Of a stretch of 64,000 bases of DNA, positions 1-64,000 are shown one piece after another. The DNA is from Oscillospiraceae bacterium. Lineage in GTDB: Bacteria > Bacillota > Clostridia > Oscillospirales > Ruminococcaceae. The notes beneath the pieces were generated by a model. The model made no database searches and was not told where the DNA came from. It worked only from the letters and a program-made list of their open reading frames with translations. Within the stretch, counting starts at the first letter, position 1, and every line of letters starts with the position of its first letter. The DNA lies in contig JAGAUA010000064.1 in NCBI GenBank assembly GCA_017847885.1, positions 1 through 64,000 on the forward strand, read 5' to 3'. The position numbers and the translations under genes are program-made.

Positions 1-1
1 C

Positions 2-1570
2 AGACTTCTCTGCGGCGACGTGGGCTTCGGCAAGACCGAGGTCGCATTCCGCGCGGCGTTCAAGTGCATGGAGGACAGCAAGCAGTGCGCGATACTTGCG
101 CCCACAACGGTACTTGCGTGGCAGCACTACCAGACCGCCTTGAAGCGGTTTGAGCATTTTCCCATGAAGGTGGAGCTGCTTTCGCGCTTCCGCTCCAAAA
201 AGGAGCAGGAGGAGATACTCCGCCAGCTTAAACGAGGCGAGATAGACATGATAATCGGCACTCACCGTCTTGTGCAGAAGGACGTTAAATTCCTGAACTT
301 AGGTCTTGTCATAATCGACGAGGAGCAGCGCTTCGGCGTTGCACATAAGGAGCGCTTCAAGGAAGCCTTTGCAGGTGTGGACGTGCTGACCCTTTCGGCA
401 ACGCCCATACCCCGTACCCTTAACATGGCTATGAGCGGTATCCGTGACATGAGCGTTATCGAAGAGCCGCCTGTCGACAGACACCCCGTACAGACCTACG
501 TTATCGAGCATAACGACGGCGTGATAATCCAAGCGATATCAAAGGAGCTTCGCCGCGGCGGTCAGGTATACTATATCCATAACCGCATTGACAGCATCGA
601 CCTTTGCGCCGCAAAATTGGCTGAAAAGCTTCCCGACGCGCGCATAGGCGTTGCCCACGGTCAGATTACCGAGGAGCAGCTTTCGGAAATATGGCGGCAG
701 CTTATTGAGCATGAGATAGACATTCTTGTGTGTACCACCCTTATCGAAACGGGTGTGGACGTCCCCAACGTGAACACCCTTATCATCGAGGACGCCGACA
801 GGCTCGGTCTTTCACAGCTTTATCAGCTCCGCGGCAGAGTGGGACGCTCCAACCGCCGCGCCTTTGCGTATTTCACATTCAGACGGGGCAAGGCTCTTAC
901 CGAGATAGCTTCACGCCGCCTTGACGCGATACGTGAGTTCACCCAGTTCGGCAGTGGCTTCCGCATTGCCCTCCGCGACCTTGAAATTCGGGGAGCAGGT
1001 TCGATTTTGGGCGGAAAGCAGCACGGTCACATGGAAGCCGTGGGATACGATATGTACCTCCAGCTACTTAATGAAGCGATTGCCGAGGAAAAGGGCGAAA
1101 TGCCGCCTCCCAAGCCCGAGGACTGCCTTGTGGATATTCAGATAGAAGCGCATATCCCCGACAGCTACATTGAAAGCCTTGCAGGCAGGCTTGACGTATA
1201 CCGCAAGATTGCCGCTCTGCGCACCGACGAGGACAGCATTGACCTTCTTGACGAGCTTATCGACCGCTACGGCGACCCTCCCAAGGCGATACAGGGACTT
1301 ATCAGCGTTGCTCTCATACGCAACATGGCAAGCGAGCTTACCATAACCGAAATATCCCAGAAAAACGGCATAATGTTTTTCTACCTCAAATCCGCGGAGA
1401 TAGGGCAGATTCAGGCGCTTACCGCCGCCTTCAAGGGCAGGGTAACGGTCAACGGCGGCGAAAAGTCGTATATTGCGGTAAAGATGAAAGGTGAAAAACC
1501 GCTTGACCTTATGAAGCAGGTTATTGACATTTTACGTGAAAAATGTACAAAAAATGAAGTAAAAATGTAA
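2..1570 (+). CDS. mfd: Transcription-repair coupling factor Mfd, C-terminal part
   Basis: Mfd removes RNA polymerase stalled at DNA damage and recruits the UvrABC repair system. The reading frame is open from base 2, so the gene starts before the window; about 520 of the roughly 1,150 residues usual for the family are present. The visible part begins inside Walker A (GDVGFGKTE) and continues with the DEEQ box, the SATPIPRTL motif, the helicase C-terminal half with GRVGRS, and the family-specific C-terminal TRCF (D7) domain (VYRKIA region, near residue 400). The stop TAA is at 1568-1570. Identity is secure; only the 5' end is missing. Confidence 0.97.
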   Translation, partial: RLLCGDVGFGKTEVAFRAAFKCMEDSKQCAILAPTTVLAWQHYQTALKRFEHFPMKVELLSRFRSKKEQEEILRQLKRGEIDMIIGTHRLVQKDVKFLNLGLVIIDEEQRFGVAHKERFKEAFAGVDVLTLSATPIPRTLNMAMSGIRDMSVIEEPPVDRHPVQTYVIEHNDGVIIQAISKELRRGGQVYYIHNRIDSIDLCAAKLAEKLPDARIGVAHGQITEEQLSEIWRQLIEHEIDILVCTTLIETGVDVPNVNTLIIEDADRLGLSQLYQLRGRVGRSNRRAFAYFTFRRGKALTEIASRRLDAIREFTQFGSGFRIALRDLEIRGAGSILGGKQHGHMEAVGYDMYLQLLNEAIAEEKGEMPPPKPEDCLVDIQIEAHIPDSYIESLAGRLDVYRKIAALRTDEDSIDLLDELIDRYGDPPKAIQGLISVALIRNMASELTITEISQKNGIMFFYLKSAEIGQIQALTAAFKGRVTVNGGEKSYIAVKMKGEKPLDLMKQVIDILREKCTKNEVKM

Positions 1571-1618
1571 TTTTGTTGTAATAATTTTGTGCAAATTCCT
1601 TATTTTTGGTGTAAATTG

Positions 1619-1647
1619 TTGAAAAAAGTCGAAAAAGGTATTATAAT
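1619..1647 (+). promoter_or_regulatory. Promoter for the aquaporin-like gene
   Basis: TTGAAA at 1619-1624 and TATAAT at 1642-1647 are separated by 17 bases, a good vegetative sigma-A arrangement about 35 bases upstream of the 1683 start. The gene has its own ribosome site (GGGAGG) before ATG. Confidence 0.6.
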
Positions 1648-1682
1648 GTTTGTTACATTATTACTAATCGGGAGGATTCGAC

Positions 1683-2417
1683 ATGAACTATTTATCGGAA
1701 TTTGCAGGCAGTTTTATCTTTCTTTTGGGCGGATATGCTTATATGAGCAATATCTCTTTGAAAAAAACCTTGGTATCAAAGCTTAACTATATCGAGCTTG
1801 TTGTTGCATGGAGTCTTGCCGTAGGTTTCGGTCTTGCGGTAGCGGCTATCATGGGAGGACCTGCTTACCTTAACCCCGGCGTTGTAATCGGAAGCGTTAT
1901 CTGGAACGGTCTGTCTATCGCGGAAGCGGCAATGTATCTGCTTATGGAATTCCTTGCGGCAGGCGCGGCGATAATAGTGTGCATAATCTTTTTCTACGAC
2001 TCGCTCAAGGCGTCGGGAGATATGCCAAAAAGAGGTATTTATTCGGCATACCCCGTTGAAAGAAATATACCCCTCAACTTTGTTCAGGAGGTTCTTGCGA
2101 CCTTCGTGTTCCTGTTCCTGGTGTTTATCAGCATTGCAGGCATAACCGCAACAACTGCCGACAATCAGTCCCTTGTTATCGGCGCGGTAGGCTTCGGCGC
2201 AGTTGCGCTGCTGTCCCTTACCCTTAACAGCACGGGCTTCAGCATGAACGCCATGCGTTCCGTTTTCAGCAGCATTTGGTTTGCTATCCTGCCTATCCCC
2301 GGCAAAAACGGCGAAAAGGTCGACTGGAGCTATCAGCTTATCGTAAACCTCTGCGGCTCGACTCTTGGTGCAGTTCTTGCGGTAATTGCAACATCTCTTA
2401 TCAAGGCAAGGCTGTAA
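1683..2417 (+). CDS. MIP/aquaporin-family membrane channel, atypical
   Basis: The 244-residue protein has about six hydrophobic segments in the aquaporin/glycerol-facilitator layout, including the two half-helix loops. The first signature is LNPGV (residues about 61-65) instead of NPA, and the second is SMNAMRS instead of SMNPARS, so both asparagines are kept while the Pro-Ala pairs are altered. The family moves water or small neutral solutes across the cytoplasmic membrane; selectivity cannot be told here. ATG at 1683 follows GGGAGG at the usual distance. It is transcribed from its own promoter and followed by a structured repeat, so it is probably monocistronic or weakly coupled to the HAD gene. 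Confidence 0.8.
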   Translation: MNYLSEFAGSFIFLLGGYAYMSNISLKKTLVSKLNYIELVVAWSLAVGFGLAVAAIMGGPAYLNPGVVIGSVIWNGLSIAEAAMYLLMEFLAAGAAIIVCIIFFYDSLKASGDMPKRGIYSAYPVERNIPLNFVQEVLATFVFLFLVFISIAGITATTADNQSLVIGAVGFGAVALLSLTLNSTGFSMNAMRSVFSSIWFAILPIPGKNGEKVDWSYQLIVNLCGSTLGAVLAVIATSLIKARL

Positions 2418-2481
2418 TACGGCTTGCCCTGCGGTGCCAGCTTAAACTATTCGGGTGTTGGCACATTTAATTTGGAGTAAA

Positions 2482-2608
2482 GTTTGAAAATAAATTTTCA
2501 AACCCGAGTTTTGTTTTCCTTGCTGCCGCAAGAAATTTGCTTAGCTGACTTTGTCAGTTTCAAACCACAAAACATCGGAAAGGAGTGCATTTTCCCTTCG
2601 GGAAAATG
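2482..2608 (+). repeat. Four-hairpin intergenic element, copy 1
   Basis: Order: H1, a perfect 10-bp inverted repeat (2482-2491/2494-2503); an outer stem CCGA-GTTTTGT (2504-2514) pairing with ACAAAAC-a-TCGG (2567-2578); inside it H2 (CTTGC/GCAAG, loop TGCC, 2519-2532) and H3 (CTGAC/GTCAG, loop TTT, 2545-2557); then H4 (CATTTTCCC/GGGAAAATG, loop TTC, 2588-2608). Copies occur at 4488-4616 (+) and 15228-15360 (-). H2 and H3 stems differ between copies while pairing is kept. It lies in the sense direction between two genes and touches the start of the HAD gene. Confidence 0.8.
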
Positions 2609-3274
2609 GTAATAATTTTGGAAAATTTTGATGTAATACTTTTTGACCTTGACGGAACTGTTATCGACTCCGAGGAGGGCATCACAAAATGCGTCCGCTA
2701 TACCCTTGAAAAATTCGGCATTACGGAAAACAGCCGCGAAAGGCTGATACGCTTTATCGGACCGTCGCTGATATATTCCTTTACGGAGTTTTACGGCTTC
2801 GACAAGGCGCAGGCGGAAGCCGCAGTCGCAGTATACCGCGAAAGATATTCGGTGACGGGAATTATGGAGTGCAGGGTCATCGACGGCATTCCCGAGGCGC
2901 TTAAGCTGCTTTCGGAGTCGGGAAAACGGATAGGTCTTGCAACCTCAAAGCCCGAGGTGTATGCGGAAAAGATACTGAAAGCCTTTGAAATCGAGAAGTA
3001 TTTCGATGTCATAACAGGTGCGGAGCTTGACGGCAGCCGCATTGACAAGGCGGACGTTATCGAGGAATGTCTGCGGCGCATGGGCTATCCCGACAGAAAA
3101 AGCGTGCTGATGGTCGGTGACAGAAAGCACGATATTGAAGGGGCAAAGCTTTGCGGCGTATGTTCCGCCGGTATACCCTATAATTTCACGGAGCCAGGCG
3201 AGTTTGAAGCTGCCGGGGCGGAGTATATTTTTGACAGTCCCGTTTCTCTTGCACGCGCTGTTTTGCGGCTTTGA
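2606..3274 (+). CDS. HAD-superfamily hydrolase, phosphoglycolate phosphatase-like
   Basis: About 222 residues with the HAD signature motifs in order: FDLDGTVIDS (nucleophile and acid Asp), ATSKP (motif II), the conserved lysine region, and GDRKHDIEGA (motif IV). The alpha-helical cap follows motif I, as in Gph-type phosphatases that hydrolyse small phosphate esters in the cytoplasm. The start is uncertain: ATG 2606 lies in the 3' arm of hairpin H4, TTG 2618 lies just after it, and GTG 2585 overlaps the only Shine-Dalgarno-like sequence (AAAGGAG, 2579-2585). TTG 2618 would be about 11 bases from that site if the hairpin is folded. Confidence 0.88.
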   Translation: MVIILENFDVILFDLDGTVIDSEEGITKCVRYTLEKFGITENSRERLIRFIGPSLIYSFTEFYGFDKAQAEAAVAVYRERYSVTGIMECRVIDGIPEALKLLSESGKRIGLATSKPEVYAEKILKAFEIEKYFDVITGAELDGSRIDKADVIEECLRRMGYPDRKSVLMVGDRKHDIEGAKLCGVCSAGIPYNFTEPGEFEAAGAEYIFDSPVSLARAVLRL

Positions 3275-3365
3275 AGCAGCCCGTAAAAGGAATATTCCGC
3301 TGTACAATAATCCGCCGCGGATTATGTGCAGGTTGACAAAAAAATTGTATGTATCGGATAATGCC

Positions 3366-3394
3366 TTGACATAATTCCACGAATGTTGTATTAT
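3366..3394 (+). promoter_or_regulatory. Promoter upstream of the PocR-chemotaxis gene
   Basis: TTGACA (3366-3371), 17-base spacer, TATTAT (3389-3394). A second TTGACA lies slightly upstream near 3333. The leader holds a short hairpin (GGCTG/CAGCC, about 3420-3435) before ATG 3479; no riboswitch class was recognised. Confidence 0.6.
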
Positions 3395-3478
3395 TATAAA
3401 TGAAAAATAGTTTGTTTTTGGCTGCTCAAACAGCCATTTTATACCAAATTCTATATTGTAAAGAAACGGGGCTTCATT

Positions 3479-4486
3479 ATGGTTGACGTAAAACTTACTG
3501 ATTTGATCGACGTTAAAACTCTTCAGGAAATTCAGGACGGGTTTGCCGCTCTTACGGGTATGGCTGCGCTGACGACAGACGCAGACGGCAACGCTGTAAC
3601 AAACGGAAGCAATTTCACGGATTTTTGTATGAAATATACAAGACAGTCACGCTTGGGCTGCTCAAGATGCGAGCAGTGCGACAAATCCGGCGGCGAGGAG
3701 ACTATGCGCACCGGTAGGGCGGCTGCGTATTTCTGCCATGCAGGTCTTGTTGACTTTGCTGCACCTATTATGCTTAACGGACAGTTTATCGGCTCGTTTA
3801 TCGGCGGTCAGGTTCTGCCCGAAGCTCCCGATGAGGACAAATTCCGCCAGATCGCGGAGGAGCTTTCCATTGACCCCGACGCATACGTTGCGGCGCTCAG
3901 AAAGGTAAAGATCGTTGAAAAAAGACAGATCGACGCTGCTGCGGATTTCCTGCGCATAATCGCAAAGGTGCTTTCTGAAACTGCGTACAGCAACTACCTT
4001 GCAAGCCAGTCCAATGCAGGACTTACATTGAGAAACCGCAATATGATAAGCAAGATCGCCGAGTCCGAGGCTGCGTTAAGCCGCAGCACAAAGCGTATCA
4101 ATACTCTTGAACAGGCTTTCGACGATGTAAGCCGTGTTGCGGCAGAGTCTGCAAAGGAAGTCGCTTCAACTACCGATACCGTAAAGGTTATCCAGGATAT
4201 TGCCATGAACACCAAGATCCTCGGCTTTAACGCTTCCATCGAGGCTTCAAGAGCCAAGGAAAGCGGAAAGGGCTTCGGCGTTATCGCGCAGGAGGTAAGA
4301 AACCTTGCAGAGACCAGCAAGATATCCGCAGACAAGATAGAGTCGGCAATGCAGCATATCGGCGGATACTCCAAGGAAATGACCGAGCATATCGGACAGA
4401 CCAGAGAGGCTGTTAAGGAATGTCTCGAAAACCTCAAGGAATTTGCAAATATCCTTGAAGAGCTTAAATCAATGTCCGAGGAATAA
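3479..4486 (+). CDS. Soluble PocR-domain methyl-accepting chemotaxis-like protein
   Basis: 335 residues, no signal peptide and no membrane segment. Residues about 10-170 form a PocR ligand-sensing domain, a cytoplasmic sensor known for small organic ligands and rich here in cysteines (CSRCEQC). Residues about 195-330 are a coiled-coil MCP signalling domain with the hairpin-tip motif NASIEASRAKESGKGFGVIA and EVRNLAE, the site that docks CheA and CheW. The whole protein is short for a chemoreceptor and is probably a cytosolic receptor or a signalling adaptor. The next gene encodes a YjfB-like motility protein, which supports a motility role. The stop codon is followed one base later by repeat copy 2. 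Confidence 0.9.
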   Translation: MVDVKLTDLIDVKTLQEIQDGFAALTGMAALTTDADGNAVTNGSNFTDFCMKYTRQSRLGCSRCEQCDKSGGEETMRTGRAAAYFCHAGLVDFAAPIMLNGQFIGSFIGGQVLPEAPDEDKFRQIAEELSIDPDAYVAALRKVKIVEKRQIDAAADFLRIIAKVLSETAYSNYLASQSNAGLTLRNRNMISKIAESEAALSRSTKRINTLEQAFDDVSRVAAESAKEVASTTDTVKVIQDIAMNTKILGFNASIEASRAKESGKGFGVIAQEVRNLAETSKISADKIESAMQHIGGYSKEMTEHIGQTREAVKECLENLKEFANILEELKSMSEE

Positions 4487-4487
4487 A

Positions 4488-4616
4488 GTTTGAAAATAAA
4501 TTTTCAAACCCGAGTTTTGTTTTTCAAGCTGACGCTTGAAATTTTGTGCAGCCGACTACGTCGGGCTTAAAGCCACAAAACATCGGAAAGTAGTGCATTT
4601 TCCCTTCGGGAAAATG
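4488..4616 (+). repeat. Four-hairpin intergenic element, copy 2
   Basis: Same order as copy 1: H1 4488-4497/4500-4509; outer stem CCGA-GTTTTGT (4510-4520) with ACAAAAC-a-TCGG (4575-4586); H2 TTTCAAGC/GCTTGAAA with loop TGAC (4522-4541); H3 CCGAC/GTCGG with loop TAC (4552-4564); H4 4596-4616, identical to copy 1. Compared with copy 1, H3 changes a T-A pair to C-G and H2 is rewritten on both arms. Confidence 0.8.
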
Positions 4617-4680
4617 GTCATAATTATGATACCGATCTTTTAAGATCAGTATAAATAAGCTGTGCAAAGGAGGATCACAT

Positions 4681-4875
4681 ATGGATCTGGCTAACTCGAT
4701 CGCTCAGATGTCTATGACAATGAGTACCGCAAAGCTTCAGCAGAGCGTGGAAACTTCCATGATGAAGAAGGCTATGGACACAAGTGCAGATATGATAAAG
4801 GGCATAATGGAAATGGCCGATTCAGTGCCTAAGTTCAGCGGAGAGGTCGGAAGTATGCTTGACGTAAGAGCATGA
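4681..4875 (+). CDS. YjfB-family putative motility protein
   Basis: A 64-residue protein with the pattern of the YjfB family: N-terminal hydrophobic-polar helix ending in a Met/Gln-rich stretch (MSMTMSTAKLQQSV), then KKAMDTSADMIKGIMEM. Members are small proteins linked with motility genes; the molecular role is not known. ATG 4681 follows AAAGGAGG at about 7 bases. It sits directly after the chemotaxis-like gene, separated by repeat copy 2, and ends before a strong terminator. Confidence 0.8.
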   Translation: MDLANSIAQMSMTMSTAKLQQSVETSMMKKAMDTSADMIKGIMEMADSVPKFSGEVGSMLDVRA

Positions 4876-4891
4876 CCGATACAAAATATTT

Positions 4892-4925
4892 GAGAGTACC
4901 GTGTAAAAACGGTACTCTCTTTTTT
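4892..4925 (+). terminator. Intrinsic terminator after the YjfB-like gene
   Basis: GAGAGTACCGT (4892-4902) pairs with ACGGTACTCTC (4909-4919), six-base loop, followed by TTTTTT. It lies only two bases before the stop of the convergent gene. Confidence 0.85.
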
Positions 4926-4927
4926 GC

Positions 4928-6064
4928 TTATTCGGGAAGAATTCCTTTATCGCGGGCAGCGCAGAGCAGCTTCAGCATATAGCTGTGAAGGCTTTCGGAG
5001 CCGTCCGCCATGACTGACATACGTTTTTCAACCTGCCCGAAGTGTATGCCGTGTTCCTGCCATGAAAGCCCGTCCCTGCTCAGATTGAGCAAAAGGGGCT
5101 GGATACGGTCCATAACGTGGGCAAATCGCGCTTCGGGAGTCTCGCGCTCCTCAAATTCGCGCCACAAGCCGATGTATTCCTCCGCCTGCTCGGCAGGGAG
5201 CAGCCCGAACAGCCTTTTTGCCGCCGCATTTTCGCGCTCCGCCTTTGTGGAGTTACCTGCCGCGTCATAGCAGTAGGTGTCTCCTGCGTCGATTTCCACA
5301 ATGTCATGCACCAGCACCATCTTCATGGTTTTCGGCACGTCTATCGGCTCGTTGGAATACTCTGCCAGCACCGTCGTAAACAAAGCCAGCGAAAAGCTAT
5401 GCTCCGCGTCGTTTTCGCGTCTGGGGTACGGCTTTGTAATATTGGAATTCTCGGGCATGGGCGGCAGGTCGTCCGTTCTCGTGTAGGTCTGCCTGTAAAT
5501 ATTTTTCAGCTTGTCGGCTTCCATGAGGAAAGCAAGCTGACTTTCAAGACGCTGCATATCCGCGTTTTTCGCTTTCGGGACACGGCTTTTCTCAACCTTT
5601 AAAATGGGGTAGCCGTCCTCGTACGGCTTAACGATGTAGGGGTGGGCGTCCGCAAAGGCAAAAATTTTCTCGCCCAAGCCGTCCCGTTCAAGCTCGGCGC
5701 ACAGCTCCTCAAGGGGCTTTTTGTACATCGTGGGGCATATCGAGGCTATCGAGATGACTCGCGAGCCTCCCAGCGACATGATGCGGTAGGGCCATATGCG
5801 GCAGTCAAAGGGCTTTTCGTCACCAAGCCTGCACCCCGTCTTGCTGTCCAGCATGGGACAGTAGTAAAGCCCGTCCTCCGCCTCGCTCATGCGGAATATC
5901 CAGCCGTCGCCCTTGCGCACAAAGCTTGCGTCGGGAAAACGCTCCGCCGTTTTGGCTTTCAGCTCATCGTCCAGCACGGGGGTCTCCCAAAGGTCGTATT
6001 TATCGAAAATGCAGCAGATCTTACAGCTTGCGCAGTCGCTGCCGCTGAGTATATTTTTCAGCAT
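4928..6064 (-). CDS. Cysteine-cluster (YkgJ-like) and HD-phosphohydrolase fusion protein
   Basis: 378 residues in two parts. The N-terminal ~170 residues carry a CxxCxxCC cluster (CASCKICC, residues 12-19), then CPML..GC and FDCRIWPYR, the layout of YkgJ-like metal-binding proteins. The C-terminal ~190 residues form an HD domain close to the HDDC2/YfbR 5'-deoxynucleotidases, with an N-terminal metal His in NDAEHSFSLALF, the HD doublet in LVHDIVEIDAGDT, and a late Asp in HVMDRIQPLLLN. The HD half probably dephosphorylates nucleoside monophosphates or a related substrate; the cysteine half may bind iron or zinc. The combination in one chain is unusual. Start ATG 6064 follows a GGAGGG site. Confidence 0.8.
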   Translation of the reverse strand: MLKNILSGSDCASCKICCIFDKYDLWETPVLDDELKAKTAERFPDASFVRKGDGWIFRMSEAEDGLYYCPMLDSKTGCRLGDEKPFDCRIWPYRIMSLGGSRVISIASICPTMYKKPLEELCAELERDGLGEKIFAFADAHPYIVKPYEDGYPILKVEKSRVPKAKNADMQRLESQLAFLMEADKLKNIYRQTYTRTDDLPPMPENSNITKPYPRRENDAEHSFSLALFTTVLAEYSNEPIDVPKTMKMVLVHDIVEIDAGDTYCYDAAGNSTKAERENAAAKRLFGLLPAEQAEEYIGLWREFEERETPEARFAHVMDRIQPLLLNLSRDGLSWQEHGIHFGQVEKRMSVMADGSESLHSYMLKLLCAARDKGILPE

Positions 6065-6524
6065 TTTATGCTTTCCCTCCGATCAAAATGCGAATTTATC
6101 CGATACACATAATTATATCATTTGCACCGCAATAAGTCAATCGCAGGAAAAAAAGCTATACTATTACATATGTTTTTTTGCTGCAATGCCACCTTTTATT
6201 TGCATATTTGGGGAAAATATCCTAATTTAAAAATAGACAAAAAATATGATAAGCTAACCTAAACGGTTGTACAAAATGCCGAAATAAAGAGACGAAAATG
6301 TTAACTTGTGCAGGAAAATTGTCTACTAATGTTGATTATTATACCAAAAATGGATAAGTGTTACATTTTGCCTGCCGACGCAAAAAACGATTTAGCGGAA
6401 TTGCATAAAAAGCAAAGGCAAAATTTAGGTTAATTCAATGAAAAATGGGATTAACTGTTATTCGGGTTATAATGATTTTACATTGTTTTGTGCAAAATAG
6501 ACAAATTTGCACCGCATGAAAAGC
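6065..6524. other. Intergenic stretch, nothing recognised
   Basis: About 460 bases of AT-rich sequence between the divergent genes at 6064 and 6638. It must hold the promoter of the minus-strand gene, but I see no riboswitch consensus, no credible small gene and no strong repeat before the promoter at 6525. Confidence 0.5.
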
Positions 6525-6553
6525 TTGACAAACAGCAACTATGATATTATAAT
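6525..6553 (+). promoter_or_regulatory. Consensus promoter for the 3D-domain protein gene
   Basis: Perfect TTGACA (6525-6530), 17-base spacer and perfect TATAAT (6548-6553). The leader to the start at 6638 is about 78 bases. Confidence 0.75.
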
Positions 6554-6637
6554 TGCTAACAGTTGCTAAATGGTTACGAAAAGTATGTCCGAAAGGAAAT
6601 TTTGTAACCGATGTGTAACCTTTTGAAAGGAGTCTTT

Positions 6638-7633
6638 ATGAGTAATAACTGCAAATTGAAGAACCGCGCTCTCGGCGCTGCTGCAAATTGTAAAAAAATC
6701 CTAAAGGACTTGAAAATCAGAAAGTATCTTGTTTCTGTCGGCGCGCTTTGTGTCGCTTTGACAGGCGCTGTAATAATTTCGGCAGACAGAAGCGACGAGG
6801 CTGCTCTGACAGCTTCTCTCGTAAATGAAAACGTAAGCGTTTCCTATGCGTTGAGGTCGCCTATTCCCCCGAAGAAATATGATGTAAAAATAGACGTTGA
6901 CGGAAAAACTCTGGGCGTTAAGTGTGCAGGTACGGTTGCCGACGCTCTCAAAGCGGCAGACGTTGACGTTTTTGACGACGATCTTATAAATATCGGCTTT
7001 AACGAGCCGCTGAACAACGAAACACGCATTGTCATCAACCGCGTTGACATCGTTGAAGAGGTCAAGGTAAAGACTATTGATTATGCAACCAAGTACCGCG
7101 AGGACGACGGCTTTATGGTCGGCTACACCGAGACCGTTGTAGACGGCGAAGAGGGCGAAGTTGAGACGACTCTCCGACACGTTTATATTGACGGCGAGCT
7201 TGTTTCCTCCGACGTTATCGACGAGGACATTACCGCGCCCGTGGACGAGGTCATTGTAGTTGGTACCTGCGAGCCTAAGTCGACTATTCAGCCTCCCGAC
7301 GACCTTGCGCTGGACGCTGACGGCGTTCCCCTTGAGTATTCGGGTACTGTAACGGGCAAGGCTACCGCTTATACCGCAAAGCCCGGCGCTCTCACAGCAA
7401 GCGGCAGGGAAGCCCGTGTAGGACACGTTGCCGTTGACCCCGACCTTATTCCTTACGGCACAGAGCTTTACATTGCTTCAAACGACGGCTCAAAGGACTA
7501 CGGCTATGCAATTGCCGCAGATACGGGCGGAGCAATGCTCAGCGGCAGGGTTCTGGTCGACCTTTATATGGATACCTACGACGAATGCTGCCAGTGGGGT
7601 CTTAGAGATGTAACGATTTATATTCTTGGCTGA
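6638..7633 (+). CDS. Secreted G5 and 3D domain cell-wall protein (YabE-like)
   Basis: 331 residues from ATG 6638, which has AAAGGAG at the right distance; an ATG further upstream (6611) lacks such a site. A basic N terminus with one hydrophobic segment (about residues 29-46) anchors or exports the protein. A ubiquitin-like DUF348 segment follows, then a G5 domain (TIDYATKYREDDGFMVGYTE) and a C-terminal 3D domain with AVDPDLIPYGTELYI and the three-Asp signature ending DTGGAM...DLYMDT. 3D domains are related to lytic transglycosylases, so a role in peptidoglycan remodelling is likely. It ends before a terminator. Confidence 0.88.
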   Translation: MSNNCKLKNRALGAAANCKKILKDLKIRKYLVSVGALCVALTGAVIISADRSDEAALTASLVNENVSVSYALRSPIPPKKYDVKIDVDGKTLGVKCAGTVADALKAADVDVFDDDLINIGFNEPLNNETRIVINRVDIVEEVKVKTIDYATKYREDDGFMVGYTETVVDGEEGEVETTLRHVYIDGELVSSDVIDEDITAPVDEVIVVGTCEPKSTIQPPDDLALDADGVPLEYSGTVTGKATAYTAKPGALTASGREARVGHVAVDPDLIPYGTELYIASNDGSKDYGYAIAADTGGAMLSGRVLVDLYMDTYDECCQWGLRDVTIYILG

Positions 7634-7649
7634 CATTTTATTTAAAATA

Positions 7650-7687
7650 CCGCCGTCTGTGTGTATGCGCAGGCGGCGGATTTTTTT
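7650..7687 (+). terminator. Intrinsic terminator
   Basis: CCGCCGTCTG (7650-7659) pairs with CGCAGGCGG-type arm ending at 7679 (one G-T pair), followed by seven T. Confidence 0.85.
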
Positions 7688-7721
7688 CACAAATAATTAA
7701 TCAAAATGTCTGTATTTGCCC

Positions 7722-7750
7722 TTGAAAAATCACGGAGATTGGTATATAAT
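7722..7750 (+). promoter_or_regulatory. Promoter for the PP2C phosphatase gene
   Basis: TTGAAA (7722-7727), 17-base spacer, TATAAT (7745-7750); start codon at 7784. Confidence 0.65.
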
Positions 7751-7783
7751 ATACAATATGTTATTTCTAAAGGGGTGACAAGG

Positions 7784-8539
7784 GTGTTTTATTGCTGCGG
7801 AATTACCGACACAGGCGCTGTGCGCGACCATAACGAGGACGCATTTTTGATAAATAGGATAGTTATGTCTTCCGCTGAAATGGAAAGCAGCGTTAGAGCG
7901 CCTATGATTGCCGCCGTTGCGGACGGAGTTGCGGGGGAAACCTCGGGCGAAGTTGCTTCAAGGCTTGCGCTGGAGCTTCTTTCCACGATAAAACCGGGTC
8001 CCAAGACAGACTATGAAAAGAAAATAATGGGTATACACAAGACCCTCCAGCGTTACGGAGTGACCCACGATACAGTGAATATGCAGACCACGCTCTGCGC
8101 CGTTGCCATTGACATCGAGGGCAATGCGGTGATGATAAACGTGGGGGACTCGCGGCTGTATCTCTACCGCGGCGGCAGGATAAAGCAGCTTTCCCGTGAC
8201 CAGTCGCTGGTGCAATTCCTTTACGAGCACGGCCACATAACAAGCGAGGAGCGCATCAACCATGCGCAGAAAAACGTGATATTCCCCGTTATGGGAAGCC
8301 TTGCCCAAGAGCCTAAGCCCCAGATTGCTCCCATTGAGGGGGGGCTTTCTCACGGCGACATACTGATAATATGCAGCGACGGGCTTTCGGATCACCTTAC
8401 CGCAGGGGAGTTTGAGGAGCTGCTTGCCCAGCCGAAAAAGCTGCCGAAGCGTCTGGCGGATATGGTCAAGCGCGCCATTGACAACGGCAGCCGCGACAAC
8501 GTTACGGTGGTGGGAGTGACCTGCTTCAACGAGGACTGA
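7784..8539 (+). CDS. PP2C-family serine/threonine phosphatase
   Basis: About 251 residues from GTG 7784, chosen because AAAGGGG precedes it and an upstream frame extension would run through the promoter. PP2C motifs are in order: GAVRDHNEDAF (metal-binding Asp), VADGVAGE (altered form of DGMGG), NVGDSRLYLYR, SDGLSD and DNVTVV. The enzyme dephosphorylates Ser/Thr in a Mn2+/Mg2+-dependent way, typically opposing PASTA kinases or acting in partner switching. No kinase gene is adjacent, so its partner cannot be named. The frame ends directly against the convergent spoVAC stop. Confidence 0.9.
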   Translation: MFYCCGITDTGAVRDHNEDAFLINRIVMSSAEMESSVRAPMIAAVADGVAGETSGEVASRLALELLSTIKPGPKTDYEKKIMGIHKTLQRYGVTHDTVNMQTTLCAVAIDIEGNAVMINVGDSRLYLYRGGRIKQLSRDQSLVQFLYEHGHITSEERINHAQKNVIFPVMGSLAQEPKPQIAPIEGGLSHGDILIICSDGLSDHLTAGEFEELLAQPKKLPKRLADMVKRAIDNGSRDNVTVVGVTCFNED

Positions 8540-8980
8540 TCAGCGCAGGAAAAAGTAGTAGATAAGCCCGTAGATCACCGAAGCAACGGTTCCGTAGAGA
8601 ATTACGGGACCCGAAATAATGAAAATTTTTGCGCCCAGACCCAGCACGTAGCCCTCCGATTTGAATTCGAGGGCAGGGGAGACAACGGCGTTTGCAAAGC
8701 CTGTTATGGGCACGAGAGTGCCTGCGCCGCCGTGCTTTGCGATTTTTTCGTACAGCCCCAGACCCGTCAGCAGGGCGCTGAGAAATACAAGGCAAACCGA
8801 CGTCCACCCGGCGGCGGTTTTTTCGTCAAAGCCGTAGTTGCTGAAAACGTTCATTATCGCCTGTCCCACGCAGCAGATAATTCCGCCTATCACAAATGCT
8901 TTGGGTATGCTTACCCAGCTTTTGGAGTTGGGGGACGCCTTTTTCACCATTGCATCGTATTGCTGCTTTGAAATATTCAT
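8540..8980 (-). CDS. spoVAC: Stage V sporulation protein AC
   Basis: 146 residues with a conserved cytosolic N terminus (YDAMVKKASPNSKSW), then about four membrane segments, and the motif GGAGTLVPITGFANAVVSPA typical of SpoVAC. SpoVA proteins form a channel in the spore inner membrane that loads and releases calcium dipicolinate. SpoVAC alone can act as a mechanosensitive channel in Bacillus. Here it has no spoVAD or spoVAE next to it, unlike the usual order. Its product implies the organism keeps spore functions. An inverted repeat lies in its upstream region. Confidence 0.88.
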   Translation of the reverse strand: MNISKQQYDAMVKKASPNSKSWVSIPKAFVIGGIICCVGQAIMNVFSNYGFDEKTAAGWTSVCLVFLSALLTGLGLYEKIAKHGGAGTLVPITGFANAVVSPALEFKSEGYVLGLGAKIFIISGPVILYGTVASVIYGLIYYFFLR

Positions 8981-9010
8981 AGGTTTGAACTGCCTTTCCG
9001 ATTTTGTATT

Positions 9011-9048
9011 GCTCTGTAAATTAACTTTTGTCGGTTAATTTACAGAGC
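9011..9048. repeat. Perfect 15-bp inverted repeat upstream of spoVAC
   Basis: GCTCTGTAAATTAAC (9011-9025) and GTTAATTTACAGAGC (9034-9048) are perfect complements with an eight-base loop. It is 31 bases upstream of the spoVAC start and followed on the plus side by a T-rich run. It may be a leader hairpin, an operator or a plus-strand terminator; no choice can be made from sequence. Confidence 0.6.
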
Positions 9049-9190
9049 AATGTTATTTTTTGCAGTTTTTCAAGTAATATACCGAAAAATATAAGAATAT
9101 GTGCATACTTGGAAAGGTATGGTATAGTAATGTAAAAAATATTTGTCAGTATATATATATTTCCCCCAATAATTTGTACATATAGATATA

Positions 9191-9237
9191 TTGACATTTT
9201 TCTATTTGACGCTTATAATAGATAGAGAATTATCTAT
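9191..9237 (+). promoter_or_regulatory. Promoter and probable ArsR operator
   Basis: TTGACA (9191-9196), 17-base spacer and TATAAT (9214-9219) form a consensus promoter. The dyad ATAGATA-N6-TATCTAT (9218-9237) overlaps the last bases of the -10 box and the transcription start. ArsR/SmtB repressors bind imperfect AT-rich dyads in that position, and the second gene of the operon encodes one, so autoregulation is the natural reading. Confidence 0.65.
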
Positions 9238-9250
9238 ATGAGGTGAGCAA

Positions 9251-9856
9251 ATGAAGGTTTTCGTTGTATATTGTCATCCGAGTGAGGAAAGCTTCACAGC
9301 AGATGTCCGCGGCGCATTTCTCAAAGGTCTGACGGAAGCGGGACACAGCTTTGAGGTCTCCGATTTGTACGCAATGAAGTTCGACCCCGTTTTTTCGGAG
9401 TCGGAATATGAAAGAGAAGCGTTTTACAGAGCCGACTTGCAGGTACCGCCCGATGTTCTTGAGGAACAGCGCAAGATAAACAGCGCCGATGCAATAGCGT
9501 TTATCTATCCCGTTTTCTGGACGGAATGTCCTGCGCTGCTGACGGGCTGGTTTCAGCGTGTGTGGACTTACGGCTTTGCTTACGGCGGCGACGCTTCCAT
9601 GAAGCAGCTTGACAAGGCGCTTTTCCTTGTAACGATGGGCGGAAGCATGAAGGATACTGTTCGTCTTGAGCAGATAGAGGCGATGAAAACCGTTATGATA
9701 GGAGACCGCATACACGACCGTGCAAAATCGGCGGAAATGGTAGTTTTTGATGAAATGACAAGGGGGTACGGCAACGACAAAAACCGTGCCGAGCGCGCAA
9801 AGCGTTTTACCGAGCAGGCGTATAAAATCGGCTTGACTCTGAAAGGAGGAGCATAA
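9251..9856 (+). CDS. Flavodoxin-fold NAD(P)H oxidoreductase
   Basis: 201 residues of the Flavodoxin_2 family (quinone reductase MdaB/KefF type). The N terminus MKVFVVYCHPSEESFT is the FMN/FAD phosphate-binding strand-loop, IAFIYPVFWTECPALLTGWF is the conserved WW-type flavin contact region, and VTMGGS follows. The family reduces quinones or other electrophiles with NAD(P)H in the cytoplasm. It is the first gene of a five-gene operon with ArsR, a redox-active cysteine/selenocysteine protein, a permease and a thioredoxin-fold protein. Its stop overlaps the arsR-like start (TAATG), so translation is coupled. Confidence 0.88.
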   Translation: MKVFVVYCHPSEESFTADVRGAFLKGLTEAGHSFEVSDLYAMKFDPVFSESEYEREAFYRADLQVPPDVLEEQRKINSADAIAFIYPVFWTECPALLTGWFQRVWTYGFAYGGDASMKQLDKALFLVTMGGSMKDTVRLEQIEAMKTVMIGDRIHDRAKSAEMVVFDEMTRGYGNDKNRAERAKRFTEQAYKIGLTLKGGA

Positions 9857-10155
9857 TGGAGCTTGACGCAAAAAAGACAGCGGTAATTTTCAAGGCATTC
9901 TGCGATGAAAACCGCATAAGGATATTGCAGCTTTTGCAGGGCGGAGAAAAATGCGCCTGTATGCTGCTTGAAGAAATGCACATCACCCAGCCGACTCTTT
10001 CCCACCATATGAAGATACTCTGCGACAGCGGTATTGTTACGGGGCGCAAGGAGGGCAAGTGGATGCACTATTCCATTTCCGCGGAGGGGGTAGAATGTGC
10101 GCAGGAATATCTTATTTCGCTTAAAGACATCAAGGAGGAAAATTACAATGAGTAA
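9856..10155 (+). CDS. ArsR/SmtB-family transcriptional repressor
   Basis: 99 residues with a winged helix-turn-helix: ADxNRxRIL-like entry (FCDENRIRILQLL), recognition helix ITQPTLSHHMKIL and wing region GIVTGRKEGKWMHYSI. The cysteine pair in KCACMLL sits where ArsR proteins carry the ELCVCDL thiol sensor for As(III)/Sb(III). It probably represses the operon from the dyad at 9218-9237 until a thiophilic metalloid or similar ligand binds. The start codon shares one base with the stop of the upstream gene, and the next gene begins eight bases before its end. Confidence 0.92.
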   Translation: MELDAKKTAVIFKAFCDENRIRILQLLQGGEKCACMLLEEMHITQPTLSHHMKILCDSGIVTGRKEGKWMHYSISAEGVECAQEYLISLKDIKEENYNE

Positions 10156-10591
10156 AACAGACAAGGCTTTGGAGCTTTTTTCAAACAATTTCAACTGTTC
10201 GCAGGCGGTGCTTACAGCGTTTGCGGCGGATTTCGGGCTTGACGAAAAGCTTGCGTTAATGCTTGGAACATCATTCTGAGGGGGTGCAAGAAACGGCGAG
10301 ATATGCGGTGCTGTCTCGGGTGCGCTGATGGTGCTGGGACTCAAATACGGTCATTTTGACGCTTCCGACAACGAGCAGAAATCAAGAGCATATTCAATTG
10401 CTGTTGAATATACAAAGCGGTTTAAGGAAGCTAACGGTTCGATTGTCTGCCGCGACCTGTTGGGGTATGATTTGTCAAAGCCCGATGAAATGGCTTGTAT
10501 CAAGGAAAAGGGATTGTTCGGCGATGTTTGCCCCAAGGCGATAAAAAGCGCAGTTGAGGTACTGGAAGGCGTTCTTGCCGATTACGAATAA
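10148..10591 (+). CDS. C_GCAxxG_C_C-family redox protein, probable selenoprotein with in-frame TGA
   Basis: The frame starts at ATG 10148 and is continuous to 10591 except for one TGA at 10277-10279. Reading through gives about 147 residues matching the C_GCAxxG_C_C redox family: NCSQAVL near the N terminus, then TSF-[TGA]-GGARNG, EICGAVSGALMVLGLKYG, VCRDLLG and GDVCPKAI. Homology continues directly across the TGA in the same frame, which favours selenocysteine over a frameshift. A hairpin of the bacterial SECIS type lies 17 bases downstream. As I recall, selenocysteine versions of this family are known. The alternative is a nonsense mutation. Operon context (flavin reductase, ArsR, permease, thioredoxin fold) fits a redox role. 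Confidence 0.75.
10297..10318 (+). promoter_or_regulatory. Candidate bacterial SECIS hairpin
   Basis: A seven-pair stem (CGAGATA/TGTCTCG, one G-U pair) closes an eight-base loop UGCGGUGC. The loop begins 24 bases after the UGA and has G in its second position and a GGU core, within the distance and loop features described for bacterial SECIS elements. Confidence 0.6.
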
Positions 10592-10626
10592 ATAAACATA
10601 TTTATACATAGAAAGGTATAGCTCTT

Positions 10627-11640
10627 ATGGAAATTCTCAAAACCGTCTGGGATTTTTTCCAGACGGAAATTCTGGGCATGGCTTGGCTGAACAGGCTTAT
10701 CGGCTCGGGGCTGAACGCCCTCGGTCTCGATACAAGCGTAAAAATCGGCGGCAGCGTTCGTTTTTTCATCTATGACATGATAAAAATAATGGTGCTGCTG
10801 GGTGTGCTGATATTCATTATTTCCTATATCCAAAGCTATTTTCCGCCTGAACGCACAAAGAAGATACTGGGGCGCTTCCACGGCATAACCGCAAACATCA
10901 TCGCCGCCCTGCTGGGTACGGTAACGCCCTTCTGCTCCTGCTCGTCCATACCCTTGTTTATCGGCTTTACAAGCGCGGGGCTGCCGCTGGGAGTAACGTT
11001 TTCCTTCCTCATTTCCTCGCCTATGGTAGACCTTGGCTCCCTCGTGCTGCTGATGAGCATTTTCGGCTGGAAGGTCGCCGTTATCTACGTTATTGTGGGA
11101 CTTGTCATTGCCGTCGCAGGCGGCACACTTATCCAAAAGCTTCATCTTGAAAATCAGGTTGAGGAGTTCATACGAAACGCAAAAGCCCTCGACGTTCCCC
11201 AAGAGGAGCTTCATTTCAAGGACCGCGCCAAATATGCCTTCGAGCAGGTATGGGAAACGGCGAAAAAGGTCTTTCCCTATGTTCTCATAGGCGTGGGAAT
11301 AGGCGCTGTTATCCACAACTGGATACCCGAAGAATTTATCGTAAATGCTCTCGGAAACAATAATCCCTTTGGCGTAATCATTGCCACGGCGGCAGGCGTT
11401 CCCATGTATGCCGACATTTTCGGCACTATCCCCATTGCCGAAGCGCTGCTTGCAAAGGGGGCGCTGCTGGGCGTGGTGCTGTCCTTTATGATGGCGGTAA
11501 CGACGCTTTCCCTGCCGTCAATGATAATGCTTCGTAAAGCTGTAAAGCCAAAGCTGCTGGGTGTATTTATCGCAATTTGTACGGTTGGTATCATCATTGT
11601 GGGATATTTCTTTAACGTAATTCAAAGCTTTATTATTTAG
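10627..11640 (+). CDS. ArsP-like permease (DUF318 family)
   Basis: 337 residues with about eight membrane segments. The hallmark TPFCSCSSIPLFIGF (about residues 98-112) holds the conserved cysteine pair of the permease family that includes the organoarsenical exporter ArsP, and a second half carries a related GVPMYADIFGTIPIAEAL region. A central cytosolic loop (about 170-205) separates the halves. It likely exports a thiol-reactive metalloid or organic derivative. Its place after arsR and the redox protein, and before a CxxC thioredoxin-fold gene, supports that. Confidence 0.88.
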   Translation: MEILKTVWDFFQTEILGMAWLNRLIGSGLNALGLDTSVKIGGSVRFFIYDMIKIMVLLGVLIFIISYIQSYFPPERTKKILGRFHGITANIIAALLGTVTPFCSCSSIPLFIGFTSAGLPLGVTFSFLISSPMVDLGSLVLLMSIFGWKVAVIYVIVGLVIAVAGGTLIQKLHLENQVEEFIRNAKALDVPQEELHFKDRAKYAFEQVWETAKKVFPYVLIGVGIGAVIHNWIPEEFIVNALGNNNPFGVIIATAAGVPMYADIFGTIPIAEALLAKGALLGVVLSFMMAVTTLSLPSMIMLRKAVKPKLLGVFIAICTVGIIIVGYFFNVIQSFII

Positions 11641-11651
11641 GAGGAATTATT

Positions 11652-11966
11652 ATGGCATTGTTTGATTTTATGAAAAAGACGGAAGAAAAAAAGCGTCCCG
11701 TTGACAAGGCTCTTATTGCAAAGATAAAGAGCGTAAAGGTGCTTGGCGCAGGCTGCAAAAACTGTCACAGGCAGCTTGAGAATGTGAAAAAGGCTCTCGA
11801 GGTAATGAGCATTCCCGTTGAGGCGGAGTATATCACCGACATGGCGAAAATTGCGGAATACGGCGTTATGAGTATGCCCGTTATCGTGGTGAACGAAAAG
11901 GTCGTATCACAGGGCAGAGTGCTTAAGCCGTCGGAGGTTGGAAAGCTTCTGACGGAGGCGGAGTAA
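11652..11966 (+). CDS. Thioredoxin-fold CxxC protein (TM0996/MTH895 type)
   Basis: 104 residues. An N-terminal charged stretch precedes a small thioredoxin-like domain with GAGCKNCHRQLENVKKAL (active CKNC) and the cis-proline region MSMPVIVVNEKVV. These small redoxins commonly sit beside DUF318 permeases and arsR genes. It may reduce a substrate before export or recycle the redox protein. ATG 11652 follows TAGGAGGAATT, 11 bases after the permease stop. Confidence 0.88.
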   Translation: MALFDFMKKTEEKKRPVDKALIAKIKSVKVLGAGCKNCHRQLENVKKALEVMSIPVEAEYITDMAKIAEYGVMSMPVIVVNEKVVSQGRVLKPSEVGKLLTEAE

Positions 11967-12062
11967 GCTTTTCTGCAGCACCGCATTGCCTGCAATAAAC
12001 CGGCATATTTTACAGCCCCTTGAGCATACTATATATTATCACCTGTGAAAGGAGCTGCCGCT

Positions 12063-13250
12063 GTGCCGAGGACACATATGAGAAGAAAAACAGGACTTCG
12101 TACCGCCGCCGCTGTGGGGGCGTTTGTGCTTATGCTTCCGCTTATGGCAGCCGCGGTCTATGCCGCAGCTCCACCTGCCGAGGCGGTAGCTTTCTTTGCG
12201 GCAAGCGCTTCCGCACGGCTTTCCTCGGGAACGCTTTTCGAGGGCGGCAGGAGCGCTGCCGACACGGTAAATGAGCCACAGGTTCAAGACGTACCCCAGC
12301 CTGCGGACAAGCCCCGTTCGTCGCTTTTGGAGATAGACGACAGCACGATGCTTTCCTACGGCGCACTTGAAATTCCAAGCAGCCGCAACGAGGAGATATT
12401 CGTTACCGACGACAGCTATGATGTTGGTCCCGAGCCGTACCCCGAAAGCCTTGAAAGCCATGACGGAGCAATAACCGCCATGAGCTACGGAGTGATGACG
12501 GGCGACAGCTACATTGACTTGGACATCGCAGGGCAGGTGCGGAATGTGACGGATATTCCCAATGAGGTGCTGCTGAAAGAGAGCCGTCTTGCTCCCGATT
12601 TTGAGATAGAGAAAAACGGCGAGCCGCAGGTTTTGATCATGCACACCCACACCACGGAAAGCTATGAGCCCTATGAGCGTGATTTTTACGACAAAAGCTT
12701 TAATTCCCGTACCACCGACGAGCGCATGAACATGATCGCCGTGGGCAACGCCCTTGCAGAGCAGCTTGAAGCCGCAGGAATAGGCGTGATACACAATACC
12801 GACCTGCACGACTATCCCTCCTACAACGGCAGCTACGACAGAAGCCGCGAGACGGTCGCGAAAATTCTTGAGGAGTACCCCTCCATAAAAATTGTTCTGG
12901 ACGTCCACCGCGACGCCATTGAAAGGGAAAGCGGCGAGAGAATTGCTCCCACCGCCGAGATAAACGGCAGAAACGCCGCGCAGGTCATGATAATAAGCGG
13001 CTGCGACGACGGAACAATGGGAATGCCCGATTATATGAAGAATTTTCGATTTGCGTGTATGCTCCAAAGCCGTCTGGAAAGCGACTATGAGGGTTTGACG
13101 CGCCCGATTTTGTTTGATTACCGCAAATACAATCAGGATATGACAACAGGCTCGATACTTATAGAAGTGGGCGGTCACGCGAACAGCATCGACCAAGCGG
13201 TGTACAGTGGCGAGCTTGTGGGCAAGGCGCTGGCGGAATGTTTTACATAA
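12063..13250 (+). CDS. spoIIP: Stage II sporulation protein P
   Basis: 395 residues from GTG 12063, placed nine bases after AAAGGAG (12047-12053); ATG 12078 is the alternative. A hydrophobic N-terminal segment is followed by a variable linker and the SpoIIP amidase/endopeptidase domain from about residue 195: VLIMHTHTTESYEPY, NMIAVGNALAEQLE, VLDVHRDAIER, TGSILIEVGGHANS. The histidines and glutamate in these motifs bind zinc. SpoIIP with SpoIID and SpoIIM degrades septal peptidoglycan during engulfment of the forespore. Confidence 0.93.
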   Translation: MPRTHMRRKTGLRTAAAVGAFVLMLPLMAAAVYAAAPPAEAVAFFAASASARLSSGTLFEGGRSAADTVNEPQVQDVPQPADKPRSSLLEIDDSTMLSYGALEIPSSRNEEIFVTDDSYDVGPEPYPESLESHDGAITAMSYGVMTGDSYIDLDIAGQVRNVTDIPNEVLLKESRLAPDFEIEKNGEPQVLIMHTHTTESYEPYERDFYDKSFNSRTTDERMNMIAVGNALAEQLEAAGIGVIHNTDLHDYPSYNGSYDRSRETVAKILEEYPSIKIVLDVHRDAIERESGERIAPTAEINGRNAAQVMIISGCDDGTMGMPDYMKNFRFACMLQSRLESDYEGLTRPILFDYRKYNQDMTTGSILIEVGGHANSIDQAVYSGELVGKALAECFT

Positions 13251-13279
13251 CCATACCGTAAAAAAGGAAGGAAAAAAGC

Positions 13280-13519
13280 ATGAAAAACCCATTTAATTTC
13301 CGCATAGACATAAGCGACGGAGAGCGCGTCCGCCGCCGCAAAGCATACGCGCTCACCGCCGTTGTTCTGACCGTGACTTTCACCGTAGGGTTTATCATCG
13401 TCTATGTCAATTCCTACAACATCATGCACACAGCGCCCCTTGAGGTGTTCGGTTTTTACCGTACCGCCGAGGGGATAGGCGTTGTGCTGTTCGGGCATTT
13501 TTTTCAGCTTTTTGCATAG
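13280..13519 (+). CDS. Small single-pass membrane protein, unknown
   Basis: 79 residues starting at an ATG behind AAAGGAAGG. An arginine-rich cytosolic head (DISDGERVRRRKAY) precedes one clear membrane helix (about 25-46), then a short tail with a second weakly hydrophobic stretch. It begins 29 bases after spoIIP and may be cotranscribed with it. I recognise no family. Confidence 0.6.
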   Translation: MKNPFNFRIDISDGERVRRRKAYALTAVVLTVTFTVGFIIVYVNSYNIMHTAPLEVFGFYRTAEGIGVVLFGHFFQLFA

Positions 13520-13523
13520 AAAA

Positions 13524-13702
13524 AACGGACGGCGAAAACCGTCCGTTCAGCCTGTTGACAAACAATAAATTAACGGGCGGCTGATAGCCGCCCCTACAAA
13601 GGAATTATATATTTAAACCATTTTGTAGGGGCGGATATTATCCGCCCGATATTGAAAAATTATTTTTTAACAATCTAAACGGACGGCAAAAAGCCGTCCG
13701 TT
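13524..13702. repeat. Paired palindromes and flanking hairpins between convergent genes
   Basis: Two hairpins with the same stem, AACGGACGG/CCGTCCGTT, lie at 13524-13547 and 13678-13702 and can serve as terminators for the small membrane-protein gene and for cysS. Between them are two units of the dispersed GGGCGG..CCGCCC palindrome in opposite orientation: 13573-13598 (ending CCCCTACA) and 13624-13650 (starting TGTAGGGG). Confidence 0.7.
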
Positions 13703-13705
13703 AAA

Positions 13706-15124
13706 TTATTTCCTGCTGATTTTCGTGCCCTCACGGGTCTCGGTGATAACGTATCCCATTTCGGCGATCTTGTCTCTCAATTCGTCGGCAAGGGCAAAGT
13801 TCTTCTCCTTTCTTGCCGCCTTTCTCTGCTCGACAAGCGCCTTTACTTCCTCGGGGATATCGTCCTGCGCCGCCTCCGCAGTCTTAGCTTTCTGCTTCTC
13901 CGCAGCCTCGATAAGTCCTATGGAAAGCACCCTGTCGAAATCCTTTATCAGCGCAAGCTTTGTTGCGTTGTTGGTATCCGCTTTAAGCACGTCATAAACT
14001 GCCGTTACCGCAAGCGCCGTGTTAAGGTCGTTGTCCATAGCGCCGGTGAAGCCCTTTTTCAGCTCTTCAAATTTTGCATTGTCCACATCGCCGCTGCCGT
14101 CGAGAATGGAAGCGATTTTCGCGGTAAGCTTTTCGTATGCCGCAGCCGCGTTGTCAAGGTTTTCGTAGCTGAAAACAAGGGACTTGCGGTAGTGGGACTG
14201 CAAGCAGAAAAAGCGGTACACAAGAGGGTCGTAACCCTTTTCTTCAAGCAGGGAAACGGTGAGGAACTCGCCCTTGGACTTGCTCATCTTTCCGCCGTCA
14301 GTGTTAAGGTGATGAACGTGGAACCAGTAATTGCACCACTCATGTCCGAGGTACGCCTCGCTTTGGGCAATTTCGTTGGTGTGGTGGGGGAAAGCGTTGT
14401 CGATACCGCCGCAGTGAATATCAAGGTAATCACCCAGATTTTTCATGCTTATGCAGGAACACTCGATATGCCAGCCGGGGTAACCCGTGCCCCAAGGGCT
14501 TTCCCACTTAAGTTCCTGATTATCGAATTTGGATTTGGTGAACCAAAGCACGAAATCCGCCTTGTTCCGCTTGTTGGAGTCCTCCTCAACGCCCTCGCGG
14601 ACGCCCACAGCCAAGTCCTCCTCGGTAAAATCGTTGAAAACGTAGTATTTTTTCAGCTTTGAGGTGTCGAAGTAAATGTTTCCTCCTGCCTCGTAAGCGT
14701 AACCCTTTTCGATAAGTGAGGAAATAACGCGGATAAACTCGTCAATGCAGCTTGTTGCAGGCTCAACAACATCGGGCATCTTGATGTTCAGCTTTTTGCA
14801 GTCGGCAAAAAACGCGTCGGTGTAGAACTTTGCTATCTCCATAACGGTCTTGTTTTCGCGCTTTGCACCCTTGAGCATCTTGTCGTCGCCTGTGTCGCCG
14901 TCGCTGGAAAGGTGTCCCACGTCGGTGATGTTCATCACGCGCTTTACATCGTAGCCAACATAGCGGAAGTATTTTTCCAGAACGTCCTCCATGATGTAGC
15001 TGCGCAGGTTGCCGATGTGAGCATAGTGGTACACGGTCGGTCCGCAGGTGTACATACTTACCTTGCCGTCAAATCTGGGTTTGAAATCGTCCTTTGTACG
15101 GGTTAATGTGTTGTATAATTTCAT
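13706..15124 (-). CDS. cysS: Cysteinyl-tRNA synthetase
   Basis: 472 residues of a class I aminoacyl-tRNA synthetase that charges tRNA-Cys. TCGPTVYHYAHIGNLRSY holds the zinc cysteine and the HIGH motif; GGKMSKSKGEF is the KMSKS loop; GWHIECS and HHTNEIAQSEA are further CysRS signatures and zinc ligands. The C terminus carries the usual helical DALR-like region and an extra charged segment. It is the second gene of a minus-strand unit, cysE-cysS, separated by a structured repeat and controlled by the cysteine T-box at 16.1-16.3 kb. Confidence 0.97.
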   Translation of the reverse strand: MKLYNTLTRTKDDFKPRFDGKVSMYTCGPTVYHYAHIGNLRSYIMEDVLEKYFRYVGYDVKRVMNITDVGHLSSDGDTGDDKMLKGAKRENKTVMEIAKFYTDAFFADCKKLNIKMPDVVEPATSCIDEFIRVISSLIEKGYAYEAGGNIYFDTSKLKKYYVFNDFTEEDLAVGVREGVEEDSNKRNKADFVLWFTKSKFDNQELKWESPWGTGYPGWHIECSCISMKNLGDYLDIHCGGIDNAFPHHTNEIAQSEAYLGHEWCNYWFHVHHLNTDGGKMSKSKGEFLTVSLLEEKGYDPLVYRFFCLQSHYRKSLVFSYENLDNAAAAYEKLTAKIASILDGSGDVDNAKFEELKKGFTGAMDNDLNTALAVTAVYDVLKADTNNATKLALIKDFDRVLSIGLIEAAEKQKAKTAEAAQDDIPEEVKALVEQRKAARKEKNFALADELRDKIAEMGYVITETREGTKISRK

Positions 15125-15198
15125 ATTAATATTCCTTTCTGTATATATTCTCGCTTATAAAACGGAACTTTTCCGCTCTTTATTTATCATTAAACCAT

Positions 15199-15225
15199 CG
15201 GGCGGGTATGGAATCCGCCCCTACG
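15199..15225. repeat. Single GGGCGG..CCGCCC palindrome unit
   Basis: ATCGGGCGG..CCGCCCCTACG, one unit of the dispersed palindrome family, directly beside hairpin element copy 3. Confidence 0.6.
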
Positions 15226-15227
15226 AA

Positions 15228-15360
15228 AAATGAACGCGTACTTTCGTTCATTTCGATGTGTTAAGCCAAACAAAGCCCCGACGTTTTACGGTTTTGCGAA
15301 GCAAAATTTCTCACGTCAGTGAGAAAAGTAAAACTCGGAAACGAACGCAGCGCGTTCGTT
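15228..15360 (-). repeat. Four-hairpin intergenic element, copy 3
   Basis: Read on the minus strand: H1 AACGAACGC/GCGTTCGTT (15340-15360); outer stem CCGA-GTTTTAC (15328-15338) with GTAAAAC-g-TCGG (15278-15289); H2 TTTCTCAC/GTGAGAAA with loop TGAC (15307-15326); H3 TTTTGC/GCAAAA with loop TTC (15292-15306); H4 AAATGAACG/CGTTCATTT (15228-15253). The outer stem keeps its A/T core with a GTTTTGT to GTTTTAC change matched on the other arm. It lies between cysE and cysS in their sense direction. Confidence 0.75.
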
Positions 15361-15372
15361 TTAATTCCGAAT

Positions 15373-16050
15373 TTACTTATTGTTCAGCTTCTTACCAAGC
15401 TCGGCAATTTCCAGCTTGTTCATCTGCTTTTCAAGCTTTTCGATGCGCATAAGCTGCTTGCAAAGCTCTTGCGAAACGGGGTCGGGAATGTGTATCTGGT
15501 CAAGGTCGCCGTTCACGCGTCTGCCCTTGCATCTTACCACTCTTGCAGGAACGCCCACCGCCGTGCAGTTGGGGGGGACTTCCGCAAGCACCACCGCATT
15601 TGCCGCGATTTTTGCGTTATCGCCAACCTTAAAGGGACCCAGCACTCTTGCGCCCGAGCCCACCATAACGTTATTGCCCAAGGTCGGGTGTCTCTTGCCC
15701 TTATCCTTGCCCGTACCGCCAAGGGTAACGCCCTGATATATTAAGCAGTTATCGCCTATTTCGGTGGTCTCGCCGATAACTACTCCCGAGCCGTGGTCGA
15801 TGAAAAGACCCTTTCCAATCTTTGCGCCGGGGTGTATCTCAATACCTGTAAAAAACCGCGATATCTGGGATATACACCTTGCAATGGTGAAAAACTTCCT
15901 CTCGTAAAACCAATGTGCCGCCCTGTACATAAGCACCGCATGGAGTCCCGAATACGTCAGCAGTATCTCCGCCGTGCTTCTTGCGGCAGGGTCGCGCCTT
16001 TTTACAAGCTCGACCTCAGCTTTAATGTTTTTTATTATAGTATCAAGCAT
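15373..16050 (-). CDS. cysE: Serine O-acetyltransferase
   Basis: About 225 residues from ATG 16050, chosen for AAAGGGG ten bases upstream; a start at 16080 would lack it. CysE acetylates serine with acetyl-CoA, the first step of cysteine synthesis. The N-terminal helical region is short, followed by the left-handed beta-helix with hexapeptide repeats: GIEIHPGAKIGKGLFIDHG (catalytic His), VVIGETTEIGDN, TLGGTGKDKGKRHP. A short coiled-coil tail (MRIEKLEKQMNKLE) ends the protein. First gene after the T-box leader. Confidence 0.95.
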   Translation of the reverse strand: MLDTIIKNIKAEVELVKRRDPAARSTAEILLTYSGLHAVLMYRAAHWFYERKFFTIARCISQISRFFTGIEIHPGAKIGKGLFIDHGSGVVIGETTEIGDNCLIYQGVTLGGTGKDKGKRHPTLGNNVMVGSGARVLGPFKVGDNAKIAANAVVLAEVPPNCTAVGVPARVVRCKGRRVNGDLDQIHIPDPVSQELCKQLMRIEKLEKQMNKLEIAELGKKLNNK

Positions 16051-16107
16051 ATGCTTTCTGCCCCTTTCGATATTACACATAGTATAAACCGCCTTTGTTT
16101 ATACACA

Positions 16108-16345
16108 AAAACCGCCTTCACGGGACATTTATCCCATGAAGGCGGCATAAACCGCGGTTCCACTTCACTTGGTTCTCTCGGCTCTCTAACGCAAGCAACG
16201 CGCAGGCAGATACGCAAGGCGAAAAGCCCCTTCCCTGCCCGAACTGTCAGCCGCACTTCATCTGCAATCCGCTGCGCCGTCCCACCGACCCGACGCTCTC
16301 TGCAAGCCTTAGAGCAGACTACTCTGACTGATATGTTTTTCTGTT
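16108..16345 (-). ncRNA. T-box leader of cysE-cysS, probable Cys specifier
   Basis: The minus strand shows the T-box AGTGAAGTGGAACCGCGG (16152-16169), stem I distal signature GAGAGCGTCGGGTCGGTGG, and a terminator (GCCGCCTTCA.../...TGAAGGCGG, 16108-16146) followed by TTTTT. At the expected specifier position the codon is TGC (plus 16253-16255, GCA), preceded by GAAG; it matches cysteine and the genes controlled. Uncharged tRNA-Cys would stabilise the antiterminator. Confidence 0.9.
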
Positions 16346-16362
16346 ATGTTTTTCGCACAATT

Positions 16363-16391
16363 ATTATACCACACTTCTGCGGCAATTGCAA
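16363..16391 (-). promoter_or_regulatory. Promoter of the T-box-cysE-cysS unit
   Basis: On the minus strand TTGCAA (16386-16391), 17-base spacer and TATAAT (16363-16368), just upstream of the T-box leader and overlapping the region after the lipoprotein stop. Confidence 0.6.
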
Positions 16392-16394
16392 GTA

Positions 16395-17102
16395 TTAATA
16401 CTCTGTTTTGGTAATTTCAAGGTCGGCAACAAATTCCTCAAATGCCGCCGACTGCTCCTCCCAGTCAGCCTCGGTGGTATCAAACTGGATAGCATAAGCG
16501 TCCTGCTCGGAATAGAAATAGTAAGCCCTTGCCTTGTATATAGCATTGACGTCAGCCTTTGTGCCGTCCTCGTTAAAGTTGTAGGTAGTGATGTCATAGT
16601 CGTACTTTATTCCGTCAAAGCCGCATACCTTTACGTTTTCCGGTTCTTTGAATTCGGTATCGCTCGAAGCGTTCAAAACGTTGCTTATCTTGATTATCGC
16701 GCAGGCGCTGTCCGCCCATGTTGCCATATCCTGCAAATCTTCATTATAATTATATGCACGTATCACAATTTTTGACTTTCCGTTGTTGTATAGCTTGCCC
16801 TGATTTTCTTCGTCATAGCCGCTCATGGTGTATCCGCCCTTGAACGAGCCTTCGGGGGATTTGGGGTTGATCTTGTTAATGGCATAATCGTCGCCTTCTT
16901 CAAGGGGACGCGTTTCGGTCACAATGTCAGTATTCGGAGCATCGGTTTCCGCGGTTGAAACGGTAGTGGCTGTGTTATTCTGTATAAGCGTAGCCTCGGT
17001 AGTATCACCGCCGTTTTTTCCGCTGTCTGAACAGCCTGTAAGCGCCGAAACGGCAATAACGGCAGCGCATACTGCCGCAATTATCTTTGAGTATTTCTTC
17101 AT
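16395..17102 (-). CDS. Lipoprotein of unknown function
   Basis: 235 residues. The signal peptide ends in a lipobox (SALTGC, Cys near residue 24), followed by a Thr/Glu-rich low-complexity linker (about 25-70) and a folded domain of roughly 160 residues with alternating acidic and aromatic stretches (FDGIKYDYDITTYNF, ARAYYFYSEQDAYAIQFD). The C-terminal EEFVADLEITK pattern resembles domains in other clostridial lipoproteins, but I cannot name the family. It is membrane anchored on the outer face. The start has a GGAAGCTTT-type upstream site. Confidence 0.75.
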   Translation of the reverse strand: MKKYSKIIAAVCAAVIAVSALTGCSDSGKNGGDTTEATLIQNNTATTVSTAETDAPNTDIVTETRPLEEGDDYAINKINPKSPEGSFKGGYTMSGYDEENQGKLYNNGKSKIVIRAYNYNEDLQDMATWADSACAIIKISNVLNASSDTEFKEPENVKVCGFDGIKYDYDITTYNFNEDGTKADVNAIYKARAYYFYSEQDAYAIQFDTTEADWEEQSAAFEEFVADLEITKTEY

Positions 17103-17124
17103 TTTAAAGCTTCCTTTCTTTCTT

Positions 17125-18186
17125 TTATACAGATTTGTATCTTTCCTCGCAGCTTATCCCCGAAAGGACAAGCGCCATATTACAGAACCGTTTTGAGCGT
17201 ACCCCAAATCCGGCAGAAGTCATGGCAATTGCCGTAGAGCCGTCCTTTATAACATCAAGCTCCATTGCAAAGGAACGTCCGCCCGGCAGCTCCTTTTCGG
17301 TAAAGACCGCGCCGTATTTGCTGCATAAAACGCCGCAGAAATAGTCGAAAAACAGCTTTCTGCCCGTTTCCGAATTTTTCTCCGCAATGTCGCTGCGGCT
17401 GTTGGGAGCGCCTGATTTGTTCACGCACTCGACCTTTATCTCTGCACGCTCGGGGGATATCCTCGAAGATGAAATAGTTACCTCCTCGGGAAGAAGCTCG
17501 CCGCGGCAGCATTCGGCAGTCATTTCCGCAACTATCGTTTCAAAAGCGGAGCGGTTGAGCCTTGCAAAAATATTGTCCTGAAACTCTGTTGTTACCTTTA
17601 CCCCTTTGCCAAGCACATGAGCCGCGTCCGCAGCGTACTTTTTCAGCTCGTCCGCAATGCATACCGTTACCTCGGTGCTTTCGGGGTCAAGCAGGCAGTA
17701 TATCTGCTCGGGAGTAATTACTTCTCTGAGAAGCGTCATTATGTTTCCGTTGATAACGTTGAGCCTGTCGGTTATCTGACCAAGGTCCACAGCACCGTCG
17801 GCTATCTCGGAGTATATCTCGTCTGCGGAGACCGTTACCGCACCTGCGGAACGTCTTATCCGCGCGCAGATGTAGGAGATATAGTCCTTCACCTCGGGAA
17901 CGGCAAGAACATTTTTCAGCTGTTCCTGTCCCGCAAGCTCTATTATATAGTAAGTACCGCTTTCCTCCGAAAGCTTCATAACGTTAAAAGAGAACACGTT
18001 TTCGCCGTCGATTTTGCGGTGAAGTCCCTCGCTCATGTCCGTGCCGATAAGCTTTGAGAGCTTATCCCCGTCAAGCTTCCAGAGCTTGTTTTTCCAAAGC
18101 GGATTAAGCTTTTTGTCCGTTATAACTGTCGGAAGCCCCGATTTGTCGTATATCTGTTTTAAAACAGCAGGAAAAATTTCCGTCAT
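17125..18186 (-). CDS. Degenerate PAS/histidine-kinase-like protein
   Basis: About 353 residues. The N terminus (GLPTVITDKKLNPLWKN) resembles a PAS sensor. The middle (YICARIRRSAGAVTVSADEIY...LNVINGNIMTLLREV) has the helix pattern of a dimerisation domain but no phospho-accepting His at the expected place. The C-terminal ~150 residues resemble a HATPase domain: an N-box-like NRSAFETIVAEMTAECC and TGRKLFFDYFCGVLCSKYGAVF near the end, while the DxGxG box is absent. It is probably a pseudokinase or a regulatory remnant. ATG 18186 is preferred over ATG 18228, which overlaps an AAAGGAG site; a small hairpin lies between. Confidence 0.6.
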   Translation of the reverse strand: MTEIFPAVLKQIYDKSGLPTVITDKKLNPLWKNKLWKLDGDKLSKLIGTDMSEGLHRKIDGENVFSFNVMKLSEESGTYYIIELAGQEQLKNVLAVPEVKDYISYICARIRRSAGAVTVSADEIYSEIADGAVDLGQITDRLNVINGNIMTLLREVITPEQIYCLLDPESTEVTVCIADELKKYAADAAHVLGKGVKVTTEFQDNIFARLNRSAFETIVAEMTAECCRGELLPEEVTISSSRISPERAEIKVECVNKSGAPNSRSDIAEKNSETGRKLFFDYFCGVLCSKYGAVFTEKELPGGRSFAMELDVIKDGSTAIAMTSAGFGVRSKRFCNMALVLSGISCEERYKSV

Positions 18187-18412
18187 AATTACCCCATGCT
18201 TCCCGTCGGAAGCAATCTCCTTTCGCATTTTTTGCCCGATGTTTGTTATTATACCACATTTCCTGCGGTTTTGCGAGTGGTTTTTTAAAATTATTATGAT
18301 TTTTTTGCTTTTTCCTCACAATATTTTCACCTTAAACGGGGTTTGACCATATAATTCCATTGATTTTTGCTTGGGGTTATGCTCCAAAATTTAAAAAATA
18401 ACCTACTTTCTG

Positions 18413-18441
18413 TTGACATATCGTCAAAAAAGGTGTATATT
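18413..18441 (+). promoter_or_regulatory. Promoter for the polysaccharide deacetylase gene
   Basis: TTGACA (18413-18418), 17-base spacer, TATATT (18436-18441). The 18187-18558 stretch otherwise holds the divergent upstream regions and no recognised element. Confidence 0.6.
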
Positions 18442-18558
18442 ATAAGGTGTGTAATTGTCATTTTCAAGCCGCGTCTTCCGCAGGGGATACGGCATGACAT
18501 ATAAAGGGTTCACGGCTTTTATCGAAAGAAGTCCTGCGGAGAATGGATACGGATCAAT

Positions 18559-19629
18559 ATGTATTTCGGCAGCGTAAAGTTCTTTAAGCACCTTATATAC
18601 ACGGTTTTCTTCACATGGCTTGCTGCGGCGACCTTTCTTGCGGTGTTTTTCGGGATAAAATATGCTCTTGCGGTAAAGCAGGCGGCTCCCGTTTCAGCCG
18701 AGCAGGACGGCGCTGTGCAGCAGAGTGAGCAGATCGTTATTCCCGACGGGACAAGCCTTGACCAGCTTTACCTTGTTATGACGGCAAAGGGCTATTCCTC
18801 CGAGGATATCATGATGATCGTGGAAAGCGCGGAGCCGGAGGTGTTCAAAAGCTACGTTCAGGGCTACATAGCTGCAAATCCCGAGCTTAAAGAGGTCAAG
18901 TCCGAGGATATGGGTTCGGGCGCGGCTGACACGTCTGCCGATTACACCAAGCTTTATCCCGACCTTTATGCCGAAGATCCACCTGCCGAGTACAAAGAGG
19001 ACAACGGCACGATATACCTCACATTTGATGACGGTCCCTCCGACAGAACGCCGGAAATTCTGGATATCCTTGCAGATTACGATATAAAGGCGACGTTCTT
19101 CTTCTGCGGAGGTACGGACGAACACTCCAAGGAGATAATGAAAAGGGTTGCCGATGAGGGGCATACCGTGGGTATCCACTCTATTTCCCATGATTACGGA
19201 AAAATTTACGAAAGCGTTGAAAGCTATCTTGCGGACTTTAACGAGACATATAACTGCGTTTACGAGGCAACGGGTGTAAAGCCCCGTATTTTCCGCTTCC
19301 CCGGAGGCTCGATAAACAACTACAACAGGTTTACATATATGCAGATAATTGCCGAAATGACACGCAGAGGCTTTGTTTACTACGATTGGAACGTAAGCGG
19401 CGAGGACGCGGTTAAGGGTGCGGACTGGACGAGCATTTACAACAATGTTCTGAACGGGGTCAAGGCTAATACCTCCGACAGGGCGATAGTCCTGCTCCAC
19501 GACAGCAGACAGAAGGAAGCGACGGTAAACGTTCTGGAGGACGTTATCAACGAGCTGCTTGATGACGGCTATCACTTCGGTCAGCTTGACCCGAGCGTTA
19601 AGCCTGTCACATTTTCTTATAAAGATTAA
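18559..19629 (+). CDS. Membrane-anchored polysaccharide deacetylase
   Basis: 356 residues. An N-terminal hydrophobic helix (about 14-34) anchors an extracellular chain; a linker of about 110 residues precedes a NodB domain with TFDDGPSDRTP (catalytic and metal Asp), GIHSISHDYG (HxxxH metal ligands), FRFPGGSIN, DWNVSGED and VLLHDS. Enzymes of this type remove N-acetyl groups from peptidoglycan or secreted glycans, often giving lysozyme resistance. It is followed by a bactofilin gene 24 bases later, suggesting an envelope-shaping unit. Confidence 0.9.
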   Translation: MYFGSVKFFKHLIYTVFFTWLAAATFLAVFFGIKYALAVKQAAPVSAEQDGAVQQSEQIVIPDGTSLDQLYLVMTAKGYSSEDIMMIVESAEPEVFKSYVQGYIAANPELKEVKSEDMGSGAADTSADYTKLYPDLYAEDPPAEYKEDNGTIYLTFDDGPSDRTPEILDILADYDIKATFFFCGGTDEHSKEIMKRVADEGHTVGIHSISHDYGKIYESVESYLADFNETYNCVYEATGVKPRIFRFPGGSINNYNRFTYMQIIAEMTRRGFVYYDWNVSGEDAVKGADWTSIYNNVLNGVKANTSDRAIVLLHDSRQKEATVNVLEDVINELLDDGYHFGQLDPSVKPVTFSYKD

Positions 19630-19653
19630 AACGGATAGATAGGAGCATTTAAA

Positions 19654-20616
19654 ATGAGTCTTAAAGACAATTTTAATCAGGCTGTAAAGGAAATTCTTAA
19701 AAAGGACGGTCTTGTGGGAGACGACCTTTCAAAGGAGTCAAAAAAGAAATCCGAGCTTGACAGATACATCGATCCCCCCAGACAGGCTGAGCCTGTTGTG
19801 ACCGAGCCTGAGACGGCTTCTGCCGAGACGGAGACGGAGCAGTATACTGCCGCTCCCGTTATGCCAGAGCCCGAGCCTGAGCCTATCGCTCCGACTCCCG
19901 AGCCCGTGCAGGATTACGGTTACAGCAGCAAAAGCCCTTATGTTCAGCCGACACAGACTACCTCACAGTTTGGCTCAAGACCTTCTTCAAGAAACGATAA
20001 TTTCGGCGCTTCACAAAGCGGATTTAATTCGGGCGCAGGCAACTACGGTGCAGGCGGCTTCGGAGGCGTAGGAATTCCCCCCGTGCCTCCCAGGACTCCC
20101 AACACACCTCCTCCCTATGCAGGCGGAAGCTCCGACAAGCCTTACTATGAGACCGAGGAAACCACGGTCATTTCAAGAAATACCATCATCGACGGCAACA
20201 TTCGCTCCTTTGCAAACATCAATATCGACGGCAGCGTAAAGGGCGATGTGAAAATTACCAAGAATATCAGCGTTACAGGCAAGGTAGTGGGCGATATCGA
20301 GTGCAACAACTCCATAATGACGGGCGCTTCGATGCAGGGCAACCTCGCTTCAAAGGGTCAGGTGCAGCTTGACCGTGATAGCCTTATTCTGGGCGATATT
20401 TCGGCGCAGTACCTCGACCTTAACGGAAAGATAAAGGGCAATATCGAGGTGGGCGGAAAGGCAGAGTTCAAGACCGACGCTGTTGTTCTCGGCAATATTA
20501 CGGCTTCCACAATCACTGTTCTTGACGGCGCTACCATTCAGGGTTACGTAAACACCACATTCCTTCAGGAAAGCTCCTCAAGTATTTTCCCCGATACGAT
20601 AGCAGTTTCGGATTGA
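19654..20616 (+). CDS. Bactofilin-like polymer-forming protein
   Basis: 320 residues. An acidic, proline- and glycine-rich N-terminal region (about 40-165, with PEPEPEPIAPTPEP and GGFGGVGIPPVPP) is followed by a bactofilin domain (about 175-300) of regular right-handed beta-helix repeats: TIIDGNIRSFANINIDGSV, GDVKITKNISVTGKV, GNLASKGQV, GNIEVGGKAEFKTDAVVLG. Bactofilins form filaments at the membrane that position cell-wall enzymes. The upstream deacetylase and downstream membrane protein are plausible partners. The long N-terminal region is unusual and may bind them. Confidence 0.88.
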   Translation: MSLKDNFNQAVKEILKKDGLVGDDLSKESKKKSELDRYIDPPRQAEPVVTEPETASAETETEQYTAAPVMPEPEPEPIAPTPEPVQDYGYSSKSPYVQPTQTTSQFGSRPSSRNDNFGASQSGFNSGAGNYGAGGFGGVGIPPVPPRTPNTPPPYAGGSSDKPYYETEETTVISRNTIIDGNIRSFANINIDGSVKGDVKITKNISVTGKVVGDIECNNSIMTGASMQGNLASKGQVQLDRDSLILGDISAQYLDLNGKIKGNIEVGGKAEFKTDAVVLGNITASTITVLDGATIQGYVNTTFLQESSSSIFPDTIAVSD

Positions 20617-20643
20617 TTAATGCCCGAAAGGACGGATTAAACA

Positions 20644-21795
20644 ATGTCAGATTTTATGTCAGATGATATTTTCGATACAGCAGGAGGCGGAGAGCCGCAG
20701 AAGCCGTATGTGCCCCGTTTTGAACGGGACCTTCAGAAGGCAGGCGGCGATCTGAACGCTCTTGCGGAAGAAAAAAAGTCTGAAAAGAATAACGGTTTTG
20801 ACGAAATTGCTTCGGACGTTGATGTAAGCGGTCTGAGCATCGGTAGGGACAGCGTAGGGGTGAATTCCTCCAACGGACTCGAGATAGAAATTGAAGTTGC
20901 GGACGAGGAATATCCCGATGAGGATATTACGGTAGAGCCGGAAATTGATGAAGCGTCTATCGACTATGTTTACGATGACGACGGTACATACGATTACAGC
21001 AGTCTTGACGCAATTTCCGCCGACAGCATCGTGCTGGACGACATGAGCGTTAACGTTAAGCTTGAGGAAATGCGTACCGAAAAAAGTGCGGCGGCAAGCT
21101 CTCTGAAAAACCGCATGATGCTTGACGACCTTGCAATGGAGCTTGACGGAAGCCGTCCGCAAATCGACGATATGTCAACGGAATACGCTCCCTCAAAGAA
21201 AAATGCGGAGGATATCATTTCCGCTAAGGAAACTCTTGACCGCGATGAAAAGGAGCTTATCAAAAACCGTCTTAAATACGAGATAGAATCCAAGCCCGAG
21301 GGCTTTAACCAGAAAAAGAGCCTTGAAATGTACAAAAAGCTCATGGCAGAGCAGCACGCAAAGGAATCAAAAAGCGGATTTTTATATCTGCTTGTGCTTG
21401 CGGTATTTGCTCTTGGCTGCACAGCGCTTGAATATTTTATCGACCTTAACAAGGCCGGTACAATGCCTATTCTGGACTATGTTCCCATTGCGTCGCTGGT
21501 GTTCTCCCTGCTTATGCTTGTCCGTTCGGGAGGAGCAAAGGTGCTTTCAACGCTTTATTTTATTTTGAATACCATTGTTCTTATCGGTCCGGGACTGGTG
21601 CTTTACGCTGTAAACACCGACAATGTGCAGAATGACGACTACCTGCTAAGGCTTGTGCTTTTTACCGTGGCTATTGTTTTCAGCGCGGTGGTATGCTTCA
21701 AGCTTGCAACAAGCAAGAAAATTGACGCGTATTATTCCTATAACCCTAAGGCTGAAAAGCAGGCTGAAAAACAGAAACAGAGACGAAAGGAATAA
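20644..21795 (+). CDS. Acidic-headed polytopic membrane protein, unknown
   Basis: 383 residues. A very acidic, disordered-looking cytosolic region (residues 1-230, e.g. EIEVADEEYPDEDITVEPE) ends in a charged helix (KKSLEMYKKLMAEQHAKES); four hydrophobic segments follow (about 242-262, 272-290, 297-322, 332-352) and a Lys/Gln tail. No enzyme motif is visible. It starts 27 bases after the bactofilin gene and probably shares its transcript. The gene ends before a bidirectional terminator. Confidence 0.7.
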   Translation: MSDFMSDDIFDTAGGGEPQKPYVPRFERDLQKAGGDLNALAEEKKSEKNNGFDEIASDVDVSGLSIGRDSVGVNSSNGLEIEIEVADEEYPDEDITVEPEIDEASIDYVYDDDGTYDYSSLDAISADSIVLDDMSVNVKLEEMRTEKSAAASSLKNRMMLDDLAMELDGSRPQIDDMSTEYAPSKKNAEDIISAKETLDRDEKELIKNRLKYEIESKPEGFNQKKSLEMYKKLMAEQHAKESKSGFLYLLVLAVFALGCTALEYFIDLNKAGTMPILDYVPIASLVFSLLMLVRSGGAKVLSTLYFILNTIVLIGPGLVLYAVNTDNVQNDDYLLRLVLFTVAIVFSAVVCFKLATSKKIDAYYSYNPKAEKQAEKQKQRRKE

Positions 21796-21814
21796 TTATT
21801 CTTTTGCAAAAAAC

Positions 21815-21851
21815 AAACCGCTTTTGATACACGGTATCGAAAGCGGTTTTC
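21815..21851. terminator. Bidirectional intrinsic terminator
   Basis: AAACCGCTTTTGATAC pairs with GTATCGAAAGCGGTTT around a three-base loop, flanked by A-rich and T-rich runs, serving the membrane-protein gene and possibly lysC. Confidence 0.8.
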
Positions 21852-21863
21852 TGTTTGCAAAAA

Positions 21864-21885
21864 ACGGGCGGAAGTTATCCGCCCG
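21864..21885. repeat. Single GGGCGG..CCGCCC palindrome unit
   Basis: ACGGGCGGAA..ATCCGCCCG, a lone member of the dispersed palindrome family, just downstream of lysC. Confidence 0.6.
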
Positions 21886-21900
21886 AAATATTACTGCATA

Positions 21901-23226
21901 TTACTGTTGGGTCGCAACAAAAATATCGTAGATAGCCTTTACTGCTGCTTCAAAATCCTCGGTGGCAACGCCGATGATTATGTTAAGCTCGGAGGAGCCT
22001 TGGTCTATCATCTTTACGTTTATCTTTGCATGGGCAAGGGCGGAGAAGATCCTGCCTGCCGTACCGCGCGCCTTTCTCATTCCGCGGCCTACGACTGCGA
22101 TAAGTGCAAGGTCGTCCTCGACTTCCAGATGGTCGGGCTTTACGCGGAATTTTATCTCGTCAAGGACACTCTGCTGAACGGGCTTGAGTGCGTCGGTACT
22201 TACGATAACGCTCATTGTGTCGATACCCGAGGGCATATGCTCGAAATTCAGACCGTTCTTTTCAAGGGCACGAAGCACGTTCCTGCCGAAGCCAAGCTCG
22301 CTGTTCATCATGTCCTTTTCGATGTTTATCGCGGAAAGTCCCTTTTTGCCTGCGATACCCGTAATAACGTAGCTGCTTGCTTCGTTGGACTCGGCAACTA
22401 TCATTGTACCTCTGTCCTCGGGACGGTTGGTGTTTCTGATGTTGATGGGTATACCTGCTGTGCGCACGGGGAAGATAGCGTCCTCATGGAGAACGGTCGC
22501 GCCCATGTAGGCAAGCTCACGAAGCTCGCGGTAGGTAATGGTGGTGATAGGCTCGGGGTTGTCAACGATTCTCGGGTCGCAGATAAGGAAGCCCGAAACG
22601 TCGGTCCAGTTTTCGTATATCTCTGCGTTTGCCGCTCTTGCAACGATAGAGCCTGTTACGTCAGAGCCGCCGCGGGAGAATGTACGGATAGTATCATTGG
22701 GCATTGAGCCATAAAAGCCGGGGATAACTGCGTGCTCGCTCTTTTCAAGGCGCGGACGGAGCAGGGAAATGGTCTTTTCCAGGTCGAACACACCGTTTTC
22801 GCCGAATTTGATGTATCCTGCCGGGTCAATAAAGTCGAATTTAAGGTATGCGGCAAGGATTATGCTGTTGAGGTACTCGCCTCTGGAAGCGGCATAGTCG
22901 CGGCCTGCACGGTGAGCGAAAGCGTCCTTGATGTTGACGAACTCTTTTTCGAGGGAAAGGTCAAGACCCAGCTCGGAGATAATTCCGTTGTAGCGCTCCT
23001 CGATAGCGGAGAAATCAGCGGAGAAATCCTCGCCCTGTGCAGCCTTTGCATAGCAGGCATAGAGCATATCGGTTATCTTGGTATCCTCGCTGAAGCGCTT
23101 TCCGGGAGCGGAAGCGACCACATAGCGTCTGTTGGGGTCAGCAAGGACGATATCCGCAACCTTTCTGAACTGTTTAGCGTCGGCAAGGGAGCTGCCGCCG
23201 AACTTTACAACTTTAAAATTACTCAT
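21901..23226 (-). CDS. lysC: Aspartate kinase
   Basis: 441 residues from ATG 23226 (AAAGGAA ten bases upstream). The enzyme phosphorylates aspartate, the entry to lysine, threonine, methionine and diaminopimelate. Motifs: VVKFGGSSLADAKQ at the N terminus, FSRGGSDVTGSIVA (catalytic region), ENWTDVSGFLICDPR, GATVLHEDAIFPV; two ACT domains fill the last ~150 residues (LSAINIEKDMMNSELGFGR; ALAHAKINVKMIDQGSSELN). It appears monocistronic. No lysine riboswitch consensus was seen in the short upstream region. Confidence 0.94.
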   Translation of the reverse strand: MSNFKVVKFGGSSLADAKQFRKVADIVLADPNRRYVVASAPGKRFSEDTKITDMLYACYAKAAQGEDFSADFSAIEERYNGIISELGLDLSLEKEFVNIKDAFAHRAGRDYAASRGEYLNSIILAAYLKFDFIDPAGYIKFGENGVFDLEKTISLLRPRLEKSEHAVIPGFYGSMPNDTIRTFSRGGSDVTGSIVARAANAEIYENWTDVSGFLICDPRIVDNPEPITTITYRELRELAYMGATVLHEDAIFPVRTAGIPINIRNTNRPEDRGTMIVAESNEASSYVITGIAGKKGLSAINIEKDMMNSELGFGRNVLRALEKNGLNFEHMPSGIDTMSVIVSTDALKPVQQSVLDEIKFRVKPDHLEVEDDLALIAVVGRGMRKARGTAGRIFSALAHAKINVKMIDQGSSELNIIIGVATEDFEAAVKAIYDIFVATQQ

Positions 23227-23517
23227 GGGACTTTTTCCTTTCAAAATGTATTGTTATGTATTTTCTGTACCGCAGAAATCCATATTATTTATAGTATACG
23301 ATATACCTTGCCGCGGTGAAAACACGCGACTATACTATTATAAATAAATTTGTCCAAATAATCAATAGGTATATAAAACAAAAAAATGCGTATTTTTTGT
23401 GTACGTTTGTGAAAAACAGCTGTATTTACAGAGCGGACATCACATAAAAATGCTTTATGGCAATGTGTGGCTTTTGTGACAAAATGATAAAAACTGATAT
23501 TTTTTTGAGAAAACCCC

Positions 23518-23576
23518 TTGACAAATAATTGTGGGGGTGTATAATATACTTAGCACTCAAGGAAAAAGAGTGCTAA
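23518..23576 (+). promoter_or_regulatory. Promoter and CIRCE operator of the hrcA-dnaK cluster
   Basis: TTGACA (23518-23523), 16-base spacer and TATAAT (23540-23545), followed at once by a perfect CIRCE: TTAGCACTC-N9-GAGTGCTAA (23550-23576), the HrcA operator. A partial second dyad (AGTGCTAACACT, about 23591) follows. The rest of 23227-23517 shows only AT-rich sequence and the lysC upstream region. Confidence 0.95.
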
Positions 23577-23645
23577 CACCGCTAAGCTTTAAGTGCTAAC
23601 ACTTGCACCGTCTAAGTGACAGCGTATGGGCTTTGCCGAAAGGAT

Positions 23646-24677
23646 GTGATTGAACTGCTGGACGAGAGAAAAAGACAAATTCTTGCCGCCATTGTGGATA
23701 CCTACATTATAACAGGCGAGCCGGTGGGTTCAAAAGCACTTGCGGAAATGCTCAAAATTAAAGTTTCGCCTGCAACCATAAGAAACGACATGGCGATGCT
23801 TGAACAGCTGGGGTATCTTGAACAGCCCCACACTTCGGCGGGAAGGATACCTACCTACAACGGGTTCAGGCTCTATATCGACGAGCTGATGGACGCAAAA
23901 ACAATTTCGGACGAGGATAAGAAACTGCTTGACCGATGCCTCGACGAGGTTGAAGCGCCTACGGCGGACGCACTTATAGAGAGCGCTTCAAAGGCGCTTG
24001 CGGAGCTTACCCATTGTGCCACGCTTGTGAAAAACGTTGCGCCGAAATTTTCGGTAATAACCAAGGTGGAAGTCATACCGACAGGCAAAAGGATGTATGT
24101 GCTGTTGATGATAACCTCCTCGGGCAACATCAAAAACAAGGTGTGCAGGCTGGAATTCGACCTTACAAGCGAGCAGATGGAGTTCTTTACAAGCTATATG
24201 TCAGAAAACCTCCACGGGGTTGCTGTCGACGAGCTTTCGGAGGACGTCATCGACAAGCTGATAGCGGCAATGGGAACTTACATGGTTACGCTTACGCCGC
24301 TTCTTCAGGGCGTGTGCGAGCTTGCCGAGGGCTTCAGGGACAACGAGATAAAGGTCTCGGGCGAAAAAAATCTGCTGGAACGGCAGGACATAAACACGGC
24401 GCAGATCGTGCGCTTCCTGGAAAACAAAAACGAGGTTGTAAAAGGTATGCTTGACGACAGCTTCAATGATTTGCAGGTGGTGTTCAGCGAGGACGGCGGA
24501 TTTGTTATTGAAAATTCCAGCATGATAGTTTCAAAAATAAAAAAAGACGGCAAAACCGCAGGAAGTCTGGGCGTTATAGGTCCCATGAGGCTGGATTACG
24601 CAAAGGTGATCCCCTATATCGAATATCTCACGGACAGAATTACCGAAATGATTTCCGATGATGAGAATGAGGAATAA
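23646..24677 (+). CDS. hrcA: Heat-inducible transcription repressor HrcA
   Basis: About 343 residues. HrcA binds CIRCE and represses the chaperone genes until GroEL becomes limiting. The N-terminal winged helix shows ILAAIVDTYIITGEPVGSK and VSPATIRNDMAMLEQLGYLEQPHTSAGRIPT; the C-terminal domain has LGVIGPMRLDYAKVIPYIEYL. The start is uncertain: GTG 23646 is very close to the AAAGGA site, while homologues begin near LLDERKRQIL (CTG at 23655/23658); GTG 23616 is also in frame. First gene of the cluster hrcA-grpE-dnaK-dnaJ. Confidence 0.94.
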   Translation: MIELLDERKRQILAAIVDTYIITGEPVGSKALAEMLKIKVSPATIRNDMAMLEQLGYLEQPHTSAGRIPTYNGFRLYIDELMDAKTISDEDKKLLDRCLDEVEAPTADALIESASKALAELTHCATLVKNVAPKFSVITKVEVIPTGKRMYVLLMITSSGNIKNKVCRLEFDLTSEQMEFFTSYMSENLHGVAVDELSEDVIDKLIAAMGTYMVTLTPLLQGVCELAEGFRDNEIKVSGEKNLLERQDINTAQIVRFLENKNEVVKGMLDDSFNDLQVVFSEDGGFVIENSSMIVSKIKKDGKTAGSLGVIGPMRLDYAKVIPYIEYLTDRITEMISDDENEE

Positions 24678-24699
24678 CGGAAAGGAGCAATACCCGATA

Positions 24700-25263
24700 A
24701 TGAGCGAAACAGAAAAGGACATAAACACACAGGAGCAGGCGGAGGAAACCGAGGCTGCTGCAAATTCCCCCGAAAATGAGGTGGAGGAAGCTGCGGAAAA
24801 AGACCCCGTTGCCGAGCTTGAAGAAAAGGTGAAAGCCCTTGAAGAAGCGGCTGCTGCGGACAAGGACAAATACCTGAGACTCCTTGCGGAATATGACAAC
24901 TTCCGTAAGCGCTCCGTGCAGGAAAGGCTGAACGCTTCTTCGGAAGCTACCGCAAGAGCGGCTCTTGCGGTGATTTCCGTTATAGACAACTTTGAAAGAG
25001 CTGTTGCGGCGGAATGTACCGATGAAAATTATAAAAAGGGCGTCGAGATGATTTACGGTCAGTTTACCGAGGTCATCAAGAAGCTGGGCGTTGAGGAGAT
25101 AGATGCTGCTGGAGTTGAGTTCAACCCCAATTTCCACAACGCAGTAAGCCACATCGAGGACGAAAGCCTCGGCGAAAACGTTGTTGCGCAGGTTTACCAA
25201 AAGGGCTATAAGCTGGGCGACAAGGTTATACGCTGTGCGATGGTGGTTGTTGCAAACCCGTGA
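24700..25263 (+). CDS. grpE: Nucleotide exchange factor GrpE
   Basis: 187 residues from ATG 24700, with AAAGGAG upstream. GrpE releases ADP from DnaK. An acidic N terminus precedes the long coiled coil (ELEEKVKALEEAAAADKDKY) and the family core LRLLAEYDNFRKRSVQER; the beta-domain ends with KGYKLGDKVIRCAMVVVA. Located between hrcA and dnaK in the CIRCE-controlled operon. Confidence 0.96.
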   Translation: MSETEKDINTQEQAEETEAAANSPENEVEEAAEKDPVAELEEKVKALEEAAAADKDKYLRLLAEYDNFRKRSVQERLNASSEATARAALAVISVIDNFERAVAAECTDENYKKGVEMIYGQFTEVIKKLGVEEIDAAGVEFNPNFHNAVSHIEDESLGENVVAQVYQKGYKLGDKVIRCAMVVVANP

Positions 25264-25316
25264 TTATGCATACAATTAAAACTGTATAGATAAATAACCG
25301 AAAGGATATGATTTTT

Positions 25317-27167
25317 ATGGCAAAGATTATTGGTATTGACCTTGGTACAACTAACTCCTGCGTTGCAGTTATTGAGGGCGGCAACGCAACAGTAATACCC
25401 AACGCAGAGGGCGGAAGAACTACTCCTTCCGTTGTAGGCTTTACAAAGGCAGGCGAGCGTCTTGTAGGTCAGGTCGCAAAGAACCAGGCTGTTACAAACG
25501 CAGGCAGAACTATCGCTTCCATCAAGAGACACATGGGCTCCGATTACAAGGTAGAGATAGACGGCAAGAAGTACACTCCTCAGGAAATTTCCGCTATGAT
25601 ACTCCAGAAGCTCAAGGCTGACGCGGAGGCTTTCCTCCACGATACGGTAAGCGAGGCTGTTATCACAGTTCCTGCATACTTCACCGATGCTCAGAGACAG
25701 GCTACAAAGGACGCAGGTCAGATTGCAGGTCTTACAGTTAAGCGTATCATCAACGAGCCTACTGCTGCTGCTCTTTCCTACGGTATCGACAAGGAAGAAA
25801 ACCAGACGATCATGGTTTACGACCTTGGCGGCGGTACATTCGATGTATCCATCATCGAAATGGGCGACGGCGTAACAGAGGTTCTTGCAACTGCCGGCAA
25901 CAACCGCCTCGGCGGTGACGACTTCGACCAGCGTATCATCAACTGGATGATCGAGGAATTCAAGAAGTCCGACGGAATGGATCTCTCCGGCGACAAGCTT
26001 GCTATGCAGAGACTCAAGGACGAGGCTGAAAAGGCTAAGATCACACTTTCCGCTACACCTTCCGCAACTATCTCCATTCCTTACATCACAGCTGACGCAA
26101 ACGGTCCTAAGCACCTTAACATGACTCTTACACAGGCTAAGTTCAACGAGCTGACAAGCGACCTTGTTCAGGCTACAATGGGTCCCGTTAAGCAGGCTCT
26201 TTCCGACGCAGGTCTTAAGCCCTCCGACATCAAGAAGGTTCTTATGGTCGGCGGTTCTTCCAGAATTCCTGCTGTTCAGGAAGCTGTAAAGAGCTTCATG
26301 GGCACAGAGCCTTTCAAGGGCATCAACCCCGATGAGTGCGTTGCTCTCGGTGCCGCATATCAGGGCGGTATCCTCTCCGGCGACGTTGACAAGGAAAACG
26401 CGGTTCTTCTCCTTGATGTTACACCCCTTTCTCTCGGTATCGAGACAGCAGGCGGCGTATGCACAAAGATGATCGAAAGAAACACCACTATCCCTACAAA
26501 GAAATCACAGGTGTTCTCAACATATGCTGACAATCAGACAGCTGTTGATATCAACGTTCTCCAGGGTGAGCGTGAGTTCGCTAAGGACAACAAGCAGCTG
26601 GGTATATTCCGTCTTGACGGTATCGCTCCCGCTCCCAGAGGTATCCCTCAGATCGAGGTAACATTTGATATCGACGCAAACGGTATCGTAAATGTTTCCG
26701 CTAAGGATCTCGGCACGGGCAAGGAGCAGAAGATATCCATTACCGCTTCAACAAATATGTCCAAGGACGACATTCAGAAGGCTGTTGACGAGGCTGCTAA
26801 GTATGCGGAAGAGGACAAGAAGCGCAAGGAAGCTGTTGACGCTAAGAACGCAGGCGAGAACATGGTATTCCAGTGCGAAAAGGCTCTGGGTGAGTTCGGC
26901 GACAAGGTTTCCGAGAGTGAAAAGGCTGACATTCAGTCCAAGATCGACGCTCTCAAGGCTGCAAACGCAACAGACAACACCGAAGATATCAAGGCTAAGA
27001 CCGAGGAGCTGCAGAAGGCATTCTATGAGGTTTCAAGCAAGATATACCAGGCAGCAGGTGCTGCGGCTCAGGAACAGCAGGGCGCTGACATGGGCGGTGC
27101 AGATACTTCCTCAAACGGCGGCAATGACGAGGGCTTCGTAGACGCTGACTTTACCGAGAAGAACTGA
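25317..27167 (+). CDS. dnaK: Chaperone protein DnaK
   Basis: 616 residues from ATG 25317; an ATG at 25308 lies inside the AAAGGATATG ribosome-site sequence. Hsp70 with the ATPase signatures [26 protein letters not shown]-type ([13 protein letters not shown]) and [14 protein letters not shown], linker [18 protein letters not shown], substrate domain and a helical lid ending in a Gly-rich tail and EGFVDADF. Codon use is strongly biased, as expected of an abundant protein. Works with GrpE and DnaJ, encoded on either side. Confidence 0.98.
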
Positions 27168-27185
27168 TAGTTTAATTGATACATG

Positions 27186-27253
27186 ACGGGCGGCAAATTG
27201 CCGCCCCTACAAGGGAAATCGTTATTTCGGTAGGGGCGGATATTATCCGCCCG
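27186..27253. repeat. Palindrome pair between dnaK and dnaJ
   Basis: Two units of the dispersed family in opposite orientation: ACGGGCGGC..GCCGCCCCTAC, then GTAGGGGCGGAT..ATCCGCCCG, about 20 bases apart. They could form hairpins in the dnaK-dnaJ transcript. Confidence 0.7.
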
Positions 27254-27342
27254 TGTGTTATTTGTGTACATTGAGAAATATTTGGCTAAAATTATACTTT
27301 ATGTAAATTATTTCAGCAGAAACAGGAAAGGATTTGTTCCAT

Positions 27343-28500
27343 ATGGCTGATAAACGAGATTATTATGAAGTGCTCGGAATCCAAAAAGGAGCGTCCGAGA
27401 GTGAGATAAAGCAGGCTTTCAGAAAGCTTTCAAGACAATATCACCCCGACTTTAACCCCGGCGACAAGGAAGCGGAGGAAAAGTTCAAGGAGGTCAACGA
27501 GGCGTACGAGGTCCTTTCCGACCCGGATAAGAAATCCCGTTACGACCAGTTCGGTCATGCGGGCGTTGACCCGTCCTATGGAGCAGGTGCAGGCGGTTAC
27601 GGCGGATTTACAGGCGGCTTCGGGGATATGGGCGACATCGGCGACATATTCTCCAGCTTCTTCGGTGGCGGTTTCGGGGGAAGCTCCCGTTCAAATCCCA
27701 ACGCGCCCAGACGGGGACAGGATATTCAGACAAACATCAATATCAGCTTTATGGAGGCTTGTCAAGGCAAAAAGGTTGATATAAACGTAAACCGAATGGA
27801 AAAATGCTCCGACTGTAACGGCACGGGTGCGGCGGCAGGCTCGTCTCCCGAGACTTGCCCCGAATGTCACGGTACAGGTCAGGTCAAGGTTGCACAGCGT
27901 ACGCCCTTCGGTATGATATCCTCCCAGAAGGCGTGTACGCGCTGCGGAGGAAAGGGAAGCATTATAAACAATCCCTGCTCCAAGTGCCGCGGCGGCGGAC
28001 GGGTAAGCGTGTCCAAAACCATTTCCGTTGACATTCCTGCGGGTATCGACGACGGTCAGACAATCAGGCTTTCGGGTCAGGGTCACGGCGGTCTTAACGG
28101 CGGTCCGTCCGGCGACCTGCACGTAACAGTTTCGGTACGTCCCGACGCAATTTTCGAGCGCGACGGCTATGACGTACACACCGAGCAGCCTATCACCTTT
28201 GTTCAGGCGGCTTTGGGCGCGGAGGTCACGGTTCCTACCATTGACGGTCCCGTCAGCTACACCATTCCCGAGGGAACCCAGCCCGGAACGGTATTCCGCT
28301 TCAAGGGCAAGGGCATCAAAAAGCTTAACCGCAGTGAACGCGGCAATCAGTTTGTTCACGTCACTATCGAGGTGCCAAGCGGTCTTACCAAGAAGCAGAA
28401 GGATCTGCTCCGCGAGTTTGACGAGTCCCTTGACGACGGCAAAAACTACAAAAAGCGCAACAGCTTCTTTGACAAGATCAAGCAGGCGTTTGAAAAATAA
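27343..28500 (+). CDS. dnaJ: Chaperone protein DnaJ
   Basis: 385 residues from ATG 27343. The J-domain carries [20 protein letters not shown] and the HPD motif (YHPDFN); a Gly/Phe-rich region ([14 protein letters not shown]) follows; the zinc centre has four CxxCxGxG-type repeats ([32 protein letters not shown]); then the C-terminal substrate domains. It delivers clients to DnaK and stimulates its ATPase. Confidence 0.98.
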
Positions 28501-28507
28501 TATTATT

Positions 28508-28537
28508 GCTCCGCGCAGAATTCTGTGCGGAGCTTTT
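28508..28537 (+). terminator. Intrinsic terminator after dnaJ
   Basis: GCTCCGCGCAG (28508-28518) pairs with CTGTGCGGAGC (28523-28533, one G-U pair), then TTTT. Confidence 0.8.
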
Positions 28538-28547
28538 GCGTTTAAAT

Positions 28548-28618
28548 ATCGGGCGGATAATATAAACCCCCACAAAACGTCATTTTATCGTAGGAGCGGA
28601 ATCTATTTCCGCCCATTA
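28548..28618. repeat. Degenerate palindrome pair
   Basis: A decayed pair of the dispersed family: TCGGGCGGATAAT with a damaged right arm (AAACCCCCAC), then GTAGGAGCGGAAT..ATTTCCGCCCA. The decay shows the units are not all under strong selection. Confidence 0.55.
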
Positions 28619-28628
28619 TTTTTACATA

Positions 28629-28682
28629 ATTATCAACCTGTTTAAAAAATAGGTTGACAATAACGGCGCGGTGTGATATAAT
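28629..28682 (+). promoter_or_regulatory. bioY promoter with probable BirA operator
   Basis: TTGACA (28654-28659), 17-base spacer, TATAAT (28677-28682). The dyad ATTATCAACC-N13-GGTTGACAAT (28629-28661) covers the -35 box and resembles Gram-positive BirA sites (TTGT.AACC..GGTT.ACAA). Biotin-bound BirA would then repress biotin uptake. Confidence 0.65.
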
Positions 28683-28716
28683 AGCATTGCTAATCAATCA
28701 TTTGGAGGTTTTTGAA

Positions 28717-29277
28717 ATGGATACAAGTTGTGAAAAAAAGGCATTTTCAACGCTGGAGCTGGCGTATACCGCCCTGTTTACGGTGCTTATCGCGGTCTGC
28801 TCGTGGATAACCGTGCCGCTGCCGGGAGTTCCCTTTACGCTTCAGACGTTCGGCATATTCTGCGCGATGGGAATAATCGGCGGCAAGCGCAGCTTCTTTG
28901 CTGTGCTGACATATATTCTTCTCGGCGCGGTTGGAGTACCTGTTTTCTCGGGCTTCCGCGGCGGTCTGGGCGTGCTGACGGGTCTGACGGGGGGATACAT
29001 AGTCGGTTTTCTTGCTTCGGCGGCGGTTTTTTGGCTGCTTACGAAGGCTTTCGGTGAAAAGCTTCCCGTAGTTATCGGCGCGATGGTATGCTCGCTGGCG
29101 GTCTGCTACCTGTTCGGCACGGTTTGGTTTGTAATTGCAGGCACGGGCAGCATTACCATGGCAGGAATTGTGGGCGCGCTTTCAAAGTGCGTTATCCCAT
29201 TTATAATTCCCGACCTTATCAAAATGGCGCTGGCGCTTACGCTTACAAAGGCGGTAAAAAAATTCGTTAAAATTTGA
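28717..29277 (+). CDS. bioY: Biotin transporter BioY
   Basis: 186 residues from ATG 28717, behind TGGAGG. Six hydrophobic segments with BioY signatures: ITVPLPGVPFTLQTFGIFCA near the N terminus, GVPVFSGFRGGLGVLTGLTG (biotin pocket), GGYIVGFL and a C-terminal IIPDLIKMALA. It is the substrate-binding membrane component of an ECF biotin importer; the ATPase and EcfT units are not in the window. Monocistronic with its own operator and terminator. Confidence 0.93.
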   Translation: MDTSCEKKAFSTLELAYTALFTVLIAVCSWITVPLPGVPFTLQTFGIFCAMGIIGGKRSFFAVLTYILLGAVGVPVFSGFRGGLGVLTGLTGGYIVGFLASAAVFWLLTKAFGEKLPVVIGAMVCSLAVCYLFGTVWFVIAGTGSITMAGIVGALSKCVIPFIIPDLIKMALALTLTKAVKKFVKI

Positions 29278-29281
29278 AAAG

Positions 29282-29317
29282 AGGTTCTGCTGCAAATGTG
29301 CGGCAGAACCTTTTTTC
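29282..29317. terminator. Terminator between bioY and the O-antigen ligase-like gene
   Basis: AGGTTCTGC (29282-29290) pairs with GCAGAACCT (29303-29311), then TTTTTT on the plus strand. Confidence 0.8.
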
Positions 29318-29325
29318 TCCAAAAT

Positions 29326-30777
29326 TTACTTCTTTTCGTCAAGGAATTTCGACCATGATATACCCATAAGCAGCCAGAAAAACGGTGCAACGGTTATCGA
29401 GCTTGCGCTGAAAAATGCTTGTACCGAATATGCCAGAATTGCGGCAAGAAGTGCCGGACGGAACCATTTCTCCCTGTCCGAGGAAAACTGCTTTACCCCT
29501 TTAAACAGCTGGATAAACGTCATGACAAGCAGCGCAAGGTATACCAGCAAAGACGGTATGCCCCTTGTTGCCGCGACATAAAGATACTCGTTGTAGCTTC
29601 GGTCGATACTGTCGATCATCAAATTTTCTTTATAAACCTGATATTTCGCCATAAGGTCGGGGCCGACTCCGAGAAGGGGATGCTCCTTTATCATAATAAG
29701 GCTTCTCTCCGCGCCTATTTTCCAATGGGAGTCATAATTTATCGGAGAGGGAGAACCTACGATAAACAGCCTGTTGAACGCGTCGCTGTAAGCGATGGAC
29801 TTATCGCGCCAAACCGCTTCGCCTTGGTCATTGGGCTTGTCTTTCAGATTTATGCCTTGAAATGCAAAAACAAGTCCGAAAACTGCGGCAAATGCAAGGA
29901 GCAATGCAGCAAGTCTTTTTCGTGAGCTGTTCAGTACGCCGCTGTCAAACTTTGTGCCGCCCTTGCCTGCGGTAAATTCGTTAATTATGAGAATAACAAG
30001 CGCAGAGCCTATGCCGATAAGGGGCACTACCGATGAGGTGAAAAGTCCCGTAAGGAAGAAAAATACCGCCGAGCAGCCGTATATCTTTGCACGGGTCATA
30101 TTTTTTTCGTACATTGCTCCTGCAATTGCGACTCCGCTGACGAGGGTAAGGAACGAGCCGTAAAAAATCGGGCTGTCGGCAAGTCCGCTGGAGAGGTGGA
30201 CGTCCTTCATAAGCACAAGGGCAGGGAGCTTTCTGAAATCCGAGGGGAAAGCCCACGGGATATGCTGCATGACCGCCACGATGCCCTGAACTATTCCTGC
30301 ACCTATAAAAATGTCAAAAACAAGCTTGACGGAGGAATATTTCATTACGGCTGTTGCAAGCAGGAATATCCCGAAATATGCAAACAGGGCGAGAAGTCCT
30401 TCGTATCTTCCAAGCTCGCCCAGCATTGCTGTGTTTATCTCCTCTTGGGAAGCACCGCTGAGTGCCACGCGGTAGTAGGATGCAAACGCCAGCAGCGCAA
30501 GCCCGACGATAACAAAAGCGGCAGGACAGTCCTTGAATTTTATGTCCTTTCTTAGCAGCAGGACGAGATAGAACAGTATGCATGAAAATCCCGTTGCATA
30601 GAGAAACGAGCCAAGAAAAGTGTTTGAGCCTTTCAGACCAACGATAAGTGCAGAGCCGATAAGCGGCAGGATTATGCAGGCGCAGAGAAGTCCCGTTATC
30701 CATTTTCTGACGGTTGTCTGACCCATGTTAAGGATAAAGTTGGATTTTTCCGTTGTACCGAAAATTGTTTTTGGCAT
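29326..30777 (-). CDS. O-antigen ligase/polymerase-family membrane protein (Wzy_C)
   Basis: 483 residues, about twelve membrane helices. The large loop near residues 320-400 and the motif HPLLGVGPDLMAKYQ, then YNEYLYVAATRGIPSLLVYLALL, are typical of the Wzy_C/O-antigen ligase domain that transfers or polymerises lipid-linked glycans on the outer face of the membrane. In a Gram-positive this suggests capsule or cell-wall polysaccharide assembly, or protein O-glycosylation. No glycosyltransferases are adjacent. Start ATG 30777 follows AAGAAGG. Confidence 0.82.
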   Translation of the reverse strand: MPKTIFGTTEKSNFILNMGQTTVRKWITGLLCACIILPLIGSALIVGLKGSNTFLGSFLYATGFSCILFYLVLLLRKDIKFKDCPAAFVIVGLALLAFASYYRVALSGASQEEINTAMLGELGRYEGLLALFAYFGIFLLATAVMKYSSVKLVFDIFIGAGIVQGIVAVMQHIPWAFPSDFRKLPALVLMKDVHLSSGLADSPIFYGSFLTLVSGVAIAGAMYEKNMTRAKIYGCSAVFFFLTGLFTSSVVPLIGIGSALVILIINEFTAGKGGTKFDSGVLNSSRKRLAALLLAFAAVFGLVFAFQGINLKDKPNDQGEAVWRDKSIAYSDAFNRLFIVGSPSPINYDSHWKIGAERSLIMIKEHPLLGVGPDLMAKYQVYKENLMIDSIDRSYNEYLYVAATRGIPSLLVYLALLVMTFIQLFKGVKQFSSDREKWFRPALLAAILAYSVQAFFSASSITVAPFFWLLMGISWSKFLDEKK

Positions 30778-30809
30778 ATGATACCTTCTTTCGCTTTATA
30801 CTATTTCCT

Positions 30810-30983
30810 AATCAACCTATAGACAAAGTCTATAGGTTGATTCCACCGCTTTGCGGTGGGTGCGGCGAAGCCGCAGGAAAGCCGTTCAATACTAATTCCG
30901 TCAAAACCGTAGGTTTTGACTTGCCGCCTTTTAGGCGGCTCTCCTTATAGACTTTGTCTATAAGGAGATTAAGAATTAGTATT
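30810..30983 (-). repeat. Six-hairpin array between rny and the O-antigen ligase-like gene
   Basis: On the plus strand: AATCAACCTATAGAC/complement (30810-30842, loop AAA); CCACCGC/GCGGTGG (30843-30859, loop TTT); TGCGGC/GCCGCA (30861-30875, loop GAA); then an 11-bp outer pair AATACTAATTC (30888-30898) with GAATTAGTATT (30973-30983) enclosing GTCAAAACC/GGTTTTGAC (30900-30920, loop GTA), GCCGCC/GGCGGC (30923-30939) and CTCCTTATAGAC/complement (30941-30967, loop TTT). All stems are perfect and nearly all loops are three bases. No protein is encoded. Confidence 0.8.
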
Positions 30984-31004
30984 ACAAAGGGTAATATTTC
31001 TTTT

Positions 31005-31038
31005 TAAAAATACCCCGTGCAAATTCAACACGGGGTAT
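31005..31038 (-). terminator. Intrinsic terminator after rny
   Basis: ATACCCCGTG/CACGGGGTAT (31010-31038) with a nine-base loop, followed on the minus strand by TTTTT. Confidence 0.85.
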
Positions 31039-31042
31039 ATCT

Positions 31043-32596
31043 TTATTTTGCGTACTCAACCGCGCGGCTTTCTCTGATGAGGTTAACCTTGATCTGTCCG
31101 GGATAATCCATCTCATTTTCAATTCTCTGAGCGATCTCACGGGCAACAATGGTCATCTTCTCGTCGTTGATCTTGTCGGGGAATACCATTATGCGGACTT
31201 CGCGGCCTGCCTGAATAGCAAAGGATTTCTCAACGCCCTCGTAGGAGGTGCATATCTCTTCAAGCTTCTGGAGGCGCTTGATGTAGTTTTCGTAGTTCTC
31301 GCTTCTTGCGCCGGGACGTGCCGCTGAAATAGCGTCGGCAGCCTGAACAAGAGTTGCCACAACGGTTTTTGCCTCAACATCGCCGTGGTGAGCCTCGATA
31401 GCGTGGATAACGTCTGCGTTCTCCTTGTATTTGCGGCAAACGTCAACGCCGATCTGAACGTGAGAGCCCTCGATCTCATAGCTGAGCGCCTTGCCGATAT
31501 CGTGGAGCAGACCTGCGCGGCGTGCAAGATTAGCGTCAACCCCAAGCTCGGAAGCCATGATGCCTGCAAGGTGAGCCACCTCGATAGAGTGGTTCAGAAC
31601 GTTCTGACGGTAGGATGTGCGGTAATGGAGACGACCGATAAGACGTACCAGCTCGTGGTTAAGACCGTGAACGTTGGTCTCCAGAACGGCGCGTTCGCCC
31701 TCCTGCTTGATACGGTGTTCAACCTCGCGGCGAGCCTTGTCAACCATTTCCTCGATACGGGACGGGTGGATACGTCCGTCGGCGATAAGCTTTTCAAGAG
31801 CAATACGTGCGACCTCGCGCCTTGCCTGGTCGAAGCAGGAAAGTGTGATCGCTTCGGGTGTGTCGTCGATGATAAGGTCAACGCCTGTGAGGGTCTCAAG
31901 GGTGCGGATATTACGTCCCTCACGGCCGATGATGCGTCCCTTCATTTCATCGTTGGGCAGCGGCACCACGGAAACTGTGCTTTCCGAGACCTGATCTGCG
32001 GAGCATTTTGATATTGCAAGGGAAATAAGGTCTCTTGCACGCTCCTCACATTCGTCCTTGAGCTGTGTTTCGTACTGCTGGATCTTCAGAGCCTTGTCGT
32101 GGACAAGCTCGTTTTCCAGCATGGAAAGCAGGTGTTCCTTAGCCTGCTCCATGGTAAACTGGGAGATCTTCTCCAGAATTTCCATCTGTGACTTTTTGAT
32201 CTTGTCGGCTTCTTCAAGCTTTTCATCAGCCTGCTTCAGCTTTTTCTGGAGCTGCTCCTCTTTCTTTTCTATATTGTCGCTTTTCTTGTCGAGATTTTCC
32301 TCTTTCTGCTGGATACGGCGTTCCTGACGGGACATCTCGTTCCTGCGGTCCTTGATCTCTCTTTCAAGCTCGGAACGGCTTTTGTGTATCTCGTCCTTCG
32401 CCTCCACAAGTGCGATCTTCTTTTTGTTTTCGGCTTCCTTTTTAGCGTCCTCAACGATGCGCTCGGCTTCCTTTTCGGCGGAACCGATTGCGGATTCAGC
32501 CTGCTGCTTGCGGTAATTGACGCCGACCTTGAACAGGATAGCGCCGGAAATTGCCGCGCCTGCGATAAAGGCAATAATTCCTATTATGAATTCCAA
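31043..32596 (-). CDS. rny: Ribonuclease Y
   Basis: 517 residues. RNase Y is the membrane-bound endonuclease that starts mRNA decay and matures some riboswitch and operon transcripts. An N-terminal membrane helix (about 3-24) precedes a long charged coiled coil (to about 200), a KH domain ([20 protein letters not shown]) and an HD domain ([35 protein letters not shown]). Length and order are standard. Start ATG 32596 follows GGAGG. Confidence 0.97.
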
Positions 32597-33048
32597 CCCG
32601 AATACCTCCTTTAAAAATGATTAATAGTAATACTTCGGAGGCAAAAATACAGGATTTTCATGCTTGGCTTCGAAAAATTGTCTGACCTTTTTGCACATAT
32701 TTATATGACGCGCCCGTGCATAAAAATGCCCCAAGCGTTTAAAATACAGGCAGAGCCGTAATAATAATTATACCGCGTGTAATGGGATATATTTAAAATA
32801 CGAATAGTAAATATGCCTATAAGCTAAATATATGATATATGAAAACCTTCTATTTAAGCCATAGAAGTAAGAAAATAATTGAACAGCAATTTATTTGCAC
32901 GGATACGGCAATATTTTCCGCATCCACATAAAAAATACATTGCATTCATTCTTATATTTTAATATAAAACGTTTAACTTGTCAAGGAAAATTATACAATT
33001 TGACACTATTTCATAATAAAAATATAATTTGTATGTGAAAAAAGACGG
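32597..33048. other. Intergenic stretch upstream of rny, little recognised
   Basis: About 450 bases of AT-rich sequence between rny and the thrS leader. It must contain the rny promoter. I see no conserved RNA, gene or strong repeat. Confidence 0.5.
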
Positions 33049-33077
33049 TTGACAAAATTGAAGAATGGTGTTATAGT
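33049..33077 (+). promoter_or_regulatory. Promoter of the thrS T-box leader
   Basis: TTGACA (33049-33054), 17-base spacer, TATAGT (33072-33077). Confidence 0.7.
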
Positions 33078-33087
33078 AAATATATAT

Positions 33088-33345
33088 TTCAAAACGTTGA
33101 TAAGGAAGGCACCTTACGCCGAGGTTTTCAGAGAGTTCCGCATATGGTGAAAGCGGAATATTCCTTTGTACTGTGCACACCGCCTTTGAGTCCGTTTAAT
33201 ACACGGCGGCAGCTCCCGTTACAGAGCATAACGAGGTATACTATAATAATGTCATGTTATTCGGTATATGAACTTCGGGTGGAACCGCGATAGGTTATTT
33301 ATCGCCCCTTAGTCTGCTTTTGGCAGATTAGGGGATTTTTTGTTT
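33088..33345 (+). ncRNA. T-box leader of thrS, Thr specifier ACC
   Basis: Stem I distal signature AGAGAGTTCCGCATATGGTG (about 33130-33149), specifier ACC (33179-33181) before GCCTTTGAG, T-box GGGTGGAACCGCG (33277-33289), and a terminator CCCCT..TCTGC/GCAGA..AGGGG (about 33302-33334) followed by TTTTTTG. The specifier matches threonine and the downstream gene. Confidence 0.92.
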
Positions 33346-33363
33346 TTCGGTTCTGTGAAAAAT

Positions 33364-33434
33364 TGTAGGGGCGGATATTATCCGCCCGATGGTTTAACGT
33401 GTATTAACGGGCGGCTGATAGCCGCCCCTACAAA
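33364..33434. repeat. Palindrome pair upstream of thrS
   Basis: TGTAGGGGCGGAT..ATCCGCCCGAT then ACGGGCGGC..GCCGCCCCTACA, the pair in outward order compared with 13.6 kb. It lies between the T-box terminator and the thrS start, so it is in the readthrough transcript. Confidence 0.7.
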
Positions 33435-33515
33435 AGTGCTTTTCCAATCACCGTTGTATCTGACAGAAAAGACGTACTCTGCATTACGAATTAATTTATA
33501 AAAAGGAGAATTGCT

Positions 33516-35462
33516 ATGATCAAGCTAACACTGAAGGACGGCTCTGTCCGCGAAATCGAAGGCGCTATGCCTGCGGCTGAGATCGTCAAGGGAATCGGCA
33601 TGGGACTTTACAAGTCCGCCTGCTGCGTAAAAATCGACGGAAATGTCTGCGACCTGCGTACAGTTATCGACAAGGACTGCACCTTTGAGGTAATGACCTT
33701 TGACAGCGGGGAGGGCAAAAAGACCTTCTGGCATACCGCTTCACACATTCTCGCTCAGGCGGTAAAGAGACTTTACCCCGGCGTTAAGCTTGCTATCGGT
33801 CCTGCAATCGACAACGGCTTCTACTACGATTTTGACATCGAAAAGGCTTTCACAGCAGAGGACCTTGAAAAAATCGAGGCGGAGATGAAGAAGATCGTCA
33901 AGGAGGGCATTGACATCGAGCAGTTCGGTCTGCCCGTTGACGAGGCTGTGGCTATGCTTGAAAAGATGGACGAGCCTTACAAGGTTGAGCTTTGTAACGA
34001 ACACGCAGGCAAGGGTGAGGCTATCAGCTTCTACAAGCAGGGCGATTTCACCGACCTTTGCGCAGGTCCTCACCTTATGAATACCGCTCCCGTTAAGGCG
34101 TTCAAGCTTACTGCCTGCACCGGCGCTTACTGGAGAGGCGACGCAAAGGGCAAGCAGCTCTGCCGCGTTTACGGTACTGCTTTTCCCAAGGCAAGCGAGC
34201 TGGAGGCTCATCTTGCAGCTGTTGAGGAAGCTAAAAAGCGCGACCACAACAAGCTTGGACGTGAGCTTGAATACTTCACAACTGTTGACTGCATAGGTCA
34301 GGGTCTGCCTATAATCCTGCCAAAGGGCGCAAAGGTAATTCAGACGCTTCAGCGCTGGGTCGAGGACGAGGAAGCAAAGCGCGGCTACCTGCTTACCAAG
34401 ACTCCTTATATGGCTAAGCGTGAGCTTTATAAAATTTCGGGACATTGGGATCACTATCTTGACGGTATGTTCATCCTTGGCGACCCCCACGACGAAACAA
34501 AGGAGTGCTTCGCTCTCCGTCCGATGACCTGTCCCTTCCAGTATCAGGTATTCCTTAACAGAGCCCGTTCCTACCGTGACCTGCCTATGAGACTGGGCGA
34601 GACTTCGACGCTTTTCAGAAACGAGGACAGCGGCGAAATGCACGGCCTTATCAGAGTACGTCAGTTCACAATTTCAGAGGGACATCTTATTCTCCGTCCC
34701 GAACAGCTTGAAGAGGAATTCAAGGGCTGTCTGGAGCTTGCAAAGTATTGCCTTGATACAGTAGGTCTGCTTGACAAGTGTACGTTCCGCTTCTCGCAGT
34801 GGGACCCTGCAAACCCCAAGAACAAGTACGAGGGCACAAAGGAGCAGTGGGAGGAAGCACAGGCTGTCATGGGCAAGATCCTGGACCACCTTGGAGTTGA
34901 GTACACTGTGGGCATAGACGAGGCTGCTTTCTACGGACCTAAGCTTGACATTCAGTATAAGAATGTGTACGGCAAGGAGGATACCCTTGTAACAATTCAG
35001 ATAGATATGCTTCTTGCGGCAAAGTTCGGCATGGAGTATACCGACGTTGACGGCAAAAAGAGAATGCCCTACATTATTCACAGAACGTCGCTGGGTTGTT
35101 ACGAAAGAACCCTTGCATACCTTATCGAAACATACGCAGGCGCGCTGCCGCTGTGGATAGCTCCCGAGCAGGTGCGCATACTCCCCGTAACGGACAGAGC
35201 CGCAGAGTACTGCGACACCGTGCTGAAAAAGCTTGAGCAGAGAGGTATCAGAGCAACTGTCGACTCCCGTAAGGAGGGCGTGGGCTACAAGATACGCCAG
35301 GCGCAGCTTGAGAAGATACCCTACTTCTTCATCGTGGGCGACAAGGAAGCGGAAAGCGGAACACTTTCCCTCCGTTCGAGAAAGGACGGCGACCTTGGCG
35401 CAATGCCCATGGAGGACGTGCTGAACAAGATTTTCGAAGAAAACGAAACGAAAGCACGCTGA
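33516..35462 (+). CDS. thrS: Threonyl-tRNA synthetase
   Basis: 648 residues of a class II synthetase. A TGS domain (1-62) and the editing domain with HTASHILAQAVKRLYPG (HxxxH) precede the catalytic core: ALRPMTCPFQYQVF (motif 2 region), RNEDSGEMHGLIRVRQFT, and RTSLGCYERTLAYLIE (motif 3), then the anticodon-binding domain (APEQVRILPVTD). Standard length. Controlled by the Thr T-box. Confidence 0.97.
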   Translation: MIKLTLKDGSVREIEGAMPAAEIVKGIGMGLYKSACCVKIDGNVCDLRTVIDKDCTFEVMTFDSGEGKKTFWHTASHILAQAVKRLYPGVKLAIGPAIDNGFYYDFDIEKAFTAEDLEKIEAEMKKIVKEGIDIEQFGLPVDEAVAMLEKMDEPYKVELCNEHAGKGEAISFYKQGDFTDLCAGPHLMNTAPVKAFKLTACTGAYWRGDAKGKQLCRVYGTAFPKASELEAHLAAVEEAKKRDHNKLGRELEYFTTVDCIGQGLPIILPKGAKVIQTLQRWVEDEEAKRGYLLTKTPYMAKRELYKISGHWDHYLDGMFILGDPHDETKECFALRPMTCPFQYQVFLNRARSYRDLPMRLGETSTLFRNEDSGEMHGLIRVRQFTISEGHLILRPEQLEEEFKGCLELAKYCLDTVGLLDKCTFRFSQWDPANPKNKYEGTKEQWEEAQAVMGKILDHLGVEYTVGIDEAAFYGPKLDIQYKNVYGKEDTLVTIQIDMLLAAKFGMEYTDVDGKKRMPYIIHRTSLGCYERTLAYLIETYAGALPLWIAPEQVRILPVTDRAAEYCDTVLKKLEQRGIRATVDSRKEGVGYKIRQAQLEKIPYFFIVGDKEAESGTLSLRSRKDGDLGAMPMEDVLNKIFEENETKAR

Positions 35463-35487
35463 TTTGGGTATACTATATAAAATATGA

Positions 35488-35527
35488 AAAATCCCCTCTT
35501 GACAAAAGCGTCGGGAGGGGATTTTTG
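35488..35527 (+). terminator. Intrinsic terminator after thrS
   Basis: AAAAATCCCCTC pairs with GAGGGGATTTTT around a 16-base loop; the T-run leads directly into the toxin promoter at 35528. Confidence 0.8.
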
Positions 35528-35556
35528 TTGACAAATTAAAACATAAGTGCTATAAT
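35528..35556 (+). promoter_or_regulatory. Promoter of toxin gene 1
   Basis: TTGACA (35528-35533), 17-base spacer, TATAAT (35551-35556). The same block recurs almost unchanged before toxin 2. Confidence 0.8.
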
Positions 35557-35613
35557 AGCTATGGGTATACCAGACGGTGGACGGTTGCTCCCGCAAGGGA
35601 GGTGATAATCGAG

Positions 35614-35706
35614 ATGGTAACGTTGACGGACTTGTTCCAGTTCATGTCGCTCATTGTTGACATTATCACGCTATGCTTTCTTGTGTTCAGAAGCAAGAAA
35701 AAGTAG
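35614..35706 (+). CDS. Hol_Tox-type small membrane toxin 1
   Basis: A 30-residue peptide: MVTLTDLFQFMSLIVD, then a hydrophobic helix and a basic FRSKKK tail. Size, MVT start, single membrane helix and Lys tail match the putative holin-like toxins (Hol_Tox) of type I toxin-antitoxin systems, which depolarise the membrane when overmade. The ribosome site GGGAGGTGAT is strong but lies in a hairpin CTCCC-GCAA-GGGAG (35589-35602) that could block it. A convergent antisense RNA gene follows. Confidence 0.78.
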   Translation: MVTLTDLFQFMSLIVDIITLCFLVFRSKKK

Positions 35707-35726
35707 TCGTTTTTTATTTACATAAT

Positions 35727-35808
35727 AAAAAATAACCGCCCAGCTCCAAATGTGCGGTTATTTTTTAATCCTATCATTTCGGAGCAACCGTCCACGGGTA
35801 TGCCCTCT
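35727..35808 (-). ncRNA. Antisense antitoxin RNA 1
   Basis: On the minus strand TTGACA (35838-35843), 17-base spacer and TATAAT (35815-35820) give a predicted start near 35808. The RNA of about 80 bases ends in the bidirectional terminator AAAAAATAACCGC/GCGGTTATTTTTT (35727-35766), which also ends the toxin mRNA, so the two RNAs are complementary over about 40 bases. Its 5' part repeats, in the same sense, the GTGGACGGTTGCTCC block of the toxin leader. Confidence 0.75.
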
Positions 35809-35855
35809 ATATACATTATACTTCCCTTTGGCGGATTTGTCAAGGGGGATTTTTG

Positions 35856-35884
35856 TTGACAAATTAAAACATAAGTGCTATAAT
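35856..35884 (+). promoter_or_regulatory. Promoter of toxin gene 2
   Basis: TTGACA (35856-35861), 17-base spacer, TATAAT (35879-35884), identical to the toxin 1 promoter; the identity continues through the first part of the leader to GGTTGCTCCC. Confidence 0.8.
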
Positions 35885-35949
35885 AGCTATGGGTATACCA
35901 GACGGTGGACGGTTGCTCCCTTTCAAACCATTGAAAGGGGGTGGTAACT

Positions 35950-36042
35950 ATGGTAACATATGAAGGGATTTTTACATTCGTGATTATGCTGACCGGCGTT
36001 ATCTCCCTTACATATTCTATTTTTCACGGAAAAAAGAAGTAA
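35950..36042 (+). CDS. Hol_Tox-type small membrane toxin 2
   Basis: 30 residues: MVTYEGIFTFVIMLTGVIS, continuing hydrophobic, ending IFHGKKK. It is closer to the usual Hol_Tox pattern (MVTYE start) than toxin 1. Its ribosome site GGGGGTGG is paired in a different hairpin, CCCTTTCAA/TTGAAAGGG (35918-35939), so site masking is kept although the hairpin sequence differs from copy 1. Confidence 0.8.
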   Translation: MVTYEGIFTFVIMLTGVISLTYSIFHGKKK

Positions 36043-36050
36043 GGCAGACA

Positions 36051-36139
36051 AAAAAATAACCGCCCAAGCTCCCCAGCAGCGGCGGTTATTTTTTAACTAA
36101 AACTTTTAGGGAGCAACCGTCTTCCGGGTATGCCCTTAC
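36051..36139 (-). ncRNA. Antisense antitoxin RNA 2
   Basis: Minus-strand TTGACA (36169-36174), 17-base spacer, TATAAT (36146-36151); predicted start near 36139. It ends in AAAAAATAACCGCC/GGCGGTTATTTTTT (36051-36094), shared with the toxin 2 mRNA. Confidence 0.75.
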
Positions 36140-36195
36140 ATACATATTATACATCTAATAGGCGAAGTTGTCAAGGCTATTTTTATTTACATAAT

Positions 36196-36282
36196 AAAAA
36201 ATAACCGCCCAGCTCCGCAAAAGTTGACGGTTATTTTTTAACTAAAAACTAACGGGAGCAACCGTCCACGGGTATGCCCTCT
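36196..36282 (-). ncRNA. Orphan antisense antitoxin RNA 3
   Basis: Minus-strand TTGACA (36312-36317), 17-base spacer, TATAAT (36289-36294); predicted RNA from about 36282 to the terminator AAAAAATAACCG/CGGTTATTTTTT (36196-36239). It matches antitoxin 1 in its 5' block, terminator and flank, but no toxin gene or toxin promoter precedes it. Confidence 0.7.
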
Positions 36283-36513
36283 ATATACATTATACTTCCC
36301 ATCGCCCCGTTTGTCAAGAGAAAATTTCGGGGGAAAAGTGAAAACCACGTCATATATTGGTGTATGTCCGCCGGGGAGATAATTACAAAACTGTTACGAA
36401 AGTTTCAAGGCGGTTACTGAAATTTTCCCTGTCGGGTTTTTATTTGTGCAAAATTTAGTGAAAAGTATGCACTGTGACCTAAAATGGTGTATAATTTTTG
36501 GGATAGATGTACA

Positions 36514-36542
36514 TTGACACTTTTCGCTTGAAATGTTAGAAT
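36514..36542 (+). promoter_or_regulatory. Promoter for the abundant surface protein gene
   Basis: TTGACA (36514-36519), 17-base spacer, TAGAAT (36537-36542), giving a leader of about 115 bases before ATG 36663. Nothing else was seen in 36320-36513. Confidence 0.65.
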
Positions 36543-36662
36543 AATAGCGTGATATACAGAAAGCGTTTAAGTGATCTGCATATTGCAAATATCTATTTGA
36601 TTTCCATTTAAATTTGGAAATAAATAAAGAAAAACTCAAAACAAAACAAGGAGGAATTTTTC

Positions 36663-38561
36663 ATGAACATGAAAAAGACAATTGCTGCAATCGCAGCAGG
36701 CGCAGTAGCAGTTTCTGCAGTTGCTACTTCTGTTTCCGCTCTCGAAGCGAAGACTCTTACTTATTCTCTCGTTGAAAACAGAGAGATGAAGAAGGATGAC
36801 ATTAAGTTTAAGGTAACAGCTCAGTTCCGTGGCATTGAGCTCAAGCCCGGCAGCACTCTCCAGTTCAGATTCAACAACATTGATCCTTGGTCCGGCGCAA
36901 TCACAATTTCCGGTAACTACGTTGACGGCAACAACACAGCTATCAAGCCTGTTGTTATCAACGAGATGGATTGGCTCGACGGTTCTACATCTAACGGCCT
37001 TATTTCTTGGGGCGCTGGCTTCATTGCTGGTGTTGACGTTCCCGTTCTTGCTGAAGGTACTTCCAACGGCGTTGGTATCGTAGGCGGCGAAGTAAAGTCA
37101 GAAGATACTGTAACCCCTGCAACACCTGCTTCTCTTAAGTCAACATACACACCTGCTACAGGTCTTGTTCAGGTTATCACATCCGATGCTGATGCTATTA
37201 CACAGCTTGAAGCAAATGGTTTTGATACTACTGCTAATTCTAAGGTTACTTATATAGCAGCTGGTGCTGGTCCTCGCTGGGAGACAACTGATGCTGCTGG
37301 TGCTGCTTCCGGTACAGCTGCTCCTGCATATCTTGATCTTATTCAGCCTGCTGCTACTGCTGGCGACAAGCTCGTAGTAGACTTTACTAAGGCAACACCT
37401 GCTCAGACTACACCCGGCACTGTTACCGGCTACGCAACAGCTAACCTCACATTCTCCGCTACAGTTAAGCTCAGCAAGGCTAACTTCCCCGGCGTTAGCG
37501 GCATCGGTGATGTTAAGAAGCTTTACGCTAACGGCGTTCTCACAAGCGCTCTTAACGGCACAACTACAACAGATATCACTTACAGCGGTTTCGAGACAGG
37601 CGAGAACAAGGCTAAGCTCCCCCTCCTCACAACTACTGATAAGGAAATGGGCAGCGTAATTGCTAAGCTCGAAAAGGTTGGCTACAAGAACGTTCAGGCT
37701 GTTCTCAACGACGCTATCGAGAACTACTCTGATGTTACATTCACATTCAAGACTGCTGCTGATAAGGTTTCCTTCATCATCACAGATAAGGCTACAGGCA
37801 AGATCAAGATCCAGGATAAGGATCAGGCTCTTATCTCAGGTACTGTATACAAGAGCGGCGATGTAAACTTCGCTTCTTATGAGGCTGCTGTTGCTGCTCT
37901 TGATAAGTTCGGTTCCGACTACAACAGCGGTATCTACAAGAGCTACAAGAAGGATGACTACCAGGTTGAGGCTATCTACGATGGCGGTACAGACAAGTAC
38001 ATGAGCTTCGGCGAGCACCTCTACACCAACCTCTACATTCCTGAGAATACAACATTCACAGGTTATGATTGGACAGGTACAAACCTCTTCGCAGGCGCTC
38101 TCGTAATCAACGAAGGCATCACAATGTCCCTCGCTGATACTTCTAAGTTCGACTACTCCAAGACATCGATCTCCTTCTCTTGGGATGCTATCGAGGATGC
38201 AGCTATGACTCAGAACGCTTACGCTAAGTACATTCAGTCCATGAAGCTCGTTACATCTACTCCTTGGGTATGGGATTCTATGGATCTCGTTCTCGCTTTG
38301 GACGAAGATGAAGATGCTGAAGCTGGTGAGGGTGATAAGGTAGACGACGATACACTCGACGAAGACGATATCACAGCTGACGACGAGGTTGACGAGCCTG
38401 CTGATGAGCCCGAGACTCCTGCTGAGCCCGAGACTCCTGCTGAGCCCGAGGCTACAACTCCTGATGTTCCTAACTCCAACACAGGTAACGCTTCTGTTGC
38501 ACTCGCAGTTATCCCTGTAGCTCTTGCTGCTGCTGCTGTAGTTGCTAAGAAGAGAGGCTAA
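36663..38561 (+). CDS. Large secreted, C-terminally anchored surface protein, unknown
   Basis: 632 residues behind AAGGAGG. A signal peptide (MNMKKTIAAIAAGAVAVSAV...VSALEA) is followed by about 500 residues of beta-rich, Thr/Ala/Gly-rich sequence with no recognised domain, an acidic region (DEDEDAEAGEGDKVDDD), a Pro-Glu-Thr linker with repeated PETPAEPE, and a tail PNSNTG + hydrophobic helix + KKRG that resembles a cell-wall sorting or membrane-anchor signal. Codon choice is extremely biased to GCT, GTT, AAG and CTC, like dnaK and thrS, implying high expression. It may be a major surface or S-layer-like protein; this is inference. Strong terminator downstream. Confidence 0.8.
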   Translation: MNMKKTIAAIAAGAVAVSAVATSVSALEAKTLTYSLVENREMKKDDIKFKVTAQFRGIELKPGSTLQFRFNNIDPWSGAITISGNYVDGNNTAIKPVVINEMDWLDGSTSNGLISWGAGFIAGVDVPVLAEGTSNGVGIVGGEVKSEDTVTPATPASLKSTYTPATGLVQVITSDADAITQLEANGFDTTANSKVTYIAAGAGPRWETTDAAGAASGTAAPAYLDLIQPAATAGDKLVVDFTKATPAQTTPGTVTGYATANLTFSATVKLSKANFPGVSGIGDVKKLYANGVLTSALNGTTTTDITYSGFETGENKAKLPLLTTTDKEMGSVIAKLEKVGYKNVQAVLNDAIENYSDVTFTFKTAADKVSFIITDKATGKIKIQDKDQALISGTVYKSGDVNFASYEAAVAALDKFGSDYNSGIYKSYKKDDYQVEAIYDGGTDKYMSFGEHLYTNLYIPENTTFTGYDWTGTNLFAGALVINEGITMSLADTSKFDYSKTSISFSWDAIEDAAMTQNAYAKYIQSMKLVTSTPWVWDSMDLVLALDEDEDAEAGEGDKVDDDTLDEDDITADDEVDEPADEPETPAEPETPAEPEATTPDVPNSNTGNASVALAVIPVALAAAAVVAKKRG

Positions 38562-38644
38562 TTGCCTTGCTAAGATTGTTTAGCAAATCATGAAAGTATA
38601 ACAACGGTTACAATGTGTAATTGTACGTTATTCTAACATCGCTT

Positions 38645-38681
38645 GGCGGTGTCCGTATGCAGAACGGACACCGCCTTTTTT
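38645..38681 (+). terminator. Intrinsic terminator after the surface protein gene
   Basis: GGCGGTGTCCGT (38645-38656) pairs with ACGGACACCGCC (38664-38675), then six T. Confidence 0.9.
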
Positions 38682-38757
38682 GTGTCTCATCTTAAACGTT
38701 TAACCGGAAAATCACCATTTTTTTAGGTCATTTTTGAACGAAAATAACAATAAAAGC

Positions 38758-38786
38758 TTGACAACAGTTAGGCAGATTGTTATAAT
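38758..38786 (+). promoter_or_regulatory. Promoter of the carbohydrate-uptake operon
   Basis: TTGACA (38758-38763), 17-base spacer, TATAAT (38781-38786). The leader to the first start is about 170 bases with a weak hairpin (GACCGT..ACGGT, near 38897-38920); no riboswitch was recognised. Confidence 0.7.
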
Positions 38787-38963
38787 AATTATATAACTCT
38801 ATATATTTTAAATGGTGTATAGCGCATTTTTTGTGTAAAAAATCAACTTCGGGTTTGGGTTTGCATAAAAAATATACATTAAGTTAAGGTGTTCTGACCG
38901 TTTTTTGCTGTTTGACGGTGCAGGCGCCCTTTGAGTTAGGTTATATGAAAGGTGGTCTATCTG

Positions 38964-41858
38964 TTGTCAAGGAAAACGAAATCTAAGAGAATTTTGTCCG
39001 CGGCGCTTGCGGCGTTGATCTGTATTCCTGCTCTGCCTGCTTTCCCCGCTTTTGCGGATGAGCCGACGGAGTCCTCTTCTGCTTCGGCGACCCTTTTTAC
39101 CAAGCAGAAAACCTACAGCGAATACTATGACGAGATCGAAGGCAAGCCCCGTCCCGACGCTGAAGCGGTGCTGAATTATTCCTCCGCCAAAAATGGCGCC
39201 AAGGTCGAAGTGACAACCTTCGAGGGCAAAGACAATGTTATAGTTTGGTCCAATGAGGAAGGCTGCGTTGATTTCAGCGTGGACGTTCCCGAGTCGGGCG
39301 CTTACCAGCTTGAGGTGGGATACTATCCCCTCGCGGAAGGCGCGACTACTACCGAGTTCTCCGTCCTCATCGACGGCGAGTCTCCCTACGACACCGCTAC
39401 CCGTGTCACTCTGCCCCACATCTGGACCAGCGCTTATCCCATAAGCACCGACTCCAAGGATAATGAGGTGCGCCCTCCCCAGATCCAGGCGCCCAAGTGG
39501 GTCACAACTACTGTTGTAGATGTTGACGGTCTGTTTAATGAGCCGCTTTATTTCTACCTCGAAAAGGGCGAGCATACCATTTCCTTCGACTCCGAGCGCG
39601 CTTCCGTTGCTATCGAATATGCAAAATTCTGCAACAAGCCTGCTCCCGAGGCTTATGTGAAGCCCTCCGACGCTGAGCTTGCCAAGAATTCCGGCGCTGA
39701 GCCTATCAAGGTTCAGGGCGAGCATTATGCTTACACAAATTCCCAGACCCTGTTCCCTACATATGACAGAGGCTCTTACCTTACCGAGCCGTCCCACCCT
39801 TCCAAGCAGCGTTATAACACGGTGGGCGACGGTACTTGGCATACCGCAGGACAGGCGATAACTTGGGAAATGGACGTTGCTGTTGCAGGCTACTATAAGG
39901 TCGGCATCAAGGCGCGCCAGAACGAGCTTCGCGGTCTTTACACCAACCGCCGCCTCTATATCGACGGCGAGGTGCCCAACGATAAGTTCGAACAGATCAA
40001 GTTCTATTACGACGACGACTGGATAATGGTCGTTCCCGAGGACGATAACGGCGACCCCGCTTACGTTTACCTCGACGCCGGCAAGCACGAGCTTACCCTC
40101 GAGTGTATCCCCGGCGAGATCGGTGAATCCATGCGCCGCCTTGACAACATTGTTTATACCGCTAACCAGTATTATATGCAGATCCTTATGATAACGGGTC
40201 CTTCTCCCGATAAGTACACAGACTACTTTATTCATAAGGAAATACCCGAAATCCTTACAGTATTCACAAACCTTTCCGGTCAGCTCCTTGCCGAGGAGGC
40301 AAATATCGAGTCCCTCGCAAATCAGAAGGGTACCGAGGCTGCCGCGCTGGAGAGACTTGCTACTGTTCTTGACAAGTGCGTTGAAAAGCCCAACAAGATC
40401 CCCGATATGATCTCCAACAACTCTATCAAGGATAATGTTGCGTCTGTTTCAACTTGGATGAGACAGTACCGTCAGCAGCCCCTGGAAATTGACTTTATTG
40501 AGCTTGTTCCCGCTGACGGCAAGTTTACTTCCGTTAAGTCTAAGATAGGCAAGAGCATGGCTTTCGGCTTCAAGGGCTTCATCAACTCATTCTTTGAGGA
40601 CTACACCGTGCTTTCCGACATCGAAGGCGAATCCATTAATGTCTGGGTATCCCTCGGACGTGACCAGGCAAACGTTATCAAACAGCTTACAGACTCCGAA
40701 TACAACACTTCACATGATGTTCCCGTTTCGGTCAACCTTGTACAGGGCGGTATCATGGAGGCTGTTCTCGCGGGCAAGGGTCCCGACGCGGCTCTCTTTA
40801 TCGGCGGCGAATTCCCTGTAAACCTTGCTGTCCGTGACCTTGTTGTTCCTCTTAACGATATGGAGGGCTTTGACGAGGTCAAGGCAAGATTCCAGAGAAA
40901 CGCTATGGTTCCCTATACATTTGACGAAAAGGTATACGGCGTTCCTATCAATCAGAGCTTCCCTATGATGTTCTACCGTAAGGACACCCTTGCTCAGATA
41001 GGCATTACCGAACCTCCCAAGACATGGGACGAACTTATTGATATGCTCCCTGCTATCCAGAGAAAGTATATGCAGCCCGGTCTTATTCTTCCCGGTGTTG
41101 TAAACGGCGTATCTATTTCTCCCGCAACTGAATCGGGTCACACATTTGCTCTGCTTATGCTCCAGTCGGGTACGAATTACTACAACGAGGAGCAGACTGC
41201 TACGACCTTCGATTCCCAGACGGCTGTTGACGCTTTTGCAAAGTGGACAGACTTCTACAACATCTATAAGTTCGACCAGACATACGACGCATTCACACGT
41301 TTCAGAACAGGTGAGGCTCCTATCGTTATTCAGAACTACTGCACATTCTACAACCAGCTTAACGTTGCGGCTCCCGAGATAAAGGGTCTGTGGGATTTCT
41401 GCGCTGTTCCCGGCACCGTACGCGAGGACGGCACTATCTCCAATGCAGCAAACTCCAACGGAGCAGGCGCAATTATCCTTTCAAGCTGCGACAATCCCGA
41501 AGCGGCTTGGGAATTCATCAAGTGGTTTACAGACACGGAAACAATGGTTGAATACGGTCAGAACGTTGAGGGCGTTATGGGTCCTCTCGGCCGCTTCGAC
41601 TGTGCAAATGTGGAGGCTCTCAAGCAGCTTAACTGGTCTAACAAGGATATGGAAAAGATACTTGGTCAGATGGATCAGCTTGAGGAAATTCCTATCGTTC
41701 CTTCCGCTTACGTTGTAACGAGAAGTATTATGAACGCATTCCGCTCTGTTGTAAACGACAAGGAAAACGCGCGTGAAACCCTGCGCTGGTACAACATCGA
41801 CATCAACAGAGAAATTACAAGAAAACGAGAAAATCTCGGTCTTGATGAAGAAGATTAA
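38964..41858 (+). CDS. Giant extracellular solute-binding protein with galactose-binding-like modules
   Basis: 964 residues from TTG 38964, eight bases after AAAGGTGG. A signal peptide (RILSAALAALICIPALPAFPAFA) has no lipobox. Two beta-sandwich modules follow (about 95-220: CVDFSVDVPESGAYQLEVGY..YLEKGEHTISF; about 245-405: ITWEMDVAVAGYYKVGIKAR..YLDAGKHELTLEC), then a helical spacer and a bacterial family 1 solute-binding domain (about 560-940) with GPDAALFIGGE, KVYGVPINQSFPMMFYRKD, PKTWDELIDMLP and NPEAAWEFIKWFTD. It probably captures an oligosaccharide for the permeases encoded next. It is more than twice the usual length of 400-450 residues. Confidence 0.88.
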   Translation: MSRKTKSKRILSAALAALICIPALPAFPAFADEPTESSSASATLFTKQKTYSEYYDEIEGKPRPDAEAVLNYSSAKNGAKVEVTTFEGKDNVIVWSNEEGCVDFSVDVPESGAYQLEVGYYPLAEGATTTEFSVLIDGESPYDTATRVTLPHIWTSAYPISTDSKDNEVRPPQIQAPKWVTTTVVDVDGLFNEPLYFYLEKGEHTISFDSERASVAIEYAKFCNKPAPEAYVKPSDAELAKNSGAEPIKVQGEHYAYTNSQTLFPTYDRGSYLTEPSHPSKQRYNTVGDGTWHTAGQAITWEMDVAVAGYYKVGIKARQNELRGLYTNRRLYIDGEVPNDKFEQIKFYYDDDWIMVVPEDDNGDPAYVYLDAGKHELTLECIPGEIGESMRRLDNIVYTANQYYMQILMITGPSPDKYTDYFIHKEIPEILTVFTNLSGQLLAEEANIESLANQKGTEAAALERLATVLDKCVEKPNKIPDMISNNSIKDNVASVSTWMRQYRQQPLEIDFIELVPADGKFTSVKSKIGKSMAFGFKGFINSFFEDYTVLSDIEGESINVWVSLGRDQANVIKQLTDSEYNTSHDVPVSVNLVQGGIMEAVLAGKGPDAALFIGGEFPVNLAVRDLVVPLNDMEGFDEVKARFQRNAMVPYTFDEKVYGVPINQSFPMMFYRKDTLAQIGITEPPKTWDELIDMLPAIQRKYMQPGLILPGVVNGVSISPATESGHTFALLMLQSGTNYYNEEQTATTFDSQTAVDAFAKWTDFYNIYKFDQTYDAFTRFRTGEAPIVIQNYCTFYNQLNVAAPEIKGLWDFCAVPGTVREDGTISNAANSNGAGAIILSSCDNPEAAWEFIKWFTDTETMVEYGQNVEGVMGPLGRFDCANVEALKQLNWSNKDMEKILGQMDQLEEIPIVPSAYVVTRSIMNAFRSVVNDKENARETLRWYNIDINREITRKRENLGLDEED

Positions 41859-41875
41859 GAATGGAGGGTCAACCT

Positions 41876-42841
41876 TTGGCTGCTGAAACTCAGAAAAAGG
41901 AAATTCTGCTTCCCAGCGAACGCAAAATGTCCTTTAAGGAAAAATGGGGCTACACATGGCATGAGATGAAAAGGAACAAGATGTGCTACCTGATGCTGCT
42001 TCCTTTTATGGTATTTTTCATCATGTTTACGGTAATCCCCGTATGTATGTCGCTGCCTATCGGTTTTACAGATTTCGATATGGCGCACTTTCCGCCGAAA
42101 TTTGTCGGCTTGCAGAACTTCTACACAATGTTTCTGGAAGACGACGTGTTCATCGGCTCTATCAGAACCACGCTTATTTTCGCGATCTTTACGGGACCTC
42201 TCAGCTACGCCCTCAGCTTTTTCCTTGCGTGGCTTATCAACGAGCTTCACCCCGTACTCAAAACAGTATTTACCCTTATTTTCTACGCTCCCTCAATGGC
42301 GGGCAACATCTACTTCGTATGGCAGCTCATCTTCTCGGGCGATACATACGGCTACCTGAACGCTATGCTCAGCGAGCTTGGCATCACCACTTCCGCTATT
42401 CAGTGGCTTACCGACGCTAACTATGTTCTCCCCTGCGTTATCGTAGTTCAGCTCTGGGTATCCATGGGCGCAGGCTTCCTTGCAATGCGTGCAGGCTTCC
42501 AGGGTATCGACAAGGCGATGTATGAGGCAGGCGCTATCGAGGGTATCAGCAACAGATGGCAGGAGCTTATTTACATCACTATCCCTTCAATGGGTCCTCA
42601 GCTCATGTTTGCTGCTGTAATGCAGATCGTTTCCGCGTTCACAGTTGATATCGTTGGACGAAGCCTGGCAGGCTTCCCCTCCACAGACTATAAGGTACAT
42701 ACGATCATGACCCACGCATTCGACTACGGTTGGGTACGTTTCGAAATGGGCTATTCATCTGCAATATGCTTCGTTTTGTTCCTTGTAATGCTTATATGCA
42801 ACAACCTGGTGGGCAAGCTGCTTGGCAAGTATATGAACTGA
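41876..42841 (+). CDS. ABC sugar transporter permease, MalF type (pair 1)
   Basis: About 321 residues from TTG 41876 behind GGAGGG; ATG 41861 lies inside that site. Six membrane segments. The EAA loop that contacts the ATPase is YEAGAIEGISNRWQELIYIT. It forms a heterodimer with the MalG-type protein that follows. Starts 17 bases after the solute-binding protein stop. Confidence 0.92.
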   Translation: MAAETQKKEILLPSERKMSFKEKWGYTWHEMKRNKMCYLMLLPFMVFFIMFTVIPVCMSLPIGFTDFDMAHFPPKFVGLQNFYTMFLEDDVFIGSIRTTLIFAIFTGPLSYALSFFLAWLINELHPVLKTVFTLIFYAPSMAGNIYFVWQLIFSGDTYGYLNAMLSELGITTSAIQWLTDANYVLPCVIVVQLWVSMGAGFLAMRAGFQGIDKAMYEAGAIEGISNRWQELIYITIPSMGPQLMFAAVMQIVSAFTVDIVGRSLAGFPSTDYKVHTIMTHAFDYGWVRFEMGYSSAICFVLFLVMLICNNLVGKLLGKYMN

Positions 42842-42863
42842 GAAACGAGGTGAGGATTAGATA

Positions 42864-43835
42864 ATGGCTAAAAAAGAATTAAAGCCCTCTCAGATCAAGG
42901 CGCAGCAGGAGGCTGAAAATGCGGCTGCTCTTGAGGCTCTGAGAAAAAGGCGTGAAAAAGAACACAGAAAAATGGAGCGCTCAAAGGGTACCAACAAGCA
43001 GGTAGGCAAGAGCTGGAAAAACGATATTGGCATTTTCCTTTTCCTTACGCTGCTGGGCGCATTCATGCTCCTTCCTATTTATGTCGCTGTTATTACATCT
43101 GTAAAGCCGGTAAATGAGATCTTCATCATGCCGCCGCGTCTTTATGCGATGGACCCGACCTTCGACAACTTTAAGGACCTTTTCGTTGTTGCAAACAACT
43201 CATGGGTACCGTTCTCGAGAAACGTGTTCAACAGTATTTTCGTTACTGTTGCCGCAACCGTTCTCCATGTGCTTTTTGCCTGCACAGCCGGCTTTGTGCT
43301 TTCAAAGTGCAAGTTCCCCGGTGCAAAAGCGCTTAACAAGATCATCGTTATCGCCCTTTTGTTCAACAGCCAGGTAACATACATCATGCAGTACATGGTA
43401 ATGGCTAAATTGGGCATGATCAACACATATGCAGCGCTTATCTGTCCGCTTATCGGCTCGTCAATGGGTCTTTACCTTATGATACAGAGCGTGAGCCAGA
43501 TCCCCGACGCAATGATCGAGGCGGCTAAGGTGGACGGCGCAGGTCTTATGCGTATCTGCTGGGGCATCGTTATCCCCAACTCAAAGCCTGCTGTTATGAC
43601 TATTATCATCTTCGAGTTCCAGGCGGCTTGGAACGCAAACGGCGGTTCGCTTGTATACGACGAGGCGTTGAAAACCATTCCTACCGTAGTACAGCAGATT
43701 GCTGCCGCGGGTCTTGCAAGACAGGGCGCAATTGCCGCTTCGGCAGTAGTCCTGATGATCCCGCCGCTGGCAATCTTCATTGCTGCGCAGAGCAACGTTA
43801 TGGAAACGATGGCTCATGCCGGAATGAAAGACTAA
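42864..43835 (+). CDS. ABC sugar transporter permease, MalG type (pair 1)
   Basis: 323 residues with an unusually long charged N-terminal extension (about 55 residues, EALRKRREKEHRKMERSKG) before six membrane segments. EAA loop: IEAAKVDGAGLMRICWGIVI. Second half of permease pair 1. Confidence 0.92.
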   Translation: MAKKELKPSQIKAQQEAENAAALEALRKRREKEHRKMERSKGTNKQVGKSWKNDIGIFLFLTLLGAFMLLPIYVAVITSVKPVNEIFIMPPRLYAMDPTFDNFKDLFVVANNSWVPFSRNVFNSIFVTVAATVLHVLFACTAGFVLSKCKFPGAKALNKIIVIALLFNSQVTYIMQYMVMAKLGMINTYAALICPLIGSSMGLYLMIQSVSQIPDAMIEAAKVDGAGLMRICWGIVIPNSKPAVMTIIIFEFQAAWNANGGSLVYDEALKTIPTVVQQIAAAGLARQGAIAASAVVLMIPPLAIFIAAQSNVMETMAHAGMKD

Positions 43836-43962
43836 AGCTTGTCCGCGCACTTTGGTGCGGAGGATATGCTCGGAACTTACACGGCACGCGCTCCGTATGT
43901 TTTGCCGAAGTGCAGGATGTCCGGCTGCGATTGCTGCTTAAATTGATTTATGGAGGGATAAT

Positions 43963-45459
43963 ATGTCAGGCTTGAAAAAGCTTATTTCAATAATTTCAGC
44001 CGCGGCTGTTTCCGTTACGGCTCTGACCGCAAACGTATCCGCGCTGGAAACATATGACCCTTACAGCTATGACAGATGGGGCGACCCCGTCGCTTCACAG
44101 GTGGGCTACACCGCCGAAAAATATGTTGACGGAGAAATGATTGGCTGCGGCAACTTCTATGAGCCTGCCGACCTGTTCATTTCCCACGACAACCTTATGT
44201 ATATAGCTGATAAGGGAAACAACAGAATTGTTATTACCGATCTTGATTTTAACTTCAAGAAGGAGCTGAAAGAGTTTAACTATAACGGTGAAACTCTTAC
44301 GCTCAAAAAGCCTACGGGCGTTTTCGTGGATCAGTACACAGGACTTGTTTACATCTGCGATACCGAAAACGACCGCGTTCTGAAATCCGATACCGACGGC
44401 AACGTTGACAGGATCTTTACAAAGCCCGAAAGCGAGCTTTACGACCAGGGACTTACCTACCAGCCAAGCAAGGTGCTTGTTGATAAGGCGGGAAATGTTT
44501 ACGTTGTTATCAAGTCCGTTACAAAGGGTGCGGTAATGTATAACGCTGACGGAGAGTTCCTTGGATTTTACGGTGCAAACCGCGTTCAGCAGACTGCCGA
44601 AGTTCTTGCAAACGCTTTCTGGAACTTGATCTCCACCGAGGCGCAGCGTGAGCGTCAGGCAAAGCAGACTCCTATCGGCTTCTCAAACTTTGATATCGAC
44701 GATGACGGCTTTATCTTTACTGTTACCGACTCACAGGAGATCAATACCGACCTTGTGAAGAAGCTTAACCCCAGAGGCGACAACATTCTTGACTCGCTGG
44801 GCGTTTCGGATATGACCTTCGGCGATATGCCGCCTACGTACTATTCGATCTATTCCAAGCGTTCAAGCCTTACCGATATCGACATCGGTCCCAGCGGCGA
44901 GCTGAACATTCTGGACTTCCAGCACGGACGTATTTTCCAGTACGACAAGGAATGCTGGCTGATGTTCATTATGGGCGGCACGGGCGACCAGCTTGGTCTT
45001 TTCCGTTCAGCTGCGGCAATCGAAAGCTATGACAACAAGCTTTATGTTCTCGACTCCAGAAAAAACAACATCACGATATTTACAAGAACTGTTTTCGGCG
45101 AGATCGTTACCGAGGCGGCAAACCTCTACAACGACGGTCTTTACGAGGAATCTCTGGAGCCTTGGCGCAATGTCCTCAAATATGACGGAAACTACCGCCG
45201 TGCATACATAGGCATAGGCAACGCGCTTTACAACAAGTACGAATACAAGGAAGCTATGGAATACTTCGAAATTTCCATCAGCCGCGGAAGATACAACAGA
45301 GCCTTTGAGGGCTACCGCGACCAGTGGCTCAAGGAAAACTATATGACTTGTATTATTGTAATTGTTGCGCTTATAATTCTCCTTACCGTGTACAAACAGC
45401 TCCGCAAGCGCGGCAAGATCGTTTATCCGTGGGAGAAACGCAGAAAGGGCGGTGTGTGA
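43963..45459 (+). CDS. Membrane-tethered NHL-propeller and TPR protein
   Basis: 498 residues. Signal peptide (KKLISIISAAAVSVTALTANVSA), then a beta-propeller of NHL-like blades (PADLFISHDNLMYIADKGNNRIVITD; PTGVFVDQYTGLVYICDTENDRVLKSD; DIGPSGELNILDFQHGRIF), a short TPR segment (about 385-440: EAANLYNDGLYEESLEPWRN, GNALYNKYEYKEAMEYFE), one membrane helix (about 460-480) and a basic cytosolic tail. So the sensor-like domains face outside. It may scaffold or gate the transporter; function unknown. It overlaps the next frame closely. Confidence 0.8.
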   Translation: MSGLKKLISIISAAAVSVTALTANVSALETYDPYSYDRWGDPVASQVGYTAEKYVDGEMIGCGNFYEPADLFISHDNLMYIADKGNNRIVITDLDFNFKKELKEFNYNGETLTLKKPTGVFVDQYTGLVYICDTENDRVLKSDTDGNVDRIFTKPESELYDQGLTYQPSKVLVDKAGNVYVVIKSVTKGAVMYNADGEFLGFYGANRVQQTAEVLANAFWNLISTEAQRERQAKQTPIGFSNFDIDDDGFIFTVTDSQEINTDLVKKLNPRGDNILDSLGVSDMTFGDMPPTYYSIYSKRSSLTDIDIGPSGELNILDFQHGRIFQYDKECWLMFIMGGTGDQLGLFRSAAAIESYDNKLYVLDSRKNNITIFTRTVFGEIVTEAANLYNDGLYEESLEPWRNVLKYDGNYRRAYIGIGNALYNKYEYKEAMEYFEISISRGRYNRAFEGYRDQWLKENYMTCIIVIVALIILLTVYKQLRKRGKIVYPWEKRRKGGV

Positions 45460-45460
45460 T

Positions 45461-46090
45461 ATGCTGGATCTGACAAAGGGTCAATTTGTTAAACACGTTA
45501 TCCTTCACCCCTTTGAGGGCTTCGAGGATCTCCGCTGGAAAAAAGGCGGTTCAATGAAGATCGCATTTGCTATCGTATGCCTGCTTTTTGTTCAGCAGAT
45601 CGCATACAGCAGACTTTACGGTTTTCAGTATTACTCTGATTATGACAAAATTTTTAACATCGTGCCTTACATTTTCAAGAGCTTCATCTTGTTTATAACA
45701 TGGGTCGTTGCAAACTGGGCGATGTGTACGCTGTTTGACGGCGAGGGAACGATGAAAAATATTTTCATCAATTCCGCCTACGCGCTGGTTCCGTACATTT
45801 CAGGCTATCTGATCGGTACGGTAATGTCCCACTTCCTTATCAGAGACGAGTATGTTTTCATTCAGTCCGTTGAGATAATCGGTCTGTGCTGGAGCTTCGT
45901 CCTTCTGATATCGGGAATAAAGGCGGTACACCAGTTCTCCTTCGGAAAGACGATCGCGCTTATGCTCCTGACAGTAGTTGCAATGATCGCGATGCTCTTC
46001 CTGCTCGTACTTCTTCTTACGCTGTTCCAGCAGGTCATCATCTTCATTCTTTCCATTTATACCGAGCTTTCTTACAGATTCAGAGTTTAA
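45461..46090 (+). CDS. Yip1-family membrane protein
   Basis: 209 residues from ATG 45461, whose AAAGGGCGG site lies inside the end of the preceding gene. The N terminus LTKGQFVKHVILHPFEGFEDLRWKK and five hydrophobic segments match Yip1-domain proteins seen in Bacillota carbohydrate-uptake loci. Role unknown; context suggests a membrane partner of the NHL-TPR or DUF5696-like protein. Confidence 0.82.
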   Translation: MLDLTKGQFVKHVILHPFEGFEDLRWKKGGSMKIAFAIVCLLFVQQIAYSRLYGFQYYSDYDKIFNIVPYIFKSFILFITWVVANWAMCTLFDGEGTMKNIFINSAYALVPYISGYLIGTVMSHFLIRDEYVFIQSVEIIGLCWSFVLLISGIKAVHQFSFGKTIALMLLTVVAMIAMLFLLVLLLTLFQQVIIFILSIYTELSYRFRV

Positions 46091-46120
46091 TACTAAAAAC
46101 GAAAAGTGGTGAAATATCGA

Positions 46121-48418
46121 ATGCATAAAAATATGAAAAAGCTTCTTGCCTGCGTCTGCTGTGCGGCGATGATGATACCTATGTGTGCATTTCCCGCAAG
46201 CTCCGACGCCGAGCCTGCTGCCGAGGCAGCTGCCGAAACAGGCGATGAAAGCGATGCTATATCCGTATCGGACTACGATATGGAAAGCGATGAGCCTCTT
46301 GTGACCGAGGAGCAGGCAATGGCTGAAATGGAGCTGGCTGTCGAAAACGACAAGATGGCTCTGTATTACAACAAAAAGGAAGTTACCTTTGCTCTCGTTG
46401 ACAAGAACACCGGCAAGATCTGGTGGTCCAATCCTATCAATGCCGACGCTTCCGCAGGTAAGAGCGCTCAGAAGCAGGAGCTTAAATCCGGTATGGCGCT
46501 TATCTTCGGCGAGCCGTCGAAGAGACGTACAACAACAAACAACAGCAAGGCTAAGAGCAAGGCTAAAATGAAAGCTACCTCTGACGGTCTTGAGGTAACC
46601 TACGACTTTAACAGTGCCGAGATCAAGATCCCCGTTACATATAAGCTTAACGATGATTACCTCAGCCTGCACGTTGACACATCTGAGATCGAGGAGAAAA
46701 ATTACGACAAGATCGCTACCGAGCTTGCATTTCTGACGACTTTCGGTGCGGCTCAGATGGACGAGGAGGGTTATTTCGTTATTCCCGACGGAAGCGGCGC
46801 GATAATCAACTTCAACAACAACAAAGCCGGCTACAAGATCTATCAGGGCAAGGTCTATGGCGAGGATCTCACTCCCGTTGACACGACAAAATCTACCGTG
46901 ACACGTCAGGTTTACTTGCCTATGTTCGGTATTGTCAAGGGCAACAGCGGCATGATGGTCGTTGCCGACAAGGGCGACACCTGCGCTACTATCAACGCTT
47001 ACGTTGCAGGTCAGAAGAATACAAGCTTCAATGCCTGCTACTTCGACTTTGAGATAAGGACCTCCGACGAATACCTCATGGGCGGCGAGGCTAACCCCCT
47101 CAAGGTTTTTGAAAAGCGCGGAATTCTTGTTCCCGAGATAGAGGTAAGATATTACCCCGTTTCAAACGAGGATAAGTCCGATGTTGACTATGTTGACATT
47201 GCGGGAAAATACAGAGAGTACCTCAAAAAGGAGCAGGGCGTTACAAAGTCCGAGGCTGTTGATACCAACGCTCTTTACGTTGATTTCTACGGCGCAACGC
47301 TGAAAACCGAGCCTGTTCTGGGTATCCCCGTTACAATGCAGCACCTTACCACAAGCTTTAAGGACGCGAAGAGCATCCTTGAGCAGCTTAAGGGTCTGGG
47401 CGTTGAAAACATGGTTGTTCAGTACAACCAGTGGACGACCGCAGACATCAAGGAAAAGGTTGCCGACGCTGCAAAGCCTTCGTCCCTTCTGGGCGGCAAA
47501 AAGGACTTCAACGCACTGATGGATTATGCGGACGCAAACGACATAACCATCTACCCTGCGGTTGATAACCTTACCTTCAAGTCGGGCAACGGTTACTTCA
47601 CAATGACCGATACCGCGATAAGAGTTTCAAACGCATACTCCAGACAGATAGAGTACGACCTTGCACACGGCGTTGAAAACAAGTTCTACGACGCTATGTC
47701 TTTGCTCAGCCCGAGAAAATATGCAAAGATGTTTGAAAGCCTTTCAAAGAGCTACAGCAGCCGCGGTCTTGACACTATCTGCGTAGGCAGCGCAACTACC
47801 GCTATCTACGGCGATTACGGCAAAAAGTCCGTTTCAAGAGAAATGTTCAAGGATAATCTCCGCGGTTACATGGAAAACCTCCAGAGCTCCGTTGGCTCTA
47901 TCCTTGCAGACGGTGCAAACGCATACACCCTTAAATATGTAGACCACGTTTCCGATGTTCCGCTCAACTCCAGCAAGTTTGACGTGTTCGACCAGGAGAT
48001 ACCGTTCTACCAGCTTGTTATGAGCGGTCTCAAGCCTGTTTCCACAACAGCGATAAACGGCGACGCTCAGATCGCAGATCTTGTGCTCAGAGCAATTGCA
48101 AGCGGCACAAATCTCAGATTTGACTTTGTTGCTGAAAAAGCAAGCGAGCTTAAGGATACACGCTATGACACGCTTTACTATGCGGATTACACCTACTGGC
48201 TCGAGGACGCGGCAGGCTGCTACAAGTTTGCAAACGCCGTGCTTTCCGATCTTGCAGGCGTTGAGATCACGGAGTATAACATCATTTCCGATACTGAGAT
48301 CGAAACGGTTTACGCTAACGGCACAAAGACCCTTGTAAACCTGAAGGACAAGACAGTTACAAAGAACGGAAATGTAATCAGCATTTATGACTATATCGGA
48401 GAGGAGGTAATCGGCTGA
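46121..48418 (+). CDS. Secreted DUF5696-like protein, possible glycan-active barrel
   Basis: 765 residues from ATG 46121. The signal peptide ends near FPASSDA, followed by an acidic linker. The body begins with a beta domain (KKEVTFALVDKNTGKIWWSNP) and continues with a region resembling a TIM-barrel hydrolase (LEQLKGLGVENMVVQYNQWT; FNALMDYADANDITIYPAVDN; RGLDTICVGSATTAIYGDYG). The overall pattern is that of DUF5696 proteins found with Yip1 and NHL genes near ABC sugar importers. Catalytic acids cannot be assigned. The stop overlaps the next ATG by one base. Confidence 0.78.
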   Translation: MHKNMKKLLACVCCAAMMIPMCAFPASSDAEPAAEAAAETGDESDAISVSDYDMESDEPLVTEEQAMAEMELAVENDKMALYYNKKEVTFALVDKNTGKIWWSNPINADASAGKSAQKQELKSGMALIFGEPSKRRTTTNNSKAKSKAKMKATSDGLEVTYDFNSAEIKIPVTYKLNDDYLSLHVDTSEIEEKNYDKIATELAFLTTFGAAQMDEEGYFVIPDGSGAIINFNNNKAGYKIYQGKVYGEDLTPVDTTKSTVTRQVYLPMFGIVKGNSGMMVVADKGDTCATINAYVAGQKNTSFNACYFDFEIRTSDEYLMGGEANPLKVFEKRGILVPEIEVRYYPVSNEDKSDVDYVDIAGKYREYLKKEQGVTKSEAVDTNALYVDFYGATLKTEPVLGIPVTMQHLTTSFKDAKSILEQLKGLGVENMVVQYNQWTTADIKEKVADAAKPSSLLGGKKDFNALMDYADANDITIYPAVDNLTFKSGNGYFTMTDTAIRVSNAYSRQIEYDLAHGVENKFYDAMSLLSPRKYAKMFESLSKSYSSRGLDTICVGSATTAIYGDYGKKSVSREMFKDNLRGYMENLQSSVGSILADGANAYTLKYVDHVSDVPLNSSKFDVFDQEIPFYQLVMSGLKPVSTTAINGDAQIADLVLRAIASGTNLRFDFVAEKASELKDTRYDTLYYADYTYWLEDAAGCYKFANAVLSDLAGVEITEYNIISDTEIETVYANGTKTLVNLKDKTVTKNGNVISIYDYIGEEVIG

Positions 48419-49353
48419 TGAAAAGACTTCATATGTCCTATGAAAAGAAAAAAGGTCTTTACGGTTACGGTTTTATCGCCCTCTGGTTTGTGGGAGCGCT
48501 GATGTTCTTTATCGTTCCGCTGCTTCAGTCCTTCTACTATTCGTTCCACACGGTAACTCCCGAAACAGGTTACCTTGATATCAAGCCGCTGATGGAGACC
48601 CTCAGCGACGGAACACAGAAAAGCAATATCTTCCTTAATTATAAGGACGCATTTATGAAAGACCCGTCCTTCAGAAAATACCTCGTTGAGGCTTTGAAGG
48701 ATATGGCGCTTAACCTTCCCGTTATCGTAGTATTCTCACTGTTTGTTGCTATCGTAATCAACCAGAAATTCCGCGGAAGGACCTTCGCAAGAGCGGTATT
48801 CTTCCTGCCGGTTATCGTTGCTACCGGACCTGTTTACGCCATTATCACCGGCGACCTTCAGACGGGCGGCAACAGCGAGGCTGCACAGTTCTCCACAATG
48901 TTCGAGGCGGACATGGTTGACCAGCTTCTTGAGTTTATCGGTATTTACGGCTTCGGAACAAAGTTTACCGAGCTTCTGACAGAGATCACATCGGATATCC
49001 TTAACCTTGTTTGGAAGTGCGGTATCCAGATCATCATCTTCCTTTCCGCTTTGCAGGGTATCCCTACTTCCGCAAAGGAAGCTGCCGCTATCGAGGGCGC
49101 AACAGCATGGGAATTCTTCTGGAAGATCACCCTTCCCTACATTTCCCCTATGATCCTCGTAAACATCGTTTATACGGTTATCGACGCATTTACCGACCCG
49201 ACGAACCAGGTCATGGAGCGTCTCCTGAGCGTACAGAGCGAATGGAAGTACGGTTACTCCGCTGCAATGGCGTGGAGCTACTTCGGCATCATTCTCTTGG
49301 CGCTGGGAATTATATTCGCGATCATGAACAAGCTCGTCTGGTACGATGATTAA
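48418..49353 (+). CDS. ABC sugar transporter permease, MalF type (pair 2)
   Basis: 311 residues, six membrane segments, with an extra periplasmic-side loop after segment 1 (about 45-85). EAA loop: KEAAAIEGATAWEFFWKITL. Start ATG shares a base with the upstream TGA, so translation is coupled. Confidence 0.92.
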   Translation: MKRLHMSYEKKKGLYGYGFIALWFVGALMFFIVPLLQSFYYSFHTVTPETGYLDIKPLMETLSDGTQKSNIFLNYKDAFMKDPSFRKYLVEALKDMALNLPVIVVFSLFVAIVINQKFRGRTFARAVFFLPVIVATGPVYAIITGDLQTGGNSEAAQFSTMFEADMVDQLLEFIGIYGFGTKFTELLTEITSDILNLVWKCGIQIIIFLSALQGIPTSAKEAAAIEGATAWEFFWKITLPYISPMILVNIVYTVIDAFTDPTNQVMERLLSVQSEWKYGYSAAMAWSYFGIILLALGIIFAIMNKLVWYDD

Positions 49354-49365
49354 GGAGGTGGGTAA

Positions 49366-50433
49366 ATGAGCGCATTAACAAAAAGAAAAGCTAAAAAAGA
49401 AGCAGAGGCTACTCTCAGCGAGGTAAAGCTGACGCGCAGGGAGAAAAGAGAGCGCTTCAAGAAAAGACTTGAATGCCTTACCCCCGAAGAGCAGAGATAT
49501 CTGAAGCGTAAGCAGTTTATGGAGGCTGTATGGCCTATATTCAGAGGACTGATAGTATTCGGTCTGTGCTTCATCATTCTTTACCCCCTTATCTTCATGA
49601 TATCCACCGCATTCCGTCCCAGCTCCGACATGAACGACCCCACAATAATGTGGATACCGAAGCATCTTACCCTGTCAAACCTCAAGCAGGTTATCAAGGC
49701 AATGAATTTCGGCAAGACCCTCAGCAACACGCTGGTGCTTAATATAGGCTGTTCGCTTGTACAGGTTGCGACCTGTGCGATCACGGGCTACGGTTTTGCA
49801 CGTTATCAGTTCAAGGGCAAAAAGATACTGTTCTTTGTAGTTATCATGATGATCCTTGTTCCGCCGCAGATCATCCTTATCCCGCAGTATATGTTCTTCC
49901 GTTACTTCAACCCCTTCTGGGTTTATAACGCAATTACAGGCAAGTATATCAACCTTATCAATACAGCGGTAACAATGTATCTGCCGGCGCTTACTGCAAA
50001 CGGTCTGCGTGCAGGTCTGTTCATCTTCCTGTTCAGACAGTCCTTCCGCGGCTTGCCCAAGGAGCTTGAGGACGCTGCTGCACTTGACGGATGCTCGCCG
50101 TTCACGACCTTTGTAAGAGTAATGGTGCCCAACGCAGGCTCAACATTCCTGACGGTATTCCTTTTCTCGGTAGTTTGGTACTGGAACGACTACTATGTAA
50201 GTACCTCGTTCTTTACTGAAAACGAGACCATCGCGCTTACGCTGAAAAACCTCAGCACAAACATCAAGGTGCTTATTTTCGGCGACGCAAACGCACAGGT
50301 AAACACCCGTGAGATCATCGTATGGATGGAAGCGGCGTGTCTTATCTCGATCACACCTATCCTCATTTTGTATGTCTGCTTGCAGAAGTACTTCACAGAG
50401 GGTATTGCCCGTTCGGGTCTTACAGGTATGTAA
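49366..50433 (+). CDS. ABC sugar transporter permease, MalG type (pair 2)
   Basis: 355 residues behind AAGGAGGTGGG. A charged N-terminal extension of about 60 residues (RREKRERFKKRLECL) precedes six membrane segments; EAA loop EDAAALDGCSPFTTFVRVMV. Last gene of the uptake operon. No ATPase gene lies in the operon. Confidence 0.92.
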   Translation: MSALTKRKAKKEAEATLSEVKLTRREKRERFKKRLECLTPEEQRYLKRKQFMEAVWPIFRGLIVFGLCFIILYPLIFMISTAFRPSSDMNDPTIMWIPKHLTLSNLKQVIKAMNFGKTLSNTLVLNIGCSLVQVATCAITGYGFARYQFKGKKILFFVVIMMILVPPQIILIPQYMFFRYFNPFWVYNAITGKYINLINTAVTMYLPALTANGLRAGLFIFLFRQSFRGLPKELEDAAALDGCSPFTTFVRVMVPNAGSTFLTVFLFSVVWYWNDYYVSTSFFTENETIALTLKNLSTNIKVLIFGDANAQVNTREIIVWMEAACLISITPILILYVCLQKYFTEGIARSGLTGM

Positions 50434-50437
50434 TGTT

Positions 50438-50475
50438 AAAAAACCACTTTTGGCTTCGCGCCGAAAGTGGTTTTT
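50438..50475 (+). terminator. Terminator of the uptake operon
   Basis: AAAAACCACTTTTGGC pairs with GCCGAAAGTGGTTTTT (one G-U pair), loop TTCGC, then more T. Confidence 0.9.
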
Positions 50476-50484
50476 ATTTTTTTG

Positions 50485-50513
50485 TTGCATATTTTTTTGA
50501 TATGTGGTATAAT
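50485..50513 (+). promoter_or_regulatory. Promoter for the LRR lipoprotein gene
   Basis: TTGCAT (50485-50490), 17-base spacer, TATAAT (50508-50513). Confidence 0.6.
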
Positions 50514-50549
50514 AAAAATGCGGCACAATTGAATAATAAGCAAGGGTAA

Positions 50550-50584
50550 AGTATACACTTTTACTATCGGTAAAAGTGTATACT
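50550..50584 (+). repeat. Perfect 15-bp inverted repeat in the leader
   Basis: AGTATACACTTTTAC (50550-50564) and GTAAAAGTGTATACT (50570-50584) are perfect complements with a five-base loop, about 30 bases after the predicted transcription start. It could be an RNA hairpin or a repressor site. Confidence 0.65.
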
Positions 50585-50653
50585 CTATTTTCCGTGTACT
50601 TTATTCTTGCGTTCGGAAGTTGTGTCGCAGCAATCGGAGTTATGCATTTTTCG

Positions 50654-50680
50654 GTGCGTGGCTTCGGCTGCGCACTTTTT
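50654..50680 (+). terminator. UUCG-capped hairpin with U-run just before the LRR gene
   Basis: GTGCGTGGC/GGCTGCGCAC-type nine-pair stem (two G-U pairs) closed by a cUUCGg tetraloop, followed by TTTTT. It lies only about 25 bases before the ATG at 50704, so it may act as an attenuator. Confidence 0.55.
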
Positions 50681-50703
50681 ATTTATCAAGGAGAGTAAAA
50701 GAC

Positions 50704-51804
50704 ATGAAAAAAACAAGAGCATTGGTGATCGCGCTTGCGGCTGTAATGTCAATATCAATGACAGCCTGCGGTGCAAAAACAGATGACGCTTCGGCGGCTC
50801 TGCCCGAAACGGCGCAGGAGCAGACGACGGTCGCTGCGGAAACCGAAAAGGAAGAAAAGTCCGAAGAAACGACAGCGGAGGAAACAACCGCCGAGGAGAC
50901 TACCGCTCCCGAAACCACAACTGAGGAAACCACAACTGCCGAGCCTGCAATTGAGTACGTTGAGCCTGCTGTGGAGGATTTTGAGTATCAGTATGATGCG
51001 GCGATTAAGGGTGCAATAATTACAAAATATAATGGTAGCGATAAAGCTATACGTATACCCACGGAAATTGAGGGCGACCCTGTTAAAGCATTTATGTTAG
51101 ATAATAATAACATTACACATGTTGAAATACCCGATAGTTTTACTGTTATAGGTGAAAAAGCATTTTACGGCTGTTCTAATCTTGTTGAAGTTTCCATACC
51201 CAATAGTGTTACAGAAATCAGCAAATTTGCGTTCTGGGAGTGTGAAAGTCTTGAAAGAATAACTATACCTAATAGTGTAACATTTATTGGTGAGGCAGCA
51301 TTTGAAAGCTGTAAAAGTCTTACAAGCGTAACTATTCCTGATAGTGTTACAACAATTGAAAACCGCATATTCCGCTGCTGTTACAAACTTGAAAGCGTAA
51401 CGTTTTCCAATGGTGTTACAATGATTAGCGGCAGCACATTTGAAAGATGTGACAATCTTAAAAGCGTAACTATTCCCGACAGTGTTACAACCATAGAAGA
51501 ATGGGCATTTGCTGATTGCAAAAGCCTTGAAAGCATAACACTTCCCAATAGCATAACAACTATTAGTTACAACGCATTTGATAGTTGCATCAATCTTAAG
51601 GATATAAATATACCGGAAAGTGTTGCAATTATTAAAGGTGGGGCATTTGATGAATGTACGAAATTAAGAAATTTAAATATCCCCGATGGAGTTGCAACTG
51701 TTGAATCAGGTGCGTTCTTTGATTGTGACGCCCTCACCGTTACATACAAAGGAAACGAGTACAACTACACCAATTTTGAAGAGCTTTACAAATTGTTTAA
51801 CTGA
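50704..51804 (+). CDS. Leucine-rich-repeat (BspA-type) surface lipoprotein
   Basis: 366 residues from ATG 50704 behind AAGGAGAG. The lipobox is SMTAC; a Thr/Glu-rich linker of repeated ETTAEETT units follows, then about nine LRR_5 repeats of 23 residues with the pattern SVTIPDSVTTIEEWAF.DC.SLE. Such proteins are outer-face adhesins or binding proteins. The repeat half is richer in A and T and uses ATA and AAT codons more than its neighbours, hinting at a different origin or relaxed codon choice. Confidence 0.85.
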   Translation: MKKTRALVIALAAVMSISMTACGAKTDDASAALPETAQEQTTVAAETEKEEKSEETTAEETTAEETTAPETTTEETTTAEPAIEYVEPAVEDFEYQYDAAIKGAIITKYNGSDKAIRIPTEIEGDPVKAFMLDNNNITHVEIPDSFTVIGEKAFYGCSNLVEVSIPNSVTEISKFAFWECESLERITIPNSVTFIGEAAFESCKSLTSVTIPDSVTTIENRIFRCCYKLESVTFSNGVTMISGSTFERCDNLKSVTIPDSVTTIEEWAFADCKSLESITLPNSITTISYNAFDSCINLKDINIPESVAIIKGGAFDECTKLRNLNIPDGVATVESGAFFDCDALTVTYKGNEYNYTNFEELYKLFN

Positions 51805-51817
51805 TATTGCATACACA

Positions 51818-51857
51818 AAAGCGTGGGCCAACCAAAGCGGCTCACGCTTTATTTTTT
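51818..51857 (+). terminator. Intrinsic terminator
   Basis: AAAGCGTGGGCC (51818-51829) pairs with GGCTCACGCTTT (51839-51850), one G-U pair, then TATTTTTTT. Confidence 0.85.
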
Positions 51858-51934
51858 TGCTCAACGAATTATGACAAATTTTAACATATGAGTTGTTATA
51901 AAATAAATTAGTACCATAAAAAGGAAGTGAGAAA

Positions 51935-52240
51935 ATGCCCGTTATCATTGATACCGAGGAAAACACGGTCATTGCCCGTCTTTCGGGGGAGATAGACCAC
52001 CATACCGCCAAGGAGCTTCGCACCGATATTGACCTTGCCATAGACCGCCTAAAGCCTGCAACCCTTATTCTGGATTTTGACGGCGTGACCTTTATGGACA
52101 GCTCCGGGATAGGACTTGTTATGGGGCGCTATAAAATGCTGAAACCCTGGGGCGGAAGCATTATCATCGAAAACACGGGAAACCAGATAAAAAAGGTCAT
52201 GCGCCTTGCAGGTCTTGACAGGCTTGCGGTAATCAAATAG
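51935..52240 (+). CDS. spoIIAA: Anti-sigma F factor antagonist
   Basis: 101-residue STAS protein with FMDSSGIGLVMGRY, whose serine is phosphorylated by SpoIIAB. Unphosphorylated SpoIIAA releases sigma F from SpoIIAB in the forespore. First gene of spoIIAA-spoIIAB-sigF. AAAGGAAGTGAG precedes the ATG. Confidence 0.93.
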   Translation: MPVIIDTEENTVIARLSGEIDHHTAKELRTDIDLAIDRLKPATLILDFDGVTFMDSSGIGLVMGRYKMLKPWGGSIIIENTGNQIKKVMRLAGLDRLAVIK

Positions 52241-52255
52241 CAAAGGATGGTCAGA

Positions 52256-52699
52256 GTGAATATTCTAAACGAAGTAAAAATGTCGTTTCCCTGCAAGAGC
52301 CGCAACGAAGCCCTTGCCCGTACCGCGGTGACCGCTTTCTCCGCACAGCTTGACCCCTCCGTAAACGAGATAGGGGAGATAAAAACTGCCGTCTCCGAGG
52401 CGGTCACAAACTGTATCGTTCACGCCTACCGCGGCAGGACAGGCAATATCGAGCTTGTTATGCGTATTCTGGATAACAACGTGCTGTACATAAAAGTGCG
52501 CGACCGCGGCTGCGGAATACCCGACATAAAGCAGGCTATGGAGCCGCTTTATACCTCCGCCCCCGAAGAGGAACGGGCAGGTCTGGGCTTTGCGGTCATG
52601 GAAAGCTTTATGGACAAGGTCACCGTCCGAAGCAAAGAGGGCAGCGGCACCTCCGTTACCATGACAAGGAAGATACTTTCGGACAAGGCGGATACATAA
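52256..52699 (+). CDS. spoIIAB: Anti-sigma F factor, serine kinase
   Basis: About 147 residues from GTG 52256, eight bases after AAAGGAT; ATG 52247 overlaps that site. GHKL ATPase with N-box EIKTAVSEAVTNCIVHAY, G1 box DRGCGIPD and G2 region AGLGFAVMESF. It holds sigma F inactive and phosphorylates SpoIIAA. Confidence 0.93.
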   Translation: MNILNEVKMSFPCKSRNEALARTAVTAFSAQLDPSVNEIGEIKTAVSEAVTNCIVHAYRGRTGNIELVMRILDNNVLYIKVRDRGCGIPDIKQAMEPLYTSAPEEERAGLGFAVMESFMDKVTVRSKEGSGTSVTMTRKILSDKADT

Positions 52700-52736
52700 G
52701 TTTAGGCGGCAATACCGCAGAAAGGATATGCCTGCT

Positions 52737-53402
52737 TTGAATACGCTTAAAGAAAACAAGCTTGCCGAGGAAAACCTTGGGCTTGTGCATTTGTGCGCAA
52801 ACCGTTTCCGCGGCAGGGGAATAGAATACGACGACCTTTACGGCGCAGGCTGCATCGGTCTTGTAAAGGCGGCGGCAGCCTTTGATACGGAGCGGGGCGT
52901 GAAGTTTTCCACCTATGCCGTGCCCGTGATTTTGGGGGAAATAAAGCGGCTTTTCCGTGACGGCGGCTCTATAAAGGTCAGCCGCTCTGTAAGAGAGCTT
53001 AGCTTGAAGCTTTCCCGTGCAAAGGAGCGCTTCTGCCTTGAAAACGGGCGTGAGCCCACCATATCCGAGCTTGCGGATATCACGGGGGCAAGCTGCGAGA
53101 GCGTGTCCGAGGCAATTGCGGCAGGAATGCCTGCGGTGTCCCTTACGGACAATTCCGACGGCGAGGACGGGGGACAGACGGATATTTCCACGCCTGCTCC
53201 CGATTTGGAGCTTGTGGATATACTCTCTCTGCGGCAGGCATTGCAGTCCCTTGACGAGACCGACCGCAGGCTGATATACTGCCGTTACTTCAAGGACATG
53301 ACCCAGACCAAGACCGCCCGTGAACTGGGCATGACCCAGGTGCAGGTGTCACGACGGGAAAAAAAGCTTCTGATGACCCTAAGGGGAAATCTTACCGAAT
53401 AA
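52737..53402 (+). CDS. sigF: Sporulation sigma factor F
   Basis: About 221 residues. TTG 52737 is preferred because AAAGGA (52721-52726) is ten bases upstream; ATG 52728 is almost on top of it. Sigma-70 region 2 (DLYGAGCIGLVKAAAAFD, FSTYAVPVILGEIKR), region 3 and region 4 (ELGMTQVQVSRREKKLL) are complete. It starts forespore-specific transcription. Confidence 0.93.
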   Translation: MNTLKENKLAEENLGLVHLCANRFRGRGIEYDDLYGAGCIGLVKAAAAFDTERGVKFSTYAVPVILGEIKRLFRDGGSIKVSRSVRELSLKLSRAKERFCLENGREPTISELADITGASCESVSEAIAAGMPAVSLTDNSDGEDGGQTDISTPAPDLELVDILSLRQALQSLDETDRRLIYCRYFKDMTQTKTARELGMTQVQVSRREKKLLMTLRGNLTE

Positions 53403-53412
53403 ACCAAAAAAT

Positions 53413-53606
53413 ATTGGGCGGATAATATCCGCCCATGCAAAATGGATAAAACATCATTCCAATGTAGGGGCGGCTATCAGCCGCCCGTTAATTTTATGGT
53501 TAATCTGAAAAAATTATTTTTTCGATATCGGGCGGATAATATCCGCCCCTACAAAGTGGATAAAAACACCATCTCATTGTAGGGGACGGGTCTCCCGTCC
53601 CGTTAT
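53413..53606. repeat. Cluster of four dispersed palindromes
   Basis: Units at 53415-53434 (GGGCGGATAATATCCGCCC), 53463-53488 (TGTAGGGGCGGCT..AGCCGCCCG), 53527-53552 (ATCGGGCGGAT..ATCCGCCCCTACA) and 53578-53604 (TGTAGGGGACGGG..CCCGTCCCG). They form two opposed pairs between the convergent sigF and Big_2 genes. The last unit has a changed stem that still pairs. Confidence 0.7.
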
Positions 53607-53622
53607 TTTTACAGATAAACCA

Positions 53623-53652
53623 AAAAGAGGATATCCGAAGATATCCTCTTTT
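53623..53652. terminator. Bidirectional intrinsic terminator
   Basis: AAAAGAGGATATC (53623-53635) and GATATCCTCTTTT (53640-53652) with loop CGAA; works for both convergent genes. Confidence 0.85.
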
Positions 53653-53667
53653 GTTATGCAATAGGGT

Positions 53668-55383
53668 TTACTTTATGCCGTCTGCAAGTGCGCCCTTGTA
53701 TGCAGCGTCAAGGTTTGCCGAAGCGTTGGTGTTGTTTACATAAAGAACATATACCATTCTGCCGCCGATGTAGGTGCAGTCAACAGCTTCATTCTTGGTT
53801 GTGTCGGCAGTAGGAGAGGTGGAGTACATTACGTTGTATTCGTAAACTCCCGTATCCTTCTGAATGATGTCGTTTACCTTAACAGCGTCGTAGCCGGTCT
53901 TGGGAATAACCATATACTTGTATGTGCTGCCGCTTGCCCAAGCGATCCTCATATCGGAAGCGTTTGTTACGGTAGGACGTGTTGTGTAGGTAACGTAGTA
54001 AGAATAAGCGTTGTTGTTGTTCTGATCTTCTGCAATAATATTGTCGACCTTTTGAGAGTCAAAGTTGTACGGAACAAGCATATATCTCGTTATGGTTCTG
54101 CCGGTGGACGGGTCAATGATCGTCCAGGTCTTTACATAATCCCATGTGTCGGTCTTATTGGGGGTCTCGCTGTAAATTTTGTAATATTCAAATGAGCCGT
54201 TATATTTTGCTGTGATTGTATCGTACTTGACCTTGTCATAGTTTGCAGGGAGAAGAACATATCTTGTGCCGTAGCTGTATTTGGTTCCGTAGTAGGTAAA
54301 TACTTCATAAGTATCCGTTGAAGCGATCCTTGAAGGAATTTCGCTGTAAACGGTATAGTAGGAGTACTTGTTCAGCTTCTTTGCAATGAGGGTGTTGGTA
54401 TATGCCGAGTCATAGTTTGCGGGGACAAGCATATAGTAGTTTGTGTAGGAGTTTACTTCGATCTTGATGATCTCATCGGTTGCAAGAAGCTTAGTGGGGA
54501 TCTGGGTATACATCTCATAGTACTTTGCAACCTGACCTGTTACCGTAACATAAACGGTAGTGCTGTTTGAGGTATCGTTCTTGTCGTAGAACTTGATAGA
54601 AGCCATACCTGCCGAGATACCCTTTACAGTGTATGTTGCGTAGTTGCCCGAAACCTTCGAACGTGTAACGTTTATCACTCTTGAGTCGGAAACGGAATAT
54701 TCCAGATTATTGATATCGGAGGAATATACCTGAAGGCTGTAGCTGTCGTTTGCATTTACATTTACCTGAGATGTATAAGGCATGATGACCATATCATCGC
54801 CCTCTACATTTACGGTTATGTACTTGTAGCAGGTAGAAGGATACTTTTTAAGGTAAACCTTGATTTTTGCAGTACCTACGCCGTTTGCGGTAATTCTGAT
54901 GTCAATGTTATTGCCGTCCCACTCAACGGGTCTGATCCATGAAGCGGAAGCGACCTTTTTGTTTGTTGAACCAACGGTAAGACCGCTGTGTGAGCCCTTG
55001 ACTGTCATTGTAACGACCTTTGACTGACCAACCTCGTCAAAGGTTATGCTTGAGGTGCTTGCGGTTATTTTTGCCGCAACGACCTTGACCTTGCATTTAA
55101 GGGTAGACGAGCCGACCTTTGCGTAAATGTATGTGGTGCCGGGAGCCTTGCCCACTACCTTACCCTTTGTGGATACTGTAGCGATTGACTTATCGCCTGT
55201 GGACCACTTTACGGAAGATGACGAAGCACCGCTAACGCTGAGAGTCGTCTGATAGCCTTGAGTAAGGGTCACGGACGTCTTGTTCAGCGATACGCTTGCT
55301 GCGCTTGCGGGAATATACATCAGCGAAGCGACCATGAATACTGCCAGAAAAAGACTTAGCAGAGTTCTAAAACTTTTTTTCAT
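53668..55383 (-). CDS. Secreted Big_2 protein with five C-terminal ~55-residue repeats
   Basis: 571 residues from ATG 55383 behind AAGGAGGAAC. Signal peptide ends ASAAS. A Big_2 Ig-like domain follows (SLNKTSVTLTQGYQTTLSVS...STKGKVVGKAPGTTYIYAKV), then two further beta domains (about 105-200 and 205-280). The second half (residues about 287-571) is five tandem repeats of 52-60 residues, each with YY.xYxxxPT near its start and a Y.LVPANYD..K.D.I.AK-like core. I do not recognise this repeat. Tyr/Asn/Thr-rich composition suggests surface binding or adhesion. No sorting signal is present. Confidence 0.82.
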   Translation of the reverse strand: MKKSFRTLLSLFLAVFMVASLMYIPASAASVSLNKTSVTLTQGYQTTLSVSGASSSSVKWSTGDKSIATVSTKGKVVGKAPGTTYIYAKVGSSTLKCKVKVVAAKITASTSSITFDEVGQSKVVTMTVKGSHSGLTVGSTNKKVASASWIRPVEWDGNNIDIRITANGVGTAKIKVYLKKYPSTCYKYITVNVEGDDMVIMPYTSQVNVNANDSYSLQVYSSDINNLEYSVSDSRVINVTRSKVSGNYATYTVKGISAGMASIKFYDKNDTSNSTTVYVTVTGQVAKYYEMYTQIPTKLLATDEIIKIEVNSYTNYYMLVPANYDSAYTNTLIAKKLNKYSYYTVYSEIPSRIASTDTYEVFTYYGTKYSYGTRYVLLPANYDKVKYDTITAKYNGSFEYYKIYSETPNKTDTWDYVKTWTIIDPSTGRTITRYMLVPYNFDSQKVDNIIAEDQNNNNAYSYYVTYTTRPTVTNASDMRIAWASGSTYKYMVIPKTGYDAVKVNDIIQKDTGVYEYNVMYSTSPTADTTKNEAVDCTYIGGRMVYVLYVNNTNASANLDAAYKGALADGIK

Positions 55384-55563
55384 ATAAGTTCCTCCTTCTT
55401 TTAGGAAACACCGCATAATGTGCGGCGCTGTCTCTATTTCTTTAAGCATATTTTAGCATTAAATTTGGTTAAAGTCAATGAAATATCGAGAACAATACAG
55501 TGACAAATAGTGACAATTCAGTAACAATATTCTATTCGCTCCGCATTGTGACAAATTGCGCCG

Positions 55564-56112
55564 CTATATTATGGAATACGACATCTCCGCGCTGCCGTTT
55601 TCAAGGCTTTTCACGGTGAATACGCCGTCCTCGTATATCATATAGCTTTTCTGCCTGCCCTCTTTTGGGAGGGATACCGAGCCGGGGTTCATGTAAACAT
55701 AGCCCCTGCTGCCGTCCAAGACTTGAACGTGGGTGTGACCGTGGAGAAGAACGTCTCCGTTTTTCAGCGCAGGAGGATTATCAGTGTTGAACTTATGCCC
55801 GTGGGTAACAAAAACCGTCCTGCCCTCAAGATACAGCAGGGCATACTCCGCCATTATCGGAAACTCCAGCACCATCTGGTCCACCTCGGTATCGCAGTTG
55901 CCCCTCACGCAGAGCAGGTCGTTTTTGCGCTCGTTAAGCATTGCAATGACCTTTTTCGGCGCATAGCCCTCTGGCAGGTCGTTTCTCGGACCGTGGTAAA
56001 GGATATCCCCCAGCAGGAAAAGCTTCTCCGCTTTTTCCTCGTCAAAGCGCCTTAGCATAAGCTGACAGCTTGGCGCGCAGCCGTGGATATCCGAAGCAAA
56101 CATCAATTTCAT
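55564..56112 (-). CDS. yfcE: YfcE-type metallophosphoesterase
   Basis: 182 residues with the calcineurin-like metal motifs: FASDIHG, LLGDILYHGPRN, VRGNCDTEV, VTHGHKFN and LHGHTH. YfcE-like enzymes hydrolyse phosphodiesters with two bound metals; the natural substrate is unclear. It starts 11 bases after the aldose-epimerase-like gene. Confidence 0.92.
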   Translation of the reverse strand: MKLMFASDIHGCAPSCQLMLRRFDEEKAEKLFLLGDILYHGPRNDLPEGYAPKKVIAMLNERKNDLLCVRGNCDTEVDQMVLEFPIMAEYALLYLEGRTVFVTHGHKFNTDNPPALKNGDVLLHGHTHVQVLDGSRGYVYMNPGSVSLPKEGRQKSYMIYEDGVFTVKSLENGSAEMSYSII

Positions 56113-56123
56113 GCGCGTACCCC

Positions 56124-57137
56124 TTATTTCGTAAAGAACCGCTGGGAAACTGTGTAGGTCTCCTTGGGCGCAAGCTCCTCGTAGCCGCTTTTTTCTCTGG
56201 GCATATCAAGGTTTGGCGCGTTTACCTGGGCGGTCATCGGCTCGGGGCAGAAATAATTCATAAAGCCCTCGTGGTTCCATACTATCCAGAATTTGTATTT
56301 GTCGTCCACCTCGTAGCAAATCTTCTTGCCGCTTTCGGTATCGGTCATCACGCAGCCATAGAAGTCCTTTCCGTCCAGCTTGACCGCGCCTGCGGTGTAC
56401 ATATCGTTGCAGATGTCCTGCAAAACGGGGCATTTTGTGCCGTTGACGTACTCCATATCCCAATCGTTGAGGGCAAGCTGTCTGCCGTTGGGAAGCCACC
56501 TTTTCTTGTTGAACTGAAGCTTCTTAACCGCAGGAACCTGCAAACGGATATTTTCCTGCTTGCCGCCGTCAACAAAGGGAGCGTTGATAGTGGTGTGTGT
56601 AGCAATGGAAACGGGCAGCATTTTCTTTGATTTGTTGGTCAGAGAAATAGTGTGCTTCAAGCCGTTTTCGGAAAGCTCTATCGTTATCTCCACGCTGAAC
56701 TTTACGGGGAAGCAGTTGAAGAAAAAGTCGTTCTCGTCATATGTAAAGGACGTGGTGACATACGCCCTGCCGCCCTCCGTACCCATAGCCTTTATCTTGT
56801 GCGCGCGCTTGTGGATAAAGCCGTGAAGATGGTTTTTGAACCTGCTTTCGTTTACGGGGAAATGATACTCCGCGTCGGAGGTCCGCAGTACGCCGTTGTC
56901 GAGACGGTTGGGCAGATACAGCGTAGGCAGACCCCATATCTCGGGGGAATTCATAAACTCGCTTATCGTCAGCTCGTCGCTGTAACGGAATATCTCCATG
57001 CCCTTTTCGTTGTCGCGGAAACGAAGCACGTTGCTTCCCAGCGACGGCGCAACTATCGCATAATAGCCGCCTGCCGCCAGCTCAACAGCCTCTATTCCCT
57101 TGTGCATAGCTTTTCTTGCGTAAAATTCCTTTGCCAT
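56124..57137 (-). CDS. Aldose 1-epimerase (mutarotase) family protein
   Basis: 337 residues from ATG 57137 behind AAAGGAG. The galactose-mutarotase fold shows GIEAVELAAGGYYAIVAPSLGSNVLRF at the N terminus, YLPNRLDNG (sugar contact region), HLHGFIHKR (catalytic His) and a late Glu-containing CPEPMTAQ. It interconverts sugar anomers or a related substrate in the cytoplasm. Confidence 0.88.
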   Translation of the reverse strand: MAKEFYARKAMHKGIEAVELAAGGYYAIVAPSLGSNVLRFRDNEKGMEIFRYSDELTISEFMNSPEIWGLPTLYLPNRLDNGVLRTSDAEYHFPVNESRFKNHLHGFIHKRAHKIKAMGTEGGRAYVTTSFTYDENDFFFNCFPVKFSVEITIELSENGLKHTISLTNKSKKMLPVSIATHTTINAPFVDGGKQENIRLQVPAVKKLQFNKKRWLPNGRQLALNDWDMEYVNGTKCPVLQDICNDMYTAGAVKLDGKDFYGCVMTDTESGKKICYEVDDKYKFWIVWNHEGFMNYFCPEPMTAQVNAPNLDMPREKSGYEELAPKETYTVSQRFFTK

Positions 57138-57185
57138 TTCGGTTTGCTCCTTTATAATAAATTTTGGTCGTTCACTTTGCAACGG

Positions 57186-57785
57186 TCAGCTGTCATATGT
57201 CCTTACCCTCAGCTCAATCCCCAGCCTTTCGGACAGCTCCCGACAAGCTTTGATGTCCTCCTCGGGGATAACGTCCACCACCGTGAACATCACCTTGGGC
57301 ACGTATTTTTTGCAGTCCTCCGCAAATTTCAGCATTGCCTCAAAAGCGTCCTCCCATTTGGGACGGGTCACCGCGTTGTACTTTTCGGCGCTGCACTGAT
57401 TAAGGGAAATGGAAACGATATCCACCGCGCCCTCAAGCAGCTGAGCCGTGGGTCTGCCGTTTATCTTGTCCCCCAGACCGTTTGTGTTGAGCCGCACGGG
57501 CAAGCCCAGCTTTTTCCTTATGTGCTTTCCAATCAAAGCCACGTCCTCGGCACGCTCCATAGGCTCGCCGTAGCCGCAGAAAACCACCTCGGTGTACCTG
57601 CTTAAATCGTACTTCCCAAACTCGGAAATGACCTCGTCGGCAGTCGGCTCACGGTCGAGCCAAAGGCTGTCTGAGCCGTACGCGCCGTCTCCGTTCTGTC
57701 TTATGCAAAAGGTACACGCGCAGGGACAGCGGTTTGTAAGGTTGACATAAATTTTATTGCCAACCGTATAAAGCATAGTCATCAT
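57186..57785 (-). CDS. TatD-associated-type radical SAM protein
   Basis: 199 residues. The cluster motif is CPCACTFC (CxxxCxxC), which binds the 4Fe-4S group for S-adenosylmethionine cleavage; VVFCGYGEPMER and VRLNTNGLGDK follow as in short radical SAM enzymes. It resembles the TatD-associated group, but no tatD gene is adjacent. Substrate unknown. Confidence 0.82.
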   Translation of the reverse strand: MMTMLYTVGNKIYVNLTNRCPCACTFCIRQNGDGAYGSDSLWLDREPTADEVISEFGKYDLSRYTEVVFCGYGEPMERAEDVALIGKHIRKKLGLPVRLNTNGLGDKINGRPTAQLLEGAVDIVSISLNQCSAEKYNAVTRPKWEDAFEAMLKFAEDCKKYVPKVMFTVVDVIPEEDIKACRELSERLGIELRVRTYDS

Positions 57786-57824
57786 TTTGCAAAACCTCTT
57801 TCAATGGGTACGTTTTTTCCTGAT

Positions 57825-58310
57825 CTATTTATGGTATTTTCCGCCGTTCAAAATCTGAAAGCCGCGGTATATCTGCTCCAGCACCATTACTCTTGCAAGC
57901 TGGTGGGGAAAGGTCATCTCTGACATTGACAGCCTGAAATCGGACATTGCCTTGACCTCCTCGGCAATGCCGCAGGAGCTGCCGATAACAATGTTCAGCA
58001 CGCTTTTGCCGTCAACGGATATCTTGCCTATCTTCTCGGCAAGCTTCTCCGAAGAAAGCTGCTTTCCCTCTATACACATTGTAATATTATAGCAATCTTT
58101 TCCGTTTAGTATCGGCAGCATGGCCTTTGCCTCGGCGGAAAGCGCCGCCTTTATTTCCTTTTCCGACGGATTATCGGGCAGCCTGCTCTCGGCAAGCTCG
58201 GTAATATTCAGCTTGCAAAAAGCACCCAGCCTTTTGGCGTACTCCGCGCAGGCGTCCCGAAGGTAACTCTCTTTCAGCTTGCCCACAGTAATTATATTAA
58301 CGTTCAGCAT
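57825..58310 (-). CDS. rlmH: 23S rRNA pseudouridine-1915 N3-methyltransferase
   Basis: 161 residues of the SPOUT family. VNIITVGKLKESYLRDACAEY opens the protein, IVIGSSCGIAEEV is the SAM-binding knot, and MTFPHQLARVMVLEQIYRG.., ending GGKYHK, completes the family pattern. It methylates the ribosomal A-site helix 69. Confidence 0.94.
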   Translation of the reverse strand: MLNVNIITVGKLKESYLRDACAEYAKRLGAFCKLNITELAESRLPDNPSEKEIKAALSAEAKAMLPILNGKDCYNITMCIEGKQLSSEKLAEKIGKISVDGKSVLNIVIGSSCGIAEEVKAMSDFRLSMSEMTFPHQLARVMVLEQIYRGFQILNGGKYHK

Positions 58311-58393
58311 ATTTTTACTCCATAAAACATTATGATAAAATTATATAATAATCCGCCGCAAATGTCAATGAATTACAGACCCGTACCGTAAAA

Positions 58394-58429
58394 AAATCCG
58401 CAGAACAGTCCGAGCCGTCCTGCGGATTT
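58394..58429 (-). terminator. Intrinsic terminator after glyS
   Basis: AAATCCGCAG/CTGCGGATTT around a 16-base loop, with a seven-T run on the minus strand. Confidence 0.8.
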
Positions 58430-58442
58430 GATGTTTATGAAA

Positions 58443-59816
58443 TCAGAATTCAAGCTTCTTGCTGAGGTAATCAACCAGCTCTTCGATCTTGACTCTTTCC
58501 TGCTCCATTGTGTCTCTGTCGCGGACGGTCACGCAGCCGTCCTTTTCAAGAGTATCGAAATCGTAGGTGATGCAGAAAGGCGTACCGATCTCGTCCTGAC
58601 GGCGGTAACGCTTGCCTATCTGACCTGCCTCGTCGTAATCCACGCTGAAATGCTTGGAAAGCATGGTGTAAACCTCCATAGCCTGGTCCTTCAGCTTCTT
58701 TGTAAGAGGAAGTACCGCAGCCTTGATAGGTGCAAGTGCAGGGTGCAGGTGCATAACTGTGCGGACGTCGCCCTCGCCGATAGTCTCCTCGTCATACGCC
58801 TCGCAGACAATGGAGAGGAACAGTCTTTCTACGCCGAGAGACGGCTCGATAACGTATGGAACGTACTTCTCGTTTGTCTCGGGGTCGAAGTATTCAAGGG
58901 ACTTGCCGCTTGTTTTGATGTGCTGTGTAAGGTCGTAGTCTGTTCTGTCCGCAACGCCCCAAAGCTCGCCCCAGCCGAAGGGGAAGAGGTACTCGAAGTC
59001 GGTCGTTGCCTTTGAGTAGAAGCAAAGCTCCTCGGGGGAGTGGTCGCGGAGACGGAGGTGCTCCTCCTTGATGCCGAGGCTAAGAAGGAAGTCGCGGCAG
59101 TAGCCTCTCCAGTATTGGAACCATTCAAGGTCTGTACCGGGCTTGCAGAAGAACTCAAGCTCCATCTGCTCGAACTCGCGAACGCGGAAAATAAAGTTGC
59201 CCGGGGTAATTTCGTTACGGAAGGACTTACCTATCTGTGCAACGCCGAAAGGCACCTTTTTACGGGTGGTGCGCTGAATATTTGCAAAGTTTACAAAGAT
59301 ACCCTGAGCGGTCTCGGGACGGAGATAAAGCTCAGCCTTTGAGTCCTCGGTAACGCCCTGGAAGGTCTTGAACATAAGGTTGAACTGACGGATAGGAGTA
59401 AAGTTCTTCTTTCCGCAGTTGGGGCACTTTACATCGTTATTTTCAATGAATTCGCTCATCTGGTCGTTTGTCCAGCCTGTGGGGTTTGTGCCTGTCTGGG
59501 ACTCGATAAGCTGGTCTGCACGGTGACGCGTCTTACACTCGCGGCAGTCCATAAGGGGGTCGGAGAAGCCGCCGAGGTGACCTGAAGCGACCCATGTCTG
59601 AGGATTCATAAGTATAGCGCTGTCCAGACCCACATTGTAGGGGCATTCCTGAACGAACTTTTTCAGCCACGCGTTCTTGATGTTGTTCTTGAGGAGAACG
59701 CCGAGAGGGCCGTAGTCCCAAGTGTTTGCAAGACCGCCGTAAATTTCCGAGCCGGGATAAACGTATCCTCTGCCCTTACAAAGCGCAACTATTTTGTCCA
59801 TGCTTTTTTCTGCCAT
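58443..59816 (-). CDS. glyS: Glycyl-tRNA synthetase, dimeric type
   Basis: 457 residues from ATG 59816 behind TGGAGG. Class II synthetase: [16 protein letters not shown] and [16 protein letters not shown] at the N terminus, zinc-like [18 protein letters not shown], motif 2 region [21 protein letters not shown], motif 3 [12 protein letters not shown]. The single-chain alpha2 type is used in many Clostridia. No T-box was seen directly upstream. Confidence 0.96.
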
Positions 59817-59837
59817 AACAATAACCTCCATACCATA

Positions 59838-60629
59838 TTAATTAAATCCGTTTTTATCAAGATATTCCTGCAAGCTGCGGCAGTTTTCCGCAAGCTCGCT
59901 GTCCTGCCCGTAGCCGTTTCTGTAAAGCTCCAGAATAAGGCAGCCGTTATATCCGTTTGCTTTCAGCGCTTCAAAAAGCGCTCTGTTGTCGTAATCTCCC
60001 AAGCCGAATTTGAGGCAGTCGCCGTTTTCCCCGAAGTCGGAGTAATGGACGTGCCTTATGCTGCTTCCGAGAGCCAGCACAAGCTCTTTCGGGTCATAGC
60101 CCGAACGGTGCGCCTGCTTTGTGTCAAGCACGAACGCCGCTTTTTCCCCCAGCGCATTTTTCATACGCACCAGAAATCCAAGGTCACGCCCCGTACACCG
60201 CTGAACGTTTTCCTGCACAACGCACACGCCGAAGCTTTCCGCCGCGTCCTGCAATTTCAGAAACCGTTCAAAGTATCTTTCCTCGGGGCAGGGGTTCTGG
60301 GGCTTGTTGCCGTGAAGCACGAAAAACCTTGCCCCAAAGCGGTTCATATACTCAAAAAAGCGCTTGTGATAATCAATAACATCGGGCACCCGCCGTTCAT
60401 ATTCCGTAAAAAACAGCGGCTCAATGGGGCAGGTGAACGGGTGTACCGACACAACGTCGACGCCGTATTCCTTTTGGACAGCAAGCATCTCCGCAAGATA
60501 CGGACCGCTTAATTCACAGTGGGAATTAACGAAAATTTCCGTTGTTTTAACGCCGTCCTCGGCAAGGGTACGGAAAGCCTTTTCAAGCTCTTTCGGATAC
60601 AAACACGATGTTGATACTCCTGCTTTCAC
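59838..60629 (-). CDS. Xylose-isomerase-like TIM-barrel protein
   Basis: 263 residues of the sugar phosphate isomerase/epimerase (AP endonuclease 2) superfamily. Barrel signatures: TTEIFVNSHCE, VVSVHPFTCPIEPLFF, FFVLHGNKPQ, VVQENVQRCTGRD (metal Glu), FVLDTKQAHRSG (Asp, His), HVHYSDFGENGD and GCLILELYRNG (Glu). These bind a divalent metal. The substrate is unknown; it precedes glyS-distal genes on the minus strand. Confidence 0.88.
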   Translation of the reverse strand: MKAGVSTSCLYPKELEKAFRTLAEDGVKTTEIFVNSHCELSGPYLAEMLAVQKEYGVDVVSVHPFTCPIEPLFFTEYERRVPDVIDYHKRFFEYMNRFGARFFVLHGNKPQNPCPEERYFERFLKLQDAAESFGVCVVQENVQRCTGRDLGFLVRMKNALGEKAAFVLDTKQAHRSGYDPKELVLALGSSIRHVHYSDFGENGDCLKFGLGDYDNRALFEALKANGYNGCLILELYRNGYGQDSELAENCRSLQEYLDKNGFN

Positions 60630-60669
60630 TGAAAATCACCCCTCCGCGGACTGACCGAATAAAATACAA

Positions 60670-60701
60670 CGGCAGCAGAGCGGATAGTATCCGTCCTGCC
60701 G
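60670..60701 (-). terminator. Terminator-like double hairpin after secF
   Basis: CGGCAG/CTGCCG encloses CGGATA/TATCCG; on the minus strand it is followed by TTGTATTTT. Confidence 0.55.
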
Positions 60702-60708
60702 CAGAAGC

Positions 60709-61659
60709 TTACTTTGATTTTTTCTTGCCCTTGCCGTCCTTGCGCAGACCTTCAAGTGCAAGTCTGAGAGGACAGGTGAAGCATACCGAAGAATAGGTAC
60801 CTGCGATCATGCCGACCATCATAGGAAGGGAGAAGGAAATGATCGATGTCACTCCGTATACCGCAGCAACAATAGTTACCGCCAGCATAGCAACGATAGT
60901 GGTTATCGAAGTATTGATGGAACGGGTAAGAGACTGATTTATGCTAAGGTTTACTATCTCGTCGCGGGTCTTGGTCTTTCTGTAAAGTATCTCGTTTTCA
61001 CGGATACGGTCGTAAATTACGATAGTGTTGTTTATGGAGTAACCGAGAATTGTCAGTACAACTGCCATAAAGTTAGCGTTGATGGACATTCCGCAGATGA
61101 TAAATGTTCCGTAAACGATAATACAGTCGTGAAGCAGCGCCGCAATTGCGCATACGCCAGCCAGCCAGCCGCCGATATTCTTGAAGCGTATTGCGATATA
61201 GATTACCAGAACGACAAAGGAAAGCAGTACCGCAACCGTACACTTGAGGAAGAATTCCTTACCCGAGGACGGAGACACGTCCGAGGACTCTATAAGCTCG
61301 ATAGCGTTTTCTGCATATTTTGCCTCGATAGCGTCCGAAAGGGCAAACTGCTTGTCCGAGGTAAGACCCGAATTGGAAATAAGGGAAAGCTGAATGTTGT
61401 TTCTTCCTGTGGAGAAGTCCTCACCAACAGTAGAGGTCACGCCCAGACCGCCCAGCGCCTCGGAAGCGTCCTTTTCAAACTGCGCCTGATCGATCTCGCC
61501 GTCGTAAACGTAGGTGAGGATCGTACCGCCCTTGAACTGAATGTCAAGGTTTGCGCCGAACACAAAGGTCGAAAGAATGGAAATTGCAACCATGACCGCA
61601 GAAATGATAAGGAATGTTTTCTTGTGACCTACAAAGTCAAAGTTGAATTTTTTATTCAT
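60709..61659 (-). CDS. secF: Protein translocase subunit SecF
   Basis: 316 residues, six membrane segments. FDFVGHKKTFLIISAVMV opens the protein, a periplasmic-side domain follows, and VVLTILGYSINNTIVIYDRIRE is the SecD/F family signature; RSINTSITTIVA is also conserved. With SecD it uses the proton-motive force to help Sec export. The start overlaps secD by eight bases. Confidence 0.95.
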   Translation of the reverse strand: MNKKFNFDFVGHKKTFLIISAVMVAISILSTFVFGANLDIQFKGGTILTYVYDGEIDQAQFEKDASEALGGLGVTSTVGEDFSTGRNNIQLSLISNSGLTSDKQFALSDAIEAKYAENAIELIESSDVSPSSGKEFFLKCTVAVLLSFVVLVIYIAIRFKNIGGWLAGVCAIAALLHDCIIVYGTFIICGMSINANFMAVVLTILGYSINNTIVIYDRIRENEILYRKTKTRDEIVNLSINQSLTRSINTSITTIVAMLAVTIVAAVYGVTSIISFSLPMMVGMIAGTYSSVCFTCPLRLALEGLRKDGKGKKKSK

Positions 61660-63064
61660 GCCTTACACCTCCTCCGTAAAGCTTGGGGTTTCTCAAAGCC
61701 TTGAACTTGGAAAGAGAAGCAAGCATAAGTCTTGAGCAGAATACGCCGAAGAACAGGTTGAGAACAACGCCCGTCAGCAATGTGAAGCCGAAGGAGTAGA
61801 TAGTACCTGCCGTAGACGGACCGAACATGAAGAATACAAAGTGAAGAAGCTTTGAGAAGATGCTGTCGGGAGTACCGAACGCACCCATAAGTATTATAGC
61901 AACCAAGATCATTGTTACGTTGCCGTCGAGAATTGCGGAAAATGCGCGCTTGAAGCCCGATTCGATAGAGCCGTCAAGGGTCTTGCCGTTAGCAAGCTCC
62001 TCTCTGATACGCTCGGAGGTGATGATGTTTGCGTCAACGCCCATACCAACCGCAAGGATAATACCTGCGATACCGGGAATTGTAAGTATAGAGCCGTTCA
62101 TAAAGCCGAAATAGCCCGAAATGAACGCCAGCGTACCCGCTACCTGACCGAACAGCGCAACTACCGCAACTGCACCGGGGAGACGGTATACAGCTATCAT
62201 AAACACCGCGATAAAGATAAATGCGATGATACCTGCAATTACCATTGCCTCAAGAGCGCCCGTACCGAGGCTCGGAGAAATGGTTGAAAAGCTTGCTGTA
62301 ACAAGCTTAAAGGGAAGCGCACCGGAATTTATCTTGTCGGCAAGCTGCTTTGCGCTTTCTGCGTCAAAGTTGCCCGAAATTGTAGCTCTGCCGTCGGTAA
62401 TAGCCGACTGAACGGTAGGGTAGGAGAAGCAGGTGTCGTCCATCCAGATGGAGATAACGCCTCTGGTCTGGTAAAGTCTGCCTGTTGCCTCCGCAAATTT
62501 CTTTGCGCCCTCATCGGTAAGGTTAAGGCTTACGAGCCATTCCATTGCACCCGAATCGTCCTTTGTATAAGCGGCATAAGCCTCCTGAACGTCCGAGCCT
62601 ACAAGGATAACATTTTCAGCGGTAACGCCCGTATATTTGCCCAGCTCGTCCACCTCGTAGCCCTCGCGGAATGTCAGCTCGGCAGTCTCGCCCAGCTCCT
62701 TTACCGCAGCCTCGGGGTCAAAGTTTGCCTCTCCTTCTTTCCAAGGGAAACGGACGATGATGCGGTCGTTATTGTAGTCGATGTAGCTTTCGTAATCTGT
62801 GATACCCAGATTTATCATACGCTGAACAATAACTTCCTTTGCAGCGTCAAGCTGCGCGTTTGTGGCGTCGATATCCTCGGGGGGAGTGAACGTAACATCA
62901 ACGCCGCCCTTTATGTCTATACCGAAGCGGATATTGTCAACGCCCTTGACATAAACTGTCTTCATATCGCCGTAATAGGTGCTGACGCCGAAGAAAACGG
63001 TAGCCGCAAAAGCCAGGATCAGCAGAAAAACGACAAAGAAAACAGGTTTTTTAGCCTTTCTCAC
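61652..63064 (-). CDS. secD: Protein translocase subunit SecD
   Basis: 470 residues. N-terminal membrane helix, then GIDIKGGVDVTF and the large extracellular P1 domain (GITDYESYIDYNNDRIIVRFPW), then five helices with PGIAGIILAVGMGVDANIITSERIREEL. Works with SecF. It has an ATG behind GGAGG. Confidence 0.96.
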   Translation of the reverse strand: MRKAKKPVFFVVFLLILAFAATVFFGVSTYYGDMKTVYVKGVDNIRFGIDIKGGVDVTFTPPEDIDATNAQLDAAKEVIVQRMINLGITDYESYIDYNNDRIIVRFPWKEGEANFDPEAAVKELGETAELTFREGYEVDELGKYTGVTAENVILVGSDVQEAYAAYTKDDSGAMEWLVSLNLTDEGAKKFAEATGRLYQTRGVISIWMDDTCFSYPTVQSAITDGRATISGNFDAESAKQLADKINSGALPFKLVTASFSTISPSLGTGALEAMVIAGIIAFIFIAVFMIAVYRLPGAVAVVALFGQVAGTLAFISGYFGFMNGSILTIPGIAGIILAVGMGVDANIITSERIREELANGKTLDGSIESGFKRAFSAILDGNVTMILVAIILMGAFGTPDSIFSKLLHFVFFMFGPSTAGTIYSFGFTLLTGVVLNLFFGVFCSRLMLASLSKFKALRNPKLYGGGVRHE

Positions 63065-63149
63065 GATTTAACCTCCTGTTTGCCGCAAGCAGCGGCACAA
63101 ATTATCGTTTAATTATAACATTTTTCACGGTATATGTCAATAGCTGTGT

Positions 63150-63836
63150 TCATTTCAGAAGCTTAATTTTATCCATTGAAGCAAAATTTCTGTTGGTGTA
63201 ATAGCCGTCCTCGGTGACCTCGCGGACGATTTCCACAAAATCGGGGGTATCGACCCGAGCGCTTTCGCAGCTAAGCTCCGCCTCCATGATGCCGTAGCCG
63301 CTTTCCACGGTGTTTTCAAACACGTCCAGCTCGAATTTCAGACCTCCGTATGGAATAATATGCCTGCGCTTTTTTATCACATTTAATATGGCATGCCCCA
63401 TAAGCTCCCTATACTCGGCTTCGGTTATCTCCTTTTCATTTTCGATACGGGTCATACTGCTGCCCGTCCGCGCCTTTTCGGTGTAGATGAACCTGTCGTC
63501 AAGACGGCGTATCCTGCCCTGAAAACCCTTTTCGGGAGCAAGATACGCCTGCTCGATGTAATGGGACTCGAACTCTCCCAGCCTTTCGGGAATTTTCACA
63601 AGCCACCGCCTTTCCACCTCAAAGGTGAGGAGCCGTCCGCCCCTGTCGGCAACAGCCTTTTCGCTGTAAAATTCGTTGCCCGTGACCTCGGCAATTACCT
63701 CAAAGTCGAAGGTATCCCCGTCGCTTTCAAGTATTGCGGCGCTTTTTTCGTTTTCAAAAAGCTTTACCCGATAATCTCCGCCGTCAGCGGTATCATCGGG
63801 TCTTTTTATAAGAAATTTTCTGCTGTAATTTTCCAT
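63150..63836 (-). CDS. CYTH-domain protein with N-terminal extension
   Basis: 228 residues from ATG 63836 behind TTGGAGG. The CYTH triphosphate-tunnel pattern starts near residue 75 (FEVERRWLVKIPERL) and continues YIEQAYL, GRIRRLDD, YTEKAR, RIENEKEITEAEY, KFELDVFENT, GIMEAELS. Members bind triphosphates (thiamine triphosphatase, tripolyphosphatase). The first ~70 residues are an extra beta-rich piece that I do not recognise. Confidence 0.82.
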   Translation of the reverse strand: MENYSRKFLIKRPDDTADGGDYRVKLFENEKSAAILESDGDTFDFEVIAEVTGNEFYSEKAVADRGGRLLTFEVERRWLVKIPERLGEFESHYIEQAYLAPEKGFQGRIRRLDDRFIYTEKARTGSSMTRIENEKEITEAEYRELMGHAILNVIKKRRHIIPYGGLKFELDVFENTVESGYGIMEAELSCESARVDTPDFVEIVREVTEDGYYTNRNFASMDKIKLLK

Positions 63837-63859
63837 ATTACCTCCAAAATGGTGCAAAT

Positions 63860-64000
63860 TTACCTTGAAGCAAGCTTGTCCAGCTGTGCATTGACCTCGT
63901 CAAGATGAGGATACCCCAGCTCCGCCGCCTTAGTGTACGCCGAATCAGACTTTTCCGGCTCTAAAGCCATAGCATAGGCAATGGAAAGAAACGCATAAAT
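63860..64000 (-). CDS. C-terminal end of a TPR-like protein
   Basis: The minus-strand frame is open from the window edge to TAA at 63860-63862, giving 46 residues. AYAMALEPEKSDSAYTKAAE and LDEVNAQLDKLAS look like the end of a TPR or Sel1-type repeat. The gene starts beyond the window. Confidence 0.6.
   Translation of the reverse strand: MYAFLSIAYAMALEPEKSDSAYTKAAELGYPHLDEVNAQLDKLASR

Follow-up and report, generated by a model that had tools for sequence, protein, structure and literature searches.

Copies of a short structured repeat, two of which lie in the window analysed here (a 64,000-nucleotide stretch of an Oscillospiraceae genome), have been inserted in the sense of the neighbouring gene between its Shine-Dalgarno (SD) sequence and its start codon, where they keep a covarying fold and bring a new SD followed by a hairpin. 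We consider it probable, at roughly 0.7, that these repeats represent a non-autonomous mobile element that inserts at sites of translation initiation and brings a split ribosome-binding site to replace the original one. An earlier note on this DNA had missed the key feature, namely that copies are placed in the order SD, element, start codon.

That note had reported copies at 2482-2608 and 4488-4616, and both were recovered with R1, a covariance model built from 27 element copies (Table 1). Its positions were right, except that the real end of the element lies about 10 nt past hairpin H4, at the start codon. The two copies have in common hairpin H1 (GTTTGAAAATAAATTTTCAAAC), the outer stem (CGAGTTTTGT/ACAAAACATCG) and H4 (CATTTTCCCTTCGGGAAAATG), and H2 and H3 differ on both arms with pairing kept, as had been described. 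A third copy in the window was not found: the sole other model match, on the minus strand, is a member of a distinct though kindred group of repeats (type B). The right boundary of copy 1 was set by pairs of filled and empty sites, and its final 2-4 nt possibly belong to the host. Homologues of the HAD-family phosphatase encoded downstream of copy 1 begin MKNFDVLLFDLDGT or MDRFDV, at the same residue as the TTG at 2618, and HAD_2 is found among the Pfam matches of the downstream set. Copy 2 adjoins the stop codon of the preceding gene (4484-4486; ORF 3479-4486), its first base being the last base of the stop. No gene begins at its end, where an ATG at 4626 opens 5 codons only, and the gene that follows (4681-4872) has its own SD.

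Table 1. Parts of the two element copies and the related repeat in the window.
Feature	Position	Strand	Basis or context
Host-gene SD remnant GGAG, 5' of copy 1	2474..2477	+	sequence
Copy 1, entire element, AAGTTTG...GGTAATAATT	2480..2617	+	R1, 159 bits
H1 hairpin, copy 1	2482..2503	+	helix 1: 96.7% of cells paired
Outer stem 5' strand, copy 1	2505..2514	+	helix 2: 98.7% of cells paired
H2 hairpin, loop C(UGCC)G, copy 1	2516..2535	+	helices 3-5
H3 hairpin, copy 1	2545..2557	+	sequence and covariation
Outer stem 3' strand with bulged A, copy 1	2567..2577	+	covariation
Element's own SD GAAAGGAG, copy 1	2578..2585	+	in 107/110 copies
H4 spacing hairpin, SD-to-start interval, copy 1	2588..2608	+	spacing and folding
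HAD-family phosphatase gene, TTG start at the exact consensus start position	2618..3274	+	
Copy 2	4486..4625	+	R1, 150 bits
Decayed SD of copy 2, GAAAGTAG	4586..4593	+	sequence
H4 of copy 2	4596..4616	+	
Type B repeat	15240-15363	-	between cysE and cysS, then a terminator-like hairpin

The genome holding the window (2.7 Mb, 65 contigs, 99.5% complete) gave 25 matches in a DNA search, which also matched most of the genus; public records matching the genus have titles that name uncultured Oscillospiraceae or Clostridia from animal guts. R1 gave 37 matches in the own genome and hit 19 of the 21 genus genomes, across which the family, of members about 105-150 nt long, numbers more than 100; these copy numbers are model-search counts with a soft lower edge, and the weak matches in genome G000 include the related type B family. 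At the level of the bacterial family, weaker R1 matches were found in 23 of 298 genomes and 18 of 126 genera. The latter count may be slightly high, since one copy from another genus (G247; L178/L209) is almost identical, flanks included, to a copy of G005 (L028/L044), and contamination of one bin is possible. Candidatus Flemingibacterium merdigallinarum holds at least five copies; among those inspected, L203 and L208 end directly at an ATG, with an SD-like 5' flank in L203. The element has no match in Rfam at gathering or relaxed thresholds, and no DNA match in the plasmid and phage collections. Two matches from outside the bacterial family were discounted: one in Rhodobacteraceae (L207), which is something other than the element, and one in a Desulfobulbaceae-labelled MAG, the contig of which (L194) recurs as a viral or mobile contig (L286, IMG/VR) with three identical matches (2122-2240, 2473-2611 and 6010-6138 in L194) and is probably misbinned. 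L194 and L286 represent a mobile element that encodes serine recombinase and KilA-N-like products, and two of the L194 copies, both lacking H4, directly precede large serine recombinase ORFs. The same contig carries at 1409-1489 a Rfam pemK RNA (RF02913, 60 bits), about 300 nt 5' of a PemK-like ORF.

The placement of the copies is highly regular. Their 5' flank ends in an AGGAGG-like SD at -7 to -2, and an SD 4-mer falls among the 15 nt next to the element on this side in 103 of 125 copies, against 17 and 23 of 125 in control windows located 20 and 40 nt further upstream. At the other end, an ORF encoding no fewer than 60 amino acids begins with an ATG not more than 6 nt from the model end in 98/125 copies, compared with 5.9% at random positions. 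An antisense start at the opposite end occurs in only 2 copies, in agreement with the earlier statement that the element follows the sense of its neighbours. Orthologous copies in sister species are not independent, and the counts far exceed what kinship could explain. By mechanical ORF calling, 27 of the 125 copies, window copy 2 among them, are not at a start codon. We also observed that the element end holds an ATG within H4 (ATGGTNATANNNATG), 12 nt 5' of the host ATG and in frame with it in most copies, so that automatic gene calling may give proteins a spurious MVII- N-terminus, as for window ORF 2585-3274. The H4 ATG was rejected as the true start: it is out of frame in L009, L010, L022, L024 and L025 and hence not required.

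Orthologues without the element in other species of the genus have an ordinary SD-spacer-ATG arrangement. Filled and empty sites could be compared for RbfA, a KH-domain protein, a TM1266-like gene, the gene at L013, HisA, an M16 protease and YbaK, and the first three gave the cleanest pairs, with flanks near-identical in filled and empty sister species. At RbfA, AAAGGAGTT-element-ATG in G011 corresponds to the empty AAAGGAGTTATATATG in G017, the protein starts being 98% identical; at the KH-domain gene, ATCAGGAAGGATGA-element-TTTATGGAAGAA in G008 corresponds to the empty ATCAGGAAGGATGAATTTTATGGAAGAA in G009 (in short form, TTTATG 3' of the element against ATCAGGAAGGATGAATTTTATG); and the TM1266-like site, filled in G011, reads TTTGGAGGAAATATGGACACA when empty in G017 (short form TTTGGAGGAAATATG). 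Sites are filled in few species: 1/20 genomes for RbfA, 1/18 for IspD, 3/16 for the KH-domain gene (partly deleted in G006) and 2/19 for TM1266. In G002, the SD that IspD originally had can no longer be recognised. The insertion point lies 3-5 nt 5' of the start codon, and these patterns fit gain by insertion. Multiple dispersed copies were found together with empty orthologous sites, as expected of a MITE. No terminal inverted repeats were found, the ends 5'-AAGTTTG and GGTNATA-3' not being inverted repeats, and no consistent target-site duplication was detected at the filled/empty pairs. Duplication of the SD as target site was set aside, being seen at best in isolated copies, as was an IS607-like crossover at GG dinucleotides, which L013 and L010 fit but L011 and the KH pair do not. 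In the partly deleted copy of G006 (L246), H1 and the left strand of the outer stem are gone whereas the SD and H4 are kept, as expected if the ribosome-binding part alone is needed.

The element's own SD, found in nearly all copies (Table 1), follows closely on the 3' side of the outer stem and has a predicted mean unpaired probability of 0.66. It stands at least 25 nt from the start codon in 83 copies, with a median of 35 nt, and 82 of these 83 long spacers fold into a hairpin at -5 kcal/mol or below (mean -13.0 kcal/mol against -3.8 for shuffled spacers). With H4 looped out, the effective spacing has a median of 8 nt, an in-silico value that takes account neither of the geometry of the helix nor of unwinding by the ribosome. 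Where H4 is lacking, as in five copies of this count, the direct spacing is 9-16 nt. The two marks of a split ribosome-binding site, an SD too distant from the start and a conserved hairpin restoring the spacing, were both found. The SD has been lost from window copy 2 (GAAAGTAG) and from L002 (GAAAGAAG), neither of which ends at a functional start; a link between SD loss and the missing start codon is suggestive only, as it is drawn from just two or three copies and lacks statistical significance (Fisher p = 0.33, all copies). In the mechanism we propose, the element inserts in gene sense into the SD-start spacer and displaces the original SD to about 125 nt from the start; it would compensate with a new, mostly single-stranded SD following H1 and the three-way junction; and H4 would fold the 31-38 nt spacer down to about 8 nt, allowing ribosomes to start at the native codon. 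The data show the insertion, its position and orientation, the covariation and the presence of both the new SD and the hairpin; that ribosomes initiate from this SD across a folded H4 is what we infer.

The same placement could result from untargeted insertion, if only SD-ATG copies were retained and the host gene now depends on them. Reliance on the new SD would shield such copies from decay, and the decayed SD of the two copies without a gene start agrees with this view. Yet hardly any young copies in an intact state occur at other places, when neutral intergenic landings should last for a while, and we regard this explanation as unlikely.

The element also meets the upstream gene in a recurrent manner. 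This gene stops within H1, either at the TGA there or at a TAA, in 33/125 copies, and no more than 30 nt 5' of the element in 37 others, i.e. 70/125 together; at L009, a response regulator ends in ...GYKFEN and a stop. At the M16-protease locus, the genes overlap in G001 and the stop is supplied by the element in G000. The TGA of H1, sometimes a TAA, ends the incoming upstream gene, and the element thereby also separates overlapping genes. Such proximity, together with long stems in a polycistronic position, would equally suit an mRNA processing or stability element between cistrons, an RNase target similar to ERIC or NEMIS for which ribosome binding is a secondary role; ERIC and Correia elements work in this way (PMC3049150). 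This would leave the fixed distance to the start, the internal SD and the spacing hairpin unexplained, which makes it of low probability as the primary function, while an additional action of this kind is possible.

Selection on structure, claimed in the earlier note from the two window copies, is supported by the family as a whole. Covariation was evaluated over 45 pairs, with 80 copies aligned by MAFFT independently of the structure. Double changes affect 25 of the 45 pairs, compared with 15.0 +/- 1.5 after shuffling (none of 500 shuffles reached 25) and 8-16 in slid structures; the corresponding cells number 242, against 60.5 shuffled and 21-74 slid. Relatedness among copies, which the shuffles do not take out, remains in the slid control, and both controls agree. 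The fold consists of H1 and then a three-way junction, with conserved UNNC-type loops and outer stem, and all stems covary: helix 1 (H1) has double changes at 6 of its 9 pairs, and one pair of helices 3-5 (H2) in up to 37 of the 80 copies. H3 is often replaced in other copies by a short TTTTGC/GCAAAA stem, and H4 exists across species in the compensatory variants TTTTCCC/GGGAAAA, GCTTGC/GCAAGC, GCTTC/GAAGC and CTCCC/GGGAG. In the covariance-model search and covariation check that the note had called for, copies keep pairing genome-wide and in relatives.

This strong covariation, the position in the 5' leader and the conserved UNNC-type loops and outer stem would be expected of a cis-regulatory RNA as well, either riboswitch-like or a protein-binding leader, inherited vertically as a dispersed regulon and lost at some genes. 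However, the downstream genes share no pathway, 146 Pfam families being represented among 103 proteins with the commonest in 5, and this diversity argues against a pathway-specific leader or regulon. In addition, each tested gene is filled in only 1-3 of about 20 species, the rest having a normal SD-spacer-ATG, and only insertion would be expected to leave the host SD displaced to the 5' side of the element. Vertical descent of a regulatory RNA is consequently improbable.

The search for a mobilising enzyme covered Y1 transposase and reverse transcriptase, neither of which was found in the own genome, and no long copy enclosing an ORF was found among the model matches. Both enzymes were rejected as mobilisers, the own genome lacking the two and the copy-rich relatives lacking Y1. 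Movement as single-stranded DNA by a GGAG-targeting Y1 (IS200/IS605 or RAYT) transposase, in the manner of REP or PATE, would account for sense-only insertion and suits an element that is strand-specific, lacks terminal inverted repeats, has hairpins at both ends and a GGAG-rich left flank, but it is very unlikely, as Y1 transposase is missing from the own genome, the enzyme occurs in the genus only in G004, G015, G016 and G020, which hold 0-6 copies, and in none of the copy-rich genomes, H1 is unlike H4 and H4 is sometimes absent. The earlier alternative of an RNA element or a hairpin-processed mobile repeat therefore stands in part on both sides, given the empty sites and the preserved fold, and hairpin processing by a REP/IS200-type enzyme is unsupported.

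Beyond the replacement of a ribosome-binding site, we tentatively consider, at less than even odds, that the element may define a new class of mobile elements, the machinery of which would recognise the SD and start codon on the sense strand. Its cargo in that case would be a portable intercistronic translation module made of a self-contained split ribosome-binding site and a stop-codon-bearing 5' hairpin. The type B repeats share with the element H1 and the three-way junction (CCGAGTTTTAC...GTAAAACRTCGG), and the H1 hairpins covary. They have a variable H1 and a strongly conserved junction, carry neither SD nor H4, are not at start codons and are usually located shortly 3' of a gene, in the sense of this gene (L129, L130 with three copies, L131, L134, L135, L136, L137 and L138). 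Shorter type C copies without the junction adjoin some of them. If the new-class reading is true, type B would be the core without the translation parts, and the whole would make a modular superfamily.

The element is a small mobile repeat, which is a known kind; for its placement and built-in split ribosome-binding site we found no earlier description in the open papers searched. HEARO/IscB-type elements are structured RNA elements that have been reported beside start codons after integration; the element described here has no ORF, is much smaller and has no Rfam match. In Neisseria, REP2 is tied to contact-induced transcription and carries a promoter and a ribosome-binding site close to the ATG. 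This repeat of about 150 bp (REP2/CREN) lies directly 5' of several genes (PMC9031163). The position of the ribosome-binding site is alike in both, but unlike REP2 the element separates the host SD from the ATG, and its own SD is parted from the start by a hairpin. Split sites were proved in phage T4, where a hairpin between SD and AUG improves translation and reduces the spacing from 22 to 5 nt for gene 38 and from 27 to 11 nt for gene 25 (PMC3014915); these are single evolved loci of T4-type phages, whereas the element is a mobile family that has brought the arrangement to more than 80 genes. RUP, BOX, ERIC and Correia/NEMIS are like the element short, mostly non-coding, structured, intergenic and non-autonomous, with tens of copies, and some repeats of this type alter the expression of neighbouring genes (PMC2229807, PMC3049150). 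Unlike them, the element is strictly sense, shows no terminal inverted repeat or target-site duplication, and combines insertion in the SD-start spacer with a replacement SD and spacing hairpin; the passages on small repeats in PMC2229807 and PMC3049150 do not mention such placement. In the open literature searched we met no account of a mobile element aimed at the spacer between SD and ATG.

Which enzyme can target SD-ATG spacers becomes a testable question. Start-codon annotation is affected too, since proteins may be given additional MVII-like N-termini, or may start at a TTG, which is the case in the window. Mobile elements entering at a gene start normally break that gene. The present element lands at the most sensitive spot of the leader and seems to bring its own built-in repair, and the more than 80 genes concerned constitute a natural experiment on the working of hairpin-bridged ribosome-binding sites. 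Its activity would account for rewired operon junctions in these gut bacteria.
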